Source: Xanthomonas sp. F10
GTDB taxonomy: Bacteria > Pseudomonadota > Gammaproteobacteria > Xanthomonadales > Xanthomonadaceae
DNA: 64,000 nucleotides
Assembly (NCBI RefSeq): GCF_014206815.1
Contig: NZ_JACHNP010000002.1
Coordinates: 496,001 to 560,000, forward strand
Reading direction: 5' to 3'
The translations under genes were made by a program, and so were the position numbers. Shown here in pieces: positions 1-64,000 of the stretch. Numbering within the stretch: the stretch's first letter is position 1; each line of letters begins with the position of its first letter. A model generated the notes under the pieces. That model was not told the DNA's origin and made no database searches. It saw nothing but the letters and a program-made list of their open reading frames with translations.

Positions 1-288
1 GTTGTCCCAGTAGCCGCCGAACGCCGCCGGCACCAGGGTCAGGCGCACGTCCTTGGCCTGCTTGCCGGCCCATTCCTCCAGCAGCGGCTCGAAGTGCGCG
101 CAATGCGGGCAGGTGTAGCCGAACACTTCCACCACCTCGATCTTGCCGGCCAGCGGCGCGAACGGCTTGGGATCGGCGATCAGCGTGTAGTCCTCGCCTT
201 CCACCGCGGTGGCGGACTTGGGTTGCGCGCAGGCGCTCAACGGCAGCAGGGCGAGCAGGCACAACAGCAGGCGGGGCAGACGGTTCAT
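1..288 (-). CDS. dsbA: Thiol:disulfide interchange protein, DsbA family (N-terminal part; cut by window edge)
   Basis: About 96 codons are visible; the gene runs off the left edge. DsbA-family proteins oxidise cysteine pairs in periplasmic proteins. The visible part has a hydrophobic signal sequence ending in LSAC, which fits a lipoprotein signal-peptidase II site (the Cys would be acylated), then a thioredoxin-fold start with the active-site motif CPHC inside VFGYTCPHCAHFEP. The start at 288 is preceded by GGAGA at a good distance. It lies about 85 bp downstream of the cytochrome c4 gene on the same strand, so both may serve envelope redox chemistry and cytochrome assembly. The lipoprotein signal means it is probably membrane-anchored rather than soluble. 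Seen: CPHC and lipobox. Inferred: cellular location and operon. Confidence 0.88.
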   Translation of the reverse strand, partial: MNRLPRLLLCLLALLPLSACAQPKSATAVEGEDYTLIADPKPFAPLAGKIEVVEVFGYTCPHCAHFEPLLEEWAGKQAKDVRLTLVPAAFGGYWDN

Positions 289-372
289 GCGATCTCCAAT
301 GGCAAAAACGAACGCCGGTCGTCGGACCGGCGCAAGGGGGAAACGGGCCGGCGCCGCCGCGGCGGCGCACGG

Positions 373-1194
373 TCAGGATTGTTGCGCGGGTGCCGGCTGC
401 GGTGGCGTTGCGGCCGCCGGCGTCACCTGCGCGGCGGCCGCGTCGTCGGCGCGGTCGTGCAGGCCCTGCAGGTAGCTGCCCAGCGCCTTGATCTCCTGGT
501 CGGTCAGCGGCTTGGCCACCTGCGCCATGATCTTGAACAGGGTCGGGTCGCGCTCCTGGGTGGTGCCGGCCTGGTATTCCTGCAGGCGCCGCGCCACGTA
601 GTCGGCATGCTGGCCGCCCAGGTGCGGGTAGGCCGGGCCCGGGTTGCCGGCGCCGGCCGGGCCGTGGCAGGCCATACACGCGGGGATGCCGCGGCTCGCA
701 TCGCCGCCGCGATACAGCTGCTGGCCGACCTCGTAGAACTTCATGCCCGCATACGGGCCGTCGGCGATCACCGCGTCGTCGGCGATGCCGGCGCCGGCCT
801 TCTGCGTGGCGAAGTAGGCGCCGATGTCGCGCATGTCCTGCGCGCTCAGCGGCTGCACGAACGGCACCATCGCCGCGACCGCGCCGCTGGTGCGCTCGCC
901 GTGGGCGATCAGCGCCATCTGCCGCGCGCTGTAGCGCTCCACTTGGCCGGCGATGCGTGGATACATGGCGATGGCGGGATTGCCGTCCGCGCCATGGCAG
1001 GCGGCGCAGGCCGCGGCCTTGGCCTGGCCGGCCTTGGGGTCGCCCCAGGCGGCCTTGCCGATGTCGCCCTCCAGCGGCGTGGTGCGCACCGGGGCGTTGT
1101 CGGGAATGGGAACCACCGAGGTCTGCGCGAACGCGACCGCGGCGGCGACGGAAACCGCTAGACCGGCAAAGGCAAGAACGCGAGCGTGGCGCAT
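373..1194 (-). CDS. Cytochrome c4, di-haem periplasmic electron carrier
   Basis: A 273-aa protein with an N-terminal signal peptide (cleavage likely near AFA-Q at about residue 24) and two haem c attachment motifs, CAACH in the first half and CMACH in the second. Two homologous cytochrome c domains in one chain are the hallmark of cytochrome c4, which passes electrons from the bc1 complex to terminal oxidases. The C-terminus is a low-complexity Ala/Pro/Gln tail of about 25 residues. It is divergent from engB, with about 130 bp between the starts, and precedes the DsbA-type gene on the same strand. This engB / cytochrome c4 / dsbA arrangement is familiar from Xanthomonas. Function is well supported by the two CxxCH motifs and the length. 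Confidence 0.93.
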   Translation of the reverse strand: MRHARVLAFAGLAVSVAAAVAFAQTSVVPIPDNAPVRTTPLEGDIGKAAWGDPKAGQAKAAACAACHGADGNPAIAMYPRIAGQVERYSARQMALIAHGERTSGAVAAMVPFVQPLSAQDMRDIGAYFATQKAGAGIADDAVIADGPYAGMKFYEVGQQLYRGGDASRGIPACMACHGPAGAGNPGPAYPHLGGQHADYVARRLQEYQAGTTQERDPTLFKIMAQVAKPLTDQEIKALGSYLQGLHDRADDAAAAQVTPAAATPPQPAPAQQS

Positions 1195-1323
1195 TGCTGA
1201 AGCTCCGTATGACCCGACCCCGCGGCTGCCGGGCCGGCGACCGCACTCGCGCGATTATCGGCATGCCGCGGCCTGGCGGTCAACGAAGCCCGCCCGGGGC
1301 CGCGGACGTGCGATCCTAGGCGG

Positions 1324-1947
1324 ATGTCGCTGATCCTCGAACGTGCCCACTATCTGCTTTCCGCCCACAACGCCCGCCAGTTGCCGGACGATGGCGGCTG
1401 GGAAGTGGCATTCGCCGGCCGCTCCAACGCCGGCAAGTCCAGCGCGCTGAACGCGCTGACCCGGCAGAACGCCCTGGCCCGCGTCTCCAAGACGCCGGGC
1501 CGCACTCAGCAACTGGTGTTCTTCGAGGTCCAGCCTGAGCGCTGCCTGGTGGACCTGCCTGGTTACGGCTACGCCAAGGTGCCGCTGGAACTGCAGGCGC
1601 ACTGGCAGAAGTTCATCGACACGTATTTCCGTACCCGCGAGGCGCTGCGCGGGCTGGTGGTGGTGATGGACATCCGCCATCCGCTCAAGGACTACGACCG
1701 GCAGATGCTCGGCTACGCGGTGCAGCGCGGGCTGCCGGCGCATGCGTTGCTGACCAAGGCCGACAAGCTCGGCCGCGGCCAGCAGGCGCAGGCGCTGCAG
1801 CAGGTGCGCAAGGAACTGGCCAGCGCGTTCGGCGACACGGTCAGCGTCCAGGCCTTCTCCGGCGAGACCCGCCAGGGCGTGGACGAAGCGCGCGGCATCG
1901 TCGGCCGCTGGCTGGGGCTGGAGACGGAGCCGCCCGCCGCTGAGTGA
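1324..1947 (+). CDS. engB: Ribosome biogenesis GTP-binding protein YihA/YsxC/EngB
   Basis: A 207-aa GTPase of the TRAFAC class needed for maturation of the large ribosomal subunit. The P-loop reads GRSNAGKSS near residue 35, followed by the switch/G2 region TPGRTQ, the G3 motif DLPGYGYAKV and the G4 motif TKADK. The order and spacing are those of EngB, and the length matches the family. The start codon is preceded by a short GGCGG-like Shine-Dalgarno sequence. It is transcribed away from cytochrome c4. The short region after its stop contains a dispersed repeat (2006-2075) and then the convergent hydrolase gene. Confidence 0.96.
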   Translation: MSLILERAHYLLSAHNARQLPDDGGWEVAFAGRSNAGKSSALNALTRQNALARVSKTPGRTQQLVFFEVQPERCLVDLPGYGYAKVPLELQAHWQKFIDTYFRTREALRGLVVVMDIRHPLKDYDRQMLGYAVQRGLPAHALLTKADKLGRGQQAQALQQVRKELASAFGDTVSVQAFSGETRQGVDEARGIVGRWLGLETEPPAAE

Positions 1948-2005
1948 GCGCGGCGGCGCCGGGCTCGGTCTCCTACGCTTGAATCCTGCGAGACGCTTCG
2001 CGCCG

Positions 2006-2076
2006 GACCCTCACCCCAACCCCTCTCCCGGGGGGAGAGGGGCTAACAGCGGTTCCTTCTCCCATCGGGAGAAGAC
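2006..2076. repeat. Dispersed CCCTCACCCCAACCCC repeat, single copy
   Basis: Contains the string CCTCACCCCAACCCCTCTCC, a short GC hairpin (CTCTCCC / GGGAGAG) and a second CTTCTCCC / GGGAGAAG hairpin. The same modules recur in the tandem repeat at 56941-57375. It lies between the convergent ends of engB and the metallo-hydrolase gene, where a bidirectional stem-loop could end transcription (inference). Confidence 0.75.
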
Positions 2077-2081
2077 CAGCC

Positions 2082-3074
2082 TCAACGCGCGGCCGGCAAC
2101 GGCGAGAACTCGGTCGGCACCCAGGCGAACGCCTCGCCTTCGCGGCGCACGTGACCCAGGCCCGGGAACGGCAGGTGCGCGCCGGCCACCCACCAGCCGT
2201 GGTCTGCCGCCTGCGCCAGCATGCGCTTGCGCGCGGCGATCGCCGCGTCGCGGTTGCTGTCGGCCTCGTACGAGGCCTGCGGCTGCGCGAACTGCACCGC
2301 GTGGTAGTGCACCAGGTCGCCCCACACCAGCAGCTGTTGCCCGGCGCCGCCCTCGAAGCGGTACGACACGTGCCCGGGCGTGTGCCCGTGGGTGTCCAGC
2401 GCGACCGCGCCGCCGGGTAGCGCATCGCCGGGACGGAAGCGGCGCAGCCGCTGCGTGGCCTGGTACGGCGCCACTGCCGCACGCGCCAGCGGGAAGGCGA
2501 AGCGCAGCATTTGCGGCGCGCCGGCCTCGCTGGCCGGGTCCAGCCAGTACGCGGCGTCGGCGGCGCTCAGCCACACCGTCGCCTTGGGGTAGGCGGGCTG
2601 GCCTTGCGCGTCCAGCAGGCCGCACAGGTGATCGGGATGGGCGTGGGTGAGCAGCACGTCGTCGACCTGCTCGGGCGCATAGCCGGCCGCGCGCAGGTTG
2701 GCCAGCACCTGGCCGAGCCCGGGGCCGAAGCAGGTGGCGGTGCCGGTGTCGACCAGGGTCAGGTGCGTGCCGTCCTGGATCAGGTAGGCATTGACCGCGG
2801 TCTGCAAGCCCTTGTCGTTCTCCGGCACGTAGCGGTGGTCGAGCAGGCGCGCGATCGCCGCCGGCGGGATGTTCGCCAATTGCGCGCGCGGCAGCGCGAC
2901 GGTGCCGTCGAACAGGGCGGTGACGCGCAAGCGGCCGATCGCCTGGCGATAGACGCCGGGTACCTGCGTCGCGGTAGCGTCCGCCGCGGCGGCACGGGCG
3001 GGGGATGGCAGTGTCAGCGCCGTGCTGGCGGTCAGGGCCAGCGCGCACAGCGCACGCAAGGGAAACACGGACAT
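2082..3074 (-). CDS. Secreted metallo-beta-lactamase-fold hydrolase
   Basis: A 330-aa protein with a signal peptide (MSVFPLRALCALALTASTALTLPSPARA) and the MBL-fold zinc motif HAHPDH near residue 145. Later ligands are visible in DTHGHTPGH and the C-terminal AGAHLPFPGLGH. The layout resembles the branch containing methyl parathion hydrolases and acyl-homoserine lactonases, but the substrate cannot be read from sequence. The open frame extends 14 codons further upstream; the start at 3074 is chosen because it begins the signal peptide and has GGAAG just upstream. An AraC-type regulator lies about 105 bp upstream on the same strand and may control it (inference). Confidence 0.85.
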   Translation of the reverse strand: MSVFPLRALCALALTASTALTLPSPARAAAADATATQVPGVYRQAIGRLRVTALFDGTVALPRAQLANIPPAAIARLLDHRYVPENDKGLQTAVNAYLIQDGTHLTLVDTGTATCFGPGLGQVLANLRAAGYAPEQVDDVLLTHAHPDHLCGLLDAQGQPAYPKATVWLSAADAAYWLDPASEAGAPQMLRFAFPLARAAVAPYQATQRLRRFRPGDALPGGAVALDTHGHTPGHVSYRFEGGAGQQLLVWGDLVHYHAVQFAQPQASYEADSNRDAAIAARKRMLAQAADHGWWVAGAHLPFPGLGHVRREGEAFAWVPTEFSPLPAAR

Positions 3075-3180
3075 GGGGACTTCCTGGCAGAGCGGCAGGC
3101 GCCGCGGTACCGGCATGCTGCGCCTGCGTCGCTGCGCGATTCGCTCATTCCGCTGCGCGCGGCGCTCAAGCCGTCGCCGC

Positions 3181-4020
3181 TCAATTGCCGATGCTGGCCG
3201 GATCCAGGCCGTAGCGTTGCTGGAAGCGTTGGCTGAAGCTGCGTACCGAGCGGTAGCCGGTGTGCGCGGCGACCGTCTTCAGCGGCCAGCGCGTGGTGTA
3301 CAGCAGCTGCATCGCATGCGCCAGGCGCGCATCGGCGAGCAGTTCGCGCAACGAGGTGCGTTCGCCGGCCAGGTGCCGGCGCAGGGTCGCGCCGCTGAGG
3401 CCCAGGCTGTCCTCGATGTCGCGCGAACGCCAGGCGCGTTGCGGCTGTGCGGCGATCAGGTCGCGCACCTGCGCGGCCACGCTCGGCGCAGGCGGCAGCA
3501 GCAGGCCGCCATGGCCACGCCGGCATAGCGCCACCACCAGCGTCGCCAGTGCCAGCCGCGCCTCGGTGTAGTGGCCGTCCTGCAGCGCCTGCCGCCATTG
3601 CAGCAGAGTGCTGCCGAACGCCTCGGCATGCAGGCGTGCCAGTTCCGCGCCGGCAGCGGGCAGCGGCTCGTTCCACAGCACGCGTGCGGCGCTCAGCGCC
3701 TCCTCGCACAGCGGTACCAGCACGCTCAGGTACAGGCCGCTGTGCGGATCCGGGATGTTGACCACATCGATGCGGCAGCGCCGCGTCACCAGGAACAGGT
3801 CGCCCGGCACGAACTCCAGGGTCTGCGTGGCGGTGCGCACCTGCTTGCGGCCCTGCAGCAGGATCGCCAGGTGCGGCTGCGGAATCTCCACCGAGCGCGC
3901 CCCGTGTTCGCGGCGCGCGGTGATGCAGGCGTAGCCGTCGGCCTGCGAGCAATCGGCCAGGCTGGCCAGGCGCGCCAGCAGCAAGGCGTCGGGGGAAGTC
4001 GTGTCGGCCATGGCCGTCAT
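3181..4020 (-). CDS. AraC-family transcriptional regulator
   Basis: A 279-aa protein (276 aa if the second Met at codon 4 is used). Residues from about 20 to 170 form the AraC-type N-terminal ligand/dimerisation domain (PHLAILLQGRKQVRT, VPGDLFLVTRRCRIDV). The last 100 residues carry two helix-turn-helix units, the second with the typical TVAAHTGYRSVRSFSQRFQQRYG pattern split over 3200-3270. It lies just upstream of the secreted MBL-fold hydrolase in the same direction, so that gene is a candidate target. The ligand is unknown. Confidence 0.9.
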   Translation of the reverse strand: MTAMADTTSPDALLLARLASLADCSQADGYACITARREHGARSVEIPQPHLAILLQGRKQVRTATQTLEFVPGDLFLVTRRCRIDVVNIPDPHSGLYLSVLVPLCEEALSAARVLWNEPLPAAGAELARLHAEAFGSTLLQWRQALQDGHYTEARLALATLVVALCRRGHGGLLLPPAPSVAAQVRDLIAAQPQRAWRSRDIEDSLGLSGATLRRHLAGERTSLRELLADARLAHAMQLLYTTRWPLKTVAAHTGYRSVRSFSQRFQQRYGLDPASIGN

Positions 4021-4271
4021 GCTAGCGCAGCGCGGCGCGCGCGCTCAGAGCAGAGCGCCGGGCCGCTCCGTCGCAGCCGGCAGGAGACCACCACGGCTGC
4101 GCTGGTGCCGGCCCGCAAACTGCCGGTCTCGGCGCGCCACAGGTCGCTTCCCCTCGGGTTCGCCGGCCGCGCCGCGGACAGCCGACGCATAGCGCCTCAA
4201 TGTGCATCACCCACTTTAGCCAGCGGCGATCAAAGGATCGAAGCGCCCCGCACCATGCAGGATGAGACTTC

Positions 4272-4412
4272 AGAGTGGCTGACAAAACGGCGCGAGCAGT
4301 CGCCAGGCGGGCGCGGACGGGCACAGGAACTGCGATGTACAGCGCTACACGAGGATTGCGAGCGCTGCACGCGCCGCTCTGGCAGCTGCGCAGTCGTTTT
4401 GTTGGCCACTCT
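4272..4412. repeat. Imperfect inverted-repeat element (MITE-like), about 140 bp
   Basis: The ends are AGAGTGGC (4272-4279) and GCCACTCT (4405-4412). Inside them are ACAAAACG on the left and CGTTTTGT on the right, and the pairing continues more loosely inward (GAGCAG/CTGCGC, GCCAG/CTGGC). It carries no ORF of its own. Its right end overlaps the TAA stop of the frameshifted VOC gene. The rest of 4021-4271, between the AraC start and this element, shows no gene. I see no clear target-site duplication, so transposition is not proven. Confidence 0.6.
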
Positions 4413-4871
4413 TACCTGGGAGGTTGCATGAGTTCGATGGTGATCCCGTCGGGCCCGCTGACGTAGGCAACGACGGTTCCCGCGCGTGGCCCGGCCTCGA
4501 TCGGTCGCGGAGATCCTTTCAAGTGCCATCCCTGCGCCTGGATCCTGGCGACAGCGACGTCGATCTCCGTCACGGTGACGGCAAGATGGGCCGCGCCTAT
4601 CGCGCCAGCGCTTGCGGGTGTCTTGCCCAACGTGCGGGCCGTCGAGTATTCCAGCAGTTCGATGGGGAAGCCGGCAGGCGATACCACCAGCGCCATGCGG
4701 CAACGCGGATCGTCGACGACCTGTCACCTCGCGCAGGAAATCGCCGCCCATTTCGCCTGTGCGGACAAGTTCGAAGCCCATGGCCGCAGTCCAGAACGCG
4801 ATCGCCTCATCCAGCGATGAAACGGAAAATCCCATGTGATCGACGACGAAGGTGCCGGTATTGATTTTCAG
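4412..4871 (-). pseudogene. VOC (glyoxalase/dioxygenase-fold) protein, frameshifted
   Basis: Two frames together make one VOC-family protein. The first reads TFVVDHMGFSVSSLDEAIAFW and FLREVTG (minus strand, upstream part). The second resumes with DDPRCRMALVVSPAGFPIELLEY and runs to ELMQPPR at 4412. The junction is near 4720, where one extra base breaks the frame; removing it would give FLREVTGVDDPRCRMALV. The natural start is also unclear: the in-frame codon after GGAGGA at about 4871 is CTG, and the first ATG is at 4835. Either the gene is inactive or there is a base-calling error. VOC proteins bind a metal with paired beta-alpha-beta-beta-beta units; no substrate is inferable. An inverted-repeat element touches its stop codon. 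Confidence 0.7.
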
Positions 4872-4980
4872 TCCTCCAGGTCAGGTTCCGTTTTGAGCGA
4901 TGGGCGTGCGGTTGCCTTGCATTTCGGGGAACCGGGTATTGGCCATGCCGGTGATGCTACCCAGTACGGTGCGCGTCCGC

Positions 4981-5676
4981 TCAGACATGCACGCCGAATA
5001 CGTGGCCGATCGCGCCGCTGGCGAGCATCGCCGCCGCGCCCCAGAACACCACGCGCACCGCGCCGCGCAGGCCCGAGGCGCCACCGGCGCGGGCGGCCAG
5101 CGCGCCGGTCAGCGACAGGCCGAGCAGCGTCGCCGCGCCGGTCACCCACAGTTGCCGGCCGTCCGGCGCCAGCCACGCGGCGGCGATCGGCAGCGCCGCG
5201 CCGCTGCAGAACGCGGCCGCCGAGGCGGCCGCCGCCTGCAGCGGACGCGCGCGCAGGCTCTCGGTGATGCCGAGTTCGTCGCGCGCGTGTGCGCCCAGGG
5301 CATCATGCGCGGTCAACTGCTCGGCGACCTGGCGGGCCAGGCCGGGATCGAGCCCGCGCTGGCGATAGATCGCGGTGAGTTCGTCCAGCTCGCTCTGCGG
5401 ATCCTCGTGCAGTTCGCGCCGCTCCAGCGCCAGGTCGGCGCGCTCGGTGTCGGCCTGCGATTGCACCGACACGTATTCGCCGGCGGCCATCGACATCGCA
5501 CCGGCGACCAGGCCGGCGATGCCGCTGGTCAGCACCGTGGCCGCCGACGCACCGCTGCTGGCGACGCCGACCACCAGGCCGGCCACGGACAGGATGCCGT
5601 CGTTGGCGCCGAGCACGGCCGCGCGCAGCCAGCCGGCGCGGTCGGTGCGATGGCGTTCGGTGTGGGTCGGGCGCAT
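4981..5676 (-). CDS. VIT1/CCC1-family iron/manganese transporter
   Basis: A 231-aa inner-membrane protein. The N-terminus has the family signature DGILSVAGLVVGVASSGAS in the first transmembrane helix, followed by a second helix ending in MSMAAGEYVSVQSQ. A charged cytosolic stretch (ERADLALERRELHEDPQSELDEL) matches the metal-binding region of vacuolar iron transporter homologues, and the C-terminal third supplies three more hydrophobic segments. It probably moves Fe2+ or Mn2+ out of the cytosol. It is a single gene whose start is about 220 bp from the oppositely directed glutamate-cysteine ligase start. Confidence 0.88.
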   Translation of the reverse strand: MRPTHTERHRTDRAGWLRAAVLGANDGILSVAGLVVGVASSGASAATVLTSGIAGLVAGAMSMAAGEYVSVQSQADTERADLALERRELHEDPQSELDELTAIYRQRGLDPGLARQVAEQLTAHDALGAHARDELGITESLRARPLQAAAASAAAFCSGAALPIAAAWLAPDGRQLWVTGAATLLGLSLTGALAARAGGASGLRGAVRVVFWGAAAMLASGAIGHVFGVHV

Positions 5677-5829
5677 GCGTTGCCTGCTGCGGGCGGTGAG
5701 AGAGTCCGCAGCCTACCGAAGCCGGCGCCGCGAGCGCTTGCTGCGTCTCACTCTCGACGCCGCCAGCTGCCGCGGTCGTGGAATGCTGCAGTGCCGCCGG
5801 TAGCGATATGGGCCTCACCCCCGGCGCGT

Positions 5830-5835
5830 TATAGT
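5830..5835 (+). promoter_or_regulatory. Possible -10 element of the gshA promoter
   Basis: TATAGT lies at 5830-5835. It overlaps the GTG at 5834 that would otherwise be the longest possible start of the downstream gene. If it is the -10 box, translation must begin further downstream, which supports the TTG start at 5900. No convincing -35 sequence is visible. Confidence 0.4.
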
Positions 5836-5899
5836 GCGGGGCCTTGCGGTGCTGGCGGCTGGCCCCCACATCGCTTCACCCGTTGCGCGAGTCCTGCCC

Positions 5900-7264
5900 T
5901 TGTCGAGCCCCAGCCACGTTGCCGAGACGCCGATCACCGACCGCGCCGAACTGGTCCAGGTGCTCGCCTCCGGAGAAAAACCCGAAGCGCAGTGGCGCAT
6001 CGGCACCGAGCACGAGAAGTTCGGCTTCCGGCTCGACGACCTGCGGCCGCCGACCTTCGACGGCGAGCGCGGCATCGAGGCCTTGCTGCTCGGCCTGACC
6101 CGTTTCGGCTGGGAGCCGGTGCGCGAAGCCGGGCACACCATCGCGCTGCTGCGCGATGGCGCCTCGGTGACGCTGGAGCCGGCCGGCCAGCTGGAACTGT
6201 CCGGCGCGCCGCTGCCAACCATCCACGACACCTGCGTGGAAGTGGGCAGCCACCTCAACGAGGTCAAGCAGGTCGCCGACGAACTGGGCCTGGGCTTCCT
6301 CGGCATGGGCTTCCAGCCGAAATGGCGCCGCGACGAGATGCCGTGGATGCCTAAGGGCCGCTACAAGATCATGCAGGCGTACATGCCCAAGGTCGGCGCG
6401 CTCGGCCTGGACATGATGACCCGCACCTGCACGGTGCAGGTCAATCTGGACTACGCCAGCGAAGCGGACATGATCAGGAAGTTCCGCGTGTCGCTGGCGC
6501 TGCAGCCGATCGCCACCGCGCTGTTCGCCGATTCGCCGTTCGCCGAGGGCAAGCCCAACGGCTACCTCAGCTACCGCTCGCACATCTGGACCGACACCGA
6601 CGCCGACCGCACCGGCATGCTCGACTTCGTGTTCGAGGACGGCTTCGGCTACGAGCGCTACGTCGACTACCTGCTCGACGTGCCGATGTACTTCTCCTAC
6701 CGTAACGGCACCTACGTGGACGCCAGCGGGCAGAGCTTCCGCGACTTCCTGCAGGGCAAGCTGCCGGCCTTGCCGGGTGCGTTGCCGACCCTGCGCGACT
6801 GGTCCGACCACATGACCACCGCGTTCCCGGAAGTGCGCTTGAAGAAGTACCTGGAAATGCGCGGCGCCGACGCTGGCCCGTGGGGCCGGCTGTGTGCGCT
6901 GTCGGCGTTCTGGGTGGGCCTGCTGTACGACGATGCCGCACTGGATGCAGCCTGGGACCTGGTCAAGGATTTCAGCCTGGTCGAACGCCACGCGTTGCGC
7001 GACGGCGTGCCGAAGCAGGCGCTGAAGCTGCCGTTCCGCAACGGCACCGTGCAGGACCTGGCCGCCGAAGCGGTGAAGATCGCCCTGAGCGGCCTGCGTC
7101 GCCGCGCGCGGTTGAACCGCGACGGCCAGGACGAATCGCGCTTCCTGGAGCCGCTGGTGGAAATCCTGCACGCCGGCGAGACCGCGGCCGAGCGCAAGCT
7201 GGCGCTGTACCACGGCGCGTGGCAGGGCAATATCGACCACGTGTTCCGCGAATTCGCGTACTGA
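5900..7264 (+). CDS. gshA: Glutamate-cysteine ligase, plant/proteobacterial GCS2 type
   Basis: Catalyses the ATP-dependent joining of glutamate and cysteine, the first step of glutathione synthesis. From 5900 it is 454 aa, the usual length for this type. Visible family features include [12 protein letters not shown] near residue 30, the substrate-binding stretch [20 protein letters not shown] near 135-155 and [10 protein letters not shown]. The open frame extends up to a GTG at 5834, but that codon overlaps a TATAGT box, so the TTG at 5900 (first residues [19 protein letters not shown]) is preferred. Glutathione made here feeds the formaldehyde cassette at 13-16 kb and the glutaredoxin at 29 kb (inference). 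Confidence 0.93.
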
Positions 7265-7298
7265 GCGTCGCGCCGCACGCCGGTACGCCAGCACGACG

Positions 7299-7688
7299 AT
7301 GACCGCGATCGAGGGCATGGCGGGCCTGTTCCAGGACGAGCCGCCCACATGGGGCGGCCGTGGCGATCCGTATCTCTGGGAGGAAATGGCGTCGACCCTG
7401 GCCGGCGTGCCGCTGCCGGTGACAGCGGCACAGTGCGAGGCGCTGCTCGCCGACACCTTCGCGCGCCTGGTCGGCACGGCGCTGGACGGCGCCTCTGTCG
7501 AATCGGTCTTCGTGCCGCGCCACAGCCATGGCGGCATGTCATCGGGGTACGTCAGCCTGGTGTTCTGGCGGGCGACCGCCATGCCGCTGTTGCTGGCGCG
7601 CCATGCGGCGGCCCTGGCGCAGCAACGTGCGGGCGCCGCAGCGCTGCAGACGCTGCCATGGTGGCGACGGCTATTCCGCTCGCGCTAG
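7299..7688 (+). CDS. Hypothetical protein
   Basis: A 129-aa soluble protein with no family I recognise. It is rich in Ala, Leu and Trp and ends in a basic tail, WWRRLFRSR. It begins 35 bp after the glutamate-cysteine ligase gene and overlaps the start of the SUKH-like remnant by about 30 bp. The Val/Leu-rich core and the position beside a SUKH-type gene would suit a small immunity- or toxin-associated protein, but nothing in the sequence proves it. Confidence 0.5.
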   Translation: MTAIEGMAGLFQDEPPTWGGRGDPYLWEEMASTLAGVPLPVTAAQCEALLADTFARLVGTALDGASVESVFVPRHSHGGMSSGYVSLVFWRATAMPLLLARHAAALAQQRAGAAALQTLPWWRRLFRSR

Positions 7689-7970
7689 ACGCCCTGTCAC
7701 AGCCCATTCGCGCGCTGGTTGCGTCCCAGCCCGGGCGGCCGCATGCCGAGCGACTGCTGCTGTACGCCGCCGCCGACCTGGCCGAACGCAATACCTTCGA
7801 GGTCGCGCGCTCTACTTGCCGGCCATGTGCTGATCGGCGACGACAGCGGCGGCCAGGCCGTGCTGGTCGCGCCGGCGCATCCGGTGGTGTACGACGTAAT
7901 GTGGTTTCCGGTAGTCATTGCGTCGTGTCCGGTGCGCCGCCGCCAAGAGCCGGAGCGAAATGCGTTCCAA
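7658..7970 (+). pseudogene. Remnant of a SUKH (SMI1/KNR4)-family protein
   Basis: Three frames in succession carry a coherent SUKH-like text. One reads HAERLLLYAAADLAERNTFEV, the next ALYLPAM, the next VLIGDDSGGQAVLVAPAHPVVYDV. The last contains the GDDSGG signature of SMI1/KNR4 proteins. At least two frameshifts, near 7800 and 7830, separate the pieces, so no intact protein is made. SUKH proteins often act as immunity proteins against secreted polymorphic toxins in bacteria. The remnant lies between the hypothetical 129-aa gene and the DUF2199 gene. The family call rests on the visible motif. Confidence 0.55.
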
Positions 7971-8036
7971 TGCATCCATCCATCGCCGATACTGGACGCT
8001 GCAATCTTGTGGATGGTCCTGGGGGGAGGGGCTGGC

Positions 8037-8573
8037 ATGACAGAACATGACTTTGTATGCGCCAATTGCGGGCAAGCGCACCCGGGGCTGCCTACGGACT
8101 GGGCTTTCGGATTGCCGGACGAGGTGTTTGCGCTGCCCTACCTGGACAGGTATCGCCGTGCGCGCTTCAACACCGACCTGTGTACCCTGGACGATCGGCG
8201 ATTCTTCGTTCGAGGCGTGCTGAAAATCCCGTTTACGTATCGGGACGACGCATTCGCCTGGGGAGTCTGGGCTGAAGTGTCCAAGGAGGATCATGACTTC
8301 TATGTGGATCACTTCAATGACGCGCAGGTGCAAGGTCGGCGATTCTCTGGGGTGCTCGCCAACGCCATTACCGGGTTGAGCGACGCCGTAGGCCTGCCAT
8401 TTTCGGTCGAACTGCAGGATCCCAGGAGCCGTCCCGAGTTTGCATTTCCGTCCTGTGCGGAGCATGCGCTTGCTGTGGACCAGCGCACCGGCATCGATGA
8501 GGCGCAGCACCACCGGATGCTGGAGTTGTGCGGGCATTTCAAGGACTCTCAACGTATGGACGTTACTCAGTAG
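8037..8573 (+). CDS. DUF2199 domain-containing protein
   Basis: A 178-aa protein. It opens with a probable zinc knuckle (FVCANCGQAH), followed by LPTDWAFGLPDEVFALP, RARFNTDLCTLDDRRFFVRGVLKIPF and AFAWGVWAEVS, an arrangement I recognise as DUF2199. Its biochemical role is unknown. The ATG at 8037 has a strong GGGGGAGGGG Shine-Dalgarno stretch. The frame is open upstream through the SUKH remnant, but that part is a leftover in a different gene. The base composition of the second half (AT-richer stretches near 8560-8640) is lower in GC than the flanking genes, which fits an accessory region. Confidence 0.8.
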   Translation: MTEHDFVCANCGQAHPGLPTDWAFGLPDEVFALPYLDRYRRARFNTDLCTLDDRRFFVRGVLKIPFTYRDDAFAWGVWAEVSKEDHDFYVDHFNDAQVQGRRFSGVLANAITGLSDAVGLPFSVELQDPRSRPEFAFPSCAEHALAVDQRTGIDEAQHHRMLELCGHFKDSQRMDVTQ

Positions 8574-8640
8574 GCTTCTCCTGAAGAGGTCGAGCCAATT
8601 GGGGAAGGCGCAGGGCGTTTGGTCTCTCGTAATCCGGAAG

Positions 8641-8859
8641 ATGCCACGATCACGTCTTGGCACTTCTACAAAGAATGCCGCAGGCTTCTTCGGCTTCGTG
8701 TCGCTTTTCGTCTATTGCGGCATTCTGCTCGCGCTTGGACCAGCTCCAGGCGCGGTGTTGTTCATCGCATTGGGAATGCTTGCCACCTTCTTGATATCGG
8801 TGCGATCGGGCAAACGGCTTCTGCTGCTCCGGCGCATGCGGACGGCGCAACGTCGATAG
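8641..8859 (+). CDS. Small predicted membrane protein (hypothetical)
   Basis: A 72-aa reading frame with two adjacent hydrophobic segments (FGFVSLFVYCGILLALG and AVLFIALGMLATFLISV) and a basic C-terminus. The ATG at 8641 directly follows GGAAG, which is too close for ideal initiation, so the start is uncertain. It lies between the DUF2199 gene and the next membrane protein in the same direction. No family is recognised. Confidence 0.35.
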   Translation: MPRSRLGTSTKNAAGFFGFVSLFVYCGILLALGPAPGAVLFIALGMLATFLISVRSGKRLLLLRRMRTAQRR

Positions 8860-8975
8860 TTCCTTGCATTGGCTGGCCTGGTTGCGGCCTCGTGCCTTCC
8901 ATTGGCGCCCCTGAATGGTGATGACGGCGGCCACGGGGCAGGCGACAATGCCATACTCGTCTTTGGGGAGACGTC

Positions 8976-9557
8976 ATGCACCAAGCACCACCGCGGTCCA
9001 GCTTTGTCACCATCCTGGCCTGGATCTTCATCGCACTCTCTGGTTTCGGAACGGTGGTCGGCGTCATGCAGATCTTCGTTCTGTTTGCCGTGTTCGATCA
9101 CGTGCAGTTCGCCGATCTGGCAAGGAGGCTTCCGCCAGGGATGCCGCCCACGACGGCCTTCATTTTTTCCAACTTTCGTTGGTTGTTTCTTGGAACTGTG
9201 CTGTTTTCGGCGTGGACCCTGGCGAGTTCGATCGGGCTTCTGCGGCGGCTGAACTGGGCGCGGTGGTGCTTCATCGGTGCCATGGTGCTGGTGATCGCAT
9301 GGAATCTGGGCGGCGCAGTCGTGCAGGTGCAGATGATCGGGTTCATGCAGCAACAGCTCGCGGTTGCGCAGATGCACGGCGCGCCGGATATGCAGCCGAT
9401 GATGTGGGCCATGGCGGCGATCGGCGTGGTGTTTGCTGCGGTCTTCGTCGTCCTGCATGGCTGGATCATCGCGCGCTTGCTTTCACGACCTGTCGCTGCC
9501 GAGTTTCGACGTTCATTGCCGACGGTGGGCGGCAGCGGCGCGCCACCGAGGCGTTGA
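8976..9557 (+). CDS. Predicted integral membrane protein (hypothetical)
   Basis: A 193-aa protein with four likely membrane spans: residues about 10-35, 62-85, 92-115 and 140-165. The loop between spans three and four is Met/Gln-rich (MIGFMQQQLAVAQMHGAPDMQPMMWAM). The C-terminal tail is short, basic and probably cytosolic. The ATG has a GGGGAGA Shine-Dalgarno sequence eight bases upstream. No family is recognised with certainty. It may form a small transcription unit with the neighbouring short genes. Confidence 0.7.
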   Translation: MHQAPPRSSFVTILAWIFIALSGFGTVVGVMQIFVLFAVFDHVQFADLARRLPPGMPPTTAFIFSNFRWLFLGTVLFSAWTLASSIGLLRRLNWARWCFIGAMVLVIAWNLGGAVVQVQMIGFMQQQLAVAQMHGAPDMQPMMWAMAAIGVVFAAVFVVLHGWIIARLLSRPVAAEFRRSLPTVGGSGAPPRR

Positions 9558-9609
9558 TCTGCAGTTTTTCGTGTTTTGCGGTAACGGTGCTTCAGGCAGG
9601 GGGGGCTCC

Positions 9610-9942
9610 ATGTTGTGTGCGGAGTGGTTCGCATCGAAATGGCGATGGCTCAAGTGATTCGCGGGCGCCGCCGGGCTGGGAAGCGCGCTCATCGTCGCTG
9701 GCTGGAGCGCGGAGCACGAAGTGATTGTCGCTGTCGGAGGGCTGCTGGTGGTGCCGCTTCTCATCTGGCTGTTCATCATTCCGATCCTGCATTGGAAGGA
9801 CCGCTGTGTGGGCGAACGCAGTGGCGCGTGGGGTGCACTGCTGGTGTTGGAGACTTCAAACTGGTCGAAAATGCTCTATTGGTATCGACATGTGCTGTCC
9901 GATTGGCGGCGCACGGGGCGCTACGAGCATGTGCCGCGATGA
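9610..9942 (+). pseudogene. Small membrane protein interrupted by an in-frame TGA
   Basis: The frame beginning at the ATG at 9610, preceded by AGGGGGG, encodes MLCAEWFASKWRWLK and then meets TGA at 9655-9657. The same frame continues without another stop as FAGAAGLGSALIVAGWSAE, a hydrophobic segment VIVAVGGLLVVPLLIWLFII, and a Trp-rich tail to 9942. The stop therefore looks like a nonsense mutation in a gene of about 110 codons. An alternative is reinitiation at the GTG at 9721, which would give 73 aa. No family is recognised. From 9943 to 10239 I see no gene I can support. Confidence 0.5.
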
Positions 9943-10239
9943 GGGTGTCCGCTGCGTGAGGGTTCCCTTCCTCGTTCGGCCAGAGATTCACGACCAGCGG
10001 CACGTGATGCGCTGTCGCTCGACGGGTCGCTCTGCAATACGCGCACTTCGCATCGTTCGCACTCGCTTGCCACCTGCCTTGCGGCGCGCAGCGGTGCTCG
10101 GCGCCATCGTGGCGATGCTGCTGCTATGGAGGGTGGCGATTGCGTGGGTCTTCCTGCGGTGCTAACACTGCCCGCCTCGGCGCATGCGCGCCGGGGCCGC
10201 GGTCCGCGGCGCCACGGACCACGCCACCAGGGGACTTCG

Positions 10240-10626
10240 ATGACCGATCCGTACAATTCCTCGCCGCCGCGCGCGGTGGCGGCTTCGCCGCTCACCGATG
10301 CGATGGTGACCACCGCGCCGGAGCTTCCCGGTTACCGCATCGTGCGCAACCTGGGCATCGTGCGCGGCATCACCGTGCGCTCGCGCTCCATCGTCGGCAA
10401 TTTCCTGGGTGGGCTGCAGACCATCTTCGGCGGCAATATCACCATCTACACCCAACTGTGCGAGCAGGCGCGCCTGGAGACCTACCGGGACATGCTGCAG
10501 CACGCGCGGCAGATGGGCGGCAACGCCATCGTTGCGGTGCGCTACGACGCCACCGAGTTGATGGCCGGGCTGACCGAGGTGCTGTGCTACGGCGCGGCCG
10601 TGGTCGTGGAGCCGCACCCGCGCTGA
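10240..10626 (+). CDS. YbjQ/UPF0145-family heavy-metal-binding-domain protein
   Basis: A 128-aa protein of the YbjQ type, a small pentamer-forming alpha/beta family of unknown function. The signature [21 protein letters not shown] is followed by [27 protein letters not shown] and a C-terminal strand [12 protein letters not shown]. It has about 25 extra N-terminal residues compared with the usual length near 105. The ATG at 10240 has AGGGGA upstream. It is convergent with the sensor kinase gene. Confidence 0.88.
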
Positions 10627-10660
10627 GCCGATCGGTGCGGCGGTGTGGGGCAGGCCCGGC

Positions 10661-12172
10661 TCAGCCGCCCACCGCCTGGCACGGCAGCCGCACGCTGACC
10701 CGCAGGCCGCCCTCGGGGCGGTTGTCCAGGGCGATCTGGCCGCCGTGCGCCAGCACGATGCTGTGCGCCACCGACAGGCCCAGGCCGATGCCGCCGGTGT
10801 CGCGGTTGCGCGAGTTCTCGCCGCGGAAGAACGGCAGGAACAGCTTCTCGCGCTGCGCGGGATCGATCCCGGGGCCGTCGTCGTCGATCCACAGCAGGCA
10901 CTCGCCGGCGTCGTGACGCAGCTGCAGGCGCGCGCGCTTGCCGTACTTCAGCGCGTTCTCCACCAGGTTCATCACCATGCGCCGCAGCGACAGCGAGTCG
11001 CCGTCGAGGGTGATGGCGTCGCCGAGCAGCAGGACCACGTCGGCGCCGGTGTCGCTGGCGTCGTCGACCACGCTCTCCACCAGCAGGCGGAAATCCAGGG
11101 GCGAGCGGGTGCCGCGGCGGCTGTCGTTGTGGATGAAGTCCAGCGCCGCGGAGATCATTGCCTTCATCTCGTCGATGTCGGCCATGGTCTTCTCGCGCAG
11201 CGGCGACTGCAGGTTCTCCAGGCGGAACGCCAGCCGCGCCAGCGGCGTGCGCAGGTCGTGGGCGATGGCCGCGACCATGTGCGTGCGCTCGTTGATCAGC
11301 CGGTTCAGGCGCGCCTGCATGGCGTTGAACGAGTCGGCGGCCTGCACGATCTCGCTGGGGCCGCTGCGCCGCAGCGGCTGCGCGTCGGGGTTGCGCCCGA
11401 GCTGGTCGGCCGCCTCGGCGAAGCGCCGGATCGGCGCCGACAGCGCCCGCGAGAACCACCAGGCCAGCGGCAGCATCGCCAGCATGCCGACCAGGAACAG
11501 CATCACCACCTGGGTCTTGAACGCGTTGGAGAAGCGGCGCGGCGGCGACATCACGCTGCGCCAGTGTCCATCGGGCTGGCGCAGCGCCGCGGTGAAGCCA
11601 TCCAGCAGCGGCACCGCCGGGGCGAAGCCACGTTCGCGCCAGCCCACTGCGCGCATGGTCGCGCCAAACGCCTCGGTGCGCGGTGCCTCGCCCGGTGCCG
11701 GTGGCGGCTCCAGCGGCGGTGGTTGCTGCGCGTCGGGTGGAGGCGCCAGGTCGTCGGGTGCGGGGATGGCGTCGTCGGCAGCGAGTGCATGCGGTGGCGG
11801 CGGCGGGCGTTCGCCCAGGCGCAGACGCAGGCGCTCCAAACGGCCGTCGCTGTTGCGGTAGAAGCGCACCTGGTCCGGCGCCACCTCCAGCCAGTGCGCC
11901 ATCACCCGTTCGGCATTGCGGTCGCGCACCTGGTCGCGCGCCGGCAGCGGCGCATGCGCCGTGTCCTGCACCTTGAGGGTCTGGGTGCCGGCCGGCATGC
12001 GCGTGCTGAGCAGGGCGATCACTTCCGGCGGGTGCACCGGCATCTCGTAGACCGGGGTGCGCAGCACCAGGGCGATACCGATCAACTGCGCGGTGAGCAG
12101 CGCCACCACCAGCAGCAGGAAGGCGCGGGCGAAGATCGGCACGCCGCGGCGGGCGCGCGTGGGCCCGCTCAC
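10661..12172 (-). CDS. Sensor histidine kinase of an OmpR-type two-component system
   Basis: A 503-aa inner-membrane kinase. One membrane span lies near residues 12-35. A periplasmic domain of about 190 residues follows, containing an unusual Pro-rich stretch between about 135 and 180 (runs of PPPPP and PPPLEPPPAP). The second span is followed by HAMP, the H-box HDLRTPLARL, the N-box NLVENALKYG, and ATP-lid motifs DDDGPGID and GIGLGL. The GTG start overlaps the regulator's TGA (GTGA), indicating translational coupling. The frame is open far upstream across the regulator, but that stretch is antiphase shadow coding. The stimulus is unknown. Confidence 0.9.
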   Translation of the reverse strand: MSGPTRARRGVPIFARAFLLLVVALLTAQLIGIALVLRTPVYEMPVHPPEVIALLSTRMPAGTQTLKVQDTAHAPLPARDQVRDRNAERVMAHWLEVAPDQVRFYRNSDGRLERLRLRLGERPPPPPHALAADDAIPAPDDLAPPPDAQQPPPLEPPPAPGEAPRTEAFGATMRAVGWRERGFAPAVPLLDGFTAALRQPDGHWRSVMSPPRRFSNAFKTQVVMLFLVGMLAMLPLAWWFSRALSAPIRRFAEAADQLGRNPDAQPLRRSGPSEIVQAADSFNAMQARLNRLINERTHMVAAIAHDLRTPLARLAFRLENLQSPLREKTMADIDEMKAMISAALDFIHNDSRRGTRSPLDFRLLVESVVDDASDTGADVVLLLGDAITLDGDSLSLRRMVMNLVENALKYGKRARLQLRHDAGECLLWIDDDGPGIDPAQREKLFLPFFRGENSRNRDTGGIGLGLSVAHSIVLAHGGQIALDNRPEGGLRVSVRLPCQAVGG

Positions 12173-12879
12173 AGGCGGGCGACGCTCGGCAGCAGCATGT
12201 AGCCTTCGTTGCGTACGGTGCGGATCAGTTCGGTCTGCACGCGTTCGTTGATCTTGCGGCGCAGGCGACTGATCTGGCTGTCGATGGCGCGGTCGTAGAC
12301 CTCGGTGTCGCGGCCGCGCGCGTAGTCGAGCAACTGGTCGCGGCTGAGCACGCGCTGCGGGTGCTCGACGAAGGTGCGCAGCAGCGCGAATTCGCCATCG
12401 GAGAGATTGATGAAGATGCCGGTGGGGTCGCGCAGGTCGCGGCGGATCACGTCCAGCCGCCAGCCGGCGAACTCGTAGACGTTGCCGCGCGCTTCCGGCG
12501 GCAGCGTCGCCGCCTGGCTGCGCCGCAGCAGGGCGCGCACCCGCGCCAGCAGTTCGCGCGGATTGCAGGGCTTGGCCAGGTAGTCGTCGGCGCCGACTTC
12601 CAGGCCGATGATGCGGTCGGTGTCGCTGCCCAGCGCGCTGAGCATGATCACCGCCGGTGCGCCGCGCTCGCTGGCGAGCTGGCGGGCGGCGCTGAGGCCG
12701 TCCTCGCCGGGCATCATCACGTCCAGGATCACCAGGTCCGGCTGGCGCTCGGCCATCCGCAGGCGCATCTCCGCCACTGTTTCGGCGGTGTCCACCTGAT
12801 AGCCGTGGTCGCTCAGGAACTCGCTGATGAGTCGGCGCAGATCCGGATCGTCGTCGACGACCAGAATGAAGGATTTCAT
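12169..12879 (-). CDS. Response regulator, OmpR family
   Basis: A 236-aa regulator. The receiver domain starts MKSFILVVDDDPDLRRL, with the phosphoacceptor Asp in LVILDVMMPGEDG near residue 54 and Lys in YLAKPCNPREL. A winged-helix DNA-binding domain covers about 135-232 (LSDGEFALLRTFVEHPQRVLSR, DSQISRLRRKI). The open frame reaches back 63 codons further, but MKSFILVVDDD at 12879 is the family start. It is the first gene of the pair, with the kinase overlapping its stop. The 320 bp upstream contains the divergent frmR regulatory region and no other gene. Confidence 0.93.
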   Translation of the reverse strand: MKSFILVVDDDPDLRRLISEFLSDHGYQVDTAETVAEMRLRMAERQPDLVILDVMMPGEDGLSAARQLASERGAPAVIMLSALGSDTDRIIGLEVGADDYLAKPCNPRELLARVRALLRRSQAATLPPEARGNVYEFAGWRLDVIRRDLRDPTGIFINLSDGEFALLRTFVEHPQRVLSRDQLLDYARGRDTEVYDRAIDSQISRLRRKINERVQTELIRTVRNEGYMLLPSVARL

Positions 12880-13163
12880 GTCCACGATCTTGAGGGGCGG
12901 CCACACGGGAGTCGCCCAGTCTAGACGTGGCCGCGGCTGCCTGGAACTGGGCGCGGGCAGGGACGTGGCCGCCGGAGCCGGGCCCGCGCTTGACCGCATG
13001 GCCATCATAGGCAGCGCCGGCGGCGCGAACATGGCCGGTTCGTGTCTTGTGCCGACACGCGTTGCCATGCGCCGGCACTAGCGCTGTCGCGGCCTCCGGC
13101 GGCGGGGGCCGATCTGGCGGGGCGGCCGCGCGGCGCGGGCATTTCCTTTTTTCGGTCGTGAAG

Positions 13164-13183
13164 ATACTATCCCCCAGTATAGT
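13164..13183. promoter_or_regulatory. Predicted FrmR operator
   Basis: The sequence ATACTATCCCCCAGTATAGT is a dyad: ATACT/AGTAT and ACTAT/ATAGT flank a C-rich centre. FrmR/CsoR-family repressors bind AT-flanked G/C tracts of this kind, and the site lies 18-37 bp before the frmR start, where it would cover the promoter. Formaldehyde would release the repressor (knowledge of the family); binding here is inferred. Confidence 0.75.
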
Positions 13184-13200
13184 TCCTGGGTCCCCATCGC

Positions 13201-14626
<1,426 letters not shown>

Positions 14627-14697
14627 CCCGCAGGTCAGGCCGGCGCGCGGCCGTTTCCGCGCAGTGCAGCGACGCAACGAACCCGGGAGGGGGCAAG

Positions 14698-15270
14698 ATG
14701 AGTACTGTGACGATTCATCCGTCGGTGGATGCCGGCGTGCGTGCCGGCGCGGAGCAGTTCCAGGGCGGCACCCTGGAATGCCACTGCGCCAGCGACAAGG
14801 TAGTGGTGGAAGTGGGGGCACAGACCGCGCACAACCATGCCTGCGGCTGTACCAAGTGCTGGAAGCCGAAGGGCGCGACCTTCTCGGTGGTGGCGGTGGT
14901 GGCGCGCGACAAGGTCAAGGTGACCGCGCACAAGGAGAAACTGAAGGTGGTGGACGAGAGCGCGACCATCCGCCGTCACGCCTGCACCGGCTGCGGCGTG
15001 CACATGTACGGCCGCATCGAGAACACCGAGCATCCGTTCTACGGCCTGGATTTCGTGCATACGGAACTGTCGCCGCAGCAGGGGTGGTCGGCGCCGGGCT
15101 TCGCCGCGTTCGTGTCCTCGATCATCGAGAGCGGTACGCGGCCGGAGGCGATGGACGGGGTGCGCAACCGCCTGCGCGAACTGAAGCTGGAACCGTACGA
15201 CTGCCTGTCGCCGCCGTTGATGGACGCGATCTCCACCCACGTGGCGCGCAAGCACGGCGTGCTGCACTGA
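14698..15270 (+). CDS. gfa: S-(hydroxymethyl)glutathione synthase (glutathione-dependent formaldehyde-activating enzyme)
   Basis: A 190-aa Gfa-family protein said to speed condensation of formaldehyde with glutathione. Zinc-binding cysteine motifs of the fold are visible: [18 protein letters not shown] and [13 protein letters not shown]. The start has a strong GGGAGGGGG ribosome site. It is placed between frmA and frmB, completing the route formaldehyde to S-hydroxymethyl- to S-formylglutathione to formate. Whether Gfa acts as an enzyme or as a glutathione carrier is debated for the family. Confidence 0.94.
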
Positions 15271-15358
15271 AGTCCGCTGCCGCGCGTCGCCGGTCGACGC
15301 GTCGCGGCATCCCGCCTGCGGCCGGTCGCGGTCGCAGGCCCACATTTCGGAATTGCCC

Positions 15359-16189
15359 ATGGAACGCATCGAACACCACGCCTGCTGCGGCGGCTGGCAG
15401 GACGTCTATCGCCACGACTCGGCCGTGCTCGGCTGCCCCATGCAGGTGGCCGTGTACCTGCCGCCGCAGGCCGAGCATGCCAAACTGCCGGTGCTGTACT
15501 GGCTCAGCGGCCTCACCTGCACCGAGCAGAACTTCATCACCAAGGCCGGCGCGCAGCGCTATGCGGCCGAGCATGGGGTGATCCTGGTCGCCCCCGACAC
15601 CAGCCCGCGCGGCGAGCAGGTCGCCGACGCCGAGGGGTACGACCTGGGCAAGGGCGCCGGCTTCTACGTCAACGCCACCCAGGCGCCGTGGGCCGCGCAC
15701 TACCGCATGTACGACTACGTGGTGCAGGAACTGCCGACGCTGATCGAGGCGCAGTTCCCGCACAACGGCCGCCGCGCCATCAGCGGGCACTCGATGGGCG
15801 GCCACGGCGCCCTGGTGATCGCGCTGAAGAATCCCGGCCGCTACCGCAGCGTGTCGGCGTTCGCGCCGATCGTCGCGCCGAGCCAGGTACCGTGGGGCGA
15901 GAAGGCCTTCACCGCCTACCTGGGCGAGGATCGCGCGCAATGGCAGGCGTACGACGCCAGCGTGTTGATCGGCGGCGCCAGCGAGCACCTGCCGCTGCTG
16001 ATCGACCAGGGCGGCGGCGACGAATTCCTGGACAAGCAGTTGCGCCCGCAGCTGCTGCAGGCGGCCGCCGAGGCCGCCGGCTATCCGCTGACCCTGCGCG
16101 TACAGCCGGGCTACGACCACAGCTACTACTTCATCGGCAGTTTCATCGGCGAGCACATCGCCTTCCACGCGCGCGCGCTGCAGGACTGA
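15359..16189 (+). CDS. frmB: S-formylglutathione hydrolase
   Basis: A 276-aa esterase of the alpha/beta-hydrolase fold that hydrolyses S-formylglutathione to formate and glutathione. The nucleophile elbow is GHSMGGHG near residue 147, and the catalytic His lies in GYDHSYYFI near 256. [10 protein letters not shown] near 55 is a family signature. The frame is open a little further upstream from a TTG at 15353, but the ATG at 15359 gives the normal N-terminus [14 protein letters not shown]. It is the last gene of the cassette; after it there is about 330 bp without a recognisable gene before a tiny reading frame. Confidence 0.96.
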
Positions 16190-16519
16190 ACGCGATGCGC
16201 TGGCGGTCGCGCACGATGCGACCGCCGGGCAGAGTGCCGCGGGCTTGGCGGCGATGCCGGTGCACCCCGTGCCCTCCGGGCTGTCGTCGCTGCCGTGCCG
16301 TGCGGTGGCCGGAGGCGAGCGGCGCAGATGTGGGCTCGCCGGCCTGCACATGACAGCGCGGTGACCGCCACGGCGGCGGCGTGGCCGGTCTCGTAAACAA
16401 ACGTGGGTGCAGTACCACCCGGCGCGCGGATGTGCGATCGCGTTCGCGCCTGCTGAGACGGGCGCTGGCTAGATTCCGCAGGGATCGCCATCGCCACGTC
16501 CCTGGATCGGAGCCGCGCC

Positions 16520-16648
16520 ATGTCTTGCCGTCGCACCCTGCTGCTCCCCTGTCAACGCTGGCGCAGCCCGCTCAGCCCCGTGGCGATGCTCGCCTGCACC
16601 TTGTTCGGCGCCTGCGTGGCGCTGGCGATCGGTGCGGCCACGCCATAG
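16520..16648 (+). CDS. Possible 42-aa membrane mini-protein
   Basis: ATG at 16520 with GGAG eight bases upstream starts a 42-codon frame. It has a basic Cys-containing N-terminus (MSCRRTLLLPCQRW) and one hydrophobic segment (VAMLACTLFGACVALAIGAA). It sits alone in the 680-bp gap between frmB and the MocR-type gene, and nothing else in that gap resembles a gene. It could be a real single-span protein or chance. Confidence 0.3.
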   Translation: MSCRRTLLLPCQRWRSPLSPVAMLACTLFGACVALAIGAATP

Positions 16649-16875
16649 CGCAAGCCGCCGCTGGCTGCCGTCGGTTGGTCCACGCGTGCTGTCGGGCGCC
16701 TCCACTGCGTCGGCGGTGCACCGCGGCCATCGTTGTGGCTGGCCGACACTCGTGTAGATGCAGGTGTAGGGCCCCGCTTGGCAAGCGGGCGGGACGTGGT
16801 GCGGTCACCAGCCAGGTAGACGCTGGCAGCGCGCGCGTCGCCTCGGCACTGCGGCGCGGCGCCGGACGTCCCTTT

Positions 16876-18288
16876 TCAGCGCGGCAGCCGCGCGGCCAGC
16901 GTGCCGAGTTGGCGCATGGCCTGCTCCAGGGCGGGCGTCCAAGGCTGGCCGCAGCTCAGCCGCAGGTGGTCGGCATAGTCGCCGCGGCTGGAGAACAGAT
17001 GCCCGGGCGAGGTGCCGATGCCCTCGGCGAGGGCGGCCTCGAACAAGGCCTGGCCGCTGCCGGCGTCGGCCAGTTGCAGCCACAGCGACAGACCGCCGGC
17101 CGGGTCGCCGATGCGGGTGCCGGCCGGCCAGTGCCGCAGTACCGCCTCGCGCAGGCGCTGGCCGTTGTCGGCCAGGGTGCGGCGCAGCTTGCGCAGGTGG
17201 CGCTCCAGGTCGTGCCGTTCCAGGTAGTCGGCCAGGGCCAGTTGCGGCAGGCTGGCGCCGCCGATGGTGGAGAAGTACTTGGCGCGCACCAGCGCGTCGG
17301 TCCAGGCGCCGCCGAGCAGCCAGCCCACGCGGAGGCCGGGCGCCAGCACCTTGGAGAAGGCGCCGCAGGTGATCACGTTGCCGTGGGTGTCGAAATGGCG
17401 CAGCGGCCGCGGGCGCTGTCCCGACCAGTCGAGTTCGCCATAGATGTCGTCCTCGATCACCACCGTGCCGTGGCGCGCGCAACTCTCCAGCAGGGCGCGC
17501 TTGGCCGGGTCCGGGGTGAGGCTGCCGAGCGGATTGTTGAAGTTCGGCACCAGCACCGCGGCGCGCGCCGGGGTGCGCTGCAGCAGTGCGTCCAGGCGTG
17601 CGGCGTCGATCCCTTGGCCCGGGCGGTTGGGCACTTCCAGTACCTTCAGCCGCAGCGCCGCCACCGCCTGCAGGATGCCGTGATAGGTCGGGGTCTCGAC
17701 CAGCACCACGTCGCCGGGCGCGGTGAGGGTGCGCAGGGCCAGGCTGATCGCTTCCATCGCGCCGGCGGTTACCACCACCTCGTCGGCGGCCACGGCGGTG
17801 GCGCAATGCGCGTAGCGCTGCGCGATTTGCCGGCGCAGCGCGGCATGGCCCTGCGGCGGCGCGTAGTCGAGCGCGGCGCTGCGCTGGCGGCGCAGTTGCC
17901 GCGCCAGTGCGCTGGCCAGGTGCGCGCCGGGCAGCAGCGCCGCGGCCGGCGTGGCGGTGTGCAGCGGCACCAGGTCCAAACGCGCGAGCATGTCCAGCAC
18001 GCCCTGCAGCGCCGGATTGGCGACCGCGCCCGGCGCGCGCCGCCGGGTGGTGGCGCTTGCGCCGGTCGGTTGCGCTGTGGTCGCAGCACGCACGAAGTAG
18101 CCGGAGCGCGGCCGCGCCTGCACCCGGCCTTCGCGTTCCAGTTGCAGGCAGGCTTGCACCGCGGTGGCGGCGCTGATGCCGTGGCCGGCGGCCAGTTGCC
18201 GGATCGACGGCAGGCGCTCGCCGGCGCGCAGCGTGCCCTGCGCGATCTGGTCGCGCAGTTGGTTGGCGAGGGCTTCGTACAGGCGCAT
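16876..18288 (-). CDS. MocR/PdxR-type transcriptional regulator with aminotransferase domain
   Basis: A 470-aa GntR-aminotransferase fusion. Residues about 1-70 form a winged helix (LRDQIAQGTLRAGERLPSIRQLA, HGISAATAVQACLQLEREGRV). After a linker, residues about 110-465 form a fold-type I PLP domain. The PLP lysine is in CGAFSKVLAPGLRVGWLL near residue 310, and NPLGSLTP matches the PLP-ring contact region. Such regulators use PLP or an amino-acid adduct as effector. It is divergent from the PhzF gene with about 107 bp between starts, so the phzF-eamA pair is its likely target (inference from layout). Confidence 0.9.
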   Translation of the reverse strand: MRLYEALANQLRDQIAQGTLRAGERLPSIRQLAAGHGISAATAVQACLQLEREGRVQARPRSGYFVRAATTAQPTGASATTRRRAPGAVANPALQGVLDMLARLDLVPLHTATPAAALLPGAHLASALARQLRRQRSAALDYAPPQGHAALRRQIAQRYAHCATAVAADEVVVTAGAMEAISLALRTLTAPGDVVLVETPTYHGILQAVAALRLKVLEVPNRPGQGIDAARLDALLQRTPARAAVLVPNFNNPLGSLTPDPAKRALLESCARHGTVVIEDDIYGELDWSGQRPRPLRHFDTHGNVITCGAFSKVLAPGLRVGWLLGGAWTDALVRAKYFSTIGGASLPQLALADYLERHDLERHLRKLRRTLADNGQRLREAVLRHWPAGTRIGDPAGGLSLWLQLADAGSGQALFEAALAEGIGTSPGHLFSSRGDYADHLRLSCGQPWTPALEQAMRQLGTLAARLPR

Positions 18289-18395
18289 GCGCCGGCCTCA
18301 TCTGTATCGGTCGATTTGCAGCGTATCTGACTCTGTGCTGGTCGCCCAACCCGGCGCACACTGGCCGTGTCCTATCCGATCCCGCGAGGCCGCGC

Positions 18396-19187
18396 GTGCA
18401 GCTGCCGTTGTTCATCGTCGATGCGTTCACCAGCGTGCGGTTCCGCGGCAACCCGGCCGCGGTGGTGCCGCTGCAGGCGTGGTTGCCGGATGCGCTGATG
18501 CAGGCCATCGCCAGCGAGAACAATCTGTCGGAGACCGCGTTCTTCGTGCGCGAGGCCGATGGCGCGTTCGCGATCCGCTGGTTCTCGCCGCTGCGCGAAG
18601 TGGCGTTCTGCGGCCATGCCACCCTGGCCAGCGCCTTCGTCGTCGCCACCCAGGGCCTGGCGCCGCTGCCGTTGCGGTTCCGCGCCGCGGGTGTCGGCGA
18701 ACTGGCGGTAGATCGCGAAGCCGACGGGCGCTTCGTCCTGCGCTTCCCGAACCAGGCGCCGACCGCGTTGGCGGCGGTGCCGCAGGCCCTCGCGCAGGCC
18801 CTGTCGATCGCGCCGCAGGCGGCGTACCGCAACGCCCAGGCCTATATCGCCGTGTACGCGGACGAAGGCCAGGTCCGCGCGGTGGTGCCGGACCTGGTGC
18901 GGATGCTGGCGCTGGCGCCGCGCGATGTCGCGGTCACCGCGCCTGGCCGCGAGCACGATTTCGTCTCGCGCTATTTCTGGCCGGCCAACGGTGGTGCCGA
19001 GGATCCGGTCACCGGCTCGATACACGCCGCGCTGGCGCCGCTGTGGGCGCAGCGGCTGGGCAAGCGCGACCTGCGTGCGTGGCAGGCCTCGGCGCGCGGC
19101 GGCGAGCTGGAGTGCCGGGTACTGCCGGACCACGTGCAGGTGCGCGGCGCGGCGGTGCAGTACCTGCACGGGAGCATCGCGCTGTGA
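18396..19187 (+). CDS. PhzF-family epimerase/isomerase
   Basis: A 263-aa protein of the diaminopimelate epimerase-like fold. The catalytic Glu of PhzF enzymes is at residue 46 in SENNLSETAFF. Other signatures are FRGNPAAVV, EVAFCGHATLAS and EDPVTGSIHAALAPLW. The physiological substrate of most stand-alone PhzF proteins is unknown; phenazine synthesis is not implied because no phz genes are nearby. The start is GTG. It overlaps the following exporter gene by four bases (GTGA), and both are divergent from the MocR-type regulator. Confidence 0.9.
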   Translation: MQLPLFIVDAFTSVRFRGNPAAVVPLQAWLPDALMQAIASENNLSETAFFVREADGAFAIRWFSPLREVAFCGHATLASAFVVATQGLAPLPLRFRAAGVGELAVDREADGRFVLRFPNQAPTALAAVPQALAQALSIAPQAAYRNAQAYIAVYADEGQVRAVVPDLVRMLALAPRDVAVTAPGREHDFVSRYFWPANGGAEDPVTGSIHAALAPLWAQRLGKRDLRAWQASARGGELECRVLPDHVQVRGAAVQYLHGSIAL

Positions 19188-20095
19188 GCGCGGCACCTGC
19201 GATATCGGCGGGTGCATCCCGGCGCGCGCTGTGGCAGTTGCTGCTGGCCGAGGTACTGATCGGCTCGGTCGGCGTGTTCGTGCACGAGAGCGGCCAGGAC
19301 CCGGTGACCGCGGTGTTCTACCGCTGCTTGTTCGGCGCACTGTTCCTGACCGTGTGCGGCCTGCTCGGCGGACAGTTGCGCGGGCTGTGGCGCGAGCGCG
19401 CGCTGCTGCGCGACGCCGCGCTCAGCGGCGTGCTGCTGGTGCTCAACTGGGTGGCGCTGTTCGCCGGCATGGCGCGCTCGTCGATCGGCGTGGCGACCAT
19501 GGTCTACCACGTGTTTCCGTTCGTCATGCTGATCCTGGCGGCGTTGCTGCAGGGCGAGCGCAGCCGCCGCGCCGACCTGGGCTGGACGCTGCTGGCCTTC
19601 GTCGGCGTGGCCTGTTCGGCCGACCCGCTGCGGCTGTGGTCCAGCGCCGACCGTGGCTACCTGGGCGGGATCGCGCTGACCCTGCTGGGCGCGCTGCTGT
19701 GCGGGGCGTCGTTGCTGATGTCGCGGCGGATCAGCCGCGAGCGGCCGCTGGCGGTGGTGACGGTGCAGTGCTGGGTCGGGGCGGCGATGCTGGCCGGCTT
19801 CTCCAGCAGCGCCGCGCTGCATCCCGGGCGGCACTGGTTCTGGCTGGTCGGCCTGGGAGTGATCCACAGCGGCGTGGTGTACGTGCTGTTCTACAGCGCC
19901 TACCGGCACCTGCACGTGGCGGCGATCGCGGTGGTCGCCTTCGTCTACCCGCTGGTGACGCTGCTGCTGGACTACCTGCTGTACGGCCACCGGCTGGTGC
20001 CGGTGCAATGGCTGGGCCTGGCGCTGATCGTGCTGGGCACGCTGGCGGTCAACCTGCGCTGGTCCTGGCCGCGCCGCGCGGTCGCCGCTTCCTGA
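19184..20095 (+). CDS. EamA-family (DMT superfamily) transporter
   Basis: A 303-aa inner-membrane protein with about ten hydrophobic segments in two five-helix EamA repeats. Typical pieces are RCLFGALFLTV, VLNWVALFAGMARSSIGVATM, YHVFPFVMLILAALLQGE, and in the second repeat SGVVYVLFYSAYRHL and FVYPLVTLLLDYLLYGH. DMT proteins of this type export metabolites or amino acids. It starts with GTG inside the PhzF stop, so it is translationally coupled. The joint control with PhzF suggests that it moves the substrate or product of that enzyme (inference). Confidence 0.9.
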   Translation: MSAAPAISAGASRRALWQLLLAEVLIGSVGVFVHESGQDPVTAVFYRCLFGALFLTVCGLLGGQLRGLWRERALLRDAALSGVLLVLNWVALFAGMARSSIGVATMVYHVFPFVMLILAALLQGERSRRADLGWTLLAFVGVACSADPLRLWSSADRGYLGGIALTLLGALLCGASLLMSRRISRERPLAVVTVQCWVGAAMLAGFSSSAALHPGRHWFWLVGLGVIHSGVVYVLFYSAYRHLHVAAIAVVAFVYPLVTLLLDYLLYGHRLVPVQWLGLALIVLGTLAVNLRWSWPRRAVAAS

Positions 20096-20150
20096 CGCGG
20101 CTCCGCGTGGGCGCGTCGGCCACCGCAGTGCGGTGGCCGTGCCGCGGGGC

Positions 20151-20489
20151 TCAGCGCACGTCGCGCAGTTCCCAGCCGCTGCCGGCGAGCAGGCGCAGGC
20201 GCTGCTTGAGGATGTCGCCGGGGACGCTGGTGGTGGCGGACAGGTCGATGCGCAGATCGTCCTGGCGGCCGGTCACCCGTGCTGCCGGATCGGTCACGCC
20301 CAGCGCCGGGTCGACCTCGTCCGGCTCCGGCTGCATCGCGCGCCAGCGCTCGAACCAGGCCGGATCGCTCAGGGCGGCCTGCAGTTGTTCGGCGAAGGCG
20401 TCGGCGCCATGCGCGGTGAAGCTCAGCGACGGGTGGCTGCCGCGGGCACGGGCGGGATCGGGCAGGCTGATCGAGTAGGTGACGGCCAT
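20151..20489 (-). CDS. Conserved hypothetical protein
   Basis: A 112-aa acidic, soluble protein without membrane segments (MAVTYSISLPDPARARGSHPSLSF, DPAARVTGRQDDLRIDLSATTSVPGDILKQRLRLL split here). The codon use fits the genome and the start is clean. No domain is recognised. It lies alone between the convergent EamA gene and the DegV gene, which is on the same strand upstream. Confidence 0.7.
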   Translation of the reverse strand: MAVTYSISLPDPARARGSHPSLSFTAHGADAFAEQLQAALSDPAWFERWRAMQPEPDEVDPALGVTDPAARVTGRQDDLRIDLSATTSVPGDILKQRLRLLAGSGWELRDVR

Positions 20490-20572
20490 TGGGCATCTCT
20501 TGTGGGCGGTACGAAGCGGCGCAGCCTAGCAGAGCCGGCGGCGCGCCGTCGTCGACGCGGCCAGCGGGCGGA

Positions 20573-21514
20573 TCAACCGAAGCGCAGCGCTTCGCCGGCG
20601 AAGCCCAGCACCAGTGCGCCCTTGCCGACGTTGACCATGCCGGTCAGGCTCATCACGCTTTCCAGCAACTCCACGCCATGAGTGTCACAGGCCTGCCGCA
20701 GCGCTGCGTAGCCGGGCAGGGCGTGCAGTTCCGTCAACTCGCCGCCATAGCTCACGCACAGCGTGGGCGTCATCAGCCCGCTGGCCACGCGCTTGGCGGC
20801 CAGACCGAACAACGTCTGCACGGCGTGCTCGAAGCCCTTGAGCTTGGCCACCGGCGCGGTCTCGCCGCGATGGCAGTGCAGCACCGGCTTGATGTCCAGG
20901 GCCGAGCCGAGCGCGGCGCTGAGCAGGCCGACGCTGCGGTCGCCCTTGCTGCGCGCGCGGCTGCGCAGGTAGTACAGGTCGCGCGCGATCATGTAGCCAT
21001 GGGTGTGCTCGGCCAGCGTTTCCAGCCGCTCGCGGATGGCCTGCACGCTGGCGCCGCCGGTACGCAACCGCACCGCCTCGACGGCGACCACCGCCTGCGC
21101 GGCGAACAGGTTCTGGGTGTCGATCACCCGCAATGCGAACGGCGAGGCATGGCCGGCGGCCTGGCGGATCGGCTTGTAGTCGGTGAGGATGGCGAAGCCG
21201 GCCTGCTGCGCGTGATCGTGGATCGGGCTGCGGGTCTTGGCGATGGTCAGGCAGAACACATGGTCGTAGTCGATGACCAGCCGGCCGAGGAACAGCTCGC
21301 GGATCTGCGCCACGCTGTAGGGCACGGTCTCGGCCTCGGCGCCATGCGCGCTGACCTGCGCGTGCAGGAACTCGAGCGTCGCCGCTTCGTCGCGGCGATC
21401 GGCGAGCACCGTGCCGCCGAGGCGCACGCTGATCGGCAACACCACCAGGTCGTGTGCTGCGATGTAGTCCTGCGGCAGATCGCAGGCGGAATCTACGACG
21501 ATGCCGATGCGCAT
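20573..21514 (-). CDS. DegV-family fatty-acid-binding protein
   Basis: A 313-aa protein. The N-terminal signature is MRIGIVVDSACDLPQDYIAAH with PISVRLGG, and later VIDTQNLFAAQAVVAVEAV and KPVLHCHRGETAPVAKLKG. DegV proteins bind a single fatty acid, and in Firmicutes hand it to fatty acid kinase. No FakA-like partner is visible here, so the role in this organism is open. GGAGATCC precedes the ATG. The frame extends upstream but overlaps the next gene antiphase, so the ATG at 21514 is preferred. Confidence 0.9.
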   Translation of the reverse strand: MRIGIVVDSACDLPQDYIAAHDLVVLPISVRLGGTVLADRRDEAATLEFLHAQVSAHGAEAETVPYSVAQIRELFLGRLVIDYDHVFCLTIAKTRSPIHDHAQQAGFAILTDYKPIRQAAGHASPFALRVIDTQNLFAAQAVVAVEAVRLRTGGASVQAIRERLETLAEHTHGYMIARDLYYLRSRARSKGDRSVGLLSAALGSALDIKPVLHCHRGETAPVAKLKGFEHAVQTLFGLAAKRVASGLMTPTLCVSYGGELTELHALPGYAALRQACDTHGVELLESVMSLTGMVNVGKGALVLGFAGEALRFG

Positions 21515-21561
21515 CCGCTGGATCTCCGGGATTGGGAAATGTCGATGGACATGGCGGCGGC

Positions 21562-22191
21562 TCAGGCGTTGCGCTGCACCGCGGCCGGCAGACTGCCCAG
21601 GCGCGCCATCTCGCCGCGCTGCAGCAGCTGCGGGTCGGCCAGCACCGCCCGCATCAGCGCGTGCGCGTCGTTGCCCCACAGCAGGGTGTCGTCGATCTGC
21701 AGGGTCGGCACGCCGAACACGCCGGCCGCCAGCGCCTGCTCGGTGTTGGCGCGTAGTTGCGCCTTGACCTGGGCCTCGGCGGTGGCCGCAGCCACGTCGG
21801 CGATGCCCAGCACCTGGCCGACCGGCGCCAGCGCCGCGGCGTCGTCGCCGGCGTGGCCATCGCGCCACAGCCAGTCGAAGATCGCATCGATGGCCTGCGG
21901 CGTGGTGCCCGCAGCGACGCACAGGCGCAGCGCCGTCAGCGGGTTGAACGGATGAGCCGGCGGGAAGCGCAGCGGCACGCCCTGCTGCTGCGCCTGCCAC
22001 TGCACGAAGCGGTAGGTGAACTCGCGCTTGTGCGGCACCTCGGCCGGCCCGCGCGTCTGCAGCTGCGCCAGCACCGCACCGAACACGATCGGCACCGGCT
22101 GGATCCGGGCGAACTCCGGAAGCGTTTTCACCTGCTGCCAGTGCAGGTAGGAGAACGGCGAGATGAAATCGAAGTACCAGCGCAACGGCAT
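21562..22191 (-). CDS. 2-hydroxychromene-2-carboxylate isomerase-like protein (DsbA-fold)
   Basis: A 209-aa thioredoxin-fold protein of the kappa-class GST/HCCA isomerase type. It opens with WYFDFISPFSYLHW, where the Ser in SPFSY replaces the redox Cys and binds glutathione in characterised members. The C-terminal part AGVFGVPTLQIDDTLLWGND is the conserved cis-Pro region. In naphthalene degraders the enzyme isomerises hydroxychromene carboxylate; no such pathway is seen here, so a glutathione-dependent role is the safer reading. The ATG at 22191 has CGGAGAAG upstream and beats the TTG at 22206. Confidence 0.88.
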   Translation of the reverse strand: MPLRWYFDFISPFSYLHWQQVKTLPEFARIQPVPIVFGAVLAQLQTRGPAEVPHKREFTYRFVQWQAQQQGVPLRFPPAHPFNPLTALRLCVAAGTTPQAIDAIFDWLWRDGHAGDDAAALAPVGQVLGIADVAAATAEAQVKAQLRANTEQALAAGVFGVPTLQIDDTLLWGNDAHALMRAVLADPQLLQRGEMARLGSLPAAVQRNA

Positions 22192-22508
22192 CGTGCTTCT
22201 CCGCAATGACCGCTCAGCTTAGCGCGGCGCCGCGCGCGCGGCGACTGCATGCCCGTGCATGCTGCAGTGCGGGACGCCGGTGTCGCGTGGGCGCGCGCAG
22301 ACAGCGCGGCGTAGACGATGCGCGGGCGAGAATCTCGCCGGCACGAGATACCTGTGAAGCGCCCCACGCCCGCGCCCTGGATCGCGGTAGCGCTATTGCG
22401 TTGGCGCATGGCGTGCGCGGGTCTTGTCATAGCTCGCGGCGCGCGCGCCTTGCTAGCGTCCGTCGCGGCAGCACCGTCGCTGCCCCTGCACGCTCAGGAG
22501 AGACCGCC

Positions 22509-23342
22509 ATGCACGCTTCCGCTCCCGTTTCCGCCGCCGCTTCGCCGCGCTTTCCCGTCACGCTCGCACGGTCGTTGCGCGGCCGCACACGGACCGTGCG
22601 CGCGCTGCTCGCCGCGGCCCTGCTCGCCGTCGCGCCTATGGCGCTGGCCGGTCCCTACCAGGTGTACGGCAACCAGTACGCCTGGGTGAACAACTTCAAC
22701 GATCCCAACAACGTCATCCAGGGCACCTTCCACAGCGGCAGCACGCCGAGCATGACCGTGACCTTCAATTTCCCCAACGCGAGCCTGTACGGCTATCCGG
22801 CGATCCTGCGCGGCTCGCACTACGGCTTCAATCCCACCTCCGACCGCACCTTCCCGCGGCAGGTCTCGGCGCTGCGGTCATTGCCGGCGACCTTCGCGTA
22901 CTCGTCCGGTGGCAGCAACCTGGGCGGCGATTTCGCCTACGACCTGTTCTTCCGCTGGGACAGCACGGTCTCCTCCAGCGCGATCCCGCAGACCGAAGTG
23001 ATGATCTGGGGCGGCCACAACTCGTATCCGATCGGCACGCTCACCGCCAGCAACGTCATCAGCGCCGGCGGCTACACCTTCGATCTGTGGGGAGGCATGA
23101 ACAGCGCCGCCGGCTACTACGTGTACACCTTCATTCCGCACAACACCGCCGGCCAGCCGACCCTGCCGAGCAACGGCAATCTCAACATCGACATCAAGCC
23201 GTTCCTGACCTGGCTGCACAATCACCGCGCGCAGGACGGACGCTTCAGCAATGCGATGTACCTGCACGTGGTCGAGGCGGGCTTCGAGGTGGTGCGCGGC
23301 AACGGCTGGGCCTGGATCCAGGCCAACATCGGCGCCAACTGA
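22509..23342 (+). CDS. Secreted glycoside hydrolase family 12 endoglucanase/xyloglucanase
   Basis: A 277-aa secreted enzyme with a long basic N-region and signal peptide ending near ALA at about residue 48. GH12 signatures include GYPAILRGSHYGF, the nucleophile Glu163 in QTEVMIWGG and the acid/base Glu260 in VEAGFEVVRG. GH12 enzymes cut beta-1,4 glucans or xyloglucan by a retaining mechanism. AGGAGAG precedes the ATG. It is a single gene, convergent with the PL4 lyase, and both would attack plant cell walls. No cellulose-binding module is present. The 300 bp upstream holds no gene and no recognisable PIP box. Confidence 0.85.
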   Translation: MHASAPVSAAASPRFPVTLARSLRGRTRTVRALLAAALLAVAPMALAGPYQVYGNQYAWVNNFNDPNNVIQGTFHSGSTPSMTVTFNFPNASLYGYPAILRGSHYGFNPTSDRTFPRQVSALRSLPATFAYSSGGSNLGGDFAYDLFFRWDSTVSSSAIPQTEVMIWGGHNSYPIGTLTASNVISAGGYTFDLWGGMNSAAGYYVYTFIPHNTAGQPTLPSNGNLNIDIKPFLTWLHNHRAQDGRFSNAMYLHVVEAGFEVVRGNGWAWIQANIGAN

Positions 23343-23550
23343 GCCGCTGTAGGGCGCCGCCGGGCGCAGGGCGGCGGCGCCTTGCGCCGCGCCGCGTTGT
23401 GCCGGGCGGCGCGGGCGATCGGCAGGAACGCGTCGGCGTCGCCAGGCGGCACGCCGTGGCGCATGTCCTCGGCATCGTTGCCGGCGCGTTCCAGCCCGGT
23501 GCCAGCGTGCGCAGGCAAACGGCGTCTCTCCAGCGCCTCACGGTGCCGCC

Positions 23551-25155
23551 TCACGGCGCGAGCAGTTGCACGCTGTCGAAGACCAGGCCGGGGCCGAGGA
23601 AGCCGTTGTCCGGCGTGCCCGACGCGACCTCGATGTCCAGCGTGTTGAGGCCGGCCTGCAGGGCGCTGGCGGGGATGTCGAACAGATACGCCGTGTTGTT
23701 GCCGCGATAGGTACCGCGGGTGATGCCGCGGCTATCCGGCTGCTCCGGGCGTGGCGGCACCGGTCCGTTCCAGCGCTCGTTCACTCGCAGCTGCGGACGG
23801 CCGCCGGCCTGGGTCAGGGTGACGAACAAGCGCAGGCGATAGGCGTGCACCTGGTCGCGGCCGAGCACGAAGGCGATGCGGATGGGCGTGTTGACGCCGC
23901 GCCATTGCGCTGCCGGGAACGCGTCGAGAGGGTCGCGGCCCACGCGATACGTGAGCGGCCCCCACGGCGCCATGCGCCGGTCGGAAGGATGCGCGCTCGC
24001 CAGCAGCGCGGCGTTGCGGAAGCCGGCCGGCGTGCCATCGGGATCGCCGATCTGCCAGATCACCTGGCCCGGCAGCGGCACCGCATGCAGCTCGGCCTGT
24101 GCGGTGGCCGCGGCATTGATCTGCACCGTGGCGTGGGCCAGCTCCAGCTCGTTCTGGTACAGCGCGATGCGGTACGCGCCGGGGCGGATGCCGGCGATGC
24201 GGAAGCGGCCATCGGCGTCGGCCCTGGCCCAGTACTGCGCCTGCGCGTTGCGCAGGGCCACCACCGCCGGCCGCCCCGCGGCGATGCCGGAGACCTGGCC
24301 GGCCACCGCGCCGCGCTCCGCTGCGCCCAGGAAGCCCTGCAGCCCCAGCGACGCGTCCACGAAGCGCAGGTCCGGCGGCACCTGCGCCGCCGCGCCGCCC
24401 TGGCTGAACTGCAGCACGTACACGCCATGCAGGCCGCCGCGGTACGGTTCGGTCTGGGTGTGGTTGGAGAACATGTAGTTGTACAGCTCGTGGGTGCGCG
24501 CGGTCCGTTGCGTGGCGATGTCCTTGAAGAACGGCCCGCCGGCGCTGTGTTCGCGATCGCCCATCCACATCCGCACGGCGAGGCCGGGACCGCTGACGCC
24601 ATGCACGGTGTCGTCGATCGCGCGCCGCGCCGAGTAGAACTTGGAGCTGGTGCGGCCGTTGGGCAGCAGGAACACGTCCTTGCCTTCGATCGCGGTGCCG
24701 ACGTTGGAATCCGGCTCGCGTTCTGCGTTAGGCAGCTTGACCGCGTCGAGCCTGGCGATGAAGCGCAATTCGCCGACCGGCAGCAGGGTCGGTGCGTAGG
24801 TGGCCAGATAGATCGCGTCGCGTCCCTTGCGCGCCATGTAGTACTGCACCAGGTCGCCGGCGCTGGCCGAGACCACGATGGTGTCGCCGACGGTGCGTGC
24901 GGTGACGCTGGCGCTGCCCAGGCCCGAGGCGATCTGCGAGTGCTTGGCTTCCGGGCTCTCCAGTTCGACGCCGCGGTAGCGCATGGAGACCACGTCGCCG
25001 GTGCGCGCGTCCACGCTGAACTGCAGATCGGCGCCGCTGTCGACGACGAAGCGCTCGCCGACCCTGGCGACGCCGAAGCGGCTCGCGCCGGCCCATGCGG
25101 GCGCTGCACTGGTCAGCGCGAACAGACACAGCAGCAGGCGAGACAGGCGGGGCAT
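23551..25155 (-). CDS. Secreted rhamnogalacturonan lyase, polysaccharide lyase family 4
   Basis: A 534-aa protein with a signal peptide (cleavage near AWA at residue 22). A large N-terminal beta-sandwich domain carries the catalytic region, with MWMGDREHSAGGPFFKDI and YNYMFSNHTQTEPYRGGLHGVY characteristic of PL4. A fibronectin-III-like domain at about 275-355 (GQVSGIAAGRPAVVALRNA) is followed by a CBM-like jelly roll (PIRIAFVLGRDQ, FLGPGLVFDSVQLLAP). It cleaves the rhamnose-galacturonate backbone of rhamnogalacturonan I by beta-elimination. Length and domain order fit bacterial and fungal PL4 enzymes. It faces the GH12 gene, leaving about 200 bp between stops. Confidence 0.9.
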   Translation of the reverse strand: MPRLSRLLLCLFALTSAAPAWAGASRFGVARVGERFVVDSGADLQFSVDARTGDVVSMRYRGVELESPEAKHSQIASGLGSASVTARTVGDTIVVSASAGDLVQYYMARKGRDAIYLATYAPTLLPVGELRFIARLDAVKLPNAEREPDSNVGTAIEGKDVFLLPNGRTSSKFYSARRAIDDTVHGVSGPGLAVRMWMGDREHSAGGPFFKDIATQRTARTHELYNYMFSNHTQTEPYRGGLHGVYVLQFSQGGAAAQVPPDLRFVDASLGLQGFLGAAERGAVAGQVSGIAAGRPAVVALRNAQAQYWARADADGRFRIAGIRPGAYRIALYQNELELAHATVQINAAATAQAELHAVPLPGQVIWQIGDPDGTPAGFRNAALLASAHPSDRRMAPWGPLTYRVGRDPLDAFPAAQWRGVNTPIRIAFVLGRDQVHAYRLRLFVTLTQAGGRPQLRVNERWNGPVPPRPEQPDSRGITRGTYRGNNTAYLFDIPASALQAGLNTLDIEVASGTPDNGFLGPGLVFDSVQLLAP

Positions 25156-25332
25156 GGCGGTGCGCGCAAGGGCAAGAAGGCGCTCAGCCTACTGCGCGTC
25201 GGTGCGCTGCCGGATGTCGCCGACGCGCGCCGGTCGGGTGGCGCTCAGCCGCGCGTGGTCGAGCGCGCGGCCACGTGTGTCGCCGGGGAACGGCAGCGTC
25301 TGCACGCTGCCGTCTCCGCGTCCCCGGCGGGG

Positions 25333-26618
25333 CTAGTGGGTGTAGGCCTTCGGCAGCGCGCCGCTGTGCTGCATGTAGCGGTCGCGCAGTTCGGTCTGCC
25401 GCGAGCGCATCGGGATGGCGCGGCCGCCCAGCCAGACCTGCTCGGCGTAATGCGCCACGTCCAGCGGGTCGCCCTCCCACAGCACCAGGTCGGCGAGCTT
25501 GCCCGGGGCGATGCTGCCCAGGCGGTCGCCCACGCCAAACGCCTCGGCCGGAACCCGGGTCAGGCCGGCCAGGGCGGCGTCCCACGGCAGCCCGTGCGCA
25601 ACCGCGTTGCCGGCCAGTTGCCGCTGCTTGCGCGCGTTGTGCGCGCCGTCGCCGCCCTGGGTGAAGCTCACCGCCACGCCGGCGGCATTGAGGCGCGCGG
25701 CGTTCTCCAGGGTGGCGCCGATCTGGTCGAAGCTGGCCGGCAGGTCGTCCAGCGCATTGACGAACACCGGCACCTGCGCCTTTGCCAGTTCCGGCGCCAG
25801 CTTCCAGGCCTCGTCGCCGCCGGCGATGGCGATGCGCACCTTCTCGCGCTGCGCCCAGCGCAGCAGCTGGCGGATGTCGGCCGCCCGGTTCACCGTCACC
25901 ACGATGCGGCCCTGGCCGGCGAGGTAGCGCGCCAGCACCGCGCGGCCGGCCGGGGTCAGCAGCGCATGCGGCGAGTCGGCGGGCATGCGCCCGCGGGCCT
26001 CGGCCACCAACTGGTCGAGCAACATCCACTGCGCCGCACGCGACTTGCCGCTCAGTTCCAGCGCATCGCTGCCCAGGTGCAGGTACAGCGCGCGCGGGCC
26101 GATCGGATCGGCGCCGCCGTCCAGGCGCATCACCGCACCCTGGCCGGCGACGAAGGCGCCGCCGGTGTTGGCGCCGAGCGCGGTGAAGCCGATGCCTTCC
26201 ACGCGTGCGACCGGGATCAGCACCGATTCGGGGTTGTAGGCCAGGGTCACGTCGAACTCGGGACGCATCGGCTGGTCGTGCGGCAGGGTCAGCGTGCTGT
26301 CGACGGTGGAGGCCTCGCCGGAGACCTCCTCGATGCCGATCTCGGTGATGCCGCCGAACAGCGCCGGGGTCAGTGGCCGGCCTTTGGCTTCGACCACGGC
26401 GACGCCGGCCGGCGCGCTCAGGCCGGGGCCGACCGCGCGGATCACCCCGCCCTGGACCAGCACGTCGGCATTGGCCAGGGTGCCGCGGGCGCTGGCGGTG
26501 TGCACGGTGGCGCCGCGGATCAGCACGTCCTGGGCGACGCCGGGCGCGCTGCCCAGCAGCAGACAGGCGGCCAGCGCCAGGCGCTGCGCCAGGCGGTGCG
26601 GCGAAGATAGGGCGCGGC

Positions 26619-26622
<4 letters not shown>
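25333..26622 (-). CDS. Secreted amidohydrolase-family protein lacking metal-ligand motif
   Basis: A 429-aa protein with a signal peptide ending near GVAQ. The flanking beta-sandwich elements of amidohydrolases are present (VLIRGATVHTASARG, SIAPGKLADLVLWEGDPLD). However, the position of the metal-binding HxH reads LTPALFGGITEIG, and the downstream His ligands are not obvious either. The barrel is therefore probably catalytically silent or depends on a partner. Its ATG overlaps the stop of the upstream amidohydrolase (ATGA), so the two are made together and may form a heteromer. Confidence 0.85.
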
Positions 26623-28019
<1,397 letters not shown>

Positions 28020-28170
28020 CGGATTTTCCCCGGAAGATGGACGCGGCCCTTGCGGCCGTGCCCGCACGCTAGCCCGAGCCGGCGCGCTTGCCAAGTGCGG
28101 GTGCGGCATGGGCGTGGTTTGATGCACCGGATCGCGACGCGAAACCTGGTATGCAGACCCATTCCCGCTC

Positions 28171-28728
28171 ATGGACACCGCGATGACCGACACCCCCGCG
28201 CGCACCGTCGTGGACTTCTGGCGCAGCGCCGGCCGCGAACGCTGGTTCGCCGCCAACGACTCCTTCGACGCCAACGTCCGCCAGCACCTGCTGGACGCGC
28301 ACCATGCCGCCGCGCGCGGCGAACGCGCCGACTGGCTGGCCGACGCCGAGAGCGCGCTGGCGCTGCTGCTGTTGCTCGACCAGGTGCCGCGCAACGTGTT
28401 CCGCGGCAGCGCCCACGCCTTCGCCACCGACGGCCTGGCCTGCCGCTACGCCGACCAGGCGCTGGCGGCCGGCTTCGACCAGCAGGCCGATGCGGAATTG
28501 CGGATGTTCTTCTACCTGCCCTATACGCATGCCGAGGACGCCGCGCGGCAGCGCCAGGCGGTGGAGCTGTTCAGCGCGCTCGGCGACGCCGAGTCGCTGC
28601 AGTGGGCGGTGGTGCACGAGGACGTGATCCAGCGCTTCGGCCGCTTCCCGCACCGCAATGCAGCCCTGGGGCGTACGACGACGCCGGAGGAGCAGGCGTT
28701 CCTGGATGCGGGTGGGTTTGCTGGTTGA
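28171..28728 (+). CDS. DUF924-family protein
   Basis: A 185-aa all-helical protein of the DUF924 family, which has a TPR-like fold. Signatures include VVDFWRSAGRERWFAAND, LALLLLLDQVPRNVFRGSAHAFATD and FFYLPYTHAEDAARQRQAVELF. The function is unknown. The second Met at 28183 is an alternative start; neither has a clear ribosome site. It is divergent from the amidohydrolase pair, and its stop is followed by a 600-bp gene-free stretch full of palindromic repeats. Confidence 0.88.
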   Translation: MDTAMTDTPARTVVDFWRSAGRERWFAANDSFDANVRQHLLDAHHAAARGERADWLADAESALALLLLLDQVPRNVFRGSAHAFATDGLACRYADQALAAGFDQQADAELRMFFYLPYTHAEDAARQRQAVELFSALGDAESLQWAVVHEDVIQRFGRFPHRNAALGRTTTPEEQAFLDAGGFAG

Positions 28729-28879
28729 GAGATGTCTGATTGAGAGAAGCTTGGTCGAGGGGGGCTACACGTTCAGCGCCTCATGCGCTTCGCGCTCCTT
28801 GTCGAACATCGGTGGAGACGTATCGCGGCGGCAATGCTTCGGCATCCGCGTCCAGCGCGCCTGGAGACAGCAGGCATGG

Positions 28880-28960
28880 TGTGGGAGCGAGTTTGATTGC
28901 GACGAGCGGAGCCACTGGCGCATTGGATCTCTCGCAGTCGGGACTGAAGTCCCTCCCACA
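28880..28960. repeat. REP-like palindromic element (TGTGGGAG type, copy 1)
   Basis: Starts TGTGGGAGCGAGT and ends with GACTGAAGTCCCTCCCACA, so the outer arms TGTGGGAG/CTCCCACA pair. The middle contains GCGACGAGCGGAGCCA, shared with copy 2. The right half keeps a small GGACTGAAGTCC hairpin. Confidence 0.75.
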
Positions 28961-29035
28961 GGGAGGCATCAGGCAGTGAGCACCGCCTTCCGCATTCACT
29001 CAGTGCTCGCACAGGAGACATGGGAGTCTGCTCCT

Positions 29036-29118
29036 TGTGGGAGCCGCTTCAGTCGCGACGAGCGGAGCCATCGGGCGCATCGGATCTCGTTGCAGTCTGG
29101 ACTGAAGGCCCTCCCACA
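29036..29118. repeat. REP-like palindromic element (TGTGGGAG type, copy 2)
   Basis: Same organisation as copy 1: TGTGGGAG at the left end, CTCCCACA at the right, inner CGCGACGAGCGGAGCCA. The two copies are about 75 bp apart in the same orientation. Confidence 0.75.
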
Positions 29119-29183
29119 GCGGATTGCCGAACCTCGGTACTGCCGCCGGCACCTGCGCAAGACGCCAAGCGGTTTTGCCTCGG

Positions 29184-29251
29184 GTAGGAGCGGCTTCAGC
29201 CGCGACCGGGCGTTCCTGGTAAAGCCCGGTCGCGGCTGAAGCCGCTCCTAC
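29184..29251. repeat. Long perfect-arm REP palindrome (GTAGGAGCGGCTTCAGCCGCGAC)
   Basis: The left arm GTAGGAGCGGCTTCAGCCGC, continuing GACCGGGC, is matched by the reverse complement ending in GCTCCTAC at 29251. The stem is more than 25 bp with a loop of about ten bases. A related copy is at 37990-38055. It lies between the DUF924 and glutaredoxin genes, whose 3' ends face each other. Confidence 0.9.
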
Positions 29252-29291
29252 GCGTTTGCGTATTTGCGCGTTGTGGCGATCGCGGCGCGCG

Positions 29292-29320
29292 AAAAAAAAA
29301 GGGCGATCGTTCGATCGCCC
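29292..29320 (-). terminator. Rho-independent terminator of the glutaredoxin gene
   Basis: On the minus strand the stem GGGCGATCG/CGATCGCCC is followed by a run of nine T. It begins 45 bp after the stop of the glutaredoxin-rhodanese gene, the expected place and orientation. Confidence 0.9.
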
Positions 29321-29364
29321 CTTGCGAAGTGTCCGCGCTGGAGGCGAACGACGTGGTCCCCGAC

Positions 29365-30291
29365 TCAGTACTTCGGCACGCTGCCGTCGACCTGGTCGGT
29401 CCAGGCGTCGATGCCGCCGACCACGTTGTGCACCTTGGTGAAGCCCAACGAACGGAAGTGCTCGGCTGCCTGCGCGCTGCGGCCGCCGCGGTGGCACAGG
29501 AAGGCCAGGGCGGTGTCCTTGGGCAGCGCTTCCAGTTGCGCGCGCTGCTCGCCGTCGAGGGTGCGGAATGGCACGTTGACCGACGCCACCGCGCGCTCCT
29601 CCGGCGGACGCACGTCCACCAGGATCACGCTGCCGGCGCGCACCTGGTCGTCGGCGTCGCGCGGACTGAGGTCCTGCACCGGCTTGGGCGCGTTGGGATT
29701 GTCGATGGCCAGGCCACGGCCGCGCATGTCGTCCACCCAGTCGATGGTGATGCCGTCGGCGCGGCGCGCGCTGCCCAGGTCGAACTGCACGCGCAGGCCG
29801 TTGGACTCGGCGGCAATGGCGTTGGGATCGGTCGGCGCCAGCTGGAAGTTCGGCTGGAACTGCGCGTCGATCGCCAGCGCCAGGCTCGCGCCCGGGGCGT
29901 CGGCCAGCGCGCCGCGCAGCATTTCGGCGGCGGCGTCGGTGATGGTGATCGACGGCGGGGTGCGGTCCGGCGCCGGCACGCCGAGCAGCTCGCTCAGTTC
30001 GCCGCTGCCGGCCATCTGCAGGATGATGTCGCTGCCGCCGATCAGCTCGCCGTCCACGTACAGCTGCGGGATGGTCGGCCAGTCGCCGTAGACCTTGATG
30101 CCCTCGCGGATGTCCTGGTCGGCCAGCACGTTGACGTGGGCGAAGTCGACGCCGAGCTCGTTCAGCGCGCCCACCGCCTTGGCGGAGAACCCGCACTGCG
30201 GCATGCCCGGCTGGCCTTTCATGAACAGCACGACGCGGTTGGAGCTGAGCAGCGTTTCGATACGGGAGCGCAGGGCGGGGTCGAGGGACAT
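29365..30291 (-). CDS. Monothiol glutaredoxin (Grx4 type) fused to HesB-like and rhodanese domains
   Basis: A 308-aa three-domain protein. Residues 1-105 are a Grx4-type monothiol glutaredoxin with the CGFS active site (MPQCGFSAK) and the glutathione-binding WPTIPQLYVDGELIGGSD. Residues about 112-205 resemble an A-type iron-sulfur carrier (ITITDAAAEMLRGAL, GLRVQFDL) but contain no cysteine, so it cannot ligate a cluster in the usual way. Residues about 215-305 are a rhodanese domain with the active-site loop CHRGGRS. CGFS glutaredoxins carry [2Fe-2S] clusters with glutathione; the rhodanese part could supply sulfane sulfur (inference). It is divergent from the polysaccharide deacetylase with 57 bp between starts, and ends at a clear terminator. 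Confidence 0.92.
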   Translation of the reverse strand: MSLDPALRSRIETLLSSNRVVLFMKGQPGMPQCGFSAKAVGALNELGVDFAHVNVLADQDIREGIKVYGDWPTIPQLYVDGELIGGSDIILQMAGSGELSELLGVPAPDRTPPSITITDAAAEMLRGALADAPGASLALAIDAQFQPNFQLAPTDPNAIAAESNGLRVQFDLGSARRADGITIDWVDDMRGRGLAIDNPNAPKPVQDLSPRDADDQVRAGSVILVDVRPPEERAVASVNVPFRTLDGEQRAQLEALPKDTALAFLCHRGGRSAQAAEHFRSLGFTKVHNVVGGIDAWTDQVDGSVPKY

Positions 30292-30348
30292 GGCAGCAGT
30301 CGTCGCAGAGTCGGACCGGTCATTCTACGCCGCATGGCATCATGGGGC

Positions 30349-31125
30349 ATGACAGTTCCGGAAACGCTGCATCGCATCCCGCGCCACCCGTACCGCTGGC
30401 TGCCCTGGGCGCTGGCCTCGCAGGCGTTGGTGGCGGCGCTGTGGTGGGCCTACGGGTGGCGGGTCGGGCTGCCGGCGCTGCTGCTGTCGCACGCGGCGCT
30501 GGTGCTGCCGGTGTTCCTGCCGCGGGCGCGGCTGTATGCGCCGGTGCTGGACCGCCTGCCCGGCAACGCGCCGCGGGTGTGGCTGACCATCGACGACGGC
30601 CCTTCCGACGACACCGCGGTGATCCTGGACCTGCTCGACCGCCATCAGGCCAAGGCCACCTTCTTCCTGGTCGGCGCCCGCGCCGCCGCGCGCCCGCAGC
30701 TGGTGCGCGAGATCCTGCGTCGCGGCCACGGCATCGGCAACCACAGCCAGCATCACCCGCAGGCCTGGTTCTGGGCGCTGGGGCCGCGGCGCATGGCCCA
30801 GGAGATCGGCCAGGCGCAGCAGACGCTGGCCGCGATCGCCGGCACCGCGCCGCGCTGGTACCGCTCGGTGGTGGGCATGACCAACCCCTTCGTCGCCGCG
30901 CCGCTGCGCCGGCATGGCCTGACCCGGGTGGCCTGGAGCGCGCGCGGCTTCGACGGGGTGCGCTGCGACCCCGCGGTCACCGTCGCGCGCATCGCCCGCG
31001 ACCTGCGCCCCGGTGCCATCGTGCTGCTGCACGAAGGCGCGGCGCACGGGCACAACCCGGCGATCGTGGAGGGCGTATTGCAGGCCTTGCAGGCACGTGG
31101 GCTGCAGGCGGTGTTGCCGGATTGA
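30349..31125 (+). CDS. Polysaccharide deacetylase (NodB homology domain)
   Basis: A 258-aa membrane-anchored protein. Two hydrophobic segments lie in the first 60 residues (WALASQALVAALWWAYGW, GLPALLLSHAALVLPVFL). The NodB-type domain follows, with the catalytic Asp pair in TIDDGPSDDT, the metal-binding HSQHHP, RWYRSVVG and the C-terminal IVLLHEG. CE4 enzymes remove N- or O-acetyl groups from polysaccharides or peptidoglycan. ATG codons at 30334 and 30349 are both possible; the second gives MTVPETLHRIPRHP. The target glycan is unknown. Confidence 0.88.
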   Translation: MTVPETLHRIPRHPYRWLPWALASQALVAALWWAYGWRVGLPALLLSHAALVLPVFLPRARLYAPVLDRLPGNAPRVWLTIDDGPSDDTAVILDLLDRHQAKATFFLVGARAAARPQLVREILRRGHGIGNHSQHHPQAWFWALGPRRMAQEIGQAQQTLAAIAGTAPRWYRSVVGMTNPFVAAPLRRHGLTRVAWSARGFDGVRCDPAVTVARIARDLRPGAIVLLHEGAAHGHNPAIVEGVLQALQARGLQAVLPD

Positions 31126-31201
31126 GTCGGACTGCGTCGTGGTGCCGCGGCATCGCGACCCGCGGCATGTCCCCGTGCCGATCGCTTCGCCGCCGCGGGG
31201 A

Positions 31202-31540
31202 TCAGCCTGGCCGGGTCATGCCGTAGGCGAGCAGCGCCGCCATCGCTCCGAGGGTGAGCAGGGCGCACAACAGACCGAGGATGCCGTAGCGCTTGCTGCG
31301 GCCAGGCTGCAGGCAGTTGCCGATGCCCAGTGCGATGGCGCAGACCTGCGCGATGGCGGTGAACAACGCCAGCAGGCCGAGCAGCAGCGACATCGGCGCG
31401 CGCGGGCCAGCGGCGAACGTCGGGATGACGAAGAAGGTGCTGAGCACCAGCGCTGCGAGCAGCAAGAACGCGCTGAGCAGGCTGGTCGCCAGGGATGCGA
31501 TGCCCAGGCCGGAGTGTGGCCGTGGCGCGGGTGCCGTCAT
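31202..31540 (-). CDS. Predicted small membrane protein (DUF4190-like layout)
   Basis: A 112-aa protein with three hydrophobic segments (IASLATSLLSAFLLLAALVLST, LLLGLLALFTAIAQVCAIALGIG, ILGLLCALLTLGAMAALLA). A Pro-rich N-terminus (MTAPAPRPHSGLG) precedes them. The arrangement resembles small proteins in which a Gly-containing helix pair follows a Pro-rich cytosolic start, but no firm family can be named. It converges with the deacetylase gene. Confidence 0.65.
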   Translation of the reverse strand: MTAPAPRPHSGLGIASLATSLLSAFLLLAALVLSTFFVIPTFAAGPRAPMSLLLGLLALFTAIAQVCAIALGIGNCLQPGRSKRYGILGLLCALLTLGAMAALLAYGMTRPG

Positions 31541-31607
31541 GCGTGGCAAGCCGGGTGTGAACCGGCGCAGCCGCTGCGGCCGCTGCCTGCGCGGGGCAGT
31601 ACCAGCC

Positions 31608-32306
31608 TCACCGTGGCTCCGCCACGATCAGCCAGTTGTTGAACGGCGTGTTGCCGTACAGCGGCGCGAAGCTGGCGCGCAGGCCGGCGGCGTCGAGCTG
31701 GGCCTGCAGGCTGTCGCGGGTGGGGTAGGCCTTGGGCAGCTCCTGCATCCAGCCGGCCAGGTGCGCCAGCACGTCGGTGATGCGGCTGGTGCGGCCGCGG
31801 CCGCTGGCATCGCCGAGACCGCTGCGGATCACCAGCTTGGCGCCGGGCGTGAGCATCCGCGCCACGCTGCGGATCAGGTTGGACTGCATGTCGCGGTCCA
31901 GGTACTGAAGTACGTCCAGGATCGCGACGCTGCCGTGGTGCTCGGGCCAGGACTGGCCCAGGTCGACCACCGCGAAATGCGTGTCCTGCAGCCCGTTGCG
32001 CGCAGCGATGGCGCCGGCGCGGCGGATCTTGGCCGCATCGATGTCCACGCCGTGGTAGCGCTGGCGCTGGCCGTCGGCGCGCAGCGCGTGCGCCAGCAGG
32101 CCCAGCCCGCAGCCCAGGTCCAGCACCGACGCGTCGGTGCCGCGCAGCGCGGCGAGCACGCCGGGATACAGCGGATCGGTGCGCAGCTTGGTGCGCGTGT
32201 AGTAGTAGTCGTAGCGATTGCCCAGCGGATGCGTGGGCAGGAAGGCGCGGGCGATGGCCAGGGCCTGTGGGCGGGTCATGGGCTGGGTGGTGCTGGCGTC
32301 GCGCAA
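31608..32306 (-). CDS. Class I SAM-dependent methyltransferase
   Basis: A 232-aa protein with the Rossmann methyltransferase fold: motif I VLDLGCGLGLL near residue 62, an acidic end of strand 2 (YHGVDIDAAKI) and motif IV VAILDVLQYLD. The N-terminal part NRYDYYYTRTKLRTDPLYPGV is a distinctive lead-in. The substrate is not evident. The start is either TTG at 32306, which has AAGGA upstream, or the ATG at 32279 (MTRPQALAIARAF). Confidence 0.85.
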   Translation of the reverse strand: MRDASTTQPMTRPQALAIARAFLPTHPLGNRYDYYYTRTKLRTDPLYPGVLAALRGTDASVLDLGCGLGLLAHALRADGQRQRYHGVDIDAAKIRRAGAIAARNGLQDTHFAVVDLGQSWPEHHGSVAILDVLQYLDRDMQSNLIRSVARMLTPGAKLVIRSGLGDASGRGRTSRITDVLAHLAGWMQELPKAYPTRDSLQAQLDAAGLRASFAPLYGNTPFNNWLIVAEPR

Positions 32307-32339
32307 TGTCGGTCCTTGGCAGCGGGCGTCGTACGCCGG

Positions 32340-32981
32340 CTAGGCTAACGCATCGCGTGCCGCCGATGACAGCAGCGCGGTCCAGCGCGCATACATCGCT
32401 GCCGACGGATGCAGCCCGTCGGCGGCCAGCATCGCCGGATCGCCGCCGCCATCGCGGCTGCAGGCAGTGATATCGACGAAGCGCACCGCGCGCGCGGCGC
32501 AGCAGGCCTGCGCCGCGGCGTTGAAGGCGTCGATCTGCACGGCGATGCGCGCCGGATCGTGCGCAGGCGGCTGTGCGAAGGCGGTCACGCCCCAGTCCGG
32601 GATCGACACCGCCAGCACCCGCTGCGGCCGCGCGTCGGCGAAGCCGATCGCACGCTGCAGCAGCGCGTCGAACTGCGCGCGGTAATTGTCCAGCGGATAG
32701 CCGCGGTACTGGTTGTTGACGCCGATCAGCAGCGTCACCAGGTCGAAGGGGCCCTGCGGGGCTGCCGCATCGATGCCGGCGTCCAGTTCGTCGGTGGTCC
32801 AGCCGGTGGTGGCGACGATCTGCGGATCGTCCAGCGCGATGCCGTCGCGGCGCAGCGTCGCGGCCAGTTGCATCGGCCAGCGTCCGTCGGCGTCCACGCC
32901 TTCGCCGATCGTGTAGGAATCGCCCAGCGCCAGATAGCGCAGCAGTGTGGGCTCGGGCGTGGCGAAACGGCCTTTGCTCAT
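32340..32981 (-). CDS. SGNH/GDSL-family hydrolase
   Basis: A 213-aa cytosolic esterase-like protein. The catalytic Ser is in block I ALGDSYTIGEG near residue 21. Block III reads LLIGVNNQYRG, with the Asn typical of SGNH enzymes, and block V DGLHPS holds Asp and His of the triad. These enzymes hydrolyse ester or thioester bonds; no signal peptide is present. It is 33 bp upstream of the methyltransferase gene on the same strand. Confidence 0.9.
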   Translation of the reverse strand: MSKGRFATPEPTLLRYLALGDSYTIGEGVDADGRWPMQLAATLRRDGIALDDPQIVATTGWTTDELDAGIDAAAPQGPFDLVTLLIGVNNQYRGYPLDNYRAQFDALLQRAIGFADARPQRVLAVSIPDWGVTAFAQPPAHDPARIAVQIDAFNAAAQACCAARAVRFVDITACSRDGGGDPAMLAADGLHPSAAMYARWTALLSSAARDALA

Positions 32982-33046
32982 CTACGCAGAACCCGCAGCG
33001 GCCATATCACCGGGATACGCGATCCAGCAACGGCGCACGCTTAGCC

Positions 33047-33074
33047 ATTCCCGATTCCCGATTCCCCAGTCCCC
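33047..33074. repeat. Single arm of the GGGATTC heptad repeat
   Basis: The text CCATTCCCGATTCCCGATTC, continuing CCCAGTCCCC, is the same heptad array as the right arms at 44319-44347 and 49195-49225. No matching left arm is seen nearby. It lies between the AlaA-like gene's stop and the GDSL hydrolase start. Confidence 0.7.
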
Positions 33075-33076
33075 AC

Positions 33077-34354
33077 TCACCGCCCCACAGCCGCCCGCGG
33101 CTTCAGCGGCACCACCTTGGTGGCGTCCTCGGCGCGGCGCGCCAGCACGCGGTCGATGCGCGCGAACACTTCGCGCATCGTCGCCGCTTCCGGCAGCAGG
33201 GTGACGCGGAAATGGTGCCGGTAGGGCACGTTGAAGCTGGAGCCGGGCACCACCAGCACGCCTTCCTGTTCCATCAGTTCCAGGGCGAAGGCGTGATCGT
33301 CGAAGCCGCGCGCGGCGGCGCCGACCACGGCCGGGAACGCGTACAGCGCGCCGGCCGGCTGCACCAGCGACAGGTGCTCGCTGGCCGCGCAGGCCTCGAG
33401 CACCGCGCGGCGGGTCTCGTACAGGCGGCCGCCGGGCGCGCACAACGGCGAGATCGTGTCCGGGCCGTTGACCGCGGCATCGATGGCGAACTGGCCGGGC
33501 ACGTTGGCGCACAGGCGCAGCGCGCCGAGCAGGTCCATGGCGTTGCGGAAATCGCCGACGCGCTCGCTATCGCCGGACAGCAGCGCCCAGCCCACGCGCC
33601 AGCCGCAGGCGCGGTGCACCTTGCTCAGGCCGCCGAAGCTGATGCACGGATGCGCGCCGGCCAGCGGCGCCACCGACACGAACTCGGCGGCGTCGTACAG
33701 CACCTGGTCGTAGATCTCGTCGACCATCAGCAGCAGGTTGTGCTTGACCGCGATGGCGACGATCTTCTCCAGCAGTGCGCGCGAGTAGCTGGCGCCGCTG
33801 GGGTTGTTCGGGTTGATCAGCACGATCGCGCGGGTGCGCGAGGACACCAGTGTCTCGATCTCCACCGGGTCGGGCTGGAAGCCGTTCTCCGGCGCGCAGC
33901 GGTAGTACACCGGGCGGCCGTCGTTGAGGATGGTGGCGGCCGACCACAGCGGGTAGTCCGGCGAGGGCACCAGCACTTCGTCGCCCGGGTTGAGCAGGGC
34001 GCGCAGCGACAGGTCGATCAGCTCGCTGACGCCATTGCCGACGAAGATGCGGTCCGGGTGCGCGTTCGGGTGCTGGCGCCGGGCGTAGGCCGCGGCGATC
34101 GCCTCGCGCGCCTCCGGCAAGCCCTGCTGGTGGGTATAGGGATCGGTACGGCCCATGTCGTCGGCGATCGCGCGCTGCAGATGTTCCGGCGCACGGAAAC
34201 CGAACGCGCCGGGATTGCCGATGTTGAGCTTGATCAGCTTGCGCCCCTGGGCCTCCAGCTCGCGGGCTCGCCGTGCCAGTTCGCCGCGGATCTCGTAGCG
34301 GACTTCGGACAGGCGTTCGCGGATCGCGAGCGGCTTGATCGGCAGGGTGGGCAT
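33077..34354 (-). CDS. AlaA-like pyridoxal-phosphate aminotransferase
   Basis: A 425-aa fold-type I aminotransferase of the AlaA/AspC branch, probably glutamate-pyruvate transaminase making alanine. Visible motifs are KLIKLNIGNPGAFGF near residue 40, YTHQQGLPEAREAIA, NPNNPSGASY and the PLP lysine in SFGGLSKVHRACGWRVGW near 255. C-terminal RVTLLPE contains the carboxylate-binding Arg. About 20 extra residues at the C-terminus are basic. The start at 34354 has no strong ribosome site. The 330 bp between it and rsgA holds only promoter-like sequence and no gene. Confidence 0.9.
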   Translation of the reverse strand: MPTLPIKPLAIRERLSEVRYEIRGELARRARELEAQGRKLIKLNIGNPGAFGFRAPEHLQRAIADDMGRTDPYTHQQGLPEAREAIAAAYARRQHPNAHPDRIFVGNGVSELIDLSLRALLNPGDEVLVPSPDYPLWSAATILNDGRPVYYRCAPENGFQPDPVEIETLVSSRTRAIVLINPNNPSGASYSRALLEKIVAIAVKHNLLLMVDEIYDQVLYDAAEFVSVAPLAGAHPCISFGGLSKVHRACGWRVGWALLSGDSERVGDFRNAMDLLGALRLCANVPGQFAIDAAVNGPDTISPLCAPGGRLYETRRAVLEACAASEHLSLVQPAGALYAFPAVVGAAARGFDDHAFALELMEQEGVLVVPGSSFNVPYRHHFRVTLLPEAATMREVFARIDRVLARRAEDATKVVPLKPRAAVGR

Positions 34355-34672
34355 CGCATTGGCCGGTGGGGCGTGGGACCTGCATGGTAGCGGAAATGTG
34401 ACACCACGGCGGGGCAGAGGGCGCCGCGGCAGCCGGTCGTCTACGGCGGCCGGCCGCTGCCGCGGGCGCCGCATCGGGCGAGGCGCCGGGATGGCCCGTG
34501 TGGCTGCCGCAGACGCACGCCGCAGCGCTCGCCCCGCCACGGGCGCAGCGCTGCGGCGGGCTGCCCGGTGCTGCGCTGTCCTGCGTGGTTGGGCGCGGCC
34601 GCCATCCCAGGCCGTCATTGTGCGTGGCCATGGCTGCGGCCTGGCGCTCACCGCGCGGCGTGGCACACCCTC

Positions 34673-34678
34673 TAGAAT
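34673..34678 (+). promoter_or_regulatory. Likely -10 element of rsgA
   Basis: TAGAAT at 34673-34678 is a good -10 hexamer only six bases before the rsgA ATG. Transcription starting at the normal distance would begin at or next to the start codon, giving a leaderless mRNA. No Shine-Dalgarno sequence is seen, which agrees. Confidence 0.45.
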
Positions 34679-34684
34679 CCGCGC

Positions 34685-35797
34685 ATGACTTCCTCCCCGA
34701 TCGACTTCGACGCGTTGCGCCCCATCGGCTGGCCCTGGCCCGGAATGCCCGAGGAGCCGGCCTGGCGCGCGCTGTTCGACACACATCCGCAGGCACGGCC
34801 GGCACGGGTGGTGGAGCAGCACCGCACCGGCTACGTGGTCGCCGATGCGGTGGACACCGGGTTCAAGGTCGAATCGCTGCCGGACTGGCAGCGGCCACGC
34901 TTTCCCAGCCACGAGCGCGCCGCGGTCGGCGACTGGGTGCTGCTGGAGGACACGCGCATCGTCGCGCTACTGCCGCGGCGCACCGCGATCAAGCGCGGCG
35001 CCGCCGGCGAGCACTATCACCAGCAGGTGATCGCGGCCAACATCGACACGGTGTTCATCGTCTGCGGCCTGGATGCGGACTTCAACCCGCGGCGGATCGA
35101 GCGCTATCTGCTGCTGGTGGGCGGCGGCGGTGCGGCGCCGGTGGTGGTGCTGACCAAGGCCGACCTCACCGAGTACGCCGACGATGCGTTGGCAGTGCTG
35201 GAGGAACTGGCGGCGCAGGCCATCCCGCTGCTCACGGTCAACGCGCGCGAGGCCGACAGCGTCGCCGCGCTGCAGCCGTGGCTGGGGCCGGGGCAGACCG
35301 CGGTGCTGGTCGGCTCGTCCGGTGCCGGCAAGTCCACCCTCACCAACACCTTGCTGGGCGTGCAGAAGATGCGCACCGCGGCGGTGCGCGCCACCGACTC
35401 GCGCGGCCGCCACACCACCACCCATCGCGCGCTGCTGCCGCTGCCGTCCGGCGCCTGCCTGATCGACACCCCCGGCATGCGCGAACTCAAGCCCACCGGC
35501 GAGGAAGACCTGGCCGAAGGCGCCTTCGCCGACATCGAGGCGCTGGCCGCGCAGTGCCGCTTCAACGACTGCGCGCACCTGGCCGAGCCGGGCTGTGCGG
35601 TGCAGGCAGCGATCGAGCGCGGCGAGATCGATGCCGCGCGCCTGGCCAACTACCTGAAGTTGCGCGAAGAAGTGGCCGGCGCGGCCGGCAAGCTGGCGCA
35701 GCGCCAGGCTCAGAACGCGGCCGCCGGCCGGGGCGGCAAGCCCAGCGGCGGCAAGCCGGGCGGCAAGCGCCCGCCGCCGCGCAACCTGCGCCGCTGA
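34685..35797 (+). CDS. rsgA: Small ribosomal subunit biogenesis GTPase RsgA
   Basis: A 370-aa circularly permuted GTPase for late 30S maturation. An N-terminal OB-fold is followed by the permuted G domain: TKADL (G4), then the P-loop GSSGAGKST near residue 210, and DTPGMREL (G3). The zinc-finger domain is marked by CRFNDCAHLAEPGC. The C-terminal tail of about 35 residues is rich in Gly, Lys, Pro and Arg, consistent with RNA contact. It ends eight bases before the QEGLA-motif gene. Confidence 0.95.
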   Translation: MTSSPIDFDALRPIGWPWPGMPEEPAWRALFDTHPQARPARVVEQHRTGYVVADAVDTGFKVESLPDWQRPRFPSHERAAVGDWVLLEDTRIVALLPRRTAIKRGAAGEHYHQQVIAANIDTVFIVCGLDADFNPRRIERYLLLVGGGGAAPVVVLTKADLTEYADDALAVLEELAAQAIPLLTVNAREADSVAALQPWLGPGQTAVLVGSSGAGKSTLTNTLLGVQKMRTAAVRATDSRGRHTTTHRALLPLPSGACLIDTPGMRELKPTGEEDLAEGAFADIEALAAQCRFNDCAHLAEPGCAVQAAIERGEIDAARLANYLKLREEVAGAAGKLAQRQAQNAAAGRGGKPSGGKPGGKRPPPRNLRR

Positions 35798-35805
35798 CGC
35801 CGGCC

Positions 35806-37050
35806 GTGGCCAAGCGCGCGCTGCCGGCCGAGATCCGCCACCACGCCGCGCTCGATGCGCGGCTGGTCAAGGCGGTGCGCGGCATCCGCCTGCTGGCCCT
35901 GGCCAGTTGGCCGGTGGCGCTGCAGGCGCCGTTCCTGGAGAGCGTGGCGCGCGGGCAGCCGCAGCTGCCGCAGGTGGACTACCCCAGGCTGGATTTCGCC
36001 GACACCCGCCGCGAGCTGGCCGCGATCGCCGAGGCCGCCGATCCGGCGCACCCGCTCGGCGCCTATCTGCAGGCGTCGGTGCATAGCTGGGATCTGGCCG
36101 CGGCCCTGCTGGAAACGCTGGGCACGCCGGCGGTGGGCACGTACTCGGCGCAGTTGTTCGGGGTGCCGGACGACCCGATGCCCGGCAACGGCCCGACGAC
36201 CCGCGAGGCGGCCGGCCATTTCATCCGTATCGCCCAGGAACTGGACCGCGAACTGTTCTCGGCCGAAGAACAGGTGCCGGTGTCGGCCACCGCCTTGCGC
36301 CTGCTGCTGCAGCGCGACCTGGACGAATTCTTCGGCACGCGGGTGATCACGGTGGAACTGGATCCGGACCTGCTGGCCAAGGCCGCCGCCGGCGCACAGC
36401 GCATCCGTCTGCGCTCCGGCGCGCACTTCAGCGACTACGACCGCGCGCAACTGTTCCACCACGAGGCGCTGGTGCATTCGCTGACCGCGCTCAATGGCCG
36501 GCAACAGGCGCAGTTGCCGAGCCTGGCGCTGTCCTCGCCGCGCACCACCGCAACCCAGGAAGGCCTAGCGACCTTCGCCGAGCAGATCACCGGCAGCATC
36601 GACATCGCGCGGATGAAACGGATCAGCCTGCGCATCGAGGCGATCGCGCTGGCCCGCGACGGTGCCGACTTCATCGAGGTGTTCCGCTACTTCGACGCAG
36701 CCGGGCAGGCGCCGGCGGAGAGTTTCTCCTCGGCGCAGCGCGTGTTCCGCGGCGTGCCGACCACCGGCGGCGCTGCCTTCACCAAGGACACCGTGTATCT
36801 GCGCGGCCTGGTGTCGGTGCACACCTTCTTCCGCCAGGCGCTGCAGCGCGACCGCCTGCCGCTGTGCCGCTGGCTGTTCGCCGGCAAGATGGCGCTGGAG
36901 GACGTGGCCGCGTTCGCGCCGCTGTTCGAGTCCGGCGTGCTGGCGCCGCCGCGCTGGTTGCCGACGTGGGTGGCGCGCGCCAGCGGCCTGGCCGGGATGC
37001 TGGCGTTCTCGCTGTTCGCCAACCGCATCCGCATGGATCAGGTGGACTGA
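35806..37050 (+). CDS. QEGLA-motif protein (DUF1704/MATCAP-like metallopeptidase fold)
   Basis: A 414-aa protein of the family named flavohemoglobin expression-modulating QEGLA motif protein. It has HEALVH at residues 219-224, fitting the HExxxH zinc motif of DUF1704 proteins, and TQEGLA around Glu252, the probable third ligand. The eukaryotic relative MATCAP is a tyrosine carboxypeptidase acting on tubulin, so a peptidase role is plausible; the bacterial substrate is unknown. The start is GTG at 35806, eight bases after rsgA, suggesting coupling. The frame is open upstream across rsgA, but that is shadow sequence. Confidence 0.88.
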   Translation: MAKRALPAEIRHHAALDARLVKAVRGIRLLALASWPVALQAPFLESVARGQPQLPQVDYPRLDFADTRRELAAIAEAADPAHPLGAYLQASVHSWDLAAALLETLGTPAVGTYSAQLFGVPDDPMPGNGPTTREAAGHFIRIAQELDRELFSAEEQVPVSATALRLLLQRDLDEFFGTRVITVELDPDLLAKAAAGAQRIRLRSGAHFSDYDRAQLFHHEALVHSLTALNGRQQAQLPSLALSSPRTTATQEGLATFAEQITGSIDIARMKRISLRIEAIALARDGADFIEVFRYFDAAGQAPAESFSSAQRVFRGVPTTGGAAFTKDTVYLRGLVSVHTFFRQALQRDRLPLCRWLFAGKMALEDVAAFAPLFESGVLAPPRWLPTWVARASGLAGMLAFSLFANRIRMDQVD

Positions 37051-37151
37051 ACGGCGCCACGTCGCGCTCACTCGCCGCGAATGCGTGGCTGCCGATACTG
37101 CGGCGCCCGGCCTGCCCCCGCATGGCCGCTTCCCCTCACGAGGAACTCTGC

Positions 37152-37835
37152 ATGAAGATCCTGATGGTGCTGACGTCGCACGACCGCCTAGGCGACACCG
37201 GCCACAAGACCGGCTTCTGGCTGGAAGAATTCGCCGCGCCGTACTACACGTTCAAGGACGCCGGTGCCGAGATCACGCTGGCCTCGCCCAAGGGCGGGCA
37301 GCCGCCGCTGGACCCGAAGAGCGATGCGCCGGACGCGCAGACCGAGGCCACCCGCCGCTTCAAGGATGACCCGGCCGCGCAGCAGCAACTGGCGAGCACG
37401 CAGACCTTGGCGTCGGTGCGCGTGGACGACTACGACGCGCTGTTCTACCCGGGCGGCCACGGCCCGCTGTGGGATCTGGCCGAAGACCGCGACTCCATCG
37501 CGCTGATCGAAGCGTTCGCGCGCGCCGGCAAGCCGATCGGCTTCGTCTGCCATGCACCGGGCGTGCTGCGCCGAGTGACCGCGGCCGATGGCACGCCGCT
37601 GGTGAAGGGCCGTCGCGTCACCGGCTTCACCAACGGCGAGGAAGCCGCGGTCGGCCTGACCGAGGTGGTGCCGTTCCTGGTCGAGGACGAACTGCAGCGC
37701 CTGGGCGGCGACTACAGCAAGGGCGCCGACTGGGGCGTGCACGTAGTCGAGGACGGCCGCCTGGTCACCGGGCAGAACCCCGCCTCGTCCGAGGCGGCGG
37801 CAGAGGCGTTATTGGGAATGCTGCGCGCCAAGTGA
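37152..37835 (+). CDS. DJ-1/PfpI-family (class I glutamine amidotransferase-like) protein
   Basis: A 227-aa protein of the Hsp31-like branch. The nucleophilic elbow Cys is in IGFVCHAPGVL near residue 134, with PGGHGPLWDL and an early Glu (LEEFAAPYY) completing the usual site. Members act as glyoxalase III or as chaperone/deglycase-type stress proteins; which applies here is not decided by sequence. AGGAAC precedes the ATG. Confidence 0.88.
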   Translation: MKILMVLTSHDRLGDTGHKTGFWLEEFAAPYYTFKDAGAEITLASPKGGQPPLDPKSDAPDAQTEATRRFKDDPAAQQQLASTQTLASVRVDDYDALFYPGGHGPLWDLAEDRDSIALIEAFARAGKPIGFVCHAPGVLRRVTAADGTPLVKGRRVTGFTNGEEAAVGLTEVVPFLVEDELQRLGGDYSKGADWGVHVVEDGRLVTGQNPASSEAAAEALLGMLRAK

Positions 37836-37989
37836 GCGCTCACCGATCGCGAGGCTGGCAAGGCGACGCCATCTCGGTGCGAGAGAGCACCGTTTCCTGG
37901 CGTGGCGTGGCGCGGGCGCAGCGGTTGAAGCGCACCTCTGGTAACCGCGTTGGTAGCGCCCGTCCGGCCCCACCTTTGCGCTGCCTTCC

Positions 37990-38055
37990 GTAGGAGCGGC
38001 TTCAGCCGCGCCAGGCGTTCCCATGAACGCTGGTCGCGGCTGAAGCCGCTCCTAC
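37990..38055. repeat. Long-arm REP palindrome, second copy
   Basis: GTAGGAGCGGCTTCAGCCGC at the left and its reverse complement ending GCTCCTAC at the right flank a 20-base loop. The same sequence family is at 29184-29251. It lies between the DJ-1-like gene and the convergent amylosucrase-family gene. Confidence 0.9.
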
Positions 38056-38095
38056 GACGCACACATGCCACCGCGTGCCAGTGAGGGTGCGCGCC

Positions 38096-38120
38096 TGTGG
38101 GAGGGACTTCAGTCCCGACT
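38096..38120. repeat. Half copy of the TGTGGGAG repeat
   Basis: TGTGGGAGGGACTTCAGTCC is the reverse complement of the right half of the 28880-28960 element and retains its GGGACTTCAGTCCC hairpin. No matching left half follows. Confidence 0.65.
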
Positions 38121-38181
38121 GCACGCACTCGCACGTGCAGATGTGCAGCAGCGGCGCGTACAGCGCCGCTGATGTTTCGGC

Positions 38182-40101
38182 TCAGCCGCGCCGCCACCAA
38201 CGCAAGCCGTACGCGGGCAGGATGCCGTTCCAGTTCGACAGTGCCGAGGGATCGCTGCCGCCGTCGGCGATGGCCTGCCAGTCGCTTTCGCCCAGCGTGG
38301 TGGCGACATCCACCGCGATCGGTTGCGCGCTGAAGTTGTACACCGCCACGAACGCCTCGCCGCGGGCCAGGCCAAGCAGCGCGGGATCGCCCAGCGGCAA
38401 TGCGCGCAGCGGCTGGTCGGCGGCCAGCGCCGCGGTGTCGGTACGCGCGGCGATCAACCCGCGCAGGCGGGTGTAGACCTGGCCGGGCAGGCTGTCGGTG
38501 TCGTGGCGTTGCGCCGCGCGTGCCCAGTCCATGGCCGGACGATGCAGCCAGCGGCCTTCGTGGCGGCGCAGTGGATCTTCGCGATAGGCCTCATCGTTGC
38601 CCAGGGCCAGCTCGTCGCCCATGTACAGCAGCGGGACGCCCGGCATCGCCAGTGCCACCGCGTACAGCAGCAGCAGGCGGCGCACGCCCAGCTCCAGTGC
38701 GTCGCTGTCGTTGGCGGCCAGCGCCGTGGCGATGCCGGTCAGTGCCGCGCTCATGCCGTTGCTGCCGTGTACGCCGTCGCCGCTGCTCTGGAACGCCTCG
38801 CCACGCGCGTAGCTGTCGGCGGTGCGGCCGGCGTAGAACTGGGCGATGCGCGCCAGCGGGAACGGGGCCACGCCCTCGCCACCGGCGGCTTCGCGCTGCA
38901 GTACGTTCCAGCCGATGTCGTCGTGGCAACGCACGTAGCTGAGCCAGGCGCAGGCCGGCGGCAGCGCGGGCGTGTGCGCGATCGCCGCCTGCACGATGTC
39001 GCCGCGCTGCTCGGCCAGCGCCACCCAGCCGGCCGCCATCAGCGTGCTGTGGTAGGCCAGGTGGCATTCGTGGCCGCGCGTGGCGCCGGTGCCGAAATAG
39101 GGCGGCAACTGCGCCATCGGCACGATCGCCTCGGCCTTCAGCAATACCGCCGGCGCCAGGATGTCGGTGAGCGCGCGCAGCGCCTGCAGGATGATGTGCG
39201 CCTCCGGCTGGTTCATGCAGTCGGTGCCGGGGCGCTTCCACAGGTAGGCGGTGGAATCCAGGCGGAACACCTCCACGCCCAGGTTGGCCAGGTGCAGCAG
39301 CGCCAGTGCCATCTCGCCGAACACCGCCGGATTGCTCCAGTCCAGATCCCACTGGTAGGGATAGAACGTGGTCCACAGCCAGGCGTCGGCTTCCTCCACC
39401 CAGGTGAAGTTGCCCGGTGCGGTGTGCGGGAACACCTGGCCCAGGGTGCGCTCGTAGGCGTCCGGCACGCTGCGGTCGGGGAAGTGGTGGTAGTAGTCCA
39501 GATGCCGCGCATCGCCGCGCTTGGCCGCCAGCGCCCACGGGTGGTCGTCGGCGGTGTGGTTGAGCACGAAGTCGGCGCACAGGCTGATCCCGGCTTCGCG
39601 CAGGCGTGCGGTCAGCGCTGCCAGGTCGACGGTGTCGCCGAGGCGCGGCTCGACCTGGCCGTAGTCGCTGACCGCGAAGCCGCCGTCGTTGTCGCCGTCG
39701 CGCGCGCGCAGGAACGGCAGCAGGTGCAGATAGCGCACGCCCAGTTCCTGCAGGTAGGGCACACGCTCGCCGACGCCGGCCAGGGTGCCGGCGAAACGGT
39801 CCACATAGGCGCTGTAGCCGAGCATCGCCGGGGTGGCGAACCAGTCGGGCGCGCGCTCGGCATCGAGCTGGCGCAGCGCCGGCGGCCGCGCAGTGGCGGT
39901 GGCCGCGAGTTGCGTCAGCCAGTGCGGCAGCCACTGCGCGAAGGCCGGATGCGCGCCGTACAGCGCATGCAATGGGGCGAGCAGGCGCTCGCCGTGGCGC
40001 TGCAGGCGTGGCAGCACTGCGGCAGCGGCATCCGGAGGCAGATGCGCCTGCCACAGGGTGTGGGCGAGCGCGGACAGTGCGGAAGGAGCGGGTGCGGTCA
40101 T
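38182..40101 (-). CDS. suxA: Sucrose hydrolase / amylosucrase-family enzyme (GH13_4)
   Basis: A 639-aa GH13 enzyme acting on sucrose. An N-terminal helical domain (residues about 1-85) precedes the (beta/alpha)8 barrel. The catalytic residues are Asp282 in FRLDSTAYLWK, Glu324 in LLKAEAIVP and Asp394 in YVRCHDDIGW. There is no signal peptide, so it is cytosolic. Xanthomonas homologues split sucrose to glucose and fructose, while Neisseria amylosucrase polymerises glucose; the Xanthomonas context favours hydrolysis. It lies 46 bp downstream of suxB on the same strand, as in the described sux locus. Confidence 0.9.
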   Translation of the reverse strand: MTAPAPSALSALAHTLWQAHLPPDAAAAVLPRLQRHGERLLAPLHALYGAHPAFAQWLPHWLTQLAATATARPPALRQLDAERAPDWFATPAMLGYSAYVDRFAGTLAGVGERVPYLQELGVRYLHLLPFLRARDGDNDGGFAVSDYGQVEPRLGDTVDLAALTARLREAGISLCADFVLNHTADDHPWALAAKRGDARHLDYYHHFPDRSVPDAYERTLGQVFPHTAPGNFTWVEEADAWLWTTFYPYQWDLDWSNPAVFGEMALALLHLANLGVEVFRLDSTAYLWKRPGTDCMNQPEAHIILQALRALTDILAPAVLLKAEAIVPMAQLPPYFGTGATRGHECHLAYHSTLMAAGWVALAEQRGDIVQAAIAHTPALPPACAWLSYVRCHDDIGWNVLQREAAGGEGVAPFPLARIAQFYAGRTADSYARGEAFQSSGDGVHGSNGMSAALTGIATALAANDSDALELGVRRLLLLYAVALAMPGVPLLYMGDELALGNDEAYREDPLRRHEGRWLHRPAMDWARAAQRHDTDSLPGQVYTRLRGLIAARTDTAALAADQPLRALPLGDPALLGLARGEAFVAVYNFSAQPIAVDVATTLGESDWQAIADGGSDPSALSNWNGILPAYGLRWWRRG

Positions 40102-40147
40102 GGGGGGCTTGGCCGCGCCCGTGCGGGGCGCGGATGTGCGGTCCTCG

Positions 40148-42607
40148 TCAGAAGTCGTAGCGCAGGCTGATGCTGGAGGTGCGGCCCGGGATCGAGCGCG
40201 CGCGGATCACGCCGGAGGCCGCGTCGGCGATGGACGCTTCTTCCGCTTCGGTCAGGCCGAAGGTGTTGAACAGGTTGTTGACGTTGAGCGAGACGGTCAG
40301 CGCGTCGGTGATGCGGTAGTCGCCGAACAGGTTGACCTGGGTGTAGCCGGGCATCTTCAGCTGGTTGCTGTCCTGGGTGTAGGCCGAACTGGTGCCGATC
40401 GCGTTGATGCCGATCTGGTAGCGCTCGCCGCGGTAGCTGGGGGTCAGCTGCCAGACGAAGCGCGCCTGCCGACGCGGCGTGTTGCCGGCGTTGGCCGGGG
40501 TGATCTGGTCCTTGTCGATGGTGGCATCGGTCCAGGTCAGGCCGCCGTTGAGGTTGAAGCCACCGGCGCGGTACGCCGCTTCCAGTTCCAGGCCATGCGC
40601 CTTGTAGGTGCGGTCGAAGAAGCGCTGGGTGGTCGCTTCGTAGTTCTGCTCCTGGGTGCGCGCGGCGAAGGCGGTGGCGAACAGGCTCAGCCCGCCGCTG
40701 CGCCACTTCAGGCCGCCCTCGAGCTGCTTGACCACGTTCACCGCCTCGTTGGAGGACACCGAGCCATCATCGCGGACCACGCCGAACAGCAGGCGGTCGG
40801 CATTGGCACGCGCACCGCGGCTGTAGCGCGCGAACGCGGCCAGGTCGTCGTTGAGCATGTAATTGCCGCCGAACGAATACGACAGGTAGTTCCAGTCGTA
40901 GCGCACCGGCTTGCGGTTGCCGTAGTCGATGGTCGCCACGCTTTGCTCCGGCGCCTCGATCACGCCGTCGCCGTTCACGTCGATGTTGCTGGCCAGCACG
41001 CCGCCGGCGGTGTTGCCGCGCGCGCGGCCCATGTCGTAGCGCAGGCTGCCGTCCACGCTCAGCGGGCCCTGGTCCCAGCTCAGCGCCAGGTACGGCGCGT
41101 TGATGTCGTAGCGCACGTCGTAGTGGCGGGTATTGTCCAGGCCCCAGTACGGCACACCGTAGGCGTACAGGCCGTCCTGCGAACGCAGGCTGCCGTCGGC
41201 GGCGACCACGTCCAGCAGCCGCGGCCGGTGCGCCAGCGACTGCACGTAGGAATTCCAGGTCCAGTCCACGTCGATGGTCTGCCGCGAGGTGTACCAGCCG
41301 GCCTTGAGGTTGAGGTTGTCGCCGCCGCCGCTGCCGAAGTCGCGGGCCAGGCTGAGGTCGTTGACCGCGTTGCCCAGGTCGTTGAGATGCACGTTGAACA
41401 GGTGCGTGCGCAGCGCCAGCCCGGTGTAGGCCTGGCCGGCGTTCGGTCCGTCGACGTAGCGCAGGCCGGCGCCGGCGCCGCCGATGCTGGCGGCCAGCGC
41501 CGCGGCATCGGCGACCTGCGCCGGGAACGGCGAGACGAAGCGCCCGGAGGTGTCGGCGATGCGGAACTTGTCGGTCAGGGTCCAGCCGCCGCCGACATCG
41601 AACTGCGCCTCGGCGCCGAACGCGCGCGACAGCGGATGCATGCCGTCGCCCAGTTCCACGCGCGAGGGCGTGTTGCCGCCATCGAGGGTGGCGCTGCTGC
41701 GGAAGTACGGGCTGTACAGCGTGTCGGTGCCGGGGTCGAAGCCGTCGATGCTGCCGAAGTGCGGCGACCCGTCGCGGCCGCTGACCCGCGTGGGTACCGG
41801 CAGGTAACCGGCGGCGCGGTCGTTGAGGTACTTGGCGTAGACGCGCACGTAGCCGTTGTCGAACAGCCGGGTCAGGTTGGCCTTGAGCTGGCCACCCTTG
41901 TCGGTGGTGTAGCCTGCGTCGCGCACGCCGTCGCCACGGCGGTAGAAGCCGCCGACATTGAACTGCCAGTGCTCGGCGAACGGCGCGCCGTAGTCGAAGT
42001 CCAGGCGGGTGTTGTCGTAGCCGCCCAGGCCGCGGGTGAGGCCGACGCTGCCGCCGGCGGTGTCGCCGGTCTTGCTGATGAAGTTGATGATGCCGCCGGG
42101 CGAGTTGCTGGCGAAGGTGGAAGCCGAGCCGCCGCGGATCGCCTCGATGCGCTCCAGGCTGTAGTCGGCGCGCAGGAAGATGTCGGCGTTGCCGAAGGCG
42201 ATGTCGCCGAACTCCAGCACCGGCAGCCCGTCTTCCTGCAACTGCAGGAACTTGGCGCCGCCGGAGGCGACCGGCAGGCCGCGCACGGCGATGTTGGCAT
42301 TGCCTTCGCCGCCGCTGGATTCGGAACGGATGCCGGGGATGTTGCGGAAGATCTCGGCGGTGCTGCGCGGTGCCGACCGTTCGATCGCCTCGGCGCCGAC
42401 GGTGCTGACCGAGACGCTGGACTTGAGCTTGCTCTTGGGTGTGGCGGTGCCGGTGACGAACACCGAGTCCAGGCTGATCACGTCGCCCTGCGCCGCCGGA
42501 GCGTCGGCAGCGGCGGGCGTGGCCTGTTGCGCGAGCGCAGCCGGCGCGGACAGCGCCGCGGCGACGGCCAGGGCCAGGGTCTGCAGGCGGATCGAAGGGT
42601 GGTGCAT
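40148..42607 (-). CDS. suxB: TonB-dependent outer-membrane receptor for sucrose
   Basis: An 819-aa receptor. A signal peptide (AALSAPAALAQ) is followed by a short linker, a TonB-box-like VISLDSVFVTG, and the plug domain (RSTAEIFRNIPGIRSESSGGEGN split here, IRGGSASTFASNSPGGIINFI). The long beta-barrel ends in the terminal aromatic SISLRYDF. It imports sucrose across the outer membrane in the Xanthomonas CUT system (family knowledge and locus). The ATG at 42607 has GGGAGAG upstream. It is divergent from suxC across two LacI-type operators. Confidence 0.92.
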   Translation of the reverse strand: MHHPSIRLQTLALAVAAALSAPAALAQQATPAAADAPAAQGDVISLDSVFVTGTATPKSKLKSSVSVSTVGAEAIERSAPRSTAEIFRNIPGIRSESSGGEGNANIAVRGLPVASGGAKFLQLQEDGLPVLEFGDIAFGNADIFLRADYSLERIEAIRGGSASTFASNSPGGIINFISKTGDTAGGSVGLTRGLGGYDNTRLDFDYGAPFAEHWQFNVGGFYRRGDGVRDAGYTTDKGGQLKANLTRLFDNGYVRVYAKYLNDRAAGYLPVPTRVSGRDGSPHFGSIDGFDPGTDTLYSPYFRSSATLDGGNTPSRVELGDGMHPLSRAFGAEAQFDVGGGWTLTDKFRIADTSGRFVSPFPAQVADAAALAASIGGAGAGLRYVDGPNAGQAYTGLALRTHLFNVHLNDLGNAVNDLSLARDFGSGGGDNLNLKAGWYTSRQTIDVDWTWNSYVQSLAHRPRLLDVVAADGSLRSQDGLYAYGVPYWGLDNTRHYDVRYDINAPYLALSWDQGPLSVDGSLRYDMGRARGNTAGGVLASNIDVNGDGVIEAPEQSVATIDYGNRKPVRYDWNYLSYSFGGNYMLNDDLAAFARYSRGARANADRLLFGVVRDDGSVSSNEAVNVVKQLEGGLKWRSGGLSLFATAFAARTQEQNYEATTQRFFDRTYKAHGLELEAAYRAGGFNLNGGLTWTDATIDKDQITPANAGNTPRRQARFVWQLTPSYRGERYQIGINAIGTSSAYTQDSNQLKMPGYTQVNLFGDYRITDALTVSLNVNNLFNTFGLTEAEEASIADAASGVIRARSIPGRTSSISLRYDF

Positions 42608-42716
42608 CGCTGTCTCTCCCGAAGCGAAATGGTGCAGTAGGTGGCGGCGCGCCACCGCCGGGAACGGACAGGGCGCGGCACGGACGGTGGGTGCGGCGGG
42701 CTACAGATACGGCTGC

Positions 42717-42732
42717 TTGCAATCGTTTGCAA
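42717..42732. promoter_or_regulatory. Predicted SuxR operator 1
   Basis: TTGCAATCGTTTGCAA is a near-perfect dyad around a central CG, typical of LacI-family sites. It lies 110 bp from the suxB start in the suxB-suxC intergenic region. Confidence 0.75.
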
Positions 42733-42816
42733 TTTGCAGTGCAGCAAAGCGGCAGCGGTGCCGATGGATCCCGATCAGGAAGAGACGGGGCATATCTTGC
42801 ATGGTGCGGCGCAGCG

Positions 42817-42831
42817 TTACAAACGATTGCA
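42817..42831. promoter_or_regulatory. Predicted SuxR operator 2
   Basis: TTACAAACGATTGCA matches operator 1 read on the other strand (TTGCAAACGATTGCAA), with one changed base in the left half. It is centred about 100 bp from operator 1 and 66 bp from the suxC start. The pair could each control one of the divergent genes, or be looped together. Confidence 0.7.
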
Positions 42832-42896
42832 GGCGCGGCGACACTCCGCTCCGCCGCTGCGGCACGCCTCCCGCGTGCCCGACCCGCCCCAGGCCG

Positions 42897-44234
42897 ATGC
42901 CGATGCTCATGCGTTCCGATCGCCCTCTGCTTCCGCTCTCTCGCGTGCTGGCGCTCAACGCCGGTTTCTTCGGCGTGCAGTACAGCTTCGGGCTGCAGCA
43001 GAGCAACATGAGCCCGATCTACAACTACCTGGGCGCCGACCACGCCAACCTGCCGTATCTGTGGCTGGCCGGCCCGATCACCGGGTTGGTGCTGCAGCCG
43101 GTGGTCGGCGTGCTCAGCGACCGCACGGTGACGCGTTGGGGCCGGCGCATGCCGTACATGGTGGTGGGCGCGCTGGTGTGCAGCCTGTGCCTGCTGACCA
43201 TGCCCTTCAGCGTGGCGCTGTGGATGGCGGTGGCGCTGCTGTGGATGCTGGATGCGGCCAACAACGTGGCGATGGAGCCGTACCGTGCGCTGGTGAGCGA
43301 CGTGCTGGCGCCACCGCAGCGGCCGCTGGGCTACCTGACCCAGAGCGCGTTCACCGGCCTCGGTCAGACCCTGGCCTACGTCACCCCGCCGTTGCTGGTG
43401 TGGCTGGGCATGAACCAGGACGCGGCCAACGCCCACCATATTCCCTACGTCACCATCGCCGCGTTCGCGATCGGCGCGGGTTTCTCCGCTGCGTCGATCC
43501 TGCTCACCGCGCGCAGCGTGCGCGAGCCGGTGCTGCCGCCGGCGCAGCTGCAGCGCCTGCGCAGTGCCACGGTCGGGCCGCTGGCGACGCTACGCGAGAT
43601 CGTCGACGCGGTGCGGCAGATGCCGCCGACGATGCGGCAGATGGCGCCGGTGATGCTGTTCCAGTGGTATGCGATGTTCTGCTACTGGCAGTACATCGTG
43701 CTGTCGCTGTCCACCACCCTGTTCGGCACTACCGCGGCCGATTCGCATGGTTTCCGCGAGGCTGGGCTGGTCAACGGCCAGATCGGCGGTTTCTACAACT
43801 TCGTCGCCTTCCTGGCCGCGTTCGCGATGGTGCCGGTGGCGCGCCGGTTCGGCCCCAAGGCGACCCACGCCGCCTGCCTGGTCGCTGCCGGCCTCGGCAT
43901 GTGCCTGCTGCCGTCGATCCACGACCGCTGGCTGTTGCTGCTGCCGATGATCGGCATCGGCCTGGCCTGGGCCAGCATGATGGGCAATCCCTACCTGATG
44001 CTGGCCAACAGCATCCCGCCCGAACGCACCGGCGTGTACATGGGCCTGTTCAACCTGTTCATCGTGCTGCCGATGCTGATCCAGATCGTGACCCTGCCGC
44101 TCTACTACGACAGCCTGCTGCAGGGCGACCCGCGCAACGTCATTCGCCTGGCCGGCGTGTTGATGCTGTTGGCGGCGGTGGCGATGGGGTTGGTGAGGGG
44201 GCGGGATTCGGGAGTGGGGATTCGGGATTCGTAA
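42897..44234 (+). CDS. suxC: Sucrose inner-membrane transporter (MFS/GPH type)
   Basis: A 445-aa protein with about twelve hydrophobic segments. The N-terminal NAGFFGVQYSFGLQQSNMSP, VVGVLSDRT, RRMPYMVVGALVCSLCL and the cytosolic loop are typical of sugar transporters like plant SUT/GPH-type proteins. It brings sucrose into the cytosol for SuxA. ATGs at 42897, 42903 and 42909 are all possible starts. The last dozen residues (RGRDSGVGIRDS) are encoded by the GGGATTC heptad repeat that begins here, so the C-terminus is repeat-derived. Confidence 0.88.
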   Translation: MPMLMRSDRPLLPLSRVLALNAGFFGVQYSFGLQQSNMSPIYNYLGADHANLPYLWLAGPITGLVLQPVVGVLSDRTVTRWGRRMPYMVVGALVCSLCLLTMPFSVALWMAVALLWMLDAANNVAMEPYRALVSDVLAPPQRPLGYLTQSAFTGLGQTLAYVTPPLLVWLGMNQDAANAHHIPYVTIAAFAIGAGFSAASILLTARSVREPVLPPAQLQRLRSATVGPLATLREIVDAVRQMPPTMRQMAPVMLFQWYAMFCYWQYIVLSLSTTLFGTTAADSHGFREAGLVNGQIGGFYNFVAFLAAFAMVPVARRFGPKATHAACLVAAGLGMCLLPSIHDRWLLLLPMIGIGLAWASMMGNPYLMLANSIPPERTGVYMGLFNLFIVLPMLIQIVTLPLYYDSLLQGDPRNVIRLAGVLMLLAAVAMGLVRGRDSGVGIRDS

Positions 44235-44347
44235 AGCGGTGGAGCCGGGATTGGGGATTGGGGATTGGGAAAAGCCGGCTAGGCCGGTGCACCCGCAATG
44301 CGCGCGTCCTGGCTTCTACGAATCCCCAATCCCGCTGCCCAATCCCC
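44203..44347. repeat. Two-armed heptad repeat element H1 (GGGATTC/G type)
   Basis: Left arm pieces at 44203-44231 and 44246-44270 (GGGATTGGGGATTGGGGATT) and right arm at 44319-44347 (CGAATCCCCAATCCCG then CCCAATCCCCG) are mutually complementary. The core of about 50 bases starts AAAAGCCGGC and ends GGCTTCTACG. It fills the suxC-suxR gap between the two convergent stops. Confidence 0.8.
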
Positions 44348-44352
44348 GCCCC

Positions 44353-45384
44353 TCACGCCGACTCCCGCACCACCAGGCTGACCGGCAGCTCCACCGAGTC
44401 CACCGGTGCGCCGGCGATCAGGTGCAGCACGCCGTCCACCAGCAGGGTGGCGGCCTGGGCCAGGTCCTGGCGCACGGTGGTCAGCGGCGGCTGGCTGTAA
44501 GCGGCGAGCGGAATGTCGTCGAAGCCGACCAGGGCGATGTCCTGTGGCACGCGGTGGCCGGCTTCGATCAGGGCGCGGATCGCGCCCAGTGCGATCACGT
44601 CGGAGGCGGCGAAGACTGCATCGGGTGGATCGGTCTTCTTCAGCATCGCCCGGGTCAGGCGGTAGGCGTCCTCGCTGAGGAAGTGGCTGCGCGCGTGCAG
44701 CCGCGGGTCGAACGCCAGGCCGTGCGCGTCGAGCATGCGCCGGTAGCCGGCGAAGCGCGGCGCCACTTCCGGTAGTTGCTCGTCGCCAAGGAAGGCGATG
44801 CGCTGGCGGCCGTGCTCGATCAGGTGCGCGGTGGCCAGTTCGCCGCCGCGCAGGTTGTCGCTGCCGACGCTGGCATAGGCCTGGCCGTCGATGCGGCTGC
44901 CCCACACCAGCATCGGCAGGCCCCCGCGCGCGGCCGCGTCCAGCGACGCATGCTCGTGGCTCTGGCCGAGCATGATCACGCCGTCGGCCCGGCTGCTGCG
45001 CGCCAGGTCCTCGACCCAGTGGTCCTGGTGCTGGTCCAGCTTGGACAGCAGCATGCTGTAGCCGCGCGCGGTCAGTGCATCGGCGAGCAGCGCCAGCATG
45101 GTCATCATGAACGGGTCCGACAACGGCTGCTCGTGCGCGTGCATCAGCGGTACCGCCACGCAGACGATGTTGGAGCGGCGCGAACGCAGGCTGCGCGCCA
45201 CCGGATCGACCCGGTAGCCGGCGTCGCGGGCGAGCTGCTTGATGTAGGCGCGGGTGCGTTCGGCGACCACCGGATTGTCGGCCAGCGCGCGCGACACCGT
45301 GGATTCGGAGACGCCGGCCATGCGTGCGATGTCGGCCATCTGCAGGCGCGCGGCGGGCGCGCCGGATTCGGGTTTGTCGGACAT
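44353..45384 (-). CDS. suxR: LacI-family regulator of the sucrose locus
   Basis: A 343-aa repressor. Residues about 10-60 form the LacI helix-turn-helix and hinge helix (QMADIARMAGVSESTVSRAL). The rest is a periplasmic-binding-protein-like sugar domain (VALVGFDDIPLAAYSQPPLTTV). LacI-type dyads with a central CG are found between suxB and suxC, matching the expected target. It is convergent with suxC and about 70 bp upstream of it lies the phbB stop, on the same strand. Confidence 0.9.
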   Translation of the reverse strand: MSDKPESGAPAARLQMADIARMAGVSESTVSRALADNPVVAERTRAYIKQLARDAGYRVDPVARSLRSRRSNIVCVAVPLMHAHEQPLSDPFMMTMLALLADALTARGYSMLLSKLDQHQDHWVEDLARSSRADGVIMLGQSHEHASLDAAARGGLPMLVWGSRIDGQAYASVGSDNLRGGELATAHLIEHGRQRIAFLGDEQLPEVAPRFAGYRRMLDAHGLAFDPRLHARSHFLSEDAYRLTRAMLKKTDPPDAVFAASDVIALGAIRALIEAGHRVPQDIALVGFDDIPLAAYSQPPLTTVRQDLAQAATLLVDGVLHLIAGAPVDSVELPVSLVVRESA

Positions 45385-45457
45385 GCGGAGCGGGGCGCGA
45401 CGAACGAAGCGGAACCGGCAGTGTATGCCAGGGGCGCGTCGCGGCGCTGCGCACGCC

Positions 45458-46198
45458 CTAGGCCATGTGCAGGCCGCCGTTGACCGCGTAGTCGGCGCCG
45501 GTGACGTAGGCGGCCTCGTCCGAGGCCAGCCAGGCGCACAGCGCGGCGACTTCCTCGGGCTTGCCGAGCCGGCGCAGCGGCACCGAACTGGCCAGGCGGT
45601 CGAGCACGTCCGGCGGGAAGCCGCTGATCGCCGCGCTGGCGATGTAGCCGGGCGACACCGTGTTGACGGTGACCCCGCGCGAGGCCACTTCCTGCGCCAG
45701 CGCGCGGCTGAAGCTCTGCATCGCCGCCTTGGCGGTGGCGTAATTGATCTGCCCGATCTGGCCCTTCTGCGCGCTGACCGCGCCGATGTTGACGATGCGG
45801 CCCCAGCCGCGTGCGGTCATGCCATCCACCACCTGCTTGGTGATGTTGAACAGCGCATGCAGGTTGCTGGCGATCACCGCCTGCCAGTCCTCGCGGCCCA
45901 TCTGCCGGAACAGCATGTCGCGACTGCCGCCGGCGTTGTTGACCAGCACGTCGATCTCGCCGACCTCGGCCTTGACCTTGGCGAAGGCGGCCACCGTCGA
46001 ATCCCAGTCGGTGGCATTGCCCTCGGAGGCGATGAAGTCGAAGCCGAGCTCGCGTTGCTCGCGCAGCCACGCCGACTTGCGCGGCGAGTCCGGCCCGCAG
46101 CCGGCGACCACGGTATGGCCGTTGCGCGCCAGCTTCTGGCAGATCGCGGTACCGATGCTGCCCATGCCGCTGGTGACGTAGGCGATTCTTAGGGTCAT
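45458..46198 (-). CDS. Acetoacetyl-CoA reductase-like short-chain dehydrogenase (PhbB homologue)
   Basis: A 246-aa SDR protein that aligns end to end with NADPH-dependent acetoacetyl-CoA reductase (MTLRIAYVTSGMGSIGTAIC, NTVSPGYIA, TGADYAVNGGLHMA). Tyr153 and Lys157 of the active site are present (NYATAK). Position 140, where PhaB has the catalytic Ser, is Ala (NIGAVSAQKGQ), with a Ser at 142 instead. Activity may therefore be weak or altered. No PHA synthase gene is nearby. It lies downstream of the citrate transporter on the same strand, separated by hairpin element H2. GGAGC precedes the ATG. Confidence 0.85.
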   Translation of the reverse strand: MTLRIAYVTSGMGSIGTAICQKLARNGHTVVAGCGPDSPRKSAWLREQRELGFDFIASEGNATDWDSTVAAFAKVKAEVGEIDVLVNNAGGSRDMLFRQMGREDWQAVIASNLHALFNITKQVVDGMTARGWGRIVNIGAVSAQKGQIGQINYATAKAAMQSFSRALAQEVASRGVTVNTVSPGYIASAAISGFPPDVLDRLASSVPLRRLGKPEEVAALCAWLASDEAAYVTGADYAVNGGLHMA

Positions 46199-46227
46199 GA
46201 AGATGCTCCGTGGCAGGTGGGGAACGC

Positions 46228-46333
46228 CGGGACTCGGGACCGGGGACCCGGGACCCGGGGAACGGAAGTCGGTAAAACTTTAGTCACAGCGCTGCGCTCT
46301 TCCGGGTCCCGGGTCCCGGGTCCCGGGTCCCGG
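46228..46333. repeat. Two-armed heptad repeat element H2 (GGGACCC type)
   Basis: Left arm 46228-46260 (GGGACCGGGGACCCGGGACC and neighbours), right arm 46302-46333 (CCGGGTCCCGGGTCCCGGGT, then CCCGG). The 43-base core, AACGGAAGTCGGTAAAAC to GCTGCGCTCTTCC, matches the H3 core. It lies between citM and phbB on the minus-strand transcript. Confidence 0.85.
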
Positions 46334-46335
46334 CT

Positions 46336-47661
46336 TCATCGCGCCACCGGATACAGCGCAAACAGCAGGCTGCCCGCCATCAGCAAAAGTGAAATCAACA
46401 CCGCCCACTTCAGGGTGAAGCGCTGGTGGTCGGCGAAGTCGACCTTGGCCAGGCCGACCAGCAGGTAGGTGGACGGCACCAGCGGGCTGAGCAGGTGCAC
46501 CGGTTGCCCGGCCAGCGAGGCGCGGGCCATCTCCACCGGAGTGATGCCGTAGTGGCTGGCGGCGTCGGACAGGATCGGCAGCACGCCGAAGTAGAAGGCG
46601 TCGTTGGACATGAAGAAGGTGAAGGGCATGCTGGCCAGCGCGGTGATCACCGCCAGGTACGGGCCCCAGGCGTCGGGGATCACCGCCAGGAAGCTGCGCG
46701 ACATCGCCTCGACCATGCCGGTGTTGGAGAGGATGCCGGTGAACACGCCGGCGGCGAAGATCAGCGACACCACCGACAGCACGTTGCCGGCATGGTTGAC
46801 CAGGCGCCGACGCTGTTCGGCCAGGTTCGGATAGTTGATCAGCAGCGCCAGGGCGAAGCCGATCATGAACAGCACCGGCATCGGCAGCACGCCGATCACC
46901 AGCGCGGCCATCAACGCCAGGGTCAGCACCAGGTTCACCCACAGCAGCCGCGGCCGCTTGATGTCCTCGGCGTCCTCCACCGTGGGCAGCGCCTCGCCGT
47001 CGTCGGCCACGCTGCCGTCCATCCAGGCATCGCCGGGCAGCGTCACCACGCCGAGGCGCCGCCGCTCCTTCATGCCCAGGTACCAGGCCAGCACCAGGAT
47101 GCCGGCGATCGCCAGCGCCATCGCCGGCACCAGCGGCACGAACACGTCTGCCGGGTCCACGTGCAGCGCGGTGGCCGCGCGCGCGGTCGGGCCGCCCCAC
47201 GGCGTCAGGTTCATCACGCCGCCGGCGAGGATGGTCACGCAGGTCATGTTCAGCGCGTTCATGCCCAGCCGCCGGTACAGCGGCAGCATCGCCGAGACAG
47301 TGATCATGTAGGTGGTGGAGCCGTCGCCGTCGAGCGAGATCAGCAACGCCAGCACCGCGGTGCCGACCACGATCTTCATCGGGTCGCCCTTGACCAGGCG
47401 CAGGATGCGCCGGACCAGCGGATCGAACAGGCCAGCGTCGATCATCACCCCGAAGTACAGGATCGCGAACATCAGCATGACGCCGGTGGGCGCGATCTTC
47501 TTGATCCCTTCCAGCATCATCTCGTTGATGCCGGTGCCGAAGCCGCCGGCCAGCGCGAACACGATCGGCACGATGATCAACGCGACCAGCGGCGACAGCC
47601 GCTTGCTCATGATCAGGTACATGAAGGTAATGACCATTCCGAAACCGAGCGCGGTCAGCAT
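46336..47661 (-). CDS. Citrate-metal (CitMHS-family) transporter
   Basis: A 441-aa inner-membrane protein with about eleven hydrophobic segments. The family pattern is seen in MLTALGFGMVITFMYLIMSK, ISLDGDGSTTYMITVSAMLPLY, GGVMNLTPWGGPTARAA and STYLLVGLAKVDFADHQRF. CitMHS proteins take up citrate complexed with divalent metal or protons. It is preceded by an OprO/P porin gene and divergent TctDE-like regulators, so citrate or related tricarboxylates are the likely substrate. It stands between hairpins H2 and H3. Confidence 0.93.
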   Translation of the reverse strand: MLTALGFGMVITFMYLIMSKRLSPLVALIIVPIVFALAGGFGTGINEMMLEGIKKIAPTGVMLMFAILYFGVMIDAGLFDPLVRRILRLVKGDPMKIVVGTAVLALLISLDGDGSTTYMITVSAMLPLYRRLGMNALNMTCVTILAGGVMNLTPWGGPTARAATALHVDPADVFVPLVPAMALAIAGILVLAWYLGMKERRRLGVVTLPGDAWMDGSVADDGEALPTVEDAEDIKRPRLLWVNLVLTLALMAALVIGVLPMPVLFMIGFALALLINYPNLAEQRRRLVNHAGNVLSVVSLIFAAGVFTGILSNTGMVEAMSRSFLAVIPDAWGPYLAVITALASMPFTFFMSNDAFYFGVLPILSDAASHYGITPVEMARASLAGQPVHLLSPLVPSTYLLVGLAKVDFADHQRFTLKWAVLISLLLMAGSLLFALYPVAR

Positions 47662-47683
47662 GGAAGTTCCTTGTGGTGAAAGG

Positions 47684-47790
47684 CCGGGGCCCGGGGCCGG
47701 GGACCCGGGGCCCGGAGAGCGAAGGTCGATAAAGCCTCAGGGACAACCCTGCGCTTTTCCGGGTCCCGAGTCCCGAGTCCCGGGTCCCGG
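47684..47790. repeat. Two-armed heptad repeat element H3 (GGGACCC type)
   Basis: Left arm 47684-47715 (CCGGGGCCCGGGGCCGGGGA and onward), right arm 47759-47790 (CCGGGTCCCGAGTCCCGAGT and onward). The core AGCGAAGGTCGATAAAGC to CCTGCGCTTTTCC aligns with the H2 core at 31 of 43 positions without gaps by eye. It lies between the porin and citrate transporter genes. Confidence 0.85.
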
Positions 47791-47793
47791 CAC

Positions 47794-48984
47794 TTAGAAG
47801 TCATACTGAAAGCGCCCGGTGATCGCCCGCGTATGGTCCAGCGTCACGCCGGCCAGGTGATCGCGGTTGCGGCTGTCGATCAGGTTGAGCATCAGCCGCA
47901 GGTTCGGCTTGAGATACCAGTTGCCGGCCAGCGTCCACGAGGCGGTGGAGGCGTCGAGCAGATCCGGCTGGCCGTCGCGGTGCTGCTCGCCCCACATGCG
48001 GTCGTAGCGCAGCGCCAATTCGAAGGCGCCGTACTTGTGGTTGACCTGCTTGATGCGGGTGAAACGCCCGGTCTTGCTGTCGTAGCGGCGCGATTCGCCG
48101 GTGGCGAACCAACTGACGAAGCCGTAGGCCGCCATCACGTCGGCACGCTGCGCACCGTCGTCGAACAATCCGCCGCTGAACTCGCCCTGCCACGACAACG
48201 GTCCGCGCACCTGCGCGTATTCCAGCGACCACTTGTCCACGTCGGTGTCGCGGCCGTCGGCGAAGCGCGCCAGGGTGATGCGGCTGTCGTCGGACAGATG
48301 CCCGGCCGGGCGCGGGCGGATGCTCAGCGCCGGCGCGCCGCCGGCGCCGGGATGATCGTAGTGCTCGTGCGCCAGCGACAGGCCCAGGTGCAGCACGTCG
48401 CCGTCGCGCGCGCCCGGCGCCCAGGTGCCGCGGCCGCCGAACGCATGGCCGCGGACATTGGAGACGTCGATGCTCTGCAGGCTGTAGACGCTGGCGGCCC
48501 AGGTGTAGTCGGTGCCTGCGGCCTGCCACGACACCGCCTTGCGGTACAGCGGCGCCAGCGTACTGGCCGCGCCGCTGCGCTCCAGGAACTGGCCGAAGTT
48601 GGAGCCGGTGCGGTCGTCGAGGGTGAAGTACTGCTTGAACTGGCCCACGGTCAGGGTGCCGGCGCCGAATTTGCGGGTGATGTAGACGTCCTTGGCCTCG
48701 ATGCCCTTGCCATTGAAGTCGTCCTGCAGCCCGGCGAAATCGCCTTCGACCTTGTAGCCGAAGCCGAAGAACTTGCCGGACACATCCAGCCACAGGCGGC
48801 GGATCTCGGTGTCGTCGGGATTGGGCGTGCCGCGATTGTCGTTGTCGAAATGGGCGAAATCCCAGTGCAGGCGGCCGCCGAGTTCGGCGGTCACCGGGCC
48901 GTCGTCGTCGGTGGCGGCGCGCGCCGAGCCGGCCAGGCACAGCAGCGCGCAGGCGCTGCCCCATGTCAGAGTCTTTAGTTCCAC
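47794..48984 (-). CDS. OprO/OprP-type outer-membrane porin
   Basis: A 396-aa protein with a signal peptide (ACALLCLAGSARA) and a phosphate-porin-like barrel. Recognisable pieces are LGGRLHWDFAHFDND, RRLWLDVSGKFFGFGYKVEGDF, FGAGTLTVGQFKQYFTLDDRTGS-like segments, and the C-terminal strand ITGRFQYDF. OprO/P porins pass anions; here the citrate transporter downstream suggests that organic acids are the substrate (inference). The start is GTG at 48984, chosen because GGGAGGGGAC precedes it. The last residue is Phe, as usual. Confidence 0.87.
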   Translation of the reverse strand: MELKTLTWGSACALLCLAGSARAATDDDGPVTAELGGRLHWDFAHFDNDNRGTPNPDDTEIRRLWLDVSGKFFGFGYKVEGDFAGLQDDFNGKGIEAKDVYITRKFGAGTLTVGQFKQYFTLDDRTGSNFGQFLERSGAASTLAPLYRKAVSWQAAGTDYTWAASVYSLQSIDVSNVRGHAFGGRGTWAPGARDGDVLHLGLSLAHEHYDHPGAGGAPALSIRPRPAGHLSDDSRITLARFADGRDTDVDKWSLEYAQVRGPLSWQGEFSGGLFDDGAQRADVMAAYGFVSWFATGESRRYDSKTGRFTRIKQVNHKYGAFELALRYDRMWGEQHRDGQPDLLDASTASWTLAGNWYLKPNLRLMLNLIDSRNRDHLAGVTLDHTRAITGRFQYDF

Positions 48985-49095
48985 GTCCCCTCCCAGGTGC
49001 GTGTCGCAGCGATTGGATCGGTCCGCCAGCGCATGCCGCGGACCGGCGTGGACGCAGCCTAGTCGGGCGTAGCTGTCATCGACCTGTCGGTGGGG

Positions 49096-49225
49096 CCGGG
49101 ATTGGGGATTCGGGATTCGGGATTGGTAAAAGCACCGTGCGTGCTGTCTGCCCTGACGCAGGCGCGTTAGCATCCGCGTACGGAGCCGCTCTTGCGAATC
49201 CCCAATCCCGAATCCCCAATCCCCG
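49096..49225. repeat. Two-armed heptad repeat element H4 (GGGATTC/G type)
   Basis: Left arm 49096-49126 (CCGGGATTGGGGATTCGGGA, then TTCGGGATTGG) and right arm 49195-49225 (CGAATCCCCAATCCCGAATC, then CCCAATCCCCG) are complementary. The core is about 68 bases. The right arm ends five bases before the ATG of the TctD-like gene. The rest of 48985-49229 contains no gene. Confidence 0.82.
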
Positions 49226-49229
49226 ACCC

Positions 49230-49934
49230 ATGCGCCTGCTCCTGGTAGAAGACAACGCCGATCTCGCCGATGCGATCGTGCGGCGCATGCGCCGCAGCGG
49301 GCATGCGGTGGATTGGCAGCGCGATGGGCTGAGTGCGGCCGGTGTGCTGCGCTACCAGCGCTTCGATCTGGTGGTGCTGGACATCGGCCTGCCGGGGCTG
49401 GATGGGCTGCGCGTGCTGGCCGGGCTGCGCGAGCGCGGCGATACCACGCCGGTGCTGATGCTGACCGCGCGCGACGGCATCGAGGACCGGGTGCAGGCGT
49501 TGGACGTGGGCGCCGACGATTACCTGGGCAAGCCGTTCGATTTCCGCGAGTTCGAGGCGCGCTGCCGGGTGTTGCTGCGGCGCAACCGCGGCCAGGCCAG
49601 CGAAGTGGTGCAGCTTGGCGGCTTCGCCTTCGACAACGCCGCGCACAGTGTCAGCCTGGACGGCACGCCGATCGACTTGCCCAACCGCGAATACCGCCTG
49701 CTGGAGATCCTGATCGGCCGGCTCGGCCAGGTGGTGGGCAAGGACGAGATCGGCAACGGCCTGTTCGGCTTCGACGACGAGGCCGGGCCGAACGCGATCG
49801 AGCTCTACGTCGGGCGCCTGCGCAAGAAGCTGGCCGACGCGCCGCTGCGCATCGTCACCGTGCGCGGCGTCGGCTACAAGCTGGAGGCGGCCGCGGCGCC
49901 GCCGGATCCGGCGGCAGCGGACGTCGATGGCTGA
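49230..49934 (+). CDS. Response regulator TctD-like (OmpR family)
   Basis: A 234-aa regulator: receiver MRLLLVEDNADLADAI with phosphoacceptor Asp in LVVLDIGLPGLDG near residue 51, LTARDG and YLGKPFDFREFEAR, then a winged-helix output domain (DLPNREYRLLEIL, NAIELYVGRLRKKL). It is the first gene of a three-gene cluster with the kinase and a periplasmic binding protein. Divergence from the porin-citrate operon suggests it controls it. No Shine-Dalgarno sequence is seen: repeat H4 abuts the start codon. Confidence 0.92.
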   Translation: MRLLLVEDNADLADAIVRRMRRSGHAVDWQRDGLSAAGVLRYQRFDLVVLDIGLPGLDGLRVLAGLRERGDTTPVLMLTARDGIEDRVQALDVGADDYLGKPFDFREFEARCRVLLRRNRGQASEVVQLGGFAFDNAAHSVSLDGTPIDLPNREYRLLEILIGRLGQVVGKDEIGNGLFGFDDEAGPNAIELYVGRLRKKLADAPLRIVTVRGVGYKLEAAAAPPDPAAADVDG

Positions 49935-51315
49935 GGCCGCGCCGCCAGCGCCGTCGATCCGGCGCACGCTGTTGCGCTACCTGGGCGCGTTGTCGCTGCT
50001 GGGCGCGGTGGCGCTGTTCTTCGTGGCGCGCGATTACGGCCAGCGCGCCGCCAACCGTTCCTACGACCACCTGCTGGTGTCCTCGGCGCTGTCCATCGTC
50101 GATTCGGTGGCGCTGGCCGGCGGCCAATGGCAGGTGGACCTGCCGTACGCGGCGCTGGATCTGCTGGCGATGGCGCCGGAGGACCGGGTGTTCTACCGCG
50201 TGTTCGATGCGCGTGGGCGCACCATCACCGGCTACGACGACCTGCCGGCGGCGCCGTCGCTGCCGCGCGCCAGCGCACCGCCGCGCTTGTTCGACGCGGT
50301 CTACAGCGGCGAGCCGGTGCGCTTTGCGGTGGTGTCGCGGCGGGTGTCCTCGGCGGCGGCGCAGGACCAGGTGTGGGTGCAGGTGGGGCAGACCCGCCGC
50401 GCACGCGAGGCGCTGGCGCAGGACGTGGTGCTGCACGCGCTGGTGGCGATCGCACTGCTGTCGCTGCTGGCGTTGGCGCTGGTCTGGCTGGGCGTATCGC
50501 GCGCCTTGCGCCCGTTGCGCACGCTGGAGCGCGAGCTGTCGCGGCGCGAACCGTCCGAGCTCAAGCCGGTGGCCGCCACCGCGCCGCAGGAGATGCAGCA
50601 GATGGTGGCGGCGCTGAACCGCTTCATGGCGCGCCTGGCCGGCAGCAACGAAACCCTGCGTGCGTTCATGGCCGAGGCGGCCCACCAGATGCGCACGCCG
50701 CTGGCGGCGCTGCGCGCGCAGGCGCAACTGGCGCTGGACGAGGACGACCCGCACGAGATGCGCCGCAGCCTGGAGGCGATCGAGCGCAATGCCACGCACA
50801 TGAGCCGCCTGCTCAACCAGTTGCTCAGCGATGCCAGCGTGATCCACCGTTCGAACCTGCAGCGCTACGCCAGCGTCGACCTGGCCGAGGTGCTGCACCA
50901 GGCGCTGCACGAGGCCGTGCCGCAGGCCGCGCCGCGGCCGCGCGTGCAACTGGCCGTCGCCAGCGAACCGGCGCTGGTGCGCGGCGATGCGCTGCTGTTG
51001 CGCGAGGCGATCAAGAACCTGATCGACAACGCCTGCAAGTACGGCGGCGACGGCCCGCTGCAGGTGGCGCTGACCTGCAATGCGCGCGACTGCGTGGTGA
51101 CCGTGGCCGACCACGGCCCCGGCATCGCCGCGGCCGAGGCCGAGCGCGTGTTCGAGCGTTTCGTGCGCGGCGAGGGCGCGGCCGCCGGCGGCGCCGGACT
51201 GGGCCTGGCGATCGTCAAGCGCGTGGTCGAGGCCCATGGCGGCCGCATCGACCTGTCCAACCGCGTGGGCGGCGGCCTGATCGCCAGCCTGCACCTGCCG
51301 AGGTTGCATCCATGA
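49927..51315 (+). CDS. Sensor histidine kinase TctE-like
   Basis: A 462-aa kinase with an N-terminal membrane span near 15-35, a periplasmic domain of about 130 residues, a second span near 165-190, HAMP, the H-box AEAAHQMRTPLAALR near residue 250, the N-box NLIDNACKYGG, and DHGPGI / GAGLGLAI. The pattern matches TctE sensors of tricarboxylates. It overlaps the regulator by eight bases, and the binding-protein gene begins inside its stop (ATGA). Confidence 0.92.
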   Translation: MAEAAPPAPSIRRTLLRYLGALSLLGAVALFFVARDYGQRAANRSYDHLLVSSALSIVDSVALAGGQWQVDLPYAALDLLAMAPEDRVFYRVFDARGRTITGYDDLPAAPSLPRASAPPRLFDAVYSGEPVRFAVVSRRVSSAAAQDQVWVQVGQTRRAREALAQDVVLHALVAIALLSLLALALVWLGVSRALRPLRTLERELSRREPSELKPVAATAPQEMQQMVAALNRFMARLAGSNETLRAFMAEAAHQMRTPLAALRAQAQLALDEDDPHEMRRSLEAIERNATHMSRLLNQLLSDASVIHRSNLQRYASVDLAEVLHQALHEAVPQAAPRPRVQLAVASEPALVRGDALLLREAIKNLIDNACKYGGDGPLQVALTCNARDCVVTVADHGPGIAAAEAERVFERFVRGEGAAAGGAGLGLAIVKRVVEAHGGRIDLSNRVGGGLIASLHLPRLHP

Positions 51316-52394
51316 GCCTGTCCGCACTGTTGCGCCGTCTGCCGCTGCTGTTGACCGTGCTGCTCGCCGGCACCGCGCTGGCCGCGCCCGGCGACGTGCG
51401 CCGCTTCCCGGCACAGGGCGCCGCCAGCGCGCAGCTGTGCATCCAGGGCTCGACCGACATCGAAGTGTTCGCCGCGGTGATCGGCGACTACCAGCGCCTG
51501 CATCCGCGCACCGAGGTGGTGTACCAGGACGCGATCGCCTGGGACATCTACCAGCGCTATCTGCGGCCGGGCCCGGGCCCGCGCTGCGCCGATCTGCTGA
51601 TCAGCGCCAGCATGGACCTGCAGACCAAGCTGGTGAACGACGGCCACGCGCTGGCGCACCGTTCGCCGCAGACCGAGGCGCTGCCGACCTGGGCGCAATG
51701 GCGGCACGAACTCTTCGGCATCAGCTACGAGCCGGTGGCGATCGTCTACAACACCGCGCGGCTGCCGGCCGCGCAGGTGCCGCGCACCCGCCGTCGTCTG
51801 CTGGAACTGCTGCGCGCACCGGGCCAGCCGCTGCGCGGACGCATCGGCACCTACGACGTGGAGCGCAGCGGCGTGGGCTACCTGTTCGCGACCCAGGACA
51901 GCCAGCTCGGCAGCATGGCCGGGGCGCTGCTGGCGGCGATGGGCGACAACCAGGTGGTGCTGGAGGAGCGCACCGGCGTGCTCCTGGACAAGGTCGCGCG
52001 CGGCGAGCTGCTGCTGGCCTACAACGTGCTGGGCTCGTATGCGCAGGCGCGCATCGATGCCGGCGCGCCGCTGGCGATCGTGCAGCCGGAGGACTACACC
52101 CTGGTGGCGCTGCGCACCGCGGTGATCCCGCGCGACAGCCCGCATGCGGCCGAGGCGCGACGTTTCCTGGACTACCTGCTGTCGCCGCGCGGACAGCAGG
52201 TGCTGTCGCGCGAGGCACGGCTGCAGCCGATCCTGCCGCAGCCGGGCAGGGTGGCGCAGGGCGGGCCGGCCGCCGCCGCGGCGTTCCGCCCGATCGCGCT
52301 GGGCCCGGGGTTGCTGGTGTACCTGGATGCGCTGAAGCGGCGCCAGTTCCTGGACGCCTGGCGCAGCAGCATGCAGCAGGCGCCGCCGCGCTGA
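51312..52394 (+). CDS. Orphan ABC-type periplasmic substrate-binding protein
   Basis: A 360-aa protein with a signal peptide (LLTVLLAGTALAAPG) and the type II periplasmic-binding fold seen in ferric-ion/anion-binding proteins. Typical stretches are STDIEVFAAVIGDYQRLHP, VVYQDAIAWDIYQRY, LFGISYEPVAIVYN and AYNVLGSYAQARI. No ABC permease or ATPase follows, so it is not part of a classical importer. Its ATG sits within the kinase stop, so it is made with the two-component system and probably serves as an extracytoplasmic ligand sensor for it (inference). Confidence 0.85.
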   Translation: MSLSALLRRLPLLLTVLLAGTALAAPGDVRRFPAQGAASAQLCIQGSTDIEVFAAVIGDYQRLHPRTEVVYQDAIAWDIYQRYLRPGPGPRCADLLISASMDLQTKLVNDGHALAHRSPQTEALPTWAQWRHELFGISYEPVAIVYNTARLPAAQVPRTRRRLLELLRAPGQPLRGRIGTYDVERSGVGYLFATQDSQLGSMAGALLAAMGDNQVVLEERTGVLLDKVARGELLLAYNVLGSYAQARIDAGAPLAIVQPEDYTLVALRTAVIPRDSPHAAEARRFLDYLLSPRGQQVLSREARLQPILPQPGRVAQGGPAAAAAFRPIALGPGLLVYLDALKRRQFLDAWRSSMQQAPPR

Positions 52395-52410
52395 GCCGCG
52401 GTGGCGGCGC

Positions 52411-55400
52411 TCAGCGCGCGAAGCGCGGCTGGCGCCCGGGCGAGCACAGCACGCGCACGCCGTCGCCGAGTTCCTCCGGCGCGCCGCCGGCCAGCAGCGC
52501 GTGCAATCGCGGCCGGTCCGGTGCGGCGCCCGGCGCCAGTCCCACCCAGGCGTCCTTGCCGGCGCCCTTGGCGGCGTAGAGGCAGCGGTCGGCCAGGCCC
52601 ACGCTCTGTTCCCAGTCGCCCAGCGCCGGCCACGCGGCCACGAACGGCCACGGCGCGAAACCGATCGAGCAGGTCAGGGTCAGTTCGCGCTCGGCCAGGG
52701 CGAAGCCCTGCGTCGCCACCGCCGCGCGCAGGCGTTCGGCCAGGTCGGTGGCGGCGCCCTCGCGCGGCAGGCGCGTGACCAGCAGGAATTCCTCGCCGCC
52801 CCAGCGCACCAGCAGGTCGTGTTCGCCGCACAGCCCGCGCAGGCGATCGGCGCAGTGCACCAGCGCGGCGTCGCCGGCCTGGTGGCCGTAGTCGTCGTTG
52901 ATGCGCTTGAAGTTGTCCACGTCGATCATGAAGAAGTACAGCGCATCGGCGCTGCTGCCTTCGTCCAGCGCCGCCAGCAGGGCCGGGCATTCGCGTGCCA
53001 GCCAGTCCTGCAGTTCGCGGCGGTTGGCGACCTGGGTCAGCGGATCCAGGCGCGTGGCCGCCTGCAAGCGCGCGTTGCTCTGCAGCAGTTGCTGATTGGC
53101 GCGCTCGAGCTGGCGGGTGCGCTCGGCCACGGTCAGGTTCAGCAACTCCACCATGTCGCGCTCGCGGTTGACCGTGCGCCGCACGCGATGCAGCACCAGG
53201 CCGATCACCGCCAGCCCCAGCAGCACGTAGCCGGCATAGGCCAGCGGATGCCGCCACGGCGGCGGCAGTACCTCGATCTGCAGCCGCCGCGCGGCGCCGA
53301 ACTGGCCGTCGCGCCCGGCCGCTTCCACCACCAGGGTGTAGCGGTCCGGCGGCAGGTGGCTGACCGAGAAATCGCTGTGCGCGGTCTGCGGATACACCCA
53401 GCCCTTCTGCAAGCCGTCGACGCGGTAGCGCAGGCGCGCGGTGCCGGGCGCGGCGAAGTCGATCGCGGTCATGCCGAGGGTGAACACATTGTCGCGGTGG
53501 TCCAGGGCGATGCGCTGCGCGTAGACCACGTCGCTCTCGGCCTGGTTCTGGCCGCCGTTGCGATCCTCGCCGGCATTGAGGATGCGCAGGTCCGTGAGCA
53601 CCGCGCGCGCCTGCGGGCTGCGCAGCGGCAGACGCGTGGGATCGATCACGTCCACGCCCTGGGTGCCGCCGAAGTACAGCAGGCCGTGTGCGTCGAGATA
53701 GCCGCGGCCGCTGTTGTATTCCTGGTTCTGCAAGCCGTCGCGGCGGCCGAGGCTCTGCACGATGCGGGTGCGCGGGTCGAGCACGCTCAGGCCGTTGTTG
53801 GTGCTCAGCCACAGCCGCCCCTGCGGATCCGGCAGGATGGTGTAGATGACGTTGCTGCTGAGGCCCTCGCGGTCGCTGTAGCGCACTGCCACGTCGCGCT
53901 TGAGGTCGATGCGGTACAGCCCGCCGGAGAAGGTCCCCACCCACAGCACGCCGTCGTGTTCGTACAGCGACCACACCGAGGGGTACAGGGTGCTGCCGCG
54001 CGGGCGGTACGGCTCGGCGGGGCGGCCGCTGCGCATGCGCCACACGCCGCAGTCGTTGCAGCCGATCCACAGCGTGTCTTCGCTGTCGCGGTAGACCCGG
54101 GTCAGGGTGTGCCCGTTCAGCGGCGCCCAGCGCGGATCGTTGCGCACCTGGCCGCCGACCACGCGGCTCAGGCCGCGGCGGGTGGCCACCCACAGCGTGT
54201 CGCCTTCCAGCAGCAGATCGTTGATGTGCGCGTCGGCCAGCCCACCCAGGCGCCGCAGAGCGCCGCTGCGGTCCAGGCGCCACAGCCCCTGGCGCGTGCC
54301 CAGCCACCAGCCGTCGCGGTCGGCGGCGATGCTGCGGATCGCCTGGCTGGCCAGTCCCGGTACCACGCGCCACGCGGCGCGGTTGCCGTCGCGCAGCAGC
54401 AGGCCCTGGTCGGTGCCGATCAGCATGCGCTCGCCGTCGCGCCAGATGCTGCGCACGCTGCTGCTGGGCCAGTCGTGGGTGTCGCTGACGCGCTCCTCGT
54501 CGTTGCGGATCACCGCCGACAACGGCCGCACCCGGTACAGCCCGGCGGTGTAGGTGCCGATCCACCAGGTGCCGTCGGGGGCCTGGTAGAAGCGGATGAT
54601 GGCGCTGTTCGGCGCTATGTCGAAGCTGAGCCGCTGCGGCGCATGCCGCGCGCTGTCCAGTTGCGTCACCGTGGCGTTGGTGGTGCCGACCAGCACACGG
54701 CCATCGTGCAGCCGGATCAGCGCGCTGAGGTCGCTGCCGCCGGTCAGCAGCTGCGCCGGCGTCCAGTGCGCCAGCACCGCGCCGCGCGGATCGAGCTGGA
54801 ACAGCCCGCCGCGCGCCGAGGCCAGCCACAGCCCCTCCGGCCCGGACTGCAGGCCCACGCATTCGTCGATGCCGGGCGGTGCCGGCAGTGCCTCGCGGGT
54901 GTCGCGGCCCAGCCGCCACAGCCGGCATTGCCTGTCCAGCGCCACCGGCTGCTTGCCGTCCGGCATCCAGGTCAGGCCCACCACCGGCGCATCGCCGCCC
55001 AGCGGACGTGCCCGCTGCAGGTCGGCGTCGACACGGTCGACCCCGCGTTCGGTGCCCAGCCACGCGCCGCCCTGCGGATCGATCAGGATCTGGGTGATGC
55101 GGTTGTGCGACAGCCCTTGCTTCTTGCCGAGGCGGTGGTGTTGCCAGGTGGCCAGCTCGATCACTTCCAGGCCGGCATCGTTGGTGCCCAGCCACAGGCG
55201 GGTGCCTTTCGGTTCGAAGCCGAGGCTGTCGATGCTGCTGCTCAGCAGACTCTGCCGGCTGTCGCTGCCGAGCTCGCGCCGGTAGGCGCGGAACAGATGG
55301 CCGTCGAAGCGGTTCAAGCCCTCCTGCGTGCCCACCCACAGGAAGCCCTGGTCGTCGCTCTGCAAGGCGTTGATCGACAGTTGCGACAGGCCCTCGTCCA

Positions 55401-55545
55401 GGCCGAAGTGTTCCAGGCTGCTGGGCAGGTCGTCGTCGTTGGCCGTCACGGCCGCCGCCGCGGTCGGCGCCAGCGCCAGGCACAGGAGGAGGCAGCGCGC
55501 GGCCAGCGGCAGGCGGCCCAGCAGGTTGGAGAGCGAGACGATCAC
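52411..55545 (-). CDS. Beta-propeller sensor diguanylate cyclase
   Basis: A 1044-aa inner-membrane protein. A signal peptide ([14 protein letters not shown]) is followed by about 14 two-component-regulator propeller blades (e.g. [43 protein letters not shown]) and a Y_Y_Y domain near 690-750. A membrane span near 760-780 and a coiled coil precede the GGDEF domain at about 835-1000. The catalytic signature is RWGGEEFLL. The upstream I-site RxxD is absent (GEHD), so product inhibition is not expected. It makes c-di-GMP in response to a periplasmic ligand. It is divergent from the NarL-type regulator; the 300 bp between the starts holds no gene. Confidence 0.92.
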   Translation of the reverse strand: [1044 protein letters not shown]

Positions 55546-55845
55546 GCCGTCTTATCGGCCAGTGTGGTGCTGGTCTTGAATACGCGGCCGTCGCTGTTGC
55601 CGTTGCGGTAGCGGCTGGCGGCTTGCGATACGTGCGTCCCGTGCGCAACGCGCCGACCTGCGCCGGTTGACGCGCCCCGGTGGCGTCCCGGAGGCCGACC
55701 ATGGCCGCCATTGGCCGCGCCGCGGTCCGATCGGGGCACGTGCACGCTCGGCATCCAGCCGCGCCGCACGTACACTGCCTATCCTGCGCGCTGTCCGCGC
55801 CCACCCGACGCCGCGTTGCGGCGTCATGCCAGCCGCCTCACGCCC

Positions 55846-56484
55846 ATGGATGCCCCGACGATCCTGGTCGCCGACGACCACCCGCTGTTCCGCGCCGCCG
55901 TGCTGCACGCGCTGCGCCAGGCCCTGCCGCGCGCCCTGGTGGTGGAGGCGGCCAGCGCCGCCACCCTGGACGCCGCACTGGCCGCGCAAGCCGATGCCGA
56001 CCTGATCCTGCTGGACCTGGCCATGCCCGGCGCGCGCGGCTTCTCGGCCCTGCTGCACGTGCGCGGCGAGCGCCCGGACGTGCCGGTGGTGGTGATTTCC
56101 TCCAACGACCACCCGCGGGTGATCCGCCGTGCGCAGCAGTTCGGCGCCGCCGGCTTCATCCCCAAGTCCTCGCCGGCCGAGACCATCGGCATCGCGGTGG
56201 CGGCGGTGCTCGACGGCGGCACCTGGTTCCCGCCGCTGACCGCGGCGCGCTCGGAGGCCGATGCGCAGCTGGCCGCGCGCCTGGCGCAACTGACCCCGCA
56301 GCAGTTCCGGGTGCTGCTGTGCCTGGCCGACGGGCTGCTCAACAAGCAGATCGCCTACGAGCTGGGCCTGGCCGAGAACACCGTCAAGGTCCACGTCACC
56401 GCGATCCTGAAGAAGCTCGAGTGCCACAGCCGCACCCAGGCGGCGGTGCTGGTGAAGGCGCTGGAGCCGGAAGGCGAGGCCTGA
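55846..56484 (+). CDS. NarL/FixJ-family response regulator
   Basis: A 212-aa regulator. The receiver domain has Asp in LILLDLAMPGARG near residue 58 and Lys in FIPKSSPAET. The LuxR-type helix-turn-helix is LTPQQFRVLLCLADGLLNKQ, continuing IAYELGLAENTVKVHV. It stands apart from any kinase on its own strand; the hybrid kinase at 57434 on the opposite strand is the nearest possible partner (inference). The open frame continues 45 codons upstream, but MDAPTILVADDHPLF is the family start. Confidence 0.9.
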   Translation: MDAPTILVADDHPLFRAAVLHALRQALPRALVVEAASAATLDAALAAQADADLILLDLAMPGARGFSALLHVRGERPDVPVVVISSNDHPRVIRRAQQFGAAGFIPKSSPAETIGIAVAAVLDGGTWFPPLTAARSEADAQLAARLAQLTPQQFRVLLCLADGLLNKQIAYELGLAENTVKVHVTAILKKLECHSRTQAAVLVKALEPEGEA

Positions 56485-56578
56485 ACCGGGCGCCGGCGGG
56501 GGGCGTTTTCCGCGGCGCCCGGATACGCGATGCTATGCGCCGATGCCCGCGCCCCCTGCGGGCGGAGACCACCGGACC

Positions 56579-56929
56579 ATGCCCACCACGACCATCCGCA
56601 ACGAGCAGACCGCCCACTATCCGTTCCTGCAGGAGATGCTGGACGACGACTACTTTCCCCCGTCGCTGGTCGGCAAGGGGCAGAAGATCCTGCTGCGGTT
56701 GTGCGAGGCGATCGAGGCGCAGGAACCGGCGGACCTGGCGGCGCTGTACCGGCTGACCCATGCCGCCACCGAGGAGTTCAACAAGCTGGCGCTGGAGTTC
56801 GAGGCCCACGACAGCGAGATCGAGACCTCCGCGCGCGAGAACATCGGTGTGGATTTCCTGCACATCGCCAAGGCCTACGGTTTCGAAGACGCCGACGTCG
56901 AAGAGCTGATCGCCCCGCGCGAGTGGTGA
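56579..56929 (+). CDS. DUF5713-family protein
   Basis: A 116-aa acidic all-helical protein with the family pattern YPFLQEMLDDDYFPPSLVGKGQ, LCEAIEAQEPADLAALYRLTHAAT and FEAHDSEIETSARE. The function is unknown. The ATG at 56579 is preferred. It lies 95 bp after the regulator and immediately before the tandem repeat. Confidence 0.88.
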   Translation: MPTTTIRNEQTAHYPFLQEMLDDDYFPPSLVGKGQKILLRLCEAIEAQEPADLAALYRLTHAATEEFNKLALEFEAHDSEIETSARENIGVDFLHIAKAYGFEDADVEELIAPREW

Positions 56930-56940
56930 AAGCGGCGCAT

Positions 56941-57375
56941 CCTTCTCCCCCGGGAGAAGGTGCCCGCAGGGGCGGATGAGGGTGCGGCGGCCCGGGGGCT
57001 TCCTCTCTCAAGGGCAAGGCGGGGAGGGCTTGCCAACTGCGCATGAGGTCTCAGGTGGCGCTGCGCGCGCCGACCCTCACCCCAACCCCTCTCCCGACGG
57101 GAGAGGGGCTAAAGCGCGACGCTCCGGCTTGTCCTTCTCCCCTCGGGAGAAGGTGCCCCGCAGGGGCGGATGAGGGTGCGGCAGCCCGGGGTTCCTCCCT
57201 CAAAAGCAATGGCTGGGATGCCCGCCAACTGCGCATGAAGCCTCAGGTGGCGCTGCGCGCCCCGGACCCTCACCCCAACCCCTCCCCCGGGGGAGGGGGC
57301 TAAAGCGCGACGCTCCGGCTCTTCCTTCTCCCCTCGGGAGAAGGTGCTCCGCAGGGGAGGATGAGGGTACGGGCG
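56941..57375. repeat. Tandem repeat of about 191 bp, two full units and a partial third
   Basis: The phrase CCTTCTCCC starts units at 56941, 57133 and 57324, periods of 192 and 191. Each unit contains CGGGAGAAGGTGC...CGCAGGGGCGGATGAGGGT, a CAACTGCGCATGA stretch, GGTGGCGCTGCGCGC, the CCCTCACCCCAACCCC motif, and AAAGCGCGACGCTCCGGCT. The same modules occur once at 2006-2076. No ORF is convincing inside. It separates the DUF5713 gene from the convergent hybrid kinase. Confidence 0.9.
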
Positions 57376-57433
57376 CCGGGTTTCCCTAGCCGCCAAAGTA
57401 CCGCGGCCAGACATCCAGCCTCCACAACACGCC

Positions 57434-60079
57434 TCACCCACGCCGCAGCAGCATCTGCGTCATCAGCGCGCGCAGGGCCGGGGCCCGGACCGGCTTGGCC
57501 AGGAAGCCCCAGCCGCGTTCCTGCGCCAGGGCGCGCAACGCCGGATCGGCTTCGGCGGTGATCAGGATCACCCGTGGCTCGGCCTGCCAGCGTGCGCACA
57601 GCTGCGCGAACAGGCTCGGGCCGTCGCGGTCGCCCATGCGCACGTCCAGCAGCACCAGTTCGGGCGCCTGCGCCGGCTGCGCCGCGGCCAGGGCCTGCTC
57701 CGGGCCGGCGGCCAGTTCCACCTGGCAGGCCCAGCGCGTCAGCAGGGTGCGGCTGGCCTCGCAGACCCGCGGGTCGTCGTCGATGCACCACACGCGGCAG
57801 CCGTGCAGGATCGGGTCGTCGCCGTTGTCGCTGGCCATCGCCGCCGGCGCCTGGCGTTGCGCGGCAGCGGCATCGCCCAACGGCACCGTCACCGAGAACA
57901 CGCTGCCGCGGCCCAAGTGCGAGCGCAGGCCGATGCGATGGCCGAGCAGGCGGCCGATGCGCTCCACGATCGCCAGGCCGAGGCCGGCGCCGCGGTCGTT
58001 GGCGACGCCGTCGCCGAGCCGGCGGAATTCCTCGAAGATCTCCTGCTGCAGGGCGTCGGGAATGCCCGGCCCCTGGTCGTGGACCTCGATGCGCAGTTGC
58101 GCGCCCTCGCGCCGGCAGCCCAGCAGCACGCGCCCGCGCGGGGTGTAGCGCACCGCGTTGGACAGGAAGTTCTGCAGGATGCGCCGCAGCAGGGTCGCAT
58201 CGCTGCGCACCGTGGCGCGCGTCGGCACATAGTCCAGGCGCAGGCCGCGACCTTCGGCGACGATGCCGAACTCGCGCGCCAGGGTCTGCAGCAGCGGATC
58301 CAGCGCCAGGTCCTGCACCTGCGTCTTCAGCGTGCCGGCCTCCAGCCGCGAGATGTCCAGCAGGCTGTTGAGGATCGCATCCTGCGCCGCCAGCGCGTTG
58401 TCGACATGGTCGGCGATCTGCCGCGCATCGGCCTCGTGCAGCTTGCCGCGCAGCGCCGAGACGAACATGCGCGCGGCGTTCAGCGGCTGCAGCAGGTCGT
58501 GCACCGCCGAGGCCACGAAGCGGGTCTTGTAGCGGTTGGCGTTCTCGGCCTCGCGCTTGGCCTCGGCCAGGTCGCGGGTGCGTTCGGCGACGCGGTGCTC
58601 CAGCGCGTCGGCCAGCGAGCGCAGTTCGCGCGCGGCGTTCTTGTAGCTGGTGATGTCGGCGTAGCTGGTGACGAAGCCGCCGTCGGGCAGCGGATTGCCG
58701 CGGATTTCCAGCACCGTGCCGTCGTCCTTCTCGCTCTCGCGCATGTGCGGGCGGCCGCTGCGCAGGTGGTCCAGGCGGCGCTGGATGGCCGCCTCCACCG
58801 GGCCGGGGCCGAGCAGGCCGCGACGCGCGTTGTAGCGGAACACGTCCTCGATCGGCCGGCCGACCCGGATCAGTTCCGGCGGAAAGCGGAAGATCTCCAG
58901 ATAGCGCGAATTCCACGCCACCAGGCGCAGTTGCGCGTCGATGATCACCACGCCCTGCGGCAGGTGCTCCAGGCTGCGGCTGAGGCCGGTGTCTGCCTGC
59001 TGCGCGGCCTGTACGATGCCGTCCTGGGCGGTACGCAGCTCCTGCGCATGCTGCTGCAGTAGCGACTCCAGTTCGCGCCGGCTGCGCTGGCGCAGCCGCG
59101 CCAGGCGCTGGCGCTGCTGGAACAGCAGGCCCAGGAACGACACTGCCAGCCAGATCCCGGCTGCCGCCAGCGCGGCGGCACGGCCGGCCGCGCGGCTGCC
59201 GCCGATGTCGTGCAGCAGGTGCAGGCGCCAGCCGCTCTCCGGCAGCGCCATGCTCTGCCACAGCAGCGGCGCCGGCTGCGCCGGCATGTCGATGCGCATC
59301 ACCTGGCCGCCGTCGTCCAGCGTTTCCAGCACCCGCCGTTGCGCCGGCAGCAGGGTCTGCTGCGCGTACTGGCGGGTGGCCAGCAGTTCGCCGCGCTCGC
59401 GCGCGCTGAGCGGCTGCAATTGGCGGTAGCGCCAGACGTCGCGGCTGGACAGGAACACCACGCCGTGGCGGTCGCTGACCAGCACCACGTCGGGCACGCG
59501 CAGCCATTCGTGCTCCAGCGCGGCCAGCTCGATCTTGATCACGATCACTCCGAGCGGACGCCCGCGTGCATCGAGGATCGCCTGCGACAGGAAGTAGCCG
59601 GGCACGCCGGTGGTCATGCCGATGCCGTAGAAGCGGCCCTTGCCCTGGGCCAAGGCCTGCTTCACGTACGGGCGGAAGCTGTAGTCGGCGCCGACGTTGC
59701 TGCTGGCCAGGCGCCAGTTGCTGGCGGCCAGGGCCACGCCGTTGGCGTCGATCAGGGTCAGGGTGGAGGAGCGGGTGACATCGTTGGCGCGTTCCAGTTT
59801 CAGGTTCAGTTGCCGCTGCGTGGCCGCGTCCAGCGGGTGGGTCAGGGCATCGCGCAGTTCCGGATCCAGTGCCAGCACCTGCGGCAGGGTGCGGTAGCGG
59901 TCGATGCGCTGCTGCAGGGTCTGCGCATACAGCTCCAGTTGCTGGCGCAACTGCACGCTCTCGGCACGCAGGGCGCGTTGTTCGGCGACGTGTTGCGCCG
60001 ACAGCATCGCCAAGGCCATGCCGCCGACGATGACGACCAGCAGCAGGACGAGGCGGCGATGGCGCAGGAGCGAGGGCAT
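57434..60079 (-). CDS. Hybrid sensor histidine kinase with receiver domain
   Basis: An 881-aa protein. The N-terminus has a membrane span (LVLLLVVIVGGMALAML), a periplasmic dCache/DctB-like sensor domain of about 260 residues (LTLIDANGVALAASN, YGIGMTTGVPGYFLSQAI), a second span, PAS-like segments (EHLPQGVVIIDAQLRLVAWN), the H-box VASAVHDLLQPLNAARMFVS, the N-box QNFLSNAVRYTP, ATP-lid GAGLGLAIVERIG, and a C-terminal receiver with Asp in LVLLDVRMGDRDG. DctB-type sensors often bind C4-dicarboxylates; DctA and a porin are next on the map, so these are probable targets (inference). Confidence 0.92.
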   Translation of the reverse strand: MPSLLRHRRLVLLLVVIVGGMALAMLSAQHVAEQRALRAESVQLRQQLELYAQTLQQRIDRYRTLPQVLALDPELRDALTHPLDAATQRQLNLKLERANDVTRSSTLTLIDANGVALAASNWRLASSNVGADYSFRPYVKQALAQGKGRFYGIGMTTGVPGYFLSQAILDARGRPLGVIVIKIELAALEHEWLRVPDVVLVSDRHGVVFLSSRDVWRYRQLQPLSARERGELLATRQYAQQTLLPAQRRVLETLDDGGQVMRIDMPAQPAPLLWQSMALPESGWRLHLLHDIGGSRAAGRAAALAAAGIWLAVSFLGLLFQQRQRLARLRQRSRRELESLLQQHAQELRTAQDGIVQAAQQADTGLSRSLEHLPQGVVIIDAQLRLVAWNSRYLEIFRFPPELIRVGRPIEDVFRYNARRGLLGPGPVEAAIQRRLDHLRSGRPHMRESEKDDGTVLEIRGNPLPDGGFVTSYADITSYKNAARELRSLADALEHRVAERTRDLAEAKREAENANRYKTRFVASAVHDLLQPLNAARMFVSALRGKLHEADARQIADHVDNALAAQDAILNSLLDISRLEAGTLKTQVQDLALDPLLQTLAREFGIVAEGRGLRLDYVPTRATVRSDATLLRRILQNFLSNAVRYTPRGRVLLGCRREGAQLRIEVHDQGPGIPDALQQEIFEEFRRLGDGVANDRGAGLGLAIVERIGRLLGHRIGLRSHLGRGSVFSVTVPLGDAAAAQRQAPAAMASDNGDDPILHGCRVWCIDDDPRVCEASRTLLTRWACQVELAAGPEQALAAAQPAQAPELVLLDVRMGDRDGPSLFAQLCARWQAEPRVILITAEADPALRALAQERGWGFLAKPVRAPALRALMTQMLLRRG

Positions 60080-60393
60080 GCGGAAGAATGCGGCGACAGG
60101 GGCCGCATCAGCTTAGAGGGTGCGATGCCGTTTGCGGCATGCGCTGGCGCTGGCCGGTGTCGCTGATCGTCTAGAAACGGCCCGGTCAGGCCTGGACGGC
60201 AATCGCGTCAGCGAGCGTCGCCGGTAGCGACCCGCAGATGCGCCGCGGACACGCTGTGGGCGGCGAGGCCGGAGTGCACGCGGGCCGTCGGCATCGACGA
60301 CGGGCTGCGCTGCGGTTCCTTGCACGGTCGCTGCGGCTGGCGCCGCAGTACGCACGCCGGCCGATCGCGTCGGATCGGCCGGCGTGCGACGGC

Positions 60394-61566
60394 TCAGAAC
60401 TGGACCTGGGCGCGGACGTCCAGCGAGTTCGGCTTCAGGCGCACGCCGGCGCGTTCGGCATCGGCGCGCACGTAGTTGACCTGGAACTTGAAGTGGCTGG
60501 TCAGGTACCAGTTGGCGCCGAAGGTCCAGTCGTGCTGGCGGCCGCCGAGCACGGTGCCGTCGTCCAGGTCCAGGCGGCTGTAGCGCGCCAGCAGCTCGAC
60601 CGCGCCGTAGGCATTGGCCGGCTTGATGTTGCCGACGTTGCCGGCGCTGTACGGCCGCGATTCGCCGGTCAGCACGTAGCTGGCGAACACGTACTGGCCG
60701 TCGGCGGTGTAGTCGGGGCGGCCGTTGTCGCGGGTCACGTCGGCGCGCAGCGCCTCGCCCTGCATCGAGAACGGCCCCTTGATCCAGATCGCCTCCAGGC
60801 CGGTGCGGCGCACCTGGTCGACGTCGACCAGCGTGCCGGAGTCGATCAGGCGCACGTCGGTCAGGCCGGCTTCCGGACGCGCGCGGAAGCGCGCGCGCGG
60901 GCTGAAGCTCACGTCCAGGCCGTTGTGGTAGCCGCGCGGATTCTCCTGCGAATAGGCCAGGCCCAGGTGCAGCACGTCGCCCTCGGCCTTGAACGGGGTC
61001 CACACGCCGCGCACCGCCTGGGTGGTGCCGGGGTTGTCGCCCTGCAGGTCCTTGCCGCCGTAGGCGCCGGCCTGCAGCAGGTATTGCGGACGCTCGAAGG
61101 TCCACTCCACGCCGGTGCGGCGGCCCTGGTAGATCGCCTGCACCGGCAGCGCCACTTCCATGAAGCTGTCCGCACGCGAGCTGGTCACGCCTTCCAGGCC
61201 CACCGGCACCTTGATGTAGCCCAGCCGCACCTTGCCGTAATCGGCGCCGAACAGCGCCTTGGTCTCGAAGCGGAAGAACACGTCCAGCCACAGCTTGGAC
61301 TCGAAGTCGAAGTACACCATCGCGTCGTACACGCCCTTCTTCTTCAGCGTGGCGCCGAATTCCTTGCGGCGGAACGCGTTGTCGTCTTCCAGGCGGCCGT
61401 CGTCGTTGGAAAAGTTGTTCCAGTCGTAGGCGTAGTTGCCGGTCACGGCCAGTTCGGTGCCGTCGTTGAAGGCGACCTTGGTCGGCCAATTGTCGAAGTT
61501 ATCGGCGGCGATGGCGGGAGCGGCGGCGGTCAGGCCCAGCGCAGCGAAGAGAAGGGTGTGGCGCAT
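60394..61566 (-). CDS. OprO/OprP-type porin associated with dicarboxylate uptake
   Basis: A 390-aa protein with a signal peptide (FAALGLTAAAPAIA) and porin strands similar to the citrate-locus porin (RRKEFGATLKKKGVYDAMVYF, YGKVRLGYIKVPVGLEGVTSS, DWTFGANWYLTSHFKFQVNYV), ending in VRAQVQF. It is divergent from dctA, with about 440 bp between the starts; the stop lies about 310 bp from the hybrid kinase gene on the same strand, and those 310 bp hold no gene. It probably lets C4-dicarboxylates or other anions through the outer membrane. Confidence 0.87.
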   Translation of the reverse strand: MRHTLLFAALGLTAAAPAIAADNFDNWPTKVAFNDGTELAVTGNYAYDWNNFSNDDGRLEDDNAFRRKEFGATLKKKGVYDAMVYFDFESKLWLDVFFRFETKALFGADYGKVRLGYIKVPVGLEGVTSSRADSFMEVALPVQAIYQGRRTGVEWTFERPQYLLQAGAYGGKDLQGDNPGTTQAVRGVWTPFKAEGDVLHLGLAYSQENPRGYHNGLDVSFSPRARFRARPEAGLTDVRLIDSGTLVDVDQVRRTGLEAIWIKGPFSMQGEALRADVTRDNGRPDYTADGQYVFASYVLTGESRPYSAGNVGNIKPANAYGAVELLARYSRLDLDDGTVLGGRQHDWTFGANWYLTSHFKFQVNYVRADAERAGVRLKPNSLDVRAQVQF

Positions 61567-61915
61567 GATGGAGTCGTCTCGGTAAGGAATGAAGGCGCGG
61601 CAGTCCCCGGCCGGGCTGGTGGTGCGATGGCGCGGGCAGTGCGGTGGCGGGCCGCACGCGAACGGCGAGCCGCCGCGATGCGGACACGGTGCCGGACGTA
61701 ATTGCCCCCTGCATGCAATAGCGGACGCGCCCGGCCGTTCTTTACGGCGATGTTGCAATTCCTGCGGCGCCGCCTCCCCTGAGGACGCGCTGCGATGGCG
61801 ACGGCGCCGCCACAGGCCGCCAGGGCGGCGTCTGTCTGCGGCGTTGCGTTCGGCCCTTCCGTGAGCGTACCGCGGCACTGTAACCGCGTCGACATGGCCA
61901 GGCGCCGGGCCTAGT

Positions 61916-61925
61916 ACCAATAGGT
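61916..61925. promoter_or_regulatory. Possible operator upstream of dctA
   Basis: ACCAATAGGT is an inverted repeat ACC/GGT with a four-base spacer, inside the AT-richest stretch (TAGTACCAATAGGTTATCTG) of the porin-dctA gap. It is the only short dyad I notice there. A role for a LuxR-type or other regulator is speculative. Confidence 0.3.
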
Positions 61926-62009
61926 TATCTGCTTAGACGCCGGCGACGCGTACAAAGGCAGCATTCCGCGACCCGCGTCGGGTGGGCGGACCGTCCCGGA
62001 GCGCAAGCC

Positions 62010-63350
62010 ATGCATATTCCAACCTCGCCGGCAGGTCACGCGCCCCGGCATCTGCCGTTCTACCGGCAGCTGTACTTCCAGGTGGTGGTCGCCATCGTCC
62101 TCGGCGCCATCCTCGGCCACTTCGAGCCGGCGTTTGCCGAGAAGCTCAAGCCGCTGGGCGACGCCTTCATCAAGCTGGTGAAGATGATCATCGCGCCGGT
62201 GATCTTCCTGACCATCGTCACCGGCATCGCCGGCATGACCCACCTGAAGACGGTGGGGCGGGTGTTCGCCAAGGCGATGGTGTACTTCCTGTTCTTCTCC
62301 ACCCTGGCGCTGATCGTCGGCATGATCGTCGCGCACGTGGTGCAGCCCGGCGCCGGCATGAACATCAATGCCGCCGACCTGGACCAGAGCGCGGTGCACA
62401 GCTACGTGGAGAAGTCGCACGAGCTGACCCTGGTCGGCTTCCTGATGGACATCATCCCGAAGACGCTGCTCAGCCCGTTCGTCGGCGACAACATCCTGCA
62501 GGTGCTGTTCGTGGCGGTGCTGTTCGGTGTGTCGCTGGCGATGGTGGGCGAGCGCGGCAAGCCGGTGCTGAACCTGCTGGAGGCGCTGGTGGCGCCGGTG
62601 TTCAAGCTGGTGCATATCCTGATGAAGGCCGCGCCGATCGGCGCGTTCGGCGCGATCGCCTTCACCATCGGCAAGTACGGCGTGGGATCGCTGGTCAATC
62701 TGGCCTGGCTGGTGGGTTCGTTTTACGTGACCTCGCTGCTGTTCGTGCTGGTGATCCTGGGTGCGGTGGCGCGCCTGTGTGGCTTCTCGGTCCTCAAGCT
62801 GATCCGTTACCTGAAAGCCGAGCTGCTGCTGGTGCTCGGCACCTCCTCGTCCGAATCGGCGCTGCCCTCGCTGATGGAGAAGATGGAAAAGGCCGGTTGC
62901 CAGAAGTCCGTGGTCGGCCTGGTCGTGCCCACCGGCTATTCGTTCAACCTCGACGGCACCAACATCTACATGACCCTGGCGGCGCTGTTCATCGCCCAGG
63001 CCACCAACACCGAACTGACCCTCGGCCACCAGATCGCGCTGCTGCTGGTGGCGATGCTCAGCTCCAAGGGCGCGGCCGGCGTGACCGGCGCCGGCTTCAT
63101 CACCCTGGCGGCGACGCTGGCGGTGGTGCCGGAAGTGCCGGTGGCCGGCATGGCGTTGATCCTGGGCGTGGACCGCTTCATGAGCGAGTGCCGCTCGCTG
63201 ACCAACTTCATCGGCAATGCGGTGGCCACCGTGGTGGTCTCGCGCTGGGAGAACGCGCTGGATCGCGACCGCCTGCGCATCGCCTTGAACGGCGGCGAAG
63301 AATCGCTGCCCGATGTGACGGTCGATCCTGTCGCCACCCCGACCCGCTGA
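62010..63350 (+). CDS. dctA: C4-dicarboxylate transporter DctA
   Basis: A 446-aa inner-membrane DAACS-family symporter for succinate, fumarate and malate. Family signatures are [21 protein letters not shown], the Ser-rich re-entrant loop [20 protein letters not shown] and the Na+-site region [17 protein letters not shown], with the second loop [19 protein letters not shown]. The length is typical. GGAG precedes the ATG. A terminator follows at 63368. Confidence 0.96.
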
Positions 63351-63367
63351 GTCCGCTGCAATCTGGA

Positions 63368-63398
63368 CGCGCCGGCACTGCCGGCGCGTCGCGTTTTT
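63368..63398 (+). terminator. Rho-independent terminator after dctA
   Basis: A perfect nine-bp stem CGCGCCGGC/GCCGGCGCG with loop ACT is followed by TCGCGTTTTT. It starts 18 bases after the dctA stop and separates it from the malic enzyme gene. Confidence 0.88.
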
Positions 63399-63456
63399 CC
63401 CGGTGCCCGCGGCCCTGGTGACAGCCGCCAGACAGGACCGCTCCTGCTGCTGGGGG

Positions 63457-63462
63457 TAGAAT
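63457..63462 (+). promoter_or_regulatory. Likely -10 element of the malic enzyme gene
   Basis: TAGAAT at 63457-63462 is 38 bases before the start codon and matches the -10 sequence seen upstream of rsgA. No clear -35 box at the ideal distance. Confidence 0.4.
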
Positions 63463-63499
63463 TCCGGGCCTCCGCGCCTTTCGACAAAAGAAGCCCTCG

Positions 63500-64000
<501 letters not shown>

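Follow-up and report, generated by a model that had tools for sequence, protein, structure and literature searches.

Two inverted-repeat elements, H2 and H3, occupy the gaps of a gene row in Xanthomonas sp. F10, and they raise the question of what such elements are and what they might do between genes. In the window, i.e. the whole stretch of 64,000 nucleotides that was analysed, a minus-strand row leads from a porin via a citrate:proton symporter (the transporter) to an acetoacetyl-CoA reductase-like SDR, and H3 and H2 fill its two gaps. Genes were called with a codon-based caller made for this analysis. Judging from gene order and spacing, porin, symporter and reductase most likely form a single operon. 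The features are as follows.

45458..46198, minus strand: acetoacetyl-CoA / 3-oxoacyl reductase-like SDR (PF13561; TIGR01829)
46226..46258, minus strand: H2 downstream arm (operon sense strand), GGGACYN heptads
46259..46301, minus strand: H2 core, 43 nt, ACGGAAGTCGGTA subfamily, orientation B relative to the operon
46302..46334, minus strand: H2 upstream arm, starting 1 nt past the transporter stop codon
46336..47661, minus strand: citrate:proton symporter (PF03600; TIGR00784)
47683..47716, minus strand: H3 downstream arm
47717..47757, minus strand: H3 core, 41 nt, a diverged member of the H2-core (ACGGAAGTCGGTA) subfamily, orientation B
47758..47791, minus strand: H3 upstream arm, starting 2 nt past the porin stop codon
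47794..48984, minus strand: Porin O/P family protein (PF07396)

Both elements show the architecture that the earlier note had described, with heptad arms inverted around a core of about 43 bases (43 nt in H2, 41 nt in H3). The arms are complementary at 31 of 33 positions in H2 and at 28 of 34 in H3. They are built from GGGACCC, GGGACTC, GGGACCG and GGGGCC forms and contain GGG tracts; the heptad GGGAATC is absent from both elements when their sequence is read directly. Aligned without gaps, the whole 112-nt units are identical at 92 of 112 positions. The cores agree at 30 of 43 positions, the best of 20,000 shuffles reaching 25; this corrects an earlier count of 31, while the reported prevalence of transitions stands (10 transitions and 3 transversions over the 43 positions). 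Likewise, arm heptads had been said to differ in number and sequence, of which the difference in sequence holds and the numbers turn out about equal (4.6-4.7 copies each by tandem-repeat analysis). Folded as sense RNA, H2 reaches -85.3 kcal/mol (z -9.4) and H3 -77.9 kcal/mol (z -5.7), with 0 of 200 shuffles as good in either case.

Very stable intergenic hairpins are what an intrinsic terminator or attenuator between the genes would offer. The hairpin is present, but the U-tract is absent after both H2 and H3: on the sense strand, the longest T run is TTT within the 27 nt (H2) and 21 nt (H3) that separate the elements from the next start codon. We consider a terminator or attenuator highly improbable. 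A terminator pattern scan returned 0 sites, but it covered loops of 3-8 only and was blind to the H2/H3 hairpins. Rfam yielded 11 matches, every one under the gathering score and mostly to microRNA models, and phage records contained no match to the element.

The heptads belong to a large repeat family. A search of the window's genome with the 112-base H2 query gave at least 130 matches, many as inverted pairs (best 40 of 65 candidates), and GGGRNYNGGGRNYNGGG occurs there 444 + 369 times versus 66 + 39 for the reversed control. A stem finder identified 31 two-arm elements in 800 kb of this genome and 17 in 400 kb of genome G012; pairing by position alone gave 30 array pairs and left 60 arrays unpaired. 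Rehm 2015 (PMC4692102) described GGGAATC or (GGGANTN)n heptad arrays in two Xanthomonas strains, often with four units, which are intergenic, near stop codons and mostly transcribed. Inverted pairs numbered 70 and 75 in the two genomes, mostly at identical places, and only a few were found in Nostoc; transcript starts and stops were reported at the repeats, repeat oligonucleotides formed G-quadruplexes in vitro, and the function was left open (PMC4692102). H2 and H3 share with these repeats the tandem heptads, the presence of at least two units, the intergenic location and the many copies per genome. The published search pattern requires T at position 6 plus at least one GGGAATC, so that the GGGACYN subtype of H2 and H3 falls outside (GGGANTN)n, whereas other arrays of the window's genome do fit GGGANTN. 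Judged by these sequence patterns, H2 and H3 are therefore a GC-rich GGGACYN variant of the published Xanthomonas heptad inverted repeats.

The family is patchily distributed. Among 41 genomes scanned on both strands, GGGANTNGGGANTNGGGANTN matches 162-657 times in 17 of the 19 genomes of the genus and just 3 and 1 times in the other two (G002 and G016), and any match was found in 7 of the 22 genomes outside it, with a reversed control of 0-10 per genome except in G032 (11) and G036 (22). The congeners G036 and G025 carry 402 matches (reversed control 22) and 1, respectively. Such patchiness would be expected of selfish or neutral repeat cassettes that spread, are swapped by recombination and survive after stop codons where they do least harm, conferring no benefit on the host. 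A RAYT as the driver of the heptads was rejected, as there is no simple dependence between PF01797 and heptad count: PF01797 was not found in G002, G016 and G025 (1-3 heptad matches), nor in G035 with 24 matches, and it is present in nine genomes with 0-1 matches (G020, G026, G027, G030, G031, G034, G037, G038 and G040). In G001 we observed 31 PF01797 matches, the best 21 of which are near-equal in score and each contain one in-frame TAG in the matched stretch.

Copies of the core were sought in five genomes with a 13-mer of the H2 core at up to two mismatches, and 30 loci were opened. The scripts covered 22 of these and five transporter loci, which makes the resulting count a lower bound for the sister genomes: at least 23 core copies, all with heptad arms, comprise H2, H3, eight in both slots of G001, G007, G008 and G017, and 13 elsewhere in those four genomes. 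The eight remaining loci are one- or two-mismatch matches in G000 and G008, among them L209 with a core match inside a gene and no arms. In the window's genome, no further core copy was found with this 13-mer, which matches exactly in H2 only, has 0 one-mismatch matches and 38 two-mismatch matches versus 113 for the reversed control; the pattern misses the more diverged H3, and copies equally diverged could escape it. Blastn-short with both cores on 27 loci around H2-element matches of the window's genome (L009 being H2 itself) retrieved only 14 nt in L011. Further core copies, for which the earlier note had asked, are thus found in sister genomes, with none found in the window's own. Its view of a defined, inherited element as opposed to chance palindromes is borne out by the armed copies there and by the filling of both slots in five genomes, although copies at other loci are equally what neutral spread would leave behind. 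Ten of the 13 copies outside the operon have both neighbours called, and eight of these ten sit between convergent genes; some are mutual orthologs.

The orientation of the core varies. In G000, G007, G001, G017 and G008 it reads B, B, B, B, A in the transporter-reductase slot and B, B, A, A, A in the porin-transporter slot. Between G007 and G008, core identity is 0.93 in the P slot and 0.95 in the R slot with opposite orientation in both, for which in situ inversion and replacement by another copy are both explanations; identities across slots, at 0.88-0.90, do not discriminate between the two. Opposite orientations fit a neutral history and count against a function at mRNA ends. Two similar elements might also have arisen if one intergenic stretch had recently been duplicated locally, with H2 giving rise to H3 or vice versa, and the mean within-genome P-R identity of 0.82 does lie slightly above the means for P-P, R-R and cross-genome P-R (0.78). 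These values are so close, however, that a recent duplication is not indicated. Furthermore, the core is present at both slots in five genomes and, with arms, at other loci, and the cores nearest to G007_P and G007_R are G008_P and G008_R, respectively. We regard such a duplication as very unlikely.

To follow one slot across species, we compared 18 loci with a close transporter homologue (the window's genome and 17 relatives; 41 genomes searched, 20 with any match) and the best 80 of 564 named transporter loci; four genomes occurred twice and were each reduced to a single copy. Of 40 Xanthomonas loci, 39 have heptads in the transporter-reductase slot. A gap of 92-233 nt with heptads on both sides is seen in 25/25 loci titled Xanthomonas and in 14/14 other loci of the genus, the window's own included. 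Retention at this level argues against purely neutral cassettes. Several loci count against a function at the mRNA end: X. boreopolis (L052, titled [Pseudomonas] boreopolis and now Xanthomonas) has a 46-nt gap without the element, which also fits neutrality; L059 has weak arms of one heptad per side and L039 mixed single heptads; and 37 of 38 loci titled Stenotrophomonas lack the element in gaps of 15-40 nt, L054 being the exception. One record titled Bacillus subtilis (L081, JAHREJ010000012.1) contains a Stenotrophomonas-like locus and is probably contaminated or mislabelled.

Arms at this slot fall into three types, ATT, AAT and CC. On a tree built from transporter and reductase for 42 heptad-bearing loci (39 of the genus, L054, L113 and L122), in which 12 of 39 inner branches are weak, each side undergoes a minimum of 18 changes of arm type. 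Left and right arm types nevertheless agree in 39 of 42 loci (18 ATT, 15 AAT, 6 CC), the others being an ATT/AAT mosaic (L034), a mixed locus (L039) and a locus that lacks the right arm (L113). Among independent pairs, both arms change together in 7 or 8 of 8 cases (p 0.008-0.016). Because cores also differ among the AAT, ATT and CC types, the whole cassette is the unit that changes. As far as alignments and tree can tell, this shows that whole hairpins of different kinds replaced one another at one slot many times. Arm-by-arm correction within one hairpin was tried as an explanation and rejected: when arrays are paired by position, the partners share their heptad type in 30/30 cases, and within a type they are no more alike than permuted partners (CC 0.945 vs 0.950; ATT 0.915 vs 0.914; AAT 0.865 vs 0.886), so that arms match by subtype and not by element-specific correction. 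A AACTCCGAAGGAGTT hairpin holding the likely reductase ribosome-binding site was observed in the same slot of ATT/AAT loci (e.g. L106 6478-6492) and was not seen in CC-type loci.

In the X. arboricola complex (seven loci), closely related strains carry different whole cassettes between much alike flanks. Within 450 nt, 0/33 upstream and 0/37 downstream SNP columns cleanly split AAT from ATT carriers, although these SNPs are sparse and longer exchange tracts remain compatible. The transporter stop codon is TGA with AAT and TAG with ATT, with L106 as the one exception, and L101 (ATT) and L106 (AAT) differ at 1/200 nt upstream and 4/200 nt downstream. Among the matches listed (best 40 candidates per genome), full AAT cassettes at 92% or more occur only at this slot of their three carrier genomes, and three ATT genomes hold only arms or alignments of ~70%; the ATT cassette at 96% or more is likewise confined to the slot in its three carrier genomes, with at most 81% in further long matches. 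This favours exchange between strains over ectopic copies within a genome as the probable source of cassettes. One could go further and view the post-stop gap as a dock into which heptad hairpin cassettes fit interchangeably. Two old alleles (AAT and ATT, with their own cores) would then run side by side through many Xanthomonas species and be exchanged near the outermost heptads; allelic recombination over very short tracts, under selection for a hairpin, might do this, or else recombination machinery that recognises the heptad arms. We offer this as a speculative scheme that is more probably wrong than right. In the porin-transporter slot, a pattern check found a different palindrome instead of heptads in 4 of 41 loci. 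It is TGTAGGAGCGGCTTCAGCCGCGA in L036 and L042, a palindrome that also flanks the sole PF01797 gene found in the window's genome, and a relative of it in L054 and L052, which is compatible with a slot where a hairpin is tolerated or favoured.

Which part of the cassette is constrained was measured for two types. In the ATT module (10 loci), divergence is 0.0125 in the left arm, 0.064 in the right arm, 0.115 in the core and 0.150 at fourfold sites; in the AAT module (9 loci, without L059 and L061, whose arm lengths changed, and with the right arm measured over 22 nt only) the values are 0.058, 0.010, 0.142 and 0.135, respectively. Over both modules, 15/115 arm columns are variable versus 46/118 core columns (p 6e-6); since the modules had been selected on their heptad type and excised by pattern, and the AAT right arm covers 22 nt only, there is a bias toward conserved arms, and the direction is clear while the size is perhaps inflated. 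In ATT and AAT cassettes, which are types other than the CC of H2 and H3, core divergence thus appears close to that of synonymous sites, with less change in the arms. This pattern lends no support to the core as the working part of the element. Nor would slippage or homogenisation of neutral repeats make arms slower than the core of their own cassette, or be expected to keep the odd heptad GGCATTC, which is retained in the left arm in 10 loci of one ATT module. This heptad also bears on an action as DNA, in which a G-quadruplex or i-motif, a cruciform or a protein-binding array would affect replication, supercoiling or transcription: it breaks the G-tract (GGC) in 10/10 loci, so that a four-tract G-quadruplex is not conserved on that strand.

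The location of the elements was analysed next to gene starts and stops, including two further elements of the window:

44254..44333, no strand assigned: two-arm heptad element, ATT type, between two convergent genes
49091..49230, no strand assigned: two-arm heptad element, ATT type, in the divergent gap between porin and a response regulator, ending at the regulator start codon

Among 140 two-arm elements (orthologs included), 84 lie in gaps between codirectional genes, 18 in convergent and 21 in divergent gaps, 7 inside called genes and 10 at edges. Those in codirectional gaps, again including orthologs, start at a median of 8 nt past the stop codon (quartiles 4-9) and end at a median of 22 nt before the next start. 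Of gaps of at least 60 nt in two genome samples, 32/385 codirectional, 5/111 convergent and 2/139 divergent ones hold an element (codirectional vs divergent p 0.004; codirectional vs convergent p 0.22), six elements inside called genes being left out of this count. Placement beside stop codons speaks against an action as DNA, while the depletion in divergent gaps could reflect promoter avoidance by neutral repeats. The two window elements in a divergent and a convergent gap count against a function at mRNA ends. A tandem repeat of period 192 (2.3 copies, 88% matches) was also observed in the window at 56933-57372.

Selection on RNA pairing should yield more G-U pairs. Arm mismatches read in the sense direction comprise 49 G-U versus 85 A-C in the 84 elements, and 34 G-U versus 41 A-C in the 43 elements outside the ortholog set, i.e. 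no excess but rather a deficit. No compensated changes were found in a fixed register in the ATT and AAT modules (9 loci each; L125 was left out, and L094 has extra upstream bases). Together with the missing T run after H2 and H3, the lack of G-U enrichment leaves the role in transcript processing or attenuation that the earlier note had suggested without support from these tests. Titration of CsrA/RsmA by GGA motifs every 7 nt, a general background idea, was set aside because the motifs lie in stems. The absent G-U signal suits neutral cassettes, which we hold to be a serious possibility, if below an even chance. The lack of an RNA strand bias and the indifference to core orientation suit an action as DNA as well, to which the oligonucleotide G-quadruplexes seen in vitro lend some plausibility (Rehm 2015, PMC4692102); given its two difficulties above, we judge it improbable.

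Our preferred reading, held tentatively and at somewhat less than even confidence, is that H2 and H3 are intercistronic hairpins which mark the 3' end of the upstream cistron, resembling REPs in action without being RAYT-REPs. It ranks first, though only narrowly above the neutral one, on four grounds: where the elements lie, the constraint on cassette arms, a slot that most species have kept filled, and the starts and stops of transcripts reported at such repeats (Rehm 2015, PMC4692102). Each element would be a cassette of heptad arm, spacer core and inverted heptad arm that fills the intercistronic gap and begins 1-2 nt after the stop. Transcribed with the operon, it would form a stem of ~30 pairs in the mRNA, which may block 3'-5' exonucleases, be cut by RNase III or stop some polymerases. 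As an outcome, the cell would produce porin, transporter and reductase at unequal levels. Any of many strong stems with suitable heptad grammar could do this, leaving arm type and core free to change. The structure, placement and kinship of the elements, their matching arm types and the replacement of cassettes at one and the same slot are observed directly, as is, for two cassette types other than that of H2 and H3, the slower change of arms than of core; the action as RNA is what we infer. Intergenic regions of Xanthomonas are very rich in heptad repeats, and the species comparison yields testable claims on their function: the arm rather than the core is constrained (in the two types measured), the whole cassette is the unit of change, and the slot is filled in 39/40 Xanthomonas loci. 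Should the hairpins determine how much each operon gene yields relative to the others, strains could readily retune their operons by exchanging cassettes.

Several known systems share features with these elements. The STRR heptanucleotide repeats of cyanobacteria are tandem, G/C-rich and intergenic, and in these respects they are like H2 and H3. The inverted arms resemble the terminal inverted repeats of MITEs, compared on that feature alone. In Lysobacter, a hairpin with the heptad GGAGTGA and an inner boundary like GTAAAAGC was observed in the same gene gaps (L123 6330-6461; L116, gap upstream of the transporter). The available text of Rehm 2015 (PMC4692102) does not mention a core, arm-type matching, cassette replacement, core orientation or arm and core rates, and as far as the open-access literature goes, the core, arm-type matching and cassette replacement appear to be undescribed. 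REP/RAYT systems (PMC3733652) likewise involve intergenic palindromes of high copy number, with mRNA stabilisation and termination as proposed roles. REPs, however, are GTAG-tagged palindromes of 20-40 bp, whereas H2 and H3 have long heptad arms and a 41-43-nt core, and a short palindrome with a GTAG-type tag is absent from both when their sequence is read directly. The flanks read of the sole PF01797 gene in the window's genome contain no heptads but TGTAGGAGCGGCTTCAGCCGCGA-type palindromes. The Correia elements (CREE/NEMIS) of Neisseria are likewise inverted repeats about a conserved core, with more than 120 copies, RNase III binding and evidence of mobility (PMC2649163). Compared by description only, H2 and H3 differ from these in that their arms are tandem heptads, and in the cassette types measured (ATT and AAT) the core is the fast-evolving part.
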